From: Tannerella sp.
Lineage (GTDB): Bacteria; Bacteroidota; Bacteroidia; Bacteroidales; Tannerellaceae
NCBI GenBank assembly: GCA_031276675.1
Contig: JAISMO010000146.1
Location: 1 to 32,048 of the forward strand
DNA length: 32,048 bases
Direction: 5' to 3'
The notes beneath the pieces were generated by a model. It was given only the letters and a program-made list of their open reading frames with translations, was not told where the DNA came from and did not search any database. The position numbers were made by a program, and so were the translations under genes. This document shows positions 1 through 32,048 of this stretch, in pieces. Within the stretch, counting starts at the first letter, position 1; every line of letters starts with the position of its first letter.

Positions 1-74
1 CCATAGCCATACTCGTAATGTAATCGAATGACTTCCTTAAAATACAATCGTTGTTTTTCTGTCTCTATTCGCAT
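1..74 (-). CDS. Transposase N-terminus, partial (24 complete codons visible)
   Basis: ATG at 74..72 on the minus strand, purine-rich AAAAGAGAAAACG upstream, open to the window edge. Confidence 0.45.
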   Translation of the reverse strand, partial: MRIETEKQRLYFKEVIRLHYEYGY

Positions 75-117
75 CGTTTTCTCTTTTTGAAGAGTCAACT
101 TTTTCTAGCGAAAGACA
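1..117 (-). mobile_element. End of an insertion sequence (possibly IS3-like) running off the left window edge
   Basis: Minus strand reads TGTCTTTCGCTAGAAAAAGTTGACTCTTCAAAAAGAGAAAACG then ATG with an open frame MRIETEKQRLYFKEVIRLHYEYGYG to the window edge, which looks like a helix-turn-helix transposase N-terminus. AT-rich versus the flank. SusC homology starts directly after the putative ...CA end at 117. Only one IS end is visible. Confidence 0.5.
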
Positions 118-1269
118 GAAGGCTTCCTGCAGCGGCAGTCGCTGTTGAACGTTTTGAAGCTGCGCTTTTCGGCCGGAAAGGTGGGGAATGCGGAAATAGG
201 AGATTTTCTGTTTGCCCAGATATTCAAGGCGGCAAGATACAACGGGCATACGGTTTACCAGATGGATAATCTCGGCAATCCCAATCTGACGTGGGAAACG
301 ACTTCCCAGTATAATGCCGGAATAGACGCCGAACTGTTCGACAGCCGCCTGAACTTCGTGGCCGACGCATACTTCAAAAATACCTTCGACCTGTTGCTTG
401 AAAAACCGGCGCCGCTCGGTTCGCCGGTAGACAGGCAGATGGTGAATATCGGAAACGTAAGCAACAAAGGCATTGAATTTGGAGTCAACGCCGTCGTCAT
501 CAACAGCCGGAAGCTGAACTGGACCGTCTCCGCCAATATTTCGCGAAACATCAATACGGTAACCGGTTTGGGGGGCGACGACGAACTGCTGTCCGGTCAG
601 TACAACGAACAGATACTGAAAGTCGGCGAACCGTTCGGCTCGTTTTACGGGCTTGTCTTTGACGGCATCGTACAGGCCGGCGAAGACATATCCCAATTGC
701 CTTTGGTGAACGGGGCAAAGCCTCAGCCCGGCGACGTCCGGTTTGTCGACATCCGCAAAGACGGGAATATCGACCTGAACGATCGGGTCGTGCTCGGCAG
801 CGTGCATCCGGATTTCATTTACGGCCTTTCTTCTTCGCTGACCTGCCGCGGATTCGATCTGTTCGTATCCTGTCAGGGTTCGCAGGGGAACAGGGCGGTC
901 AATTCGCTTCGCCGGAACCTGGAGCGTGCCACATCCAGCTACAACGTATCGGCCGCCCTGCTCGACGCCTGGACGCCGGAAAATCCTTCCGGTGAGATTC
1001 CCCGGATCACAGCCGGCTATCAGCTGAAGTTCATCGACAGCCGCCACGTGGAAAACGCTTCGTATTTCCGCCTCAAAAACATTACGCTGGGGCATACGTT
1101 CAAACTGAAATCGTTGCCCTCGGATGTCAGGCTGTTCGTTTCGGCGCAGAATCTTTTTACCCTGACCGCCTACAGGGGATACGATCCCGAAATAGCAGGC
1201 GGCATTGACACCGGTGCCTATCCCGCGGCAAAAACATTTTCCGCCGGCATCGGCTGGACGCTTCATTAA
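118..1269 (+). pseudogene. SusC-like TonB-dependent outer membrane receptor, C-terminal remnant truncated at the 5' end
   Basis: Translation EGFLQRQSLLNVLKLRFSAGKVGN...NPNLTWETTSQYNAGID...GNVSNKGIEFGVNA...YFRLKNITLGHTF...SAQNLFTLTAYRGYDPE is typical of a SusC C-terminal beta-barrel. Plug and N-terminal regions are absent and stops lie upstream in frame. Confidence 0.85.
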
Positions 1270-1336
1270 CAGCAAGTGGATGATGCGTAACATGAGTCGG
1301 TATCCATTGTTTTATCAACATATTAATTTTAGAAAA

Positions 1337-3001
1337 ATGAAAAAGAATGTATTTATCAAGACTATTGTAGCCGTAACGCTTGGGTTGGGGTTACATGCAT
1401 GCAACGACGACGGAGATGATCCGGTAAACAATCTACCCGAAGAACCTCTCATCACATCGCCTGTAGAAAACGATGAAGCGGCGTTTGCGCTTCTCAATTC
1501 GGCCTGGCGTCCCTACCAGACGCTCAGTTCCACGTTTACTTCTCTGATTGATACGCCGGTCGACGGCTTTACCAGCTTTTTGGGGAAAGAAGACGACGAC
1601 TGTACGTTTGCGGCTCAGATTAAAATCGAATACACCAATCTGTATCCGCGCAAAACGTTTAATGCCCTTTACAAATCCATCGGTATTGTAAACGATGCGA
1701 TCAATCAAATCAAAGAATCGGCCGGAGTTACCGAAAACGGAAAGGAACAGGCCATCGCGCAGGCTAAATTCCAGCGCGCGCTGTACTACTCGTATCTGGT
1801 GCAGCTCTGGGGTGAAACGCCGCTCCTGCTCGAAACCGGCGGCGACACGAAAGTGCGCAGATCCATCGACGAGGTGTATGGCCAAATCGTAAAAGACCTG
1901 AAAGAGGCTGCCGATGTACTTCCGTCCGGCAACGGGCTTACAAGCCCGGTGATTCCGACAAAAGGCGCTGCCAATACGCTGCTGGCCCGCGTGTATCTGG
2001 CATGGGGCAACAATCCGCTTACGCAGCAGCAGGTGGATGCCATTAAAGACAGCCGGACCGATCCGGAAGTCTCCTACCACACGGCTCGGCTTGACTCGGC
2101 CATCATTTATGCCGACAAAGTGATCAAAAGCAATCTTTACAGTTTGCTGCCGGATTTCCGCAACCTGTGGGGGCGCGCCAACGAAAGCCGGGGGCCTGAG
2201 CAAATCTTTACCATTCACCACGACGGCGACGGGATTGATCAGCAGGGCAATCATCAGGCGCACTGCGCTTCTCATAATCCGTGGGACGAAGAAGAACCGG
2301 CCCATATCCAGCCTGTCCATACATACGACTGGTGGCCCGACGACGACCCGCGCAAGGCATTCTCTGTTTTGACGGAACTGAAAAACCCGGTCGACGATTC
2401 CCTGCACATCTATAACTGGCCTTATTCCCTGCCTCATAACGGCAAAGGGGTCGATCGAAGTTATTATAACTCGGAATACCTTACCCAGCTGACAAACGAC
2501 GTGGACCGCATTGAAATTCGCTATGCCGAAGCCTTGCTTACCAAAGCCGAAGCCCTGGTTCAGCTCGGCCGGGACAATGCCGAAGCAACCGGACTGATCA
2601 ACCAGATTCGCCGGAGGGCCTACGGCGACGCGGACCACAACCTGGCTTCGGTCACGCTGAAAGACGTGCAGGATGAATGGGAATACGAGTTCCAGTACGA
2701 ACAGCATCGCTGGCTCAACCTTACCCGCTGGAAAAACCTGCTTTCGACAGTCCTTACGCTGGTTCCGACCTATACCTACTACGACGAGCAGTTTGCCGAC
2801 CCCGACAATGTGGCGACCGTAAACGGGATTGAACATAAAGTCGGCGCCGTGTTCGCCAGATACCACAAACATCTGCGCGGCAAGGTCGAAAACATCAAAG
2901 GACGCAACTACCGTTTCCCGATTCCGCAGGGCGCAGCCTTTGAAGATTTGGGTATCCGTCCCCAGAATCCGGGATACGGCGAACCGGTTGCATCGAATTA
3001 A
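1337..3001 (+). CDS. SusD-like RagB/SusD family nutrient-binding outer membrane lipoprotein
   Basis: MKKNVFIKTIVAVTLGLGLHAC lipoprotein signal. SusD-like motifs RYAEALLTKAEALVQLG, INQIRRRAYG, WEYEFQYEQHRWLNLTRWKNL, FPIPQ. The listed start at 1205 overlaps susC; 1337 is preferred. Confidence 0.9.
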   Translation: MKKNVFIKTIVAVTLGLGLHACNDDGDDPVNNLPEEPLITSPVENDEAAFALLNSAWRPYQTLSSTFTSLIDTPVDGFTSFLGKEDDDCTFAAQIKIEYTNLYPRKTFNALYKSIGIVNDAINQIKESAGVTENGKEQAIAQAKFQRALYYSYLVQLWGETPLLLETGGDTKVRRSIDEVYGQIVKDLKEAADVLPSGNGLTSPVIPTKGAANTLLARVYLAWGNNPLTQQQVDAIKDSRTDPEVSYHTARLDSAIIYADKVIKSNLYSLLPDFRNLWGRANESRGPEQIFTIHHDGDGIDQQGNHQAHCASHNPWDEEEPAHIQPVHTYDWWPDDDPRKAFSVLTELKNPVDDSLHIYNWPYSLPHNGKGVDRSYYNSEYLTQLTNDVDRIEIRYAEALLTKAEALVQLGRDNAEATGLINQIRRRAYGDADHNLASVTLKDVQDEWEYEFQYEQHRWLNLTRWKNLLSTVLTLVPTYTYYDEQFADPDNVATVNGIEHKVGAVFARYHKHLRGKVENIKGRNYRFPIPQGAAFEDLGIRPQNPGYGEPVASN

Positions 3002-3012
3002 CACTGCCGGAC

Positions 3013-3049
3013 TGCACGTTCGCGTAAGGCACTCTTACACGAACGTGCA
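3013..3049 (+). terminator. Strong intergenic hairpin between susD and the M20 gene
   Basis: TGCACGTTCGCGTAA-GGCACTC-TTACACGAACGTGCA: 15 bp arms with one mismatch and a 7 nt loop; a short T-run follows a few nt downstream. Confidence 0.55.
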
Positions 3050-3078
3050 AGTCCCTTCAATTTTAACCGTTTGAAGAC

Positions 3079-4350
3079 ATGACCGGAAGAAGAATCATTC
3101 AAGGCAGTATTTTATGGCTCGGCGTTTTCTGTATTTTTTCCGTAAAGGCGCAAAAGCCGGTAACCCAAGAGGCCGTGCGGGAAGAAGTGAAACGGATAGA
3201 CCCTTATCTGCGGAAAATCAGGGGCTATTTGCATGAACATCCCGAAGTGTCCGGCAAAGAATTTGAGACCTCCCGTTTCCTCCGGGAAGAGATCAGCCGG
3301 TTGGGATTGCCGGTCACGCGGATTGCCGGAACGGGATTTTACGCCGTACTGGATACGCGCCGTCCGGGTAAAACCATCGGTTTGCGCGCCGACATTGACG
3401 CCTTGCCCATCCAGGAACATCCGCAGAACCTGACGCAGGCCAAAAAACGGATTTCCAAAAATGACGGCGCCGCTCACCTTTGCGGACACGACGGACATAT
3501 GGCCGTTTTGCTTGGCGCCGCTCACATCCTCCACAACCTGCGGGAACACCTCGCCGGCAAGATTGTTTTCATCTTCGAAGAAGGTGAAGAAACCGGCACC
3601 GGCATCGACGCCATGATCGACGCCCTGGAGCCGTTAAAAATCGACGCCATTTACGGCAATCACCTCAAGTCAAACCTGCATACGGGCAAGTTTTTCATTC
3701 GGGAAGGCCCCATCATGGCCGGTACCGGCACGATTGCCTTCGACGTCGTCGGGCGGGGCGGTCATGCCTCCCGTCCCGATCTGTCCGTCAACCCGGTATT
3801 TGCGGCGGCCAACATCCTGACCGGTATTTCCATCGCATGGAACAATCAGCGCGACATTACCCAGCCATTGACGCTGGGTATAACCCAAGTGCAGGCGGGA
3901 GAAATCTATAACGTCATTCCCAATTCGGCATACATCGGCGGCACGATTCGTTTCTTCAACCGGGCGGAAGCCGAAAAAGCGTTCGCCCTGCTGCGAAAAG
4001 TCAGTGAACATATCGCCCAAGCGCATAATTGCACGGTTGAATTTAGGGATGAGATGGGGATTCACTTGAATCCCGTCCTCAACGACACCGCACTCACGCA
4101 ATTGACGCGCCGGGCAGTGGAAGCACTCTATCCGGGCAGTCTGGTGTCCGGCGATCAATATATATGGTATGCCGCCGAAACCTTTTCGAAATACAACCGG
4201 CTGGCGCCGACGGTCTTTGTTTTTCCCGGCATAAAAAACGAAACGTCCGGCAGCGGTGCGGAACATCATAACGACCGTTTCGATCTGGACGAAGAGGCGC
4301 TTTCATACGCTGTCGGCGCAATGGTGCAGTTTGCCGTATCGTGTCTGTAA
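3079..4350 (+). CDS. M20 family metallopeptidase / amidohydrolase with signal peptide
   Basis: GLRADIDALPI, HLCGHDGHMAVLLGAA, FEEGEETGTGIDAMI, GRGGHASRPD motifs; hydrophobic N-terminus ending VKA|Q. Confidence 0.88.
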   Translation: MTGRRIIQGSILWLGVFCIFSVKAQKPVTQEAVREEVKRIDPYLRKIRGYLHEHPEVSGKEFETSRFLREEISRLGLPVTRIAGTGFYAVLDTRRPGKTIGLRADIDALPIQEHPQNLTQAKKRISKNDGAAHLCGHDGHMAVLLGAAHILHNLREHLAGKIVFIFEEGEETGTGIDAMIDALEPLKIDAIYGNHLKSNLHTGKFFIREGPIMAGTGTIAFDVVGRGGHASRPDLSVNPVFAAANILTGISIAWNNQRDITQPLTLGITQVQAGEIYNVIPNSAYIGGTIRFFNRAEAEKAFALLRKVSEHIAQAHNCTVEFRDEMGIHLNPVLNDTALTQLTRRAVEALYPGSLVSGDQYIWYAAETFSKYNRLAPTVFVFPGIKNETSGSGAEHHNDRFDLDEEALSYAVGAMVQFAVSCL

Positions 4351-4392
4351 GGCTGCCACATTCCACACACTTGCAATCCGGGAAATTCCATG

Positions 4393-4400
4393 TAATTTTG
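4393..4400 (+). promoter_or_regulatory. Bacteroidetes-type -7 box (TAATTTTG) upstream of xseB-ispD-recG
   Basis: Matches TAnnTTTG, 17 nt before the xseB ATG. Confidence 0.5.
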
Positions 4401-4416
4401 CAGGAAAATCCCTACA

Positions 4417-4617
4417 ATGGAAAAGGAAATGACATATGCCGAGTCCGTGCAGCGACTTCGGGCTATTATGGCGGAGATGGAGCAGGGACGGCAGGTATTG
4501 ACTGCGGACGTCCTGTTGGAAAAAGTGAAAGAAGCCGGTCGGCTCATCCGGATCTGCAGAGAAAAACTGTTCAGGTTTGACGGGGAAGTCAAAAAAGCGC
4601 TGGAGGAGTTGCAGTGA
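4417..4617 (+). CDS. xseB: Exodeoxyribonuclease VII small subunit
   Basis: MEKEMTYAESVQRLRAIMAEMEQGRQVLTADVLLEKVKEAGRLIRICREKL: XseB coiled-coil pattern and size. Confidence 0.85.
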   Translation: MEKEMTYAESVQRLRAIMAEMEQGRQVLTADVLLEKVKEAGRLIRICREKLFRFDGEVKKALEELQ

Positions 4618-5279
4618 AGCGTGCGGTCATCATCGTGGCCGGTGGAAAGGGATTGCGAATGGGAAGCGATTTGCCGAAACAGTTTCTGCCGCTTCATGGC
4701 AAACCGGTGCTGATGCACACGCTGGAAGTCTTTAATCGCTGGGATGAAAACGCGCGGCTGATACTGGCGCTTCCCGAAGCGTATCAACCGTATTGGGAGA
4801 TGCTGTGCCGGGAGTTGAACCGGCACGTGCCGCACCGGATCGTGACGGGCGGCGAAACACGGTTTCATTCCGTGCGCAACGGCCTGGCGGCGACAGAGGC
4901 CTGTGACTGGGTCGGGATACACGACGGCGTGCGTCCGCTGGTCACGCCCGAAGTCATCGAAGCCTGTTTTCGCGGAGCGGCACAGCATGGCGCAGCATTG
5001 CCGGCCGTTCCGGTTGCCGAGTCGCTGCGCGAATATGACGGTGAACGCAGTCGGGCGGTTGACCGCAGTCGCTACCGCCTGGTACAAACGCCGCAGGTGT
5101 TCCGGTACGACTGGCTGGTGGAGGCTTACCGACAGCCGTACTCGCCCCTGTTTACCGACGATGCATCGGTGGTGGAAGCTGCCGGAAGAAACATTCATCT
5201 TGTGCCCGGCAATCCGGAAAATATCAAGATCACGACTCCGACGGATCTGCTGATCGCCGAGAAACGGCTGGAACACTGA
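4614..5279 (+). CDS. ispD: 2-C-methyl-D-erythritol 4-phosphate cytidylyltransferase
   Basis: VIIVAGGKGLRMGSDLPKQFLPLHGKPVLMHTL, VGIHDGVRPLVTPEVI, TDDASVVEAAG. GTG start overlapping the xseB stop (GTGA). Confidence 0.93.
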   Translation: MKRAVIIVAGGKGLRMGSDLPKQFLPLHGKPVLMHTLEVFNRWDENARLILALPEAYQPYWEMLCRELNRHVPHRIVTGGETRFHSVRNGLAATEACDWVGIHDGVRPLVTPEVIEACFRGAAQHGAALPAVPVAESLREYDGERSRAVDRSRYRLVQTPQVFRYDWLVEAYRQPYSPLFTDDASVVEAAGRNIHLVPGNPENIKITTPTDLLIAEKRLEH

Positions 5280-5285
5280 CTGCGT

Positions 5286-7376
5286 ATGGATCCCCGTCTC
5301 CAATCCGTCATGTATCTGCCGGGCGTCGGCCCGAAGAAAGCGGCTGTGCTGGAACAGGAAGCAAACATCGTGTCCGGCGAAGACCTGCTGTATTATTTTC
5401 CGTACAAATACGTTGACCGCAGCCGTTTCTACAAGGTGAGCGAGGTGAACGGCGAGATGCCCTACATCCAGTTGAAGGGACATATCCTGCAGTTTGAGAC
5501 GGTCGGCGAGATGAAATCAAAACGGCTGATTGCCAAATTCACGGACGGGAACGGGGTGATTGATCTGGTCTGGTTCAAAGGATTGAAATACATTGAGGAG
5601 AAATATAAAACCGGCCGGGAATATGTTGTCTTCGGCAAACCGACGGTGTTCGGGAAAAGTTACAGCCTGGTGCATCCGGACATGGACCTGCCGGAAGAGG
5701 TGCTGCAAACGGCAAACGGCCTGATGCCCTTCTACAATACGACGGAGCGGATGAAAAAAGCCTTCCTGCATTCCCGTGCCGTTCAGCACATCCAGTATGC
5801 GCTGCTCTCGACCCTGAACCGGCAGATACCGGAAACGCTCCCTCCGCACGTATGGGAGCAAACCCGCCTGATTTCCCTCGCGGATGCACTGTGGAATATC
5901 CATTTCCCGGCATCGGCGGATATGCTCCGCAAGGCACAGCTGCGCCTGAAGTTCGACGAACTGTTTTTTATCCAGCTGCATATCCTCCGGTCGGCACGCA
6001 GCCGGCAACAGACCCTGAAAGGGCATGTATTCGGCAGGATTGGCGACCTGTTTCATACCTTTTATAAAAAATACCTGCCGTTTGAGTTGACGAATGCACA
6101 GAAGCGGGTGATTCGCGAGATGCGCGCCGACATGCGCAGCGGCCGGCAGATGAATCGCCTGCTACAGGGCGACGTGGGCAGCGGCAAGACGCTCGTCGCC
6201 CTGATGGCCATGCTGATGGCTGCCGACAATCACTATCAGGCGTGCCTGATGGCGCCGACCGAGTTGCTGGCGCAACAGCATTATCAAACGCTGAAGGATT
6301 TTCTGAAAGACATGCCCGTTCGTATCGCCCTGCTGACCGGTTCCACGAAAAAGAAGGAGCGGAGCGGGATACTGCCGGCCGTGGCCGGCGGAGAGGTGCA
6401 GCTGTTAGTCGGAACACATGCCCTGATTGAGGATACGGTCGTGTTTGCCTCGCTGGGGCTGGCGGTCATTGACGAGCAGCACCGTTTCGGCGTGGCACAG
6501 CGTTCGCGGCTGTGGGTAAAAAATCCGGCGCCGCCGCACGTGCTGATCATGTCGGCCACGCCGATCCCGCGCACGCTGGCCATGACGCTCTACGGCGACC
6601 TGGACGTCTCGGTGATCGACGAGCTGCCACCCGGTCGCCGCCCGGTCAAAACCGTGCATCGCCTCGACAGCAGGAAGGCCGAACTGTACGCTTTCCTGCG
6701 CGACGAAATCCGGAAAGGGCGGCAAGTGTATGTCGTTTATCCCCTGATCGAAGAAAGCGAAACGATGGACTACAGGAACCTGGAAGAAGGTTTCAGGGTC
6801 TTCCGCGAAGTATTTCCGGAACATACGGTCTGCATGGTACACGGCAAAATGAAACCGAAGGACAGGGAGGATGCAATGCGGCGGTTTGTGTCCGGCGAGG
6901 TGCAGATTCTGGTGGCCACGACGGTGATCGAAGTGGGCATGAACGTGCCGAATGCCTCGGTGATGGTGATCGAAAGCGCCGAACGCTTCGGCCTGTCTCA
7001 GTTGCACCAGTTGCGCGGGCGCGTCGGACGGGGCGCCGAGCAGTCGTTCTGCGTGCTGGTCACCTCCTCGAAGCTGAGCGGCGAGATGCGTAAAAGGCTG
7101 GAGATAATGGTGAACAGCAATGACGGTTTTGAGATTGCGGAAGCCGACATGCGCATGCGCGGCCACGGCGACCTGGAAGGGACCCAGCAAAGCGGCATCG
7201 GCCTGTCCCTGAAAATCGCCAGCCTGACAGCCGACAGCCGGATACTCCGCTTTGCCCGCGACCTCGCCGAACAGGTATTGAACGAAGATCCACAGTTGGA
7301 ATCCTCCCGGAACCGGCTCCTGCGCGAACGGCTGCACAGGCTGTTCGGCCGGAAAAACTGGAGTCTGATCAGCTGA
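5286..7376 (+). CDS. recG: ATP-dependent DNA helicase RecG
   Basis: LPGVGPKKA wedge-domain start, LLQGDVGSGKT, DEQHRFGV, MSATPIPRTL, QLHQLRGRVGRG. Confidence 0.96.
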   Translation: MDPRLQSVMYLPGVGPKKAAVLEQEANIVSGEDLLYYFPYKYVDRSRFYKVSEVNGEMPYIQLKGHILQFETVGEMKSKRLIAKFTDGNGVIDLVWFKGLKYIEEKYKTGREYVVFGKPTVFGKSYSLVHPDMDLPEEVLQTANGLMPFYNTTERMKKAFLHSRAVQHIQYALLSTLNRQIPETLPPHVWEQTRLISLADALWNIHFPASADMLRKAQLRLKFDELFFIQLHILRSARSRQQTLKGHVFGRIGDLFHTFYKKYLPFELTNAQKRVIREMRADMRSGRQMNRLLQGDVGSGKTLVALMAMLMAADNHYQACLMAPTELLAQQHYQTLKDFLKDMPVRIALLTGSTKKKERSGILPAVAGGEVQLLVGTHALIEDTVVFASLGLAVIDEQHRFGVAQRSRLWVKNPAPPHVLIMSATPIPRTLAMTLYGDLDVSVIDELPPGRRPVKTVHRLDSRKAELYAFLRDEIRKGRQVYVVYPLIEESETMDYRNLEEGFRVFREVFPEHTVCMVHGKMKPKDREDAMRRFVSGEVQILVATTVIEVGMNVPNASVMVIESAERFGLSQLHQLRGRVGRGAEQSFCVLVTSSKLSGEMRKRLEIMVNSNDGFEIAEADMRMRGHGDLEGTQQSGIGLSLKIASLTADSRILRFARDLAEQVLNEDPQLESSRNRLLRERLHRLFGRKNWSLIS

Positions 7377-7496
7377 AAAAACAGCCGGGCGCTTGCCGAA
7401 AGTCTTGCCGGAGGCGCGGGCGGATTTCACGCCGACCTGCGGCCGTCCGAAATACAACATTTCACGGAACCTTTGGATTTCGTCTGTTTTGCGAAT

Positions 7497-7789
7497 CTGT
7501 CCATGGACAGAAGTATGAATCCGTCCGTTTTTTAGGATCTGTCCATGGACAGAAGTATGAATTCGTTCGCTTTTTTGGATCTGTCCATGGACAGAAGCAT
7601 GAATCGTTCGCATTTTGGGATCTGTCCATGGACAGAAGTATGAATTTGTCCGTTTTTACGGTTCTGTCCATGGACAGAAGCATGAATTCGTCCGTTTTTA
7701 CGGTTCTGTCCATGGACAGAAGCATGAATCCGTCCGTTTTTACGGATCTGTCTATGGACAGAAGCATGAATCCGTCCGTTTTTGCGGTT
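7497..7789. repeat. Tandem palindrome-centred array 1: 7 units, 42 bp period
   Basis: Units start at 7497, 7539, 7581 (41 nt), 7622, 7664, 7706, 7748. Each begins with the perfect palindrome CTGTCCATGGACAG (unit 7: CTGTCTATGGACAG), then AAGyATGAATnCGTyCG... and a T-rich stretch. Confidence 0.95.
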
Positions 7790-7928
7790 CTTTTGTCTTT
7801 TCCCGGCTCGAACGCACGTTATATGACATTTCGCGCAGTAGGGTTTTGTCATGTTTTTTGTTCACCGGTCCATTTCCGCTCCGGTCGCATCCACACCGGC
7901 ATATCTCCCGCATCTCGGATATTTTGCA

Positions 7929-7936
7929 TATATTTG
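7929..7936 (+). promoter_or_regulatory. -7 box TATATTTG upstream of the Na/Pi cotransporter
   Basis: Matches TAnnTTTG, about 40 nt before the ATG. Confidence 0.45.
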
Positions 7937-7975
7937 CGGGCAAAGTAACGCAAGTATTTTTTTAAACAGCTTCTT

Positions 7976-9790
7976 ATGAACTATTCTTTTTTGGACTTTC
8001 TGACGCTTGTTGGCGCTCTGGGAATGTTTCTCTACGGAATGAAGACGATGAGCGAAGGACTGCAGAAAGTGGCCGGCAATCGCCTGCGGAACATACTTTC
8101 CGCCATGACGACCAACCGTTTCACGGGCGTATTGACCGGATTGCTTATTACGGCGATCATCCAGTCGTCCAGCGCTACGACGGTCATGGTCGTCAGCTTT
8201 GTCAACGCGGGACTGCTTAATCTGGCCCAGGCAATCGGCGTCATTATGGGCGCAAACGTGGGAACGACGGTGACGGCATGGATCATATCCCTTTTCGGCT
8301 TTTCGGTAGATATCAGCGCCTTTGCGCTGCCCCTGATCGCGGTGGGACTTCCGATGCTGTTCTCCAAAAAAAGTAACTGGAAGTCGCTGGGTGAATTTAT
8401 CATGGGATTCGCACTGCTGTTTTTGGGGCTGTATTACCTGAAAAGTTCCGTCCCCGACCTGCAAAGCCATCCGGAAGTACTCTCGTTCATACAGGACTAT
8501 ACCTCTCTGGGATACGGTTCCGTGCTGCTGTTTCTGCTGCTCGGCACCATCCTGACCGTGATTGTGCAGTCGTCGAGCGCCACGGTTGCCATTACGCTGA
8601 TTATGTGTACGCAGGGATGGATTCCCTTTGAGATGGCTACCGCCATGGTGCTGGGTGAAAACATCGGGACGACGATCACGGCCAATCTCGCCGCCATCCC
8701 GGCCAATGCAGCGGCCAAACGGGCGGCCATAGCACATCTGATGTTCAATGTTTTCGGTGTTTGCTGGTGTATCGCATTCTTTTATCCCTTCTCCCACCTG
8801 ATTTCATGGATCATCACCCGGTTCGGGCCGGGCAATCCCTATGAGCTGAACAGTTTTCTCGGCACGCTTGATCCGCAAACGATCGAACTCATCACCTCCA
8901 ACCGGCCTTTGACCGACGCGCATCTGATTTCCCTGCAAAAACAGTTGCTCTCGTTGCAGGTTTCGGTTTCATACGGGCTGTCTCTGTTTCATTCGATGTT
9001 CAACCTCTGTAATATCTGCATCATGATCTGGTTCGTAAAACTGTATGTCCGCATCTGTTCTGCGATCATTCCGGCCGCGCCGGGCGAAACGGAAAGCGAT
9101 TTCCAACTGAAACACATCTCGACCGGCATCCTTTCAACTTCGGAACTGTCGCTGATGCAGGCACGAAAGGAAATTGCCGTCTATGGCGACCGCATCGCGC
9201 GGATGTTCGGGATGGTGAAAAAGCTGCTGTATGAAAAAAACGAAGAACTCTTCCTGCAGCAGTTCAACAGGATCAAGAAATACGAAGAAATCAGCGACCG
9301 GATGGACATTGAAATCGCCGACTACCTGACCAAAGTGCTGGAAGGGAGACTGAGCGCGGAAGGAAAGGACAGCGTACGCATCATGCTGCGCGCCGATTCC
9401 GAAATCGAAAGCATTGCCGACGCCTGCTACAACATGGCACGCACCGTCAAACGCCGAAACGATGCCAAATCGGACTTCACCGGAGAACAGTACCGTCATA
9501 TCGAACACATGTTCCGGCTTGTCGAAGAGGCGCTGGAGCACATGAACCTCCTCCTGCACAAACAGCATATTTCCCAGCATGACATGGCCTGCTCCTATAA
9601 TAAGGAGAATGAAATCAACACCTATCGCGACATGCTGAAAAGCAAAAGCATCGAAAGCATCGACGGAAAGGAATACAAATACTCCGACACGGTGTACTAC
9701 ATGGACCTTGTCTGCGAATGTGAAAAACTGGGCGACTACGTGCTGAATGTGGTTCAGGCCGTGGCCGAGAAAACGTTCAATACACATTAA
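7976..9790 (+). CDS. Na/Pi cotransporter family protein with PhoU-like C-terminal domain
   Basis: Repeated [19 protein letters not shown] and [14 protein letters not shown] motifs, [22 protein letters not shown]; helical PhoU-like C-terminus. Confidence 0.92.
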
Positions 9791-9803
9791 ACCATATATA
9801 AAA

Positions 9804-10475
9804 ATGGCTCGATTTACCAAACTGCAAACACTGGAAACCATGGTCCGGACAGGCCTGATTCCGGTCTATTATCATCCGGACGGCAAAACGGTTCAACATG
9901 CCGTGAAAGCATGTTACGACGGTGGCGTACGTGTCTTTGAGTTTACCAACCGCGGCGACTTTGCGCAGGATGTTTTTGCCGAAGTCGTCCGGTTTGCCGC
10001 AAGCGAATGTCCCGAACTGATCCTCGGGATCGGTTCCATTGTGGATGCTGGGACGGCTGCGCTCTACCTGCAAACGGGCGCCGGCTTCGTCGTCGGCCCG
10101 CTCTTCAACCCGGAAGTGGCGAAGGTCTGCAACCGCCGGTCGGTCCCGTACATACCCGGTTGCGGGTCCGTATCCGAAATCGGTTTCGCTCAGGAGGCCG
10201 GCTGCGACGTGTGCAAAATCTTCCCCGCCGGCAGCGTGGGAGGCCCTTCGTTCGTGAAAAACGTCCGGGCGCCGATGCCCTGGACCATGCTCATGGCGAC
10301 CGGCTCCGTCGAACCGACGGAAGAAAACCTCGCCGCCTGGTTCAAAGCCGGCGTGACATGCGTCGGCATGGGTTCCATGCTCTTCCCTAAGGAAGCGGTG
10401 AACGCCGGCGACTGGAAAACGATTACGGATTTATGCGGAAACGCTTTGTCTTATATTCAAAAATATAGAAAATAA
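9804..10475 (+). CDS. eda: KDPG/KHG aldolase (2-dehydro-3-deoxy-phosphogluconate aldolase family)
   Basis: [88 protein letters not shown]. Start placed at ATG 9804. Confidence 0.9.
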
Positions 10476-10481
10476 CAGCCT

Positions 10482-11885
10482 GTGAAAACTTTTCTGGACG
10501 CAGACTTTCTGCTGCAAACCGATACGGCGCGCGAACTGTATCGCAAACATGCCGCCAAAATGCCCGTCATTGACTATCACTGTCATTTGGATCCGAAACG
10601 GATCGCGCAGAATCAGCCGTTCGCCGACCTGACGGAAGTATGGCTGGGAGGAGACCACTACAAGTGGCGTGCCATGCGCGCCAACGGTGTGCCCGAAGCA
10701 TACATTACGGGGAATAAGTCTTCGTATGAGAAATTCGAGAAATGGGCCGAAACCCTGCCCTACACCATGCGCAATCCGCTATATCACTGGACGCATCTGG
10801 AACTGAACCGTATCTTCGGGATTCGTGAGATTCTCAAATCGACCAATGCCCGCAGCGTCTACGAAGCATGTACCGCCAAACTGCAAACACCTGAATTTCT
10901 TCCGCAGGCGCTGATGAAACGCATGCGCGTGGAAGCAGTCGGTACTACCGACGACCCTGCCGACCCGCTCGTCTACCACAGGGCCATCCGGGAAAGCGGA
11001 TTTTCCGTCAGGGTTGTTCCCACCTGGCGACCGGACAGGGCCATGGCCATCGAAAACCCGCAGGACTACAACGCGTATATCCTTCGGCTGGAGGAAGCCT
11101 CCGGACTGTCCATCCTTACGTATACCGACCTGCTCGACGCCCTGCAACGCCGTCACGACTTCTTCGCCGCCGAAGGCAGCAACCTCTCCGATCACGGCCT
11201 GACAACCTTTTATGCCGAGCCTTACACCGGCGCCGAGATTCAGTCGGTGTTCCTGAAAGTACGCGCCGGTAAAACACCCTCCTCCGAAGAGGTGAACAAG
11301 TTCCGTTCGGCCATGCTGTACGAACTGGCCGTCATGGACAGCAAAGCCGGCTGGGTACAGCAGTTCCACATCGGCGCCATCCGCAACAACAGCACGCGCA
11401 TGTACAGCCACCTTGGCCCGGACACCGGATTCGACGCCATCGACGACTGCCCGGTAGCCGCCGCCATGAACCGCTTCTTCGATCGGCTCGACCGGGAAGG
11501 CAACCTGACCAAAACGATTGTGTACAATCTGAATCCGAGAGATAACGAACTGATGGTAACTAATCTGTACAACTTCAATGACGGCTCTCTGCCCGGCAAG
11601 ATGCAGTACGGTTCGGCCTGGTGGTTCCTCGATCAGTTGACGGGCATGGAAAACCAGTTGAATGCGCTTTCGGCGCTGGGACTGCTGAGTCGTTTTGTCG
11701 GTATGCTGACCGATTCGCGCAGTTTCCTGTCCTATCCGCGACACGAATATTTCCGCCGCCTCCTCTGCAACCTGCTCGGAAATGACATCGAAAAGGGATT
11801 GCTCCCCGCCACGGAGATCACATTCATCGGTCGCATGGTGGAAGACATATGCTACTATAACGCCAAACGCTATTTCAACTGGTAA
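10482..11885 (+). CDS. uxaC: Glucuronate/uronate isomerase
   Basis: PVIDYHCHLDPKRIAQNQPFADLTEVWLGGDHYKWRAMRANGV is the UxaC signature; GTG start; 6 nt after eda. Confidence 0.95.
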   Translation: MKTFLDADFLLQTDTARELYRKHAAKMPVIDYHCHLDPKRIAQNQPFADLTEVWLGGDHYKWRAMRANGVPEAYITGNKSSYEKFEKWAETLPYTMRNPLYHWTHLELNRIFGIREILKSTNARSVYEACTAKLQTPEFLPQALMKRMRVEAVGTTDDPADPLVYHRAIRESGFSVRVVPTWRPDRAMAIENPQDYNAYILRLEEASGLSILTYTDLLDALQRRHDFFAAEGSNLSDHGLTTFYAEPYTGAEIQSVFLKVRAGKTPSSEEVNKFRSAMLYELAVMDSKAGWVQQFHIGAIRNNSTRMYSHLGPDTGFDAIDDCPVAAAMNRFFDRLDREGNLTKTIVYNLNPRDNELMVTNLYNFNDGSLPGKMQYGSAWWFLDQLTGMENQLNALSALGLLSRFVGMLTDSRSFLSYPRHEYFRRLLCNLLGNDIEKGLLPATEITFIGRMVEDICYYNAKRYFNW

Positions 11886-12022
11886 GCAGCCAAAGGAGGT
11901 ACGCCTGTAACATGCCGTGTCCGGAAAGGAGCAGGCCGTGCGGCAGGATGCTACGGTAACGTTCGCCGGAGATGCCGTTTCCACTGGAAAACAGGGTTTG
12001 TGCCGCTTGAAAACAAAAAGGA

Positions 12023-12045
12023 GGCTGCCTCATTTTGAGACAGCC
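12023..12045 (-). terminator. Hairpin overlapping the topA 3' end; terminator, possibly bidirectional with uxaC
   Basis: GGCTGCCTCATTTTGAGACAGCC stem-loop flanked by AAAAAGGA and CCTTTTT; the topA TGA (12030..12032) lies inside the hairpin. Confidence 0.65.
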
Positions 12046-14390
12046 CCTTTTTCATTTCTTTTGCCTGTTTTTCGGCTTTTGCCGGTTTTTGTCGGCGACA
12101 GTTCTATGATCTTCCGGCACGCTTCCAATGTCAGTTCGTCCGGTTTCATGTCCTTCGGAATGCGGTAGTTCACTCCCTGACAGGCAATGTATGCGCCGTA
12201 ACGGCCATTCAGAACCTCCAGGCCGGGTTCTTCCTCAAACTGTTTGATGATGCGTTCCGCTTCCCTGGCCCGTTTTTCCCTGATCAGCCGAATGGCTTCT
12301 TCGTCGCTGATGGTATGTGGATTCAATGTTTTGGGGATGGAAATAAATTTATCCCGGAAACGGATATACGGGCCGAAACGTCCGAGGCCGACCGTGATTT
12401 CATCGCCTTCAAATTCACCGGCCGAGCGAGGAAGATCAAACAGTTTCAGCGTTTCTTCGAGCGTGATGGTCTCGATGGACTGACCTTTCATCAGCGAGGC
12501 AAAACGCGGTTTGGGCGCATCTTTGTTATCCGGACTGCCCTGTCCGATCTGGGCGATCGGGCCATAGCGTCCGATCTTGACAAAGACCGGTTCGCCGCTT
12601 TGGGGGTCGATACCGACCTGGCGTTCCCCCACCTTGTGCACCGTCTTGACGGCGGAGGTAGCTTCCACGATCGGATGGAAAAACTTGTAAAACTTGTCCA
12701 GAGCACGGGTCCAGGCCAGTTCACCCTCGGCAATGGCGTCAAATTCCTTCTCAACGCTGGCCGTAAAGTTATAATCCATCACATCGGGGAAATAGTCCAC
12801 CAGGAAGTCGTTGACAACGATGCCGATGTCGGTAGGCAACAGTTTATTGCGGTCTGCACCCACCACTTCCGTTTTGTCCGCGGAGGTGATTTGGCCGTCT
12901 TTCAGCGCAAGGATACCGTACGTGCGTTCTTTGCCCGGCCTGTCGCCGCGCACAACGTATTCCCGGTTCTGGATTGTCTGGATCGTCGGGGCGTAGGTAG
13001 AGGGGCGACCGATACCCAGTTCTTCCAGGCGACGGACCAGAGTGGCTTCCGTATAGCGCGGCGGACGTTGCGTAAAGCGTTCGACAGCCGTCATTTCAGA
13101 CAGGCCCGGCGTTTCGTTGAGCGCGACCGGAGGCAGCAGTCCGTTCTCCTGTTCCTTTTCGGCATCCTCGTCGACACTTTCCATATAGACATGCAGAAAT
13201 CCGTCAAATTGAATGACTTCGCCCGTGGCAGTGAATTTTTCCTTTTTTCCCCCGATGCCGATGGTAATGGTTGTCCGTTCCAGTTCGGCATCTGCCATCT
13301 GGCAGGCGAGGGTACGTTTGTAGATCAGGTCATATAGCTTTTTATCCTGGACGCTTCCGTGGATTTCCGGCGCGCTCATGTCCGTCGGACGGATGGCCTC
13401 GTGCGCTTCCTGAGCGCCCTTGCTTTTCGTCTGATATTTCCGGAACCGGTAATACTTTTCGCCATACGTTCCGGTGATGGTTTCGCGGGAGGCCCCCAGC
13501 GCCAGATCGCTCAGATTGAGCGAATCGGTACGCATGTAAGTGATGCATCCCGATTCATATAGCCGCTGAGCAACAATCATGGTTTGCGATACGGAAAAGC
13601 CCAGCTTGCGGGCGGCTTCCTGCTGCAGGGTGGAGGTGGTGAAGGGCGGCGGCGGCGACTTTCTGAAGGGTTTGGTGGAGATGTCGTCAACGACAAATTC
13701 CGCCGTGCGGCAGAATTGCAGAAAATCCCGGGCTTCTTCCCTGTTTTTCAGTCGCCTGTTCAGTTCCGTTTTCAGCAGTGTCTGGCCGTCGGACAAAAGG
13801 AAATGAGCCGTCACGCGGTAGGAAGCCTCCGAAACGAACTGCTGTATTTCCCGCTCGCGTTCCACCAGCAGCCGGACGGCTACGGACTGCACGCGACCGG
13901 CAGACAGGGCCGGCTTGACTTTCCGCCAGAGAATCGGCGAGACTTCAAAACCGACCATCCGGTCCAGTACCCGTCTTGCCTGCTGCGCGTTGACCAGGTT
14001 GATGTTGATGCTGCGCGGATGGTTCAGGGCATGAAGGATGGCATTTTTTGTGATCTCGTGAAAGACGATCCGCTGCGTCTTTTCCGGCTCAAGCCCCAGC
14101 GTCTCCGCCAGATGCCAGGCGATGGCCTCTCCTTCGCGGTCTTCATCGGAGGCAAGCAGCACTTCCTCGGCGCCGGCCGAGGCTTTCTTCAGTTCGGCAA
14201 CCACTTTCCGCTTGTCTGCCGGAATGACGTACTGGGGAGTATAATCATGTTCGATGTCAACACTAAATTCCTTTGCCTTCAAATCACGGATATGTCCGTA
14301 GCTCGACAAAACCTGATAGTCTTTCCCAAGAAATTTTTCTATTGTTTTGGCTTTGGCCGGGGATTCTACAATGACTAATTTTTTTTGCAT
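12030..14390 (-). CDS. topA: DNA topoisomerase I
   Basis: MQKKLVIVESPAKAKTIEKFLGKDYQVLSSYGHIRDLK, SDEDREGEAIAWHL, CITYMRTDS, GIGRPSTYAPTIQTI. Start at the MQKK ATG (CAT at 14388..14390), not the listed 14474. Confidence 0.96.
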   Translation of the reverse strand: MQKKLVIVESPAKAKTIEKFLGKDYQVLSSYGHIRDLKAKEFSVDIEHDYTPQYVIPADKRKVVAELKKASAGAEEVLLASDEDREGEAIAWHLAETLGLEPEKTQRIVFHEITKNAILHALNHPRSININLVNAQQARRVLDRMVGFEVSPILWRKVKPALSAGRVQSVAVRLLVEREREIQQFVSEASYRVTAHFLLSDGQTLLKTELNRRLKNREEARDFLQFCRTAEFVVDDISTKPFRKSPPPPFTTSTLQQEAARKLGFSVSQTMIVAQRLYESGCITYMRTDSLNLSDLALGASRETITGTYGEKYYRFRKYQTKSKGAQEAHEAIRPTDMSAPEIHGSVQDKKLYDLIYKRTLACQMADAELERTTITIGIGGKKEKFTATGEVIQFDGFLHVYMESVDEDAEKEQENGLLPPVALNETPGLSEMTAVERFTQRPPRYTEATLVRRLEELGIGRPSTYAPTIQTIQNREYVVRGDRPGKERTYGILALKDGQITSADKTEVVGADRNKLLPTDIGIVVNDFLVDYFPDVMDYNFTASVEKEFDAIAEGELAWTRALDKFYKFFHPIVEATSAVKTVHKVGERQVGIDPQSGEPVFVKIGRYGPIAQIGQGSPDNKDAPKPRFASLMKGQSIETITLEETLKLFDLPRSAGEFEGDEITVGLGRFGPYIRFRDKFISIPKTLNPHTISDEEAIRLIREKRAREAERIIKQFEEEPGLEVLNGRYGAYIACQGVNYRIPKDMKPDELTLEACRKIIELSPTKTGKSRKTGKRNEKGAVSK

Positions 14391-14418
14391 ATGATCGTTG
14401 CTTGTTTTTAAACGGGGG

Positions 14419-14426
14419 CAAAGATA
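14419..14426 (-). promoter_or_regulatory. -7 box TATCTTTG upstream of topA
   Basis: Exact TAnnTTTG on the minus strand, inside the listed ORF extension, supporting the downstream start. Confidence 0.5.
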
Positions 14427-14435
14427 CAAAAAAAC

Positions 14436-14555
14436 GGCTATTTCTTTTTTTGAGGTACTATCCGTTATCCTCATACATATACAGGTTCGGCAAACTCACC
14501 GGCTGCCGAGGAGTCCCGCAGAGATTCCTGACAGCACCTCAAAAAAGAAATAGCC
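14436..14555. repeat. Inverted-repeat-bounded 120 bp segment between topA and the esterase-glycosidase gene
   Basis: GGCTATTTCTTTTTTTGAGGT (14436..14456) and ACCTCAAAAAAGAAATAGCC (14536..14555) are reverse complements apart from one T in the homopolymer; 79 bp between. Confidence 0.85.
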
Positions 14556-14700
14556 ATAACAGACGGTAGAGCATGGAAAAGTTCAAATCACACACAACAT
14601 GTGAGAATCAAGATGAAGGATATATCTAAAAAAATGAATATCGTAGTGCCCGCCTGATAAAATGGGTATCTTTACTCCATTAATTTCAAGTAATACCGAT

Positions 14701-17661
14701 ATGAATTTATTGTATTTCAGGAGTATGACGGGTGAATACGTGAAGCGCCGGACAAGTCTTTTCTTTGCTGTATGTCTGGGATGCATGGGACTGGCGGCAC
14801 AGGAGAGCTTGCGACCGCAGGTGCGCGAGAAGTCCTCAACGCCTCTGTCGAGAGAAAATTTTCACATCTACCTGCTGATCGGCCAGTCGAACATGGCAGG
14901 GCGGGGCGTGGTGGAGCCGCAGGACACAATGCCCGATCGCCGTATTTTGCGCCTGAACCGCGCGGGCGACTGGGAAACGGCAAAAGACCCGCTGCATTTC
15001 GACAAACCCGCCGCAGGCACAGGACCGGGATTGACGTTTGCCCGCGAGATGCTCAGGGAGGCAGAGAGCGACGTATCTATCGGACTGGTGCCGTGTGCGG
15101 TTGGCGGTTCGGGGATAGACGTCTGGCAGGCAGGCGCCTTTTTTGAACAGACCGGGAGTTATCCTTACGATGATATGCTGCTCCGCACCAAACTGGCGCT
15201 CAAAGACGGCGTACTGAAAGGTATCCTCTGGCATCAGGGCGAAAACGACTCCGAGACGCCGACACGGATCGACACATACAAAGACAAGTTTGTCCGCTTT
15301 GTGGCAACGCTGCGACACGACCTGCACGCCGGGCGCGTACCCTTTCTTGCCGGCGAGCTGGCGCCGTTTTCAGCGCACAAACCGGGCATAGCTGCGATCA
15401 CGCAGATTTTTCACGACGCAGTGGAAGAGATAGCGCAGTATGACGTTGTTTCGAGCAGCGGCCTCATGCCCATGCCGGACGGTATTCACTTCGACGCTGC
15501 ATCGGAACGTGAACTGGGACGCCGCTATGCCGAAAAGATGAAAATCCTGCAAGGGCGGAAATCCGGCCTGATCTGCCGTCACGACGACGCGAGACGCGAA
15601 CAGCTCATGCTGCGGAACGCATGTGACGGACGCACGCCGATAGACCGCAAGGCGCTGGTCGAGCGGCATACCGTAACGCTCGACAGCCTCTCGTCGTCCG
15701 AACTGCTGCAGGTCGGCAACGGGGAAATAGCCTTCGGCATCGACGCCACAGGACTACAGACATTCTGCGGCAACACCATGTCGCAATGGGGTTGGCACTC
15801 CGTCCCCTGTCCCGTGGAAGGAAAACACGATGCTCTCCGCCTGCAGGACTACGATTTCCACGGACGCACGCTCTCCTATCGTTCCTCCGCACAGGGGCAG
15901 GAGGAACTCTACCGCTGGATGCGCGAAAATCCACACCGGATTTGTCTCGGACGTCTGCGTTTCCTGATACGGAACAACAAGGGTCAACTCATCGAACCCG
16001 GCGACGTGAAAAACATCCGGCAAACGCTGGATATGTGGAACGGTGTCATTGAAAGCCGCTACACGGTCGATGGCGTATCCGTTCATGTCATTACCTGCGT
16101 CGAACCGGCAACGGGAAGTCTGGCCGTCAAGGTGAACACGCCGCTGCTGCAACAGGGACGTCTGCTGGTGGAATGGACTTTTCCCTACGGACATCCGGGC
16201 CATACCGGAGCCGACTGGACAACGCCGGAACGCCATCAAACCCTCCTCCTTTCCAACAGCAGTAATCGTACCGACCTGCAACGCCGGATGGACGATACAC
16301 GCTATCACGCCGCCATGTCATGGGACGGGAAAGCTCGATTTGAAGAAACGGCAACACACCGCTTTATCCTGACGCCAGACTCAAAAGCGGAGACGTTAAC
16401 ATTCAGCGTACAGTATGCGGATGCCAAAGCATCGGACGCACCGCCTTCGTTCGACAGGGCAATGCAGGCGTCGGGCAGTCATTGGCAGAGGTTCTGGAAA
16501 ACCGGCGGCGCCATCGACCTGTCGGGCAGCCACGACCCGCGCTGGATGGAACTGGAGCGGCGCATCGTCCTCTCGCAATACCTGCTCGCCGTCAACGAAG
16601 CCGGTTCCCTTCCGCCACAGGAAAGCGGATTGTTCAACAACAGCGGATGGTACGGCAAATTTCATCTGGAGATGCACTGGTGGCACGGCGCCCACTACGC
16701 CCTCTGGAATCGGTGGCATCTGATGAACAAAAGCCTGAAATGGTATCGCGACCTATTGCCGCAAGCCCGCAAACTTGCCCGTTCGCAAGGCTTCGCCGGC
16801 GCACGCTGGCCCAAAATGACAGGACCCGACGCCGAAGACTCTCCTTCGGGAACCGGCCCCCTGCTGATTTGGCAACAGCCGCATCCGATTTTCTATGCCG
16901 AACTGGAATACCGCCTCTCCCCCACAAACGAAACGCTTGACAAATGGCGCGCAACCGTACAGGAATCGGCTGAATTTATGGCCACATTCGCGGTGTTCGA
17001 CACAACGGCGCAACATTACGTACTGGGTCCTCCGCTGGCTACGGTTTCCGAAAACAGCAACTACCGCATATCACGGAATCCCACCTTTGAGCTTTCCTAT
17101 TGGCGCACCGGACTTCGCTGGGCGCAAACCTGGCGCGAACGGCTCGGTCTGTCGCGCAACCCGCACTGGGACGAAATAATCGCACACCTCGCGCCGTTGC
17201 CCGTTCGGGACGGGGTCTATTTATCGCAGGAGAACATGTTCGACACCTATACGGAAATGAACTGGGAACATCCGTCGCTGACCGGACCCGGCGGCATGTT
17301 GCCCGGCGACGGTACGGACGCCGAAACGCGCAAACGTACCGTCCACAAAGTTTGGGAAACATGGCAATGGGACAGATGCTGGGGTTGGGATTTCCCAATG
17401 ATGGCAATGGCGGCAGCCCGCAACGGCGAAACGCGGATTGCCGTCAACGCCCTGCTGCATCCTTCGTGCAAAAACACATACAATCAGGTTGGATTGAGCA
17501 CAGGCGGTCCGTTCCCCTATTTCCCGTCCAATGGAGGATTGTTATATGCCGTTGCAATGATGGCGGCAGGCTGGGATGGCGCGCCGAATACCCATGCGCC
17601 CGGATTCCCGGACGACGGCTCGTGGACCGTACGTTTCGAAGATTTGTCATGCGCGCCGTAA
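14701..17661 (+). CDS. Sialate O-acetylesterase-like (SASA/SGNH) domain fused to a six-hairpin glycosidase-like region
   Basis: N-terminal IYLLIGQSNMAGRG, GGSGIDVW, GILWHQGENDSE, DGIHFD (SGNH blocks). C-terminal GLFNNSGWYGKFHLEMHWWHGAHYALWNRW, WQWDRCWGWDFPMMAMAAAR, GLSTGGPFPYFPSNGGLLYAVAMM (alpha/alpha-barrel style). Start ambiguous between 14701 and 14725; the listed 14662 overlaps a possible -7 box (TATCTTTA, 14667..14674). Confidence 0.75.
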   Translation: MNLLYFRSMTGEYVKRRTSLFFAVCLGCMGLAAQESLRPQVREKSSTPLSRENFHIYLLIGQSNMAGRGVVEPQDTMPDRRILRLNRAGDWETAKDPLHFDKPAAGTGPGLTFAREMLREAESDVSIGLVPCAVGGSGIDVWQAGAFFEQTGSYPYDDMLLRTKLALKDGVLKGILWHQGENDSETPTRIDTYKDKFVRFVATLRHDLHAGRVPFLAGELAPFSAHKPGIAAITQIFHDAVEEIAQYDVVSSSGLMPMPDGIHFDAASERELGRRYAEKMKILQGRKSGLICRHDDARREQLMLRNACDGRTPIDRKALVERHTVTLDSLSSSELLQVGNGEIAFGIDATGLQTFCGNTMSQWGWHSVPCPVEGKHDALRLQDYDFHGRTLSYRSSAQGQEELYRWMRENPHRICLGRLRFLIRNNKGQLIEPGDVKNIRQTLDMWNGVIESRYTVDGVSVHVITCVEPATGSLAVKVNTPLLQQGRLLVEWTFPYGHPGHTGADWTTPERHQTLLLSNSSNRTDLQRRMDDTRYHAAMSWDGKARFEETATHRFILTPDSKAETLTFSVQYADAKASDAPPSFDRAMQASGSHWQRFWKTGGAIDLSGSHDPRWMELERRIVLSQYLLAVNEAGSLPPQESGLFNNSGWYGKFHLEMHWWHGAHYALWNRWHLMNKSLKWYRDLLPQARKLARSQGFAGARWPKMTGPDAEDSPSGTGPLLIWQQPHPIFYAELEYRLSPTNETLDKWRATVQESAEFMATFAVFDTTAQHYVLGPPLATVSENSNYRISRNPTFELSYWRTGLRWAQTWRERLGLSRNPHWDEIIAHLAPLPVRDGVYLSQENMFDTYTEMNWEHPSLTGPGGMLPGDGTDAETRKRTVHKVWETWQWDRCWGWDFPMMAMAAARNGETRIAVNALLHPSCKNTYNQVGLSTGGPFPYFPSNGGLLYAVAMMAAGWDGAPNTHAPGFPDDGSWTVRFEDLSCAP

Positions 17662-17816
17662 CTTGCTGAAACGAAAAAAACACGTTTCGATGTATAAATT
17701 TCCCGTCACGTCCGGCAACCTCACGGAAAAAACGGCGGAGAGCGAGTCGCCCGTCCATCGCCGAAAATAGCCCCCGACACGCTTCCGCAAAGTATGCCGA
17801 ACCGTTGAGGCGCTTT

Positions 17817-17977
17817 GTAATGCTACAAAGCGCCTCTTTGTAACGTTACAAAGCGTCTCTTTGTAACGCTACAAAGCGTCTCTTTGTAACGCTACAAAGC
17901 ATCTCTTTGTAACGCTGCTACTCGACGCAACGTAACGTTACTACTCGACACGACGTAACGTTACTGCTCGACAGGTA
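17817..17977. repeat. Tandem palindrome-centred array 2: 7 cores, 23 bp period, two linker types
   Basis: 10 bp cores GTAACGyTAC-like at 17817, 17840, 17863, 17886, 17909, 17932, 17955. Linkers 1-4 AAAGCGTCTCTTT-type; linkers 5-7 TACTCGACACGAC-type. Core 2 with flanks is the 18 bp perfect palindrome CTTTGTAACGTTACAAAG. Confidence 0.95.
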
Positions 17978-18051
17978 AAAACGCCTGCCCGTATCTTCCC
18001 GATGCAGAGGAGGAATGCTCTCGGAGGCTTGGCTGTCCGGAATAAATCCGT

Positions 18052-18059
18052 TATTTTTG
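18052..18059 (+). promoter_or_regulatory. -7 box TATTTTTG upstream of the AAA ATPase gene
   Basis: Matches TAnnTTTG. Confidence 0.45.
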
Positions 18060-18091
18060 CGAGGTAATTTAAAATCCGAAATGTAACCCGT

Positions 18092-19699
18092 ATGAAATTC
18101 ACACAGATAGATGAAAATAAAACATTAAAGCATATGAGCAGACATCGTTTTTTTAATACCACAGGACCATGTAATCCTGAAGATCATTACATGCTTCCGC
18201 CCGAAGAACGTTTGGTCGGAGCGCAGTTAGACCGTTATATAGAGGACAAACTATATTGGGTGCTTCATGCACCGCGACAGACGGGAAAGACTACTTTTCT
18301 GCAAAGTTGGGCGCGCAAAATCAATGCCGGCAGAGAAGCCGTTGCCTGTTATGTGACGGTAGAAAGATGCGATAGAATTTCGGAAGCCGAACGGGCAATG
18401 CCGGCTCTCCGCGACGCTATTCGAGATGCCGCCGGATGGAACAAATTACCTGTTCCTGCCACCGATGACCACAATCATTTTTCCATGTTGAGCAGTATCC
18501 TCAGTAACTGGTCAAAATTGGTCGCACCCAAACCGTTGATTGTTTTATTCGACGAAGTGGATGTACTTGTTGACGAAACAATGATCAGTTTTTTGCGGCA
18601 GTTGCGCGGAGGTTTTGCCACTCGCGCAACAGGGACGTTTCCGATATCCATTGCTTTGGTCGGAATGCGCGATTTAAAGGATTACATCATTGCAGCCAAA
18701 GACGGAAAACCGGTCAATCCGGGTTCACCTTTCAATATCAAGGAAGATTCGGCAATGTTATCCAACTTCGTTAAGGAAGACATATCAAAATTGTTTGCTC
18801 AGCGAACGGAAGAAACAGGACAGCAAATCACTCGGGAAGCACTTGATTACGTTTATGAACAGTCAAAAGGACAGCCATGGATTGTAAATTCACTGTTTAA
18901 ACGGGCGACAATGCGTATTTTGGACAGTGAAAGTACGGAGACCGTTACTCTGGAACACATCCGCCAAGCGCGGGAACAGATGATTCTGGCGCGTGAAACG
19001 CATCTCGACGCTTTGGCTTATCGCCTGGAAGATCCGCAGATACGCTGTGTTATAGAATCGCTGATTACCGGAGAATCAAATCCGTCGTTAGCGGCAAGCG
19101 AAGCATTCCGGCTGTGTATGGATCTCGGTCTTGTAACAATAGAAAAAGGCACATTGCAAATAGCCAATCCGATATACCGGGAGGTAATCGCCCGTCAAAT
19201 GACATTCAGCACACAGTTGGCGATACAGGAGCCGTCATGGCAATGGCAGAAGCCGAACGGCGAGTTGGATATGGACCGACTGCTACTTGAATTTCAAAAG
19301 TTTTGGCGGCGCCATTCGGAAGTATGGGAAGAGAAATCCAATTACACCGAAGCATTTCCGCATCTGTTACTGATGGCGTTTCTTCAGCGGGTGACCAACG
19401 GCGGCGGACATATTGACAGAGAATATGCCGCCGGTCGCGGACGGATGGATTTGATGGTCGAATATGCCGGCAAAAACTACATCATCGAAGTGAAAAACAT
19501 TTATTACTACGACACGCCCGCCGTTGTCCGCGAAGAAGGACTGGAGCAGATACAGGCATATCGCGACAGGATAGACGCTTCGACGCCCGCCTATTTAGTG
19601 ATTTTCGACCGTCGTCCCAAAGCAAAAGAACTGTCGTGGGACGAAAAAATTTCGTGGACAGTTGATGAAGCAAGCAAAGTGGTTGTGCTGGGATGTTGA
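18092..19699 (+). CDS. AAA family ATPase with PD-(D/E)XK nuclease-like C-terminal region
   Basis: Walker A APRQTGKTTF, Walker B-like PLIVLFDEVD, C-terminal GRGRMDLMVEYAGKNYIIEVKNIY. Start at 18092 or 18134. Confidence 0.8.
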   Translation: MKFTQIDENKTLKHMSRHRFFNTTGPCNPEDHYMLPPEERLVGAQLDRYIEDKLYWVLHAPRQTGKTTFLQSWARKINAGREAVACYVTVERCDRISEAERAMPALRDAIRDAAGWNKLPVPATDDHNHFSMLSSILSNWSKLVAPKPLIVLFDEVDVLVDETMISFLRQLRGGFATRATGTFPISIALVGMRDLKDYIIAAKDGKPVNPGSPFNIKEDSAMLSNFVKEDISKLFAQRTEETGQQITREALDYVYEQSKGQPWIVNSLFKRATMRILDSESTETVTLEHIRQAREQMILARETHLDALAYRLEDPQIRCVIESLITGESNPSLAASEAFRLCMDLGLVTIEKGTLQIANPIYREVIARQMTFSTQLAIQEPSWQWQKPNGELDMDRLLLEFQKFWRRHSEVWEEKSNYTEAFPHLLLMAFLQRVTNGGGHIDREYAAGRGRMDLMVEYAGKNYIIEVKNIYYYDTPAVVREEGLEQIQAYRDRIDASTPAYLVIFDRRPKAKELSWDEKISWTVDEASKVVVLGC

Positions 19700-19789
19700 C
19701 ATTTAACAACCATGACGAACAGACGCGATGTCATGGCTTTGCGTAACGCTTCACTCTTCGGACAGGCAGAAGCGGATTTGTTTTCGTGC

Positions 19790-19819
19790 TTACGCTTTTG
19801 CCGATCGGCAGAAGCGTAA
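19790..19819. repeat. 30 bp near-perfect palindrome
   Basis: TTACGCTTTTGCCGATCGGCAGAAGCGTAA; only one pair is non-complementary (T/G). Confidence 0.85.
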
Positions 19820-19935
19820 AGGCGCCCGACTAACTCCGCAAAGCCTCGTTTTCAAAACCGCTGAACCGCTGAATGTCTTTCGGTAATCTGAAATGCCTTG
19901 TATGAAATGGTGCGGAATTTTCCGCAGGAAATGAT

Positions 19936-19943
19936 TACTTTTG
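19936..19943 (+). promoter_or_regulatory. -7 box TACTTTTG immediately upstream of aroK
   Basis: TAnnTTTG ends 5 nt before the ATG at 19949. Confidence 0.5.
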
Positions 19944-19948
19944 TCCGC

Positions 19949-20494
19949 ATGAAAACAACGGGACAGATACGGCGTATTTTTTTAATCGGCTACATGGGAG
20001 CCGGAAAGACGACCCTGGGGAAAGCGCTTTCGAGACAAATGAACCTTTCATTCATTGACACGGATCACTTCATCGAAGAGCATTATCATCAAACGATCCG
20101 CCGCATTTTCGAGGAAAAAGGCGAAGACGGCTTTCGTGAAATAGAGCGGAAAACGCTCCGCGAGGTGAGTGAGTTTGAGGATGCGGTAATTTCTACGGGT
20201 GGCGGAACGCCTTGCTTTCACGGGAACATGGCGTTTATGAACATGGCGGGAACGACGGTTTACCTGAAACTTTCCGTCGACGAAATAGTGAAACGCACGG
20301 AACCATGCAGGGATACACGTCCGGTATTGAAAAACCGCTCGGGGGAAGAACTGAGGCAGTACATTGCAGCCTCCCTGTCCGAACGCAGCCGGTATTACGA
20401 ACAGGCGGATATCGTTCTCCCTGTCGACACGGTGAATACCGGGGCGGATACAAATGTGCTGATTACACGCCTTGAAAAGATGCTGTTTCCGTAA
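19949..20494 (+). CDS. aroK: Shikimate kinase
   Basis: RIFLIGYMGAGKTTLGKALSRQMNLSFIDTDHFIEE, FREIERKTL, VISTGGGTPC, VYLKLSVDEIVKR. Confidence 0.93.
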   Translation: MKTTGQIRRIFLIGYMGAGKTTLGKALSRQMNLSFIDTDHFIEEHYHQTIRRIFEEKGEDGFREIERKTLREVSEFEDAVISTGGGTPCFHGNMAFMNMAGTTVYLKLSVDEIVKRTEPCRDTRPVLKNRSGEELRQYIAASLSERSRYYEQADIVLPVDTVNTGADTNVLITRLEKMLFP

Positions 20495-20532
20495 AAAAAT
20501 CAAACGCCGATTTGCTTCGGCAGATTAATGAC

Positions 20533-20540
20533 TATATTTG
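20533..20540 (+). promoter_or_regulatory. -7 box TATATTTG with upstream TTTG (20511..20514) before korA
   Basis: TTTG, 18 nt, TATATTTG: close to the Bacteroides -33/-7 arrangement. Confidence 0.5.
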
Positions 20541-20672
20541 GACAATAAAACAGTATGTAACTTGAATAGAAACAAAACGCAAAGCAATTTATTGCACCGT
20601 GAACGGTCATTGACTGTTTGACGGAAGTCGGATTGAACAAAAAAGTCTAATAAATTTTGATACTTGCTTAAA

Positions 20673-22526
20673 ATGACAGAAACAACAAAAGTAACAACCC
20701 TGGATCAGGTAGTCATCCGTTTTTCGGGAGACAGCGGTGACGGGATGCAACTGACCGGGACGATTTTCTCCAATCTATCCGCCATCTTCGGAAATGATAT
20801 TTCCACCTTTCCGGATTATCCGGCCGAAGTACGCGCACCACAAGGCTCGCTTAGCGGCATTTCTGGCTTTCAGGTGCATTTGGGTTCGAAGAAAATTTAT
20901 ACGCCGGGCGACAAGGCCGACGTACTGGTGGCGATGAACCCCGCTGCGCTGAAAGTAAATGCGAAACGGCTTAAACCCAATGCAATCATCATCATTGACA
21001 CGGACTCCTTTCAGGCCAGGGACCTCGAAAAAGCCCGCTTCGCGACTGATGATCCCTTCAAGGAACTGGATATTGCGAACAGGCAGATTGTCTCTGCTCC
21101 CATCTCGACGATGGTGCGGGAGGGATTGACGGAATTTGGTCTGGACAACAAATCCGTGCTGCGATGCAAGAACATGTTTACGCTGGGGCTGGTATGCTGG
21201 CTGTTTGACCGTCCGTTAGACAGCGCCATGCACATGCTGCAAAACAAATTTGCGAAGAAACCCGCCATCGCCCGGGCCAATATCAAGGCGCTGACCGACG
21301 GTTACAATTACGGAAACAACATTCATGCCTCCGTTTCCACCTACCGGATCGAAAGTACACATATCCCGCCCGGATTTTACACCGACCTCAACGGAAATAC
21401 GGCAACGGCATACGGTCTGATTGCCGCTGCCGAAAAGGCCGGACTGAGACTGTTCCTTGGCAGTTATCCGATTACGCCGGCTACGGAAATTCTGCAGGAA
21501 CTGGCCAAGCGGAAAGACCTGGGCGTGATCACCCTACAGGCCGAAGACGAAATCGCAGGCGTCTGTACGGCCATTGGAGCCAGTTTTGCCGGCTGCCTGG
21601 GCGCCACCTCGACCTCCGGCCCCGGACTGGCCCTGAAAAGTGAAGCCATCGGGCTGGCCGTCATGGCCGAACTGCCGTTAGTCGTTGTCGATGTGCAGCG
21701 GGGCGGGCCGTCAACCGGAATGCCGACCAAAAGCGAGCAAACCGACCTGATGCAGGCGCTCTACGGACGCAATGGTGAAAGTCCGGTTGTCGTGCTGGCC
21801 GCCACTACGCCAACCGACTGTTTTGACGCCGCTTTCTGGGCAGGCAAACTGGCGGTCGAACACATGACGCCCGTCATTCTCCTGACCGACGGATTTGTGG
21901 CAAACGGCGCCGCCGCGTGGCGGATTCCCGACCTGGATACCTATCCGGCCATACAACCGAATTACGTATCCGGCTATACAGGCGATGCGCCCTGGAAAGC
22001 CTACCTGCGCGACACGGAAAGCCTTGTGCGCTACTGGGCGATTCCGGGTACGGAAGGCTTCGCCCACCGCATCGGCGGACTGGAAAAGGATTACCACAGC
22101 AGCGCCATCGCTACCGATCCGGAAAATCATCAGAAAATGGTAACCGCCCGGCAAGCGAAAATCGACAGGATCGCCGATTATATCCCCGAACTGGAGGTTG
22201 TCGGCGACCGGGACGCCGATTTGCTGATTGTGGGATGGGGCGGCACTTCCGGCCATCTGTATGAAGCCATGGAGATGATGCGGCAAGAAGGCAGGAAAGT
22301 AGCGGTAGCCGTGTTCCGGTTCATCCGGCCACTGCCGAAAAACACCGCAGAGACACTTGCCCGATACGGAAAAGTAGTAGTGGCTGAACAAAACAGCGGC
22401 CAGTTTGCCGATTACTTGCGCAGCAAGATCGACGGATTCCGTCCCTGCAAGTTCAACCGCATCAAGGGACAACCGTTTGTCGTATCCCGTTTGGTTGAAG
22501 AATTTACAAAAATATTGGAAGCTTGA
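20673..22526 (+). CDS. korA: 2-oxoacid (2-oxoglutarate):ferredoxin oxidoreductase, fused gamma/alpha subunit
   Basis: VVIRFSGDSGDGMQLTGTIFSNL, FPDYPAEVRAPQGSLSGISGFQVHLG, LFLGSYPITPATEILQELAKR, GPSTGMPTKSEQTDLMQALYGRNGE. Confidence 0.93.
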   Translation: MTETTKVTTLDQVVIRFSGDSGDGMQLTGTIFSNLSAIFGNDISTFPDYPAEVRAPQGSLSGISGFQVHLGSKKIYTPGDKADVLVAMNPAALKVNAKRLKPNAIIIIDTDSFQARDLEKARFATDDPFKELDIANRQIVSAPISTMVREGLTEFGLDNKSVLRCKNMFTLGLVCWLFDRPLDSAMHMLQNKFAKKPAIARANIKALTDGYNYGNNIHASVSTYRIESTHIPPGFYTDLNGNTATAYGLIAAAEKAGLRLFLGSYPITPATEILQELAKRKDLGVITLQAEDEIAGVCTAIGASFAGCLGATSTSGPGLALKSEAIGLAVMAELPLVVVDVQRGGPSTGMPTKSEQTDLMQALYGRNGESPVVVLAATTPTDCFDAAFWAGKLAVEHMTPVILLTDGFVANGAAAWRIPDLDTYPAIQPNYVSGYTGDAPWKAYLRDTESLVRYWAIPGTEGFAHRIGGLEKDYHSSAIATDPENHQKMVTARQAKIDRIADYIPELEVVGDRDADLLIVGWGGTSGHLYEAMEMMRQEGRKVAVAVFRFIRPLPKNTAETLARYGKVVVAEQNSGQFADYLRSKIDGFRPCKFNRIKGQPFVVSRLVEEFTKILEA

Positions 22527-22529
22527 AAT

Positions 22530-23543
22530 ATGAATACAGATATCAAATATACCCCCCAGGACTATAAAAGCGATCAGTATGTACGCTGGTGTCCGGGTTG
22601 CGGCGACTACGCCACCCTCAACAGCCTGCACAGGGCCATGGCCGAATTGAATATCCCGCCCCACCAAATGGCGGTGATTTCCGGTATCGGGTGTTCGTCG
22701 CGTTTGCCCTATTACATGAATACGTACGGATTTCATACGATTCACGGACGCGGAGCAGCCATTGCCACGGGAGTGAAAACCGCCCGTCCCGACCTGAGCG
22801 TCTGGCTGATTACGGGTGACGGCGACTGTCTGGCCATTGGAGGCAATCACTTCATTCATGCCGTGCGACGCAATGTCGACCTGAACATTATCCTGATGAA
22901 CAATAAAATATACGGTCTGACCAAAGGACAGTATTCCCCAACTTCCGACCGCGGATTCGTTTCGAAAAGTTCGCCCTTCGGCACGGTGGAAGACCCGTTT
23001 ATTCCAGCGGAACTGACGCTGGGCGCGCGGGGCCGGTTTTTTGCCCGGACCATTGACGTGGATTTGGCCGGCCAGACCGAAGTCTTTATCGCTGCGGCGC
23101 GTCACAAAGGGACATCCGTCGTGGAAGTGCTGGACAACTGTGTGATCTTCAATGACGGGATACACAAAATCATTGCCGACAAGACGTTTCGTGCAGAGAA
23201 AACCATCGTGCTCCGTCACGGCGAAAAGATGCTGTTCGGACAGAACAGAGAGCAAGGGCTTGTGCTGGACGGACTGAAACTGAAGGCCGTAACCGTTGGC
23301 GAAGACGGCTATACACTGGATGATATACTGGTGCATAACGCGCATGAGCAGGACATGACGCTGCACATGATGCTGGCCATGATGAGAGACCGCCTGCCGG
23401 TAGCCATGGGGGTGATCCGCGATGTGGAAGCGCCCGCCTATGACGAATCCGTGGCAAAGCAAATCAGCGAAGTCCAGGCCAATACACCTGTCCGCAAACT
23501 GCATGATCTGCTGATGAACGGCGAAATCTGGGAAATTAAATGA
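22530..23543 (+). CDS. korB: 2-oxoacid (2-oxoglutarate):ferredoxin oxidoreductase, beta subunit
   Basis: RWCPGCGDYATLNSLHRAMAEL, SGIGCSSRLPYYMNTYGFHTIHGRGAAIATGVK, TGDGDCLAIGGNHFIHAVRRN, GLTKGQYSPTS. Confidence 0.95.
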   Translation: MNTDIKYTPQDYKSDQYVRWCPGCGDYATLNSLHRAMAELNIPPHQMAVISGIGCSSRLPYYMNTYGFHTIHGRGAAIATGVKTARPDLSVWLITGDGDCLAIGGNHFIHAVRRNVDLNIILMNNKIYGLTKGQYSPTSDRGFVSKSSPFGTVEDPFIPAELTLGARGRFFARTIDVDLAGQTEVFIAAARHKGTSVVEVLDNCVIFNDGIHKIIADKTFRAEKTIVLRHGEKMLFGQNREQGLVLDGLKLKAVTVGEDGYTLDDILVHNAHEQDMTLHMMLAMMRDRLPVAMGVIRDVEAPAYDESVAKQISEVQANTPVRKLHDLLMNGEIWEIK

Positions 23544-23660
23544 GGTTCGGCCCGAAGGATGGATTGTAAAAGAAAGAAAGGGGCGCACGCTGTACGCCGG
23601 AGGCGTACCGGAGCCGACAAAGTAAGGCTTGTCGGTGAAAAAGCCTTTGGAAAACAAAGA

Positions 23661-23912
23661 CCGTTTTCCGGGAAACAGAAACCGTTTACGGGGAAATAAA
23701 AACCGTATCCCGGGAAACAGGAAATGTCATCTGGGATACGGAAAACATTTCCCGGAAAATGATTTTCATTTCCCGGGATACGGAAAAATTTTGCACGAAA
23801 ACTGAAATCATTTCCCGGAAAACAGAAACCGTATCCCGGGAAATGAAAAATGCCACCCGGGACACGGCGGACATTTCCCGGAAAATGGCGCCTGTTTTTG
23901 CGCTTTTTCGGG
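23661..23912. repeat. Tandem palindrome-centred array 3: about 11 clear units plus degenerate flanks, 21 bp period
   Basis: Units every 21 bp from 23661, for example CCGTATCCCGGGAAACAGGAA (23703), TCATTTCCCGGGATACGGAAA (23766), CCGTATCCCGGGAAATGAAAA (23829); centre usually TCCCGGGA/CCCGGAA. The 23892..23912 unit and 23640..23660 are degenerate. Confidence 0.93.
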
Positions 23913-24043
23913 CATGCTCCCCCCAGTCTTTTCAAGTGTTCCGTATGAACAATATAGGTATATCGGACAGGATATCTCCATTGGCTGAAAGCCGTAAATC
24001 TTCATAACCAGCGATCGGCGACCGACGGCACCCCGCCATGGCT

Positions 24044-24092
24044 GCCTGAAAGGCAGGACAAAGCGCCATGCTTCGTGTCCTGCCTTTCAGGC
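24044..24092. other. Perfect 17 bp-arm hairpin in the korB/GH92 gap
   Basis: GCCTGAAAGGCAGGACA (24044..24060) and TGTCCTGCCTTTCAGGC (24076..24092), 15 nt loop. Confidence 0.85.
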
Positions 24093-24269
24093 TTTCAGGC
24101 AATGGTACAGGTCTCTCCATTCGGGATACTGTTTCGCTATCAGGTTTTTTTTCCGGTTTCCGTTCCGGATTTGCCGGTTCTTTTCCCGCTGAATGGCCAA
24201 ATGCATGGCGCCTCCAAAAAAGAAACAGCCCTTTCTGGAATTATTTTCCGATTTCCATATATTTTGTTG

Positions 24270-24277
24270 TACATTTG
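24270..24277 (+). promoter_or_regulatory. -7 box TACATTTG upstream of GH92
   Basis: Matches TAnnTTTG, 33 nt before the ATG. Confidence 0.5.
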
Positions 24278-24310
24278 CCGGTAAATTATAAATCATTAAA
24301 CTTAAAGTAT

Positions 24311-26569
24311 ATGACAGTTTTAAATGGAGGGAGAAAAAAGAGTGGGTGGTGGTGTGCCTGTGCGCTGGTTTTGGCCGCGTGTACACAGGAATCCGAAAAG
24401 GCCGAAACGCATACGGTGCAATCGCCGGCGCAGTATGTCAATCCTTTTGTGGGCGTGGCCTACGTCGGCCATACGCATCCGGCGGCGCAGCTGCCTTTCG
24501 GCATGGTGCAGGCAGGACCGGATACGGGTACGGACAAGTGGGAACACTGTTCCGGTTACTTCAACGAGGACAAGTCGATTATCGGGTTTTCACATACGCA
24601 CTTGAGTGGCACCGGCTGTCCCGATATGGGCGACATCATGCTGATGCCGGTGGTGGGTGACGTGCCGCTGGACCGGGGGGATGAAAACGACACGTCAACA
24701 GGCTACCGTTCGGCTTTTTCGCACGATTCGGAAGAAGCGCATCCGGGCTATTACCGGGTGAGGCTTGACGACTACGGCATCACGGCCGAAATGGCAACTA
24801 CCCTGCGCGTGGGTTTTCACAGGTATACCTATCCGCGGTCGGAGCAGTCCGGCATGATCCTTGACCTGGGACACGGCATTGGCGACACGACGCTGGCTTC
24901 CGAAGCGCGTTTTTTAGACGACAGCACGCTGGTCGGCAAGCGGCGCTCGGCCGGATTCGTAACAGACCATACGCTGTATTTCTGCGCCCGATTTTCCAGA
25001 CCGGTCACTCAGTTTGTGTCCTTTGTGGATGGAAAAACAGGTGCGGAACGTGAAATCAAGGGCACAACCGTCAAATACCGGCTGAAATTCGCCACGGAAA
25101 AGGACGAAGTTGTGCAGGTGAAAGTGGCGCTCTCGACCGTGAGCGAGGAGGGGGCGCTTAAAAACCTGCAGGCCGAAGCGCCGGGATGGGATTTTGAGCA
25201 GGTCAGGGCCGACGCGACCAACGCCTGGGACAAGTTGCTGAAGACGATCGAAGTGACGCCTGTGAACGACGAGCAGCGGATTTCGTTTTATACCTCGCTG
25301 TATCATGCGCTCCTGATGCCGAACATCATTACGGATGTGGACGGCGTGTACCGCCTGGCGGACGGACGGCTGAAAGCGGATAACCGGAAAGACAAGTATA
25401 TGAATTTCTCGCTCTGGGACACTTACCGGGCGGAACATCCGTTGCTTGCGCTTCTTTTCCCGGAGATAGACGCGCGGTGCGTGGAATCCATGCTGCAACT
25501 CTATCTGGACCGCGGCGTCCTGTGTACCAACGACTACGGACAGAATGAAACCTGGTGCATGATCGGCAACCATGCCGTGCCGGTGATTGTGGACGCCTAC
25601 CTGAAAGGGATTGTAGAAGAGGATCGGGAACTGGCTGCCGAAGCCATCCGCGGTTCACTGACCCGGTCGCACGAAAAGTCGGACTGGGAGATGTATAACC
25701 GGTATGGATACTATCCTTTTGACCTGCTGGACGTCGAATCTGTTTCGCGCACGCTGGAGCACTGCTATGACGACTATTGCGCCGCGAAATTTTTCGACTG
25801 GCTGGGCAAACCGGAAGAAGAGGCTTTTTTCCGCAAGCGTTCCGACAACTACAAAAACCTGTTTGATCACGAAACCAAGCTGATGCGTGCGAAGGATTCC
25901 AAAGGACAGTGGCGCACGCCGTTCGACAAATTCCTGCTTTCACATGCGGCCACCAGCGGCGGCGACTATACGGAAGGCAATGCGTGGCAATATACGTGGC
26001 ACGTGCAGCACGACATCCCGACGCTGGTGGAACTGCTCGGCGGCAGGGAGGCGTTTGGCGTCAAACTCGATTCCCTGTTTTTCCTGGATACGCGCTCGCT
26101 GGGTGGCGGCTTTCACGGCGACGTCACCGGCATGATCGGCCAGTATGCCCACGGCAATGAACCGAGCCATCACGTAGCCTATCTGTATAACTATTCCGGC
26201 ACGCCGCACAAGACGCAGGAACTGATTCGCAAGGTGTTCGACGAGTTCTATTTTCCGACGCGCGACGGACTGAGCGGCAACGACGACTGCGGACAGATGT
26301 CGGCATGGTATATCTTTTCGGCGCTGGGCTTCTATCCGGTTGACCCGGTGTCGGGCGACTACATCATCGGTGCGCCGCAGGTACACGCCATGACGCTGCA
26401 TCTGCCGAACGGAAAACGGTTTGAGATGAAAGCAAACGGCCTGTCGAAAGATAATAAATATGTAAAGGCCATCCGCCTGAACGGACAGCCGCTGACAGGC
26501 TTTGTCATCACTTACGGCCAGGTGAAGGAGGGCGGACTGCTGGAATTTGATATGGACAGCCAGCCATGA
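24311..26569 (+). CDS. GH92 family alpha-mannosidase-like glycosidase, lipoprotein
   Basis: MTVLNGGRKKSGWWCACALVLAAC lipobox; YVNPFVGVAYVGHTHPAAQLPFGMVQAGPDTGTDKWEHCSGY, GFSHTHLSGTGCPDMGD, FSLWDTYRAEHPLLALL, GNDDCGQMSAWYIFSALGFYPVDPVSGDYIIGAP. The listed 24068 start is an upstream extension. Confidence 0.95.
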   Translation: MTVLNGGRKKSGWWCACALVLAACTQESEKAETHTVQSPAQYVNPFVGVAYVGHTHPAAQLPFGMVQAGPDTGTDKWEHCSGYFNEDKSIIGFSHTHLSGTGCPDMGDIMLMPVVGDVPLDRGDENDTSTGYRSAFSHDSEEAHPGYYRVRLDDYGITAEMATTLRVGFHRYTYPRSEQSGMILDLGHGIGDTTLASEARFLDDSTLVGKRRSAGFVTDHTLYFCARFSRPVTQFVSFVDGKTGAEREIKGTTVKYRLKFATEKDEVVQVKVALSTVSEEGALKNLQAEAPGWDFEQVRADATNAWDKLLKTIEVTPVNDEQRISFYTSLYHALLMPNIITDVDGVYRLADGRLKADNRKDKYMNFSLWDTYRAEHPLLALLFPEIDARCVESMLQLYLDRGVLCTNDYGQNETWCMIGNHAVPVIVDAYLKGIVEEDRELAAEAIRGSLTRSHEKSDWEMYNRYGYYPFDLLDVESVSRTLEHCYDDYCAAKFFDWLGKPEEEAFFRKRSDNYKNLFDHETKLMRAKDSKGQWRTPFDKFLLSHAATSGGDYTEGNAWQYTWHVQHDIPTLVELLGGREAFGVKLDSLFFLDTRSLGGGFHGDVTGMIGQYAHGNEPSHHVAYLYNYSGTPHKTQELIRKVFDEFYFPTRDGLSGNDDCGQMSAWYIFSALGFYPVDPVSGDYIIGAPQVHAMTLHLPNGKRFEMKANGLSKDNKYVKAIRLNGQPLTGFVITYGQVKEGGLLEFDMDSQP

Positions 26570-28560
26570 AAAAAGCAGATCTGTTACAGACTTTCGTCAA
26601 TTCGTTATGGCGAACGACGGCGGGGGTGATGGCGCTGCTGTGCCTCTTCTCCGCCTGTGCACCGGAAGAGGCGTTCTACTGGCAAACGAAGGAAGGCGAC
26701 GCGTATCTGCTGTCGGCAGACCGGACGGTGGTCGGACGGCTGGAGGGCAATGTGCCGGAAGGCGTGGATATTTCCGACGAAATCATCCGACTGGACTCAT
26801 CTACTTTCAAGATTGTCCGCCGCTACACGGCCATTCGGGCGATTGACTCCGCAAGTCTGTTCCTTGACTTCAGGCATCATTCGCGCAGCCATTTCTGGAT
26901 GATACCGGCCGTGTCATACAACGGAAATCACTGGGGACGCGGCAAAGAACCGAAAGGCGCCATGGAAAACGGCCGGTGGCGCACCTTTTCCTTTCGCCGC
27001 ACACCTGTCCCCGGCGCCACCTTTTCGGAAGGCGACCGGTTTGCCGTAGCCGCGTGGAGCGATACGCCAACCGGCGAATACCGCAACTTTTCCTGTTCGC
27101 TGATGCCGGAAGAAACGCAGACGACGCACCGTATCCTCTGGCCGGAAGAAGAATTACCGACGGTGTACTGCGACCGAGACCGCTATGCTGACGGTTATAA
27201 AAAACGGGTCCGGCTGGAAAAGGGCGACACCGTGACCCTGACTTTATACCTCACCGTCAGCGCCGTTGAACCCGATCACCGGGCCATGCGTCACTTTTTA
27301 CGCAAGGCATGGGACCATGCCGAAAAACCGGTGGTGCCTGTGCTCGACGCACGGAAGTTATGGGATTTGGGCGTTCGCTACGCCATCGAATCGCTATGGG
27401 CGGAAGAAGGCTCGTTTAAAGGCTTCAGCATCGGACTGCTCCCCGACGGTGCAAACGGCTGGAAACAGCGCTCCGGCTGGAAATACGAAATCGGCTGGTG
27501 CGGGCAAAATGCATCGCTGGCCAATTCGCTGCTAACCGATTACCTCCGAAACCCTCGCCACACCGAATCGCTGCACAGGGCGCTGGCCACGCTGGACACC
27601 TGGGCCACGCACTGTCCTTTACCCAACGGGCTGTTTGTTACGCACTACGACCATATCCTGAATCACAGGGAGGACGGCGTCATGGACGCCTGCAATCTGG
27701 GCATGGCCGTATCGAATTTCTTCGAGGCCTGCGACCTGGCACGTGCCGCGGGCCTGGAGCGGCCCCTGTATGAACGTGTGGCCTACGGTATCTGCGACTT
27801 TGTCAAGGCCGACCAGCAGCCCGAAGGCGTGTATGCACGGGGATGGACGCCCGACGGCAAGTGCTATGTCCGCGAGGGTACCATCGGCAGTTTCATGGTG
27901 CCCCCGATGCTGGAAGCCTGGCAGCGTTCGGGCGACTCGGCCTATCTCGCGTCCGCCGCCAAAGCCTTTGATTATTATATGGAAGAGTTAAAAACCTGCG
28001 GATATACCACAGCCGGCGCACTGGATACATGGTGCATCGACCGGGAATCGTCGATGCCGCTGCTGCGTGCTTCGCTGATGCTGCACGAAATAACCGGCAA
28101 TCCCGTCTACCTGGATCATGCGGTGTCGGTATCGTATTACCTTTCCACCTGGCTGTGGCATTATCAGGGTATCTATCCCGAAAACGACAATTTCACGGAG
28201 TATCATTACAGCACGTTCGGCGCCACCTCCGTATCCACCCAGCACCATCACCTGGACCCCTATGCCCTGTACTGGGTGTCCGACTGGATCAGACTGGCCG
28301 GACTGACGGGCGACCGGCAGTGGAAGGAGAAGGCGCTGGCCGTCTGGCGAAACGGTTGCCAGCTGGTATCGGACGGCACGCTGGAAATCAACGGACGCAT
28401 CCGCCCGGCCGGTTCCCAGAATGAAGCCTGCTTTGAGTCCAACTGGGCCTTCAATTCCGATACGGAACGCATCAATTCGTGGCTGGTAGCGTGGCCCGGT
28501 GCATTCCGCATGGAAACGCTGCGCAAATTAAATGACTTTCAACTGTTAAACGAAGAATAA
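26566..28560 (+). CDS. Lipoprotein with six-hairpin glycosidase-like fold, function uncertain
   Basis: MALLCLFSAC lipobox; ATG overlaps the GH92 stop (ATGA). Helical-barrel-like C-terminus (ALDTWCIDRESSMPLLRASLMLHEITGNPVYLDHAVSVSYYLSTWLWHYQ). Confidence 0.65.
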   Translation: MKKADLLQTFVNSLWRTTAGVMALLCLFSACAPEEAFYWQTKEGDAYLLSADRTVVGRLEGNVPEGVDISDEIIRLDSSTFKIVRRYTAIRAIDSASLFLDFRHHSRSHFWMIPAVSYNGNHWGRGKEPKGAMENGRWRTFSFRRTPVPGATFSEGDRFAVAAWSDTPTGEYRNFSCSLMPEETQTTHRILWPEEELPTVYCDRDRYADGYKKRVRLEKGDTVTLTLYLTVSAVEPDHRAMRHFLRKAWDHAEKPVVPVLDARKLWDLGVRYAIESLWAEEGSFKGFSIGLLPDGANGWKQRSGWKYEIGWCGQNASLANSLLTDYLRNPRHTESLHRALATLDTWATHCPLPNGLFVTHYDHILNHREDGVMDACNLGMAVSNFFEACDLARAAGLERPLYERVAYGICDFVKADQQPEGVYARGWTPDGKCYVREGTIGSFMVPPMLEAWQRSGDSAYLASAAKAFDYYMEELKTCGYTTAGALDTWCIDRESSMPLLRASLMLHEITGNPVYLDHAVSVSYYLSTWLWHYQGIYPENDNFTEYHYSTFGATSVSTQHHHLDPYALYWVSDWIRLAGLTGDRQWKEKALAVWRNGCQLVSDGTLEINGRIRPAGSQNEACFESNWAFNSDTERINSWLVAWPGAFRMETLRKLNDFQLLNEE

Positions 28561-28562
28561 TC

Positions 28563-29693
28563 ATGTATGTAAAAAAATCACGGTCTCCTTTGAGAAAAAG
28601 CCTGCTGATGGCTGTCGTTATGCTGTCGGCCTGCGCTGTCTGTGCACAGATCCCGTCGCCCCGCCGGGCAGACCGGCAGCAGTTGACCGACCCGCAGGCC
28701 TTCACTTTCATCCTGCTGGGCGACCCGCAGGGATATACGAAATATGATGTGAACCAGCCGATTTTCGACCTGTGCACGGCGTGGATTGCCGACAACATCG
28801 ACCACCTGCATGTCAAAGGCGTGTTGTGTACGGGCGATCTGGTAGAGCAGAACGAAAATATCGTGCCGCAGCGTTCCACGAACCGGACCAGCCGGGAAAT
28901 GTGGGAAGCGGCTTCACGCGCCTTTGCCCGGCTGGACAACAAAGTGCCCTACATCGTTTCGTGCGGAAATCACGACTATGGATACCTGCACGCGGAAAAC
29001 GGCATGACGCACTTTCCCGACTATTTCCCGATGGAGCGCAATGCCGCCTGGAGAGGCGTCTGTGTCGACGCCATTCCCAATCGCAACGGCATTCCGTCGA
29101 TGGAAAATGCGGCCTTTGAATTTAAAGACGCGCACTGGGGCGGCATCCTGGTGATTACCTCCGAGTTTTATCCGCGCGACGAGGTGCTGGAGTGGGCCGG
29201 GAAACTGGCCGCCGGCGATGCCTATAAACATCATACGGTGATTTTCATGACGCACGCCTACATGCAGACGCAAAACAACGGCGCCGGGCGGATTGACTCC
29301 AATCCCTACGCGCTGGAACCCGGCAACAACGGCCGGCAGATTTGGGAGAAACTGCTTTGGCCCTCGGAGAATATCCGGCTGTTGATTTGCGGCCACGAGG
29401 CGACGGATAACAACGTGTTTGCCGAAAATGTAGCCTACCGCGTGGATAAAAACCGTTCCGGTAAGAACATTCACCAGATGATGTTCAACGTCCAGACGCT
29501 GGGCGGCGGCTGGGAGGGCAACGGCGGCGACGGCTGGCTGCGCATCCTGGAGTTCATGCCCGACGGCAAAACCGTCAAAGTGCGAACCTACTCGCCGCTG
29601 TTCGGCATCTCGCCGACCACCCGGCATCTGGCGCATCGCACAGACCCGTATGACCTCTTCGACATGGAATTTGAACAGGCGCCGGGCCGGTGA
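28563..29693 (+). CDS. Secreted calcineurin-like metallophosphoesterase
   Basis: FILLGDPQGYTKYD, GVLCTGDLVEQN, YIVSCGNHDYGY, VIFMTHAYMQT, LLICGHEA metal-binding motif series. Confidence 0.85.
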   Translation: MYVKKSRSPLRKSLLMAVVMLSACAVCAQIPSPRRADRQQLTDPQAFTFILLGDPQGYTKYDVNQPIFDLCTAWIADNIDHLHVKGVLCTGDLVEQNENIVPQRSTNRTSREMWEAASRAFARLDNKVPYIVSCGNHDYGYLHAENGMTHFPDYFPMERNAAWRGVCVDAIPNRNGIPSMENAAFEFKDAHWGGILVITSEFYPRDEVLEWAGKLAAGDAYKHHTVIFMTHAYMQTQNNGAGRIDSNPYALEPGNNGRQIWEKLLWPSENIRLLICGHEATDNNVFAENVAYRVDKNRSGKNIHQMMFNVQTLGGGWEGNGGDGWLRILEFMPDGKTVKVRTYSPLFGISPTTRHLAHRTDPYDLFDMEFEQAPGR

Positions 29694-29783
29694 CGGGCCG
29701 ACCGACGGAGAGGTTCGCCGGTTCGGGACAGGTGAATCGGGAGCCTGTGCTGTTCAGCGTGTCAAATTATGTGTGCTTTACAG

Positions 29784-29875
29784 TTCCACATACCGGAAGT
29801 TACCGATTCCATGTCATGGAATCGTACTGTTCCACATCATGGAACAGTACAGTTCCATGATGCAGAAGATCGCTC
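29784..29875. repeat. Tandem palindrome-centred array 4: about 4 units, 23 bp period
   Basis: Units TTCCACATACCGGAAGTTACCGA, TTCCATGTCATGGAATCGTACTG, TTCCACATCATGGAACAGTACAG, TTCCATGATGCAGAAGATCGCTC at 29784, 29807, 29830, 29853. Confidence 0.88.
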
Positions 29876-29990
29876 AGGTCGAACTCACGTTAAATACATT
29901 ACGGTTGTTCGTTTTATGTATCCGGCGAAGATTTTTATTTTTGAATGAAACGCCCCGAAGGCAATTACAGGGAAAGGATTTTCAGGCAGA

Positions 29991-31061
29991 CTATTTGAAA
30001 AAGGCTTCCGGTATTTCCCGAAATACGATTCGCCGGCGCCGCCACGTGTAAGTCAGCGCCACCGTATGATCGCTACAGACAATGGCCGGATACGAGTATT
30101 CCAGTTCATTGCCCGCATCATCCTTTTCCGGTTCCTGTTCCAGCGTCAGTTTGTCCTGCCATGTCCTGCCGTTGTCATGCGAAACGGCCACCTTCAACAT
30201 GTTTCTCGGCCCCCAGTTGCGGCCGTCGGGATTATAGACCAGCGCCAGCGTCCCGTCGCTCAGCCTGACCAGGTCAATGCCGCTGTTGGGATTGGGCAGT
30301 CCCGTATCATACAGGGCGCTCCATGTTCTCCCGTAATCATTTGAATCGCTGCGGTAAATCTTTCCGTTTGTACTGCGGGCCAGTAAATGCACCTGACCGG
30401 GAGTGGACTCCCACAGGGTCGGCTGAATGACTCCCTCCCCCTCGAAATGCGCCCTGTCGAGCGCAATGAAAGGCGTCGCCTCCCAGGTTTGGCCCCTGTC
30501 GGCGCTACGGTCGGTGAAAATATCCCATTTCCGGCGCCGGCTGTTCTCGACAGAGGCTCCGGCAAGCCACGTACCGTCCGACAGGATGACGGGCTTGTTA
30601 CGCACCGGGCCTCTGCCGCCACGGTCTCCCTTTACCAGTTCTGTCGGCGCCGACCAGGTTTTTCCCCCGTCGGAGGAGGTAACCAGCCAGGTTTCCCACC
30701 GGTCGATCTTTTTCCCCACTTTAAAAAACAGATAAACGATCCCTTCCCTGTCGCGGAAAAGTACCGGATTCCAGTGGGCATCGTTCCGCACTTTGGCTAT
30801 CTCGGCCGGTTCCGACCACCGGTCGGCCTTTCCTCTGGAAAGCCAGATGCCGACATCGTCATTACTCTCGGCCGTCCCGCCGAACCACGCCACCAGATAA
30901 TTGCCGTCATCCAGCCGGGTCAGGGTAGAGGCATGACATTGCTCAAAAGGTCTCCGGTCGCCGAAAACGAAGTAGCGCGGAACCTCGTCCTGCGCCGGAG
31001 CGGAATGCGGGATAGTCAGCAGACACAGTATCCATGCTGCAAACAAATTCTTTCGTATCAT
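29991..31061 (-). CDS. Secreted BNR-repeat sialidase-like protein
   Basis: Signal peptide ending APAQ; Asp-box-like SSDGGKTWSAP, SADRGQTWEA, SNDYGRTWSA, SHDNGRTWQD; ARSTNGKIYRS. Confidence 0.82.
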   Translation of the reverse strand: MIRKNLFAAWILCLLTIPHSAPAQDEVPRYFVFGDRRPFEQCHASTLTRLDDGNYLVAWFGGTAESNDDVGIWLSRGKADRWSEPAEIAKVRNDAHWNPVLFRDREGIVYLFFKVGKKIDRWETWLVTSSDGGKTWSAPTELVKGDRGGRGPVRNKPVILSDGTWLAGASVENSRRRKWDIFTDRSADRGQTWEATPFIALDRAHFEGEGVIQPTLWESTPGQVHLLARSTNGKIYRSDSNDYGRTWSALYDTGLPNPNSGIDLVRLSDGTLALVYNPDGRNWGPRNMLKVAVSHDNGRTWQDKLTLEQEPEKDDAGNELEYSYPAIVCSDHTVALTYTWRRRRIVFREIPEAFFK

Positions 31062-31119
31062 AGCACCTGATTTTTATATAAATGATTGGTTATACAAGTC
31101 ATCTGTTTATTGTTCATCA

Positions 31120-31127
31120 CAAAGATA
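31120..31127 (-). promoter_or_regulatory. -7 box TATCTTTG upstream of the BNR gene
   Basis: Exact TAnnTTTG on the minus strand, about 58 nt before the start codon. Confidence 0.5.
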
Positions 31128-31331
31128 GAAGTTATTTTTCTTTTTTCCGTCAAAACCTGACCTTTCATACTTGACGCGCTGGTGGGGAAAAGAAAGCGGT
31201 CATATCCGGTAAGGTATCCGCTGACTTGCGTCGGGGGTTATCGGTCAAAACAGAAAGCCATGTAACCTGCCGTGAATCGGCAAACGGTTCCATTTTTTTG
31301 CATGTATGGCGCCTGATTACCGAAAAAAACA

Positions 31332-31339
31332 TACATTTG
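31332..31339 (+). promoter_or_regulatory. -7 box TACATTTG upstream of the DUF1097-like gene
   Basis: Matches TAnnTTTG. Confidence 0.45.
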
Positions 31340-31410
31340 CCCCGGAAATCAAAACAGCTGGACTGATCAAATGTAGTTATTATAGTATTTAATGTAAACA
31401 AGTAGAAACA

Positions 31411-31935
31411 ATGAAAAATCTTTCTTTTGCGGCAGGTTCTGCCTGGACGGCGTTGCTTGCGTTTGTGATTGTGTGTATTGACCAGCTTATCAAAGGCTAT
31501 ATGCCGATTGGAAGTGAAAAGGGGTTTACCTACGTTGCCTTTGTAGCGTGGGCGGTATATTTCTTTTCGGGATGTACGTGGAAAGGCGGTGTTCGAGCTG
31601 CCATCGGTTATGTGATAGGGATTGTGTTTTCGATCGGAATCATGCTCCTGGCGGGCATGTTTGCTTCAAGTACCGTATTCTTTGCGATACCATTGGCCGT
31701 ATTCTTTGCGGTGTTTCTCATCCTCTATCTGGAGAAAGTGCCCTGGGCTGACTTAATTCCGGCTCTGTTTGTGGCCGCCGGCTGTTATTTCGGCATCATG
31801 ACCTATGTACAAGACGCCGCGTTTGGGACAGCGGCTTATGTGGAAATTATTTACGGATTCATCGGATTGCTTTTCGGCTGGATTACCGTCACGGGGAAGA
31901 CGTTCTTCGCCAAAATTATACTCCGCAGGGGTTAA
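31411..31935 (+). CDS. Small multi-spanning membrane protein, DUF1097-like
   Basis: Hydrophobic helices AWTALLAFVIVCIDQLI, AAIGYVIGIVFSIGIMLLAGMF, IYGFIGLLFGWITVTGKTFF; size and pattern resemble DUF1097. Confidence 0.65.
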   Translation: MKNLSFAAGSAWTALLAFVIVCIDQLIKGYMPIGSEKGFTYVAFVAWAVYFFSGCTWKGGVRAAIGYVIGIVFSIGIMLLAGMFASSTVFFAIPLAVFFAVFLILYLEKVPWADLIPALFVAAGCYFGIMTYVQDAAFGTAAYVEIIYGFIGLLFGWITVTGKTFFAKIILRRG

Positions 31936-31941
31936 AAAAAT

Positions 31942-31974
31942 GACAAGAGAAGGGGGAAATGATTCCCTCTTGTC
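31942..31974. terminator. Hairpin after the DUF1097-like gene
   Basis: GACAAGAG...CTCTTGTC arms with inner GGGA/TCCC-like pairing; A-run before it, no clear T-run after. Confidence 0.5.
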
Positions 31975-32024
31975 TTGCCAGGGAAATATAAAGCGGAAAG
32001 TTTGGCCGATTCAAAAAGACGCCG

Positions 32025-32032
32025 TATCTTTG
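32025..32032 (+). promoter_or_regulatory. -33/-7 promoter (TTTG 32001..32004, TATCTTTG 32025..32032) for a gene beyond the right edge
   Basis: TTTG, 20 nt spacer, TATCTTTG. Confidence 0.5.
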
Positions 32033-32048
32033 TCGCCATTAAAAAAAA

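Follow-up and report, generated by a model that had tools for sequence, protein, structure and literature searches.

A palindromic tandem array between recG and a cotransporter gene

Between recG and a Na+/Pi cotransporter gene of a Tannerella genome lies an array of 42-bp repeats built around a palindrome, which raises the question of what kind of element such an array is and why its palindrome is kept. The window analysed, a stretch of 32,048 nucleotides, holds recG at 5286..7376 (+ strand; Pfam: RecG wedge, DEAD and RecG_dom3_C) and, downstream of the array, the cotransporter gene at 7976..9790 (+ strand; Pfam). The array is a worn representative of a small, non-coding and probably mobile element, of which this gut Bacteroidales genome has ~20 copies.

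The array was delimited by TRF at 7487..7791 (7.3 copies, 89% match); by comparison with related copies, it is the central part of a dispersed element, and its + strand corresponds to the leader-to-tail orientation of the intact copies. The palindrome CTGTCCATGGACAG starts at 7497, 7539, 7581, 7622, 7664, 7706 and 7748; these spacings (42, 42, 41, 42, 42 and 42) and the TRF result bear out the original prediction of seven 42-bp units, the third being of 41 nt. Six of the seven units carry it exactly and unit 7 reads CTGTCTATGGACAG (one C-to-T change), again as predicted. When up to three mismatches are allowed, the window contains 8 matches to the palindrome, where 1.08 are expected; 0 of 100 shuffles reach this number. 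The predicted 14 bp are thus present, yet the symmetric box is longer, at 16 bp in all seven units (the change in unit 7 excepted) and with full 18-bp symmetry (TTCTGTCCATGGACAGAA) in units 5 and 6. Located by palindrome scan and unit alignment, the boxes (no strand assigned) lie at 7495..7512 (unit 1, ATCTGTCCATGGACAGAA, of class A as described below), 7537..7554 (unit 2), 7579..7596 (unit 3), 7620..7637 (unit 4), 7662..7679 (unit 5), 7704..7721 (unit 6) and 7746..7763 (unit 7, ATCTGTCTATGGACAGAA).

Conservation is concentrated on the palindrome, as had been claimed, with 1 of 14 columns variable across the units there and 12 of 28 elsewhere. Units 5 and 6 are 98% identical; the description ‘almost identical’, applied originally to units 4-6, is too strong, units 4-5 being 93% and 4-6 90% identical. 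Units 6 and 7 are 93% identical, and units 1-3 mutually 74-90%. At the left edge of the array, a degenerate linker (TTGGATTTCGTCTGTTTTGCGA; 7473..7494, + strand) represents the remnant of a worn unit, and a sequence weakly resembling a terminal inverted repeat (TIR), tentatively placed at 7438..7453 (− strand), has 3 mismatches and is not above chance.

Dispersed copies in two species

Further arrays with the palindrome lie on contigs C54, C78, C131, C178 and C187 of the genome of the window (G000, where the window copy lies on C98; C numbers denote contigs). A DNA search with the window intergenic region found more related arrays in G000 and in G009, a ‘Tannerella sp.’ metagenome-assembled genome (MAG) of a second, non-sister species of the genus, and no array-type match in the other 39 relatives searched. 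About 20 related arrays were found in each of the two genomes, and all those examined are intergenic. The G000 assembly consists of 189 contigs and often breaks within arrays (for example at C97, C2 and C4), which makes its copy counts approximate and the repeat counts at contig ends minimum values. With the full element as query, there were 40 matches in G000 and 22 in G009 (one copy can give several), one marginal 69-bp match (G048) and none in 38 other genus members, and order-wide only 25-bp matches in 2 of 343 other sampled genomes. The element is found in two non-sister lineages and is absent from the sisters of each.

The order of units 1-3, including the 41-nt third unit, is common to the copies on C98, C54 and C178, and the window array was therefore dispersed as a block; the divergence of these units does not reflect a local history. 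Copies have no consistent orientation to neighbouring genes, as called by a simple codon-usage script. Two copies, at L040 (C187) and L045 (C120), adjoin a similar duplicated flank (the start of a related gene), which suggests that gene and element were duplicated together.

A phage or plasmid origin was rejected, since searches of viral contigs, of phages and of plasmids gave no match. Exact matches to a pair of boxes in Legionella gratiana, within a His/Gly-rich reading frame, and in a Nealsonbacteria MAG, where the palindromes read as VHGQ-like codons, were judged unrelated on reading the sequences. The Nealsonbacteria MAG (L056, 1320-1560) holds several copies of TTGTCCATGGACAA at irregular spacing, apparently within a reading frame of VHGQ-like repeats.

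A MITE-like element with leader, array and tail

In the better-preserved copies, when oriented, a ~130-bp leader is followed by 42-bp units, each an 18-bp box plus a 24-bp linker, and by a tail. The element has the TIR GGGTRNATTTCAAANNGTCGCAG, and the intact copies end in ATTTCAAACGGTCGCAGTCCCG (5′) and CCGGGCTGCGACCTTTGAAAT (3′), with the outward extension GGGTRN. TIRs at both ends were found on C173 and, diverged, on C131 in G000, and on C45 and C78 in G009. The same TIR encloses a 21-bp array in a 376-bp element of G051 (C73; L294, 1495-1870), and the same ends enclose short array-free elements in G024 and G015. A shorter TIR-bounded stretch is apparently nested at the left end of the G051 element.

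Six elements with this TIR measure 57-515 bp. Flanking direct repeats accompany two of these six intact elements, being of 12 bp at C173 and of 9 bp at the G051 element, and random position pairs matched them in 9 of 4000 and 32 of 4000 cases, respectively; at the other four, nothing convincing as a target-site duplication was seen.

Like miniature inverted-repeat transposable elements (MITEs), the element is short, non-coding, multi-copy and intergenic, and its better-preserved copies, though not the window copy, carry terminal inverted repeats. It is MITE-like because those copies show leader, array, tail and TIRs. In the window copy, there is no leader match and no recognisable TIR, and what the tail model hits there is confined to the units.

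No transposase was noted beside the inspected TIR matches, and no autonomous partner, which MITEs usually but not invariably have, was found in a search of two transposase families in a fragmented assembly. The ISL3 element of G000 was rejected as this partner, as its ends differ from the TIR, and the search for IS1595 transposases in G000 gave no match. Around most other minisatellites of the genome the TIR is missing, and the idea that all arrays of the genus sit inside one MITE was discarded, the TIR being absent near most arrays.

Whole arrays carry different boxes

In some copies, a different box occupies the whole array within the same scaffold of leader, linker and tail. The boxes are TTCTGTCCATGGACAGAA (class A), TTCTGCCGCTGGTACGAA (class B, the first unit being inverted), TTCTAACTTTAGTTTGAA (class C), TTCTGCCGATCGGCAGAA (class D) and AATTGTCCATGGACAATT (class E), and a further one, ACTGCCGTACGGCAATT, occurs on C93 of G009. 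The palindrome that the original prediction called invariant is thus not so at family level. Nor is box symmetry universal, because class B, a joint most frequent box, is only quasi-palindromic. Two copies, on C72 and C94, have B-type edges, with a B unit in inverted orientation next to the leader and units resembling A and D next to the tail, and class C boxes in mid-array, a pattern that fits turnover from the middle, by which old variants would be kept at the edges.

In the aligned units, the box is the best-kept part of each repeat. When palindrome and flank were compared in homologous arrays, as had been proposed, the box was less variable than the linker both within the genome and between species. 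Non-consensus frequencies in box and linker within the genome were 7.0 and 17.3% for class A, 2.8 and 22.6% for class B, 0.5 and 19.8% for class C and 3.7 and 7.6% for class E, with units classed by box similarity, which gives some bias in favour of box conservation. Between G000 and G009, identity of box and linker was 84.4 and 64.0% for class A and 93.9 and 60.9% for class B, and the class B contrast is too large for class-assignment bias alone. Boxes of different classes diverge to about the same extent as their linkers, or further; the box is therefore kept inside each class and replaced from one class to the next.

The recG and cotransporter locus

The gene upstream of the array is indeed recG, as originally noted, but a link between the two is unsupported: among 30 relatives, in a non-exhaustive search of loci that were not strand-oriented, an array after recG was found only in G054, with an unrelated 21-bp sequence, and conservation of the array at this position is not supported by the same comparison. 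The cotransporter gene has its own promoter of Bacteroidetes type near its start codon, with a −7 box (TATATTTG; 7929..7936, + strand) that lies outside the array and has a similar counterpart in near relatives. A complete class A copy is present upstream of the orthologous cotransporter gene in G009, in the same orientation and with a different upstream gene, and none of the nearest relatives of G000 (G006, G051, G048, G011 and G023) has an array there. In a tree of RecG and the transporter, G000 and G009 fall in different clades. Independent insertion or horizontal transfer would be more likely at this locus than inheritance with repeated precise loss.

Comparison with known repeat systems

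The general type, a transposon-like element with a tandem repeat inside it, has been described before in Porphyromonas gingivalis; what is new here is that whole arrays carry different palindromes. According to the cited sections of Klein et al. (2015; PMC4596501), the BrickBuilt MITE of P. gingivalis has 19 dispersed copies, all intergenic and of variable repeat number, with a 23-nt unit and a TIR (GAGACCTTTGCA) related to IS5-family elements. It resembles the present element in having leader, tandem array, tail and TIRs and in being dispersed and intergenic within the same bacterial order, and three BrickBuilt copies lack leader and tail, as does the window copy. It differs in its 23-nt unit and TIR from the 42 bp and GGGTRNATTTCAAANNGTCGCAG found here, and exchange of boxes between copies, present here, is not reported in those sections. 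The same sections describe repeats of 22, 23 and 41 nt in P. gingivalis, with the 23- and 41-nt ones inside MITEs of nearly identical TIRs. Among them, MITE464/PgRS is also MITE-like with 41-nt tandem repeats, and its TIR, nearly identical to that of BrickBuilt, encloses an unrelated array, much as one TIR here encloses 42-bp and 21-bp arrays; it is unrelated by name and printed TIR, its array flanks being themselves repetitive, and is set apart on this description rather than on unit sequence (PMC4596501). A CRISPR array was rejected, as the linkers are related to each other and no cas domain was found in the nine neighbouring proteins scanned.

Weighing the explanations

We consider it quite likely that the window array is the central part, still preserved, of a MITE-like element that is dispersed and non-coding, with the following model taken as a whole. 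The element would run from a terminal inverted repeat through a ~130-bp leader, an array of 18-bp boxes and 24-bp linkers and a tail to a second inverted repeat, and a transposase working in trans at the terminal repeats would have moved its copies. After insertion, the array would grow, shrink and homogenise from the middle by slippage or unequal exchange, old unit variants surviving at its edges, and the ends of the element would decay, as in the window copy. The least certain step is that the box would be kept by sequence recognition, most likely by a putative DNA-binding protein and possibly through hairpin formation; recognition by a protein would be the preferred reason for its conservation.

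An ordinary local minisatellite, arisen by replication slippage after recG around a chance palindrome and immobile, is highly improbable: intergenic DNA of the genus commonly holds arrays that are unrelated in sequence, but leader, tail, TIR and unit order are common to many loci, and these shared flanks already contradict it. Possible, though on the doubtful side, is a multi-site array in which each box would bind a dimeric protein and the whole would nucleate a nucleoprotein complex or silence its neighbours. In the sopC centromere of the F plasmid, the closest analogue in architecture, ParB/SopB binds twelve 43-bp repeats that contain 16-bp inverted repeats (PMC6238139), nearly the same period and box size as here. 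Also in favour, the box is conserved between species while linkers diverge. The likeness is only architectural, however: sopC is one locus serving plasmid partition, with one palindrome and neither TIRs nor dispersed copies (PMC6238139), whereas here ~20 copies and at least six different boxes over two species were found, box B is asymmetric in DNA, and the neighbours of the window copy, recG and the Na+/Pi cotransporter gene, are not partition genes. Such binding can be compatible with the mobile element.

Transcribed tandem hairpins that would act as attenuator, terminator or RNA-processing sites are quite improbable. The RNA of the array has a much more stable fold than shuffled sequences (z = −9.2), but the same would hold for any tandem palindrome; box B pairs better as + strand RNA in 39 of 39 cases and box mismatches comprise 25 G.T against 9 A.C, but much of the G.T excess stems from shared ancestry of edge units, and the strand asymmetry, though suggestive, was set aside as confounded in this way. 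Moreover, class C boxes fold at only about −0.2 kcal/mol, copies lack orientation bias to genes, the window has no Rfam match at the gathering threshold, and no U run directly follows the hairpins; a role as terminator between convergent genes was rejected, arrays not being enriched there. Hairpin-templated (quasi-palindrome) correction at replication, which could keep palindromes without a binding protein while boxes drift as matched arms, agrees with class A, D and E boxes being matched palindromes that differ at several paired positions; it is nevertheless unlikely, as it leaves conservation of the box between species unexplained, including that of the asymmetric class B (94% identity).

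Common periods of intergenic arrays in the genus

Across the stretches sampled from the genus and from a few relatives, there were 113 intergenic arrays with a period of 15-60 bp, and 106 of them have one of 20-24 or 39-44 bp, in a census of uneven sampling to which G042 contributed most and in which TRF periods depend on the representative chosen for nested arrays. After sequence clustering, 57 of 64 families fall in these bins, which make up 24% of integer periods; the clustering, a simple shared-8-mer rule, merged one heterogeneous group of 28. Derivation of 42 bp from 21-bp dimers was rejected, as halves of a unit were similar at p<0.05 in only 8 of 64 units.

The window itself holds further arrays: 23-bp units with an 18-bp palindrome (CTTTGTAACGYTACAAAG) at 17813-17983, between an acetylesterase-like gene and an AAA/PDDEXK gene, which switch at ~17909 to a variant 23-bp unit; a diverged 21/42-bp array with CATTTCCCGGGAAATG-like boxes at 23652-23887, in the intergenic gap ahead of a gene at 24068; and a short 23-bp array with TTCCATGTCATGGAA boxes at 29807-29859. 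Sampled stretches of G042 (a single contig of 3.01 Mb), the richest genome sampled, hold ~20 intergenic minisatellites per 100 kb, mostly of 41-42 bp.

It would be a bold extension, to which we give little credence, that the 18-bp boxes serve as interchangeable modules for recognition, with a putative DNA-binding protein for each class, that whole arrays switch class within a constant mobile scaffold, and that one process of array building gives unrelated intergenic arrays throughout the genus a period of roughly two or four helical turns (20-24 and 39-44 bp).

A family with exchangeable boxes joins the few known bacterial MITEs that bear minisatellites, and suggests that the 22-, 23- and 41-nt repeats of P. 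gingivalis may belong to a wider pattern. That nearly all sampled intergenic minisatellites of the genus have periods close to 21 or 42 bp, irrespective of sequence, calls for one mechanism; the candidates are phased binding of proteins and a helical constraint on array formation. G042, which we take to be possibly a cultured oral Tannerella, is the sole one-contig genome sampled and is rich in arrays, and so offers a complete dataset for the question of the period.

Follow-up and report, generated by a model that had tools for sequence, protein, structure and literature searches.

The window, by which we mean the whole 32,048-nt stretch of DNA analysed here, is one contig from the 2.91-Mb draft genome of a Tannerella sp., and the parts of the array and its cassette are given on the forward strand (+). 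Between two co-directional genes, one for the beta subunit of a 2-oxoacid:ferredoxin oxidoreductase (22530-23543) and one for a GH92 glycosidase that starts near 24312, it carries an intergenic array of 11 palindromic 21-bp units (23661-23891) with the consensus CCGTTTCCCGGGAAACGG followed by AAA. A preliminary description had counted 12 units; the stretch 23892-23912, however, is a unique tail shared by all copies of a larger cassette to which the array belongs. As delimited by sequence matches within the same genome, this cassette is about 385 bp long (23569-23953) and consists of a left flank, the array and a right flank. The left flank contains a hairpin, GTACGCC-GGA-GGCGTAC (23592-23608), and a putative terminator-like stem, CCGACA..TGTCGG (23614-23635). 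The right flank, CCTGTTTTTGCGCTTTTTCGGGCAT..CCGTATGAACAAT (23892-23953), is conserved in the alignment of the copies. An Rfam scan over the window gave no match, and no forward open reading frame of at least 90 aa with an ATG, GTG or TTG start covers the array. Two further repeats deserve mention. The hairpin pattern GTACGCC-NNN-GGCGTAC is part of a repeat module that a pattern search located at about 20 places in the genome, and the inverted repeat GCCTGAAAGGCAGGACA..TGTCCTGCCTTTCAGGC (24044-24092) recurs widely in G009, G015 and other members of the genus.

The cassette turned out to be dispersed. Including the window copy, five array-bearing copies are present in the genome, the other four matching over about 350-380 bp at 78-83% identity (C27:12922-13302, C155:7212-7592, C107:6102-6454 and C188:12737-13089). 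There are also remnants, C77 retaining one unit and C163 the right end only. Full arrays of the palindromic word seen in the window array are confined to five places, with a further, diverged array at C12. At C188, the right end of the cassette lies just before a TAA and an uncharacterised gene of about 320 aa, here called gene B, and the right flank corresponds to the tail codons of the heptad-repeat reading frame at that locus. The site orthologous to the window's, downstream of the oxidoreductase gene, has no array in the nine relatives inspected, so the window copy was most likely gained in this lineage. A scan of the GTDB r220 genomes, a collection that possibly lacks the present genome, with a right-flank pattern returned no match.

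The unit consensus is a perfect palindrome. As a consequence, every unit resembles every other in direct and inverted orientation alike: the mean identity between units of the window array is 11.31 of 18 positions for direct and 11.27 for inverted comparisons. The variable positions are themselves mirror-symmetric across the unit. Positions 3/16, 5/14 and 7/12 carry complementary alleles, and the entropy of the left arm correlates with that of the mirrored right arm (r = 0.80, p = 0.01, n = 9 positions). Complementarity between the two arms of a given unit is nevertheless not maintained, positions 7 and 12 being anti-associated (odds ratio 0.11, p = 0.003) and positions 3/16 and 5/14 showing no association within units. 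This within-unit test rules out selection for perfect hairpins. Since the arms are not kept complementary, neither frequent correction of one arm by the other nor hairpin selection shapes the array.

The array had previously been interpreted as a product of inverted copying and arm swapping between units. The individual sequence matches behind that proposal are genuine. Scripted comparison confirmed that unit 6 (23766-23783, TCATTTCCCGGGATACGG), when reverse-complemented, is identical to unit 9 (23829-23846), and that the match even extends to 21 nt when the TTT preceding unit 6 (23763-23783) and the AAA following unit 9 (23829-23849) are included. Units 5 and 11 are identical at 17 of 18 positions, and the arm types that had been listed are present. 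We modeled chance by drawing unit columns independently from a pool made up of either all five paralogous arrays or the window array alone. Among 11 units, one or more exact reverse-complement pairs (18/18) appeared in 1.7% of the simulations with the five-array pool and 0.48% with the window pool, and a best inverted match of at least 16/18 in 29-65% of runs. The exact pair is thus unusual by chance, but it is one post-hoc pick and no proof of exchange between units.

Comparison of the paralogous arrays does not support unit 6 as an inverted copy of unit 9, as other cassette copies share these sequences by position: C27 has an identical unit 9, and C155 has an identical right arm in unit 6. 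More generally, units at the same position agree best across paralogous arrays, which is largely the pattern that had been named as evidence against inverted copying. Once one extra unit of C155 is removed, same-position units of the window and C155 share 15.4 of 18 positions, as against 11.5 for other positions and 11.4 for inverted comparisons. In the remaining copies the contrast with the window is weaker (12.9-13.6 for the same position versus about 12.1). Units are therefore inherited by position. The earlier interpretation of the array is only partly supported: one small flip between units 5 and 6 fits template switching at a fold-back, and related arrays of other species do change orientation, but the descent of unit 6 from unit 9 by inversion is not supported.

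That flip (23763-23770) lies in and after the spacer of units 5 and 6, and alignment with the four paralogous copies marks it as derived. The window reads TTTTCATT where C155 has AAATCACC, or, over the whole junction, TGATTTTCATTTCCC versus TGAAAATCACCTCCC. It comprises a change of the spacer from AAAA to TTTT and of CC to TT, five substitutions within 8 bp, each of which fits the reverse complement of the adjacent GGGAAATGAAAA. The AAAA spacer is retained in C155, C27, C107 and C188, and the flipped spacer is the only inverted one of about ten in the window array. Clustered substitutions matching an adjacent reverse complement, together with the ancestral state in related copies, are what a fold-back template switch would be expected to leave, and a single such event fits the spacer flip. 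The left hairpin shows a comparable behavior, in that its 3-nt loop occurs in both orientations, GGA and TCC, among the copies in the genome. In yeast, fold-back template switching causes arm homogenisation and spacer inversion with clustered substitutions, as in the REG2 case (PMC8604942). Both the patch at 23763-23770 and the GGA/TCC loop resemble that case. The yeast cases, however, concern single inverted repeats in ordinary genes, whereas here we deal with a tandem array of palindromes whose window copy no longer codes.

The coding state of the array can be judged from its reading frames. In the window, the units are 21 bp long, the palindrome centre falls at position 1 modulo 3, and the corresponding frame has no stop over 75 codons (0 stops in frame 0). 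A TGA in the same heptad frame (23636-23638) is located just 5' of the array, next to an A run that is one A shorter in the window than in the other copies of the alignment (GTGAAAAAGCC versus GTGAAAAAAGCC). Downstream of this TGA, a residual open heptad frame of 122 codons (KSLWKTKTVFRETETVYGEIKTVSRET..., 23639-24007) runs to a TAA at 24005, and no gene B lies beside the array. Nor is change biased towards synonymous sites. Differences between the window and C155 are spread over the three codon positions as 14/13/12, and 5 codons differ synonymously as against 25 nonsynonymously. The TGA at the 5' edge and the absent codon-position bias rule out the window array as a functional coding gene, and the window copy is best regarded as a relic, most likely without function. 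The third codon position is not in excess in any comparison of the copies of this genome, including C188 with its adjacent gene B. The lack of codon bias at C188 is a real weakness of a coding interpretation in this lineage.

The picture is different in related species. Arrays of 21-bp units like those of the window are present in many species of the genus, and several lie directly upstream of gene B. This gene family is found in 16 of 41 genomes of the genus, with 1-8 matches each; Pfam gave no match for it, and the rest of the order yielded nothing convincing, with a single marginal hit at E = 6e-4. As an observation in its own right, the family appears to be genus-restricted and multi-copy (L303-L332; for example G023:C356 and, in the present genome, C188, C158 and C131), and most full-length copies are preceded by a 21-bp array.

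We identified 21-bp-periodic arrays in 14 upstream regions of gene B. The frame whose TAA lies exactly 14 nt ahead of gene B is stop-free through array and tail in 10 of these 14, compared with 2 of 28 other frames (Fisher p = 3.5e-5, a value overstated by the non-independence of homologous arrays). Counter-examples are an array beside gene B in G001, with two in-frame stops, and L329, with eight. Variability peaks at the third codon position in L303 (0.50/0.65/0.88), L309 (0.65/0.75/1.06), L310 and L320. Related gene B loci use different palindromic words, with cores such as CCCGGG, CGCGCG, CACGTG, CTCGAG and CGTACG, and the unit is always 21 bp. Translated, the arrays give heptad repeats, for example ISREIKT or DKISTHV. 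On these grounds, the arrays upstream of gene B in the relatives probably encode heptad repeats. The frame test rules out a purely non-coding palindrome array for these relatives, a description retained for many other arrays of the genus, with periods that are not multiples of 3.

The heptad frame and the palindrome are also mostly in register with one another. In most gene B arrays the palindrome centre follows the first codon base, and in most the mirror-phase reverse frame is stop-free, so that an inversion about a palindrome centre stays in frame. Orientation does switch in related arrays of sister species. In L080, L097, L099 and L102 whole runs of units are affected, with one change between A-type and T-type spacers at a palindrome centre in each, and L049 has one flipped unit. 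We found no clear conserved start codon for the heptad gene. Pfam and NCBIfam searches with the heptad proteins produced weak generic coiled-coil matches only, below the cut-offs. A PHROGs search gave one weak endolysin-family match and others of unknown function, unconvincing for repetitive sequence, and a literature search found no description of such arrays.

The 21-bp period extends beyond the gene B loci. A survey of 0.55 Mb of the present genome and samples of other genomes revealed 81 tandem arrays near multiples of 21 bp per Mb in the former, 232 per Mb in G042 and 13 per Mb in other Bacteroidales loci. Periods deviated by no more than 2 bp from a multiple of 21 in 36 of 44 arrays of the present genome and 74 of 93 of G042, with 27% expected under uniformity, and almost half of the phased arrays have a period that is not a multiple of 3. 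Palindromes with a stem of at least 6 are present in 33% of the present genome's arrays versus 3% of shuffled units. No excess of phased arrays was seen in G041, of the same genus, and in G026, of another family, there are 54 arrays per Mb and phasing is not significant. Given this distribution and the many phased arrays of the genus that depart from multiples of 3, the period of two helical turns may have a cause at the level of DNA in the class as a whole, and such a force may also help to shape the arrays. Separately, periods near 21, 42, 63 and 84 bp occur with different palindromic words, in the window at 7487-7791, 17813-17983 and 29807-29859.

Several known systems offer partial parallels. 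REPs, according to PMC3733652, are high-copy elements of 20-40 bp with shared sequence tags, and like REPs and BIMEs the arrays studied here are palindromic, dispersed and, in the window, intergenic. Unlike the single dispersed word of that class, which is not tandem at a fixed short period, they form head-to-tail 21-bp arrays, use different words and are in frame in relatives; the compensatory change that would preserve hairpins is absent at positions 3/16 and 5/14 and negative at 7/12. A CRISPR array would have near-identical repeats and unique spacers of similar length, whereas here the units are contiguous and heterogeneous, with spacers of about 3 nt. Mitochondrial genes of Nematomorpha, according to PMC6649704, contain coding palindromes, with inverted repeats of up to 284 bp in conserved proteins. 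The likeness is that inverted repeats lie within translated sequence and both arms are coding; the difference is that here short tandem palindromes make up the whole repeat region and the word changes between related loci.

A further parallel is offered by heptad-repeat coiled-coil proteins that vary by repeat copy number. The predicted products share with them seven-residue units, hydrophobic residues at 3/4 spacing and a variable number of units, and differ from them in matching no Pfam or NCBIfam family at cut-off and in having a palindromic DNA unit in a fixed codon phase.

Could the palindromes be protein-binding sites? A putative dimeric regulator or nucleoid protein would then sit on each of them, the period of two helical turns would place all sites on one face of the DNA, and the arms would vary independently because half-sites are read separately. 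Dyad symmetry with mirrored variable positions, the excess of periods near 21, 42, 63 and 84 bp, many of them not multiples of 3, and the fixed position of arrays upstream of gene B all agree with this. We nevertheless regard it as rather unlikely, for the palindromic word is wholly different between related gene B loci and could not be read by one regulator, the frame is open up to the stop at -14, and the window copy is an insertion that is not conserved.

The model of the preliminary description, in which units frequently invert and swap arms through template switching at hairpins or recombination at the centres of palindromes, would account for the exact 21-nt inverted pair, the derived spacer flip, the inverted hairpin loop and the orientation switches of the relatives. 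The positional clustering of units across copies, the single inverted spacer and the lack of arm homogenisation within units make it improbable as the main process, all the more so as a palindromic consensus yields inverted matches without any inversion. Even less probable is a series of RNA or DNA hairpins, REP/BIME-like, acting as a putative terminator, mRNA stabiliser or supercoiling buffer. An intergenic location between co-directional genes, self-complementary units and the terminator-like stem just upstream would suit such a role. It is disfavored by the missing compensatory changes within units, with the reverse trend at 7/12, by the lack of an Rfam match, and by orthologous intergenic regions that manage without an array.

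Taken together, the evidence favors, with reasonable though far from complete confidence, a reading in which the window array represents one of several dispersed copies, now decayed, of the repeat region belonging to a fast-evolving, heptad-coding two-gene locus of Tannerella from termite guts, an origin we infer from isolate codes. In the intact locus, the first gene would consist of an in-frame array of some 9-13 palindromic 21-bp units. Each unit would be translated into one heptad whose hydrophobic residues follow the 3/4 spacing of coiled coils. The array would be followed by a short tail, a stop and, 14 nt on, gene B. Units would be duplicated in tandem, lost, altered by point mutations and now and then inverted at a fold-back, inversion being tolerated, perhaps under selection, as the fixed codon phase of the palindrome centre would leave an inverted segment in frame and stop-free. 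In the present genome, the array piece of about 385 bp would have been copied to several sites without gene B; both the route and the direction of this copying are ones we infer. The window copy would then have decayed through the 5' frameshift and TGA, loss of units and one local template switch.

A bolder version deserves a tentative place beside this reading of a decayed copy, as a possibility that we hold to be clearly the less likely of the two. The locus might be a coiled-coil gene that generates diversity by inverting itself and forms a pair with gene B. Its palindrome centres would be locked to the codon phase, so that inversions between any units would remain in frame and exchange spacer residues, for example MKT for MVF, and the window array might be a scattered spare copy.

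The window array is of value mainly as a witness, a released copy that displays the decay of units. If the coding reading is true, a protein repeat and a DNA palindrome would evolve under one 21-bp register, and related genes would hold period, symmetry and frame while nearly the whole sequence is replaced. Proteins would thereby vary quickly by an uncommon route, in two paired genes that lack a Pfam family, and the case would warn against labeling such arrays non-coding by default. Since a palindromic unit lets segments invert while the reading frame remains intact, such arrays may offer a so far unrecognised means of varying a protein.
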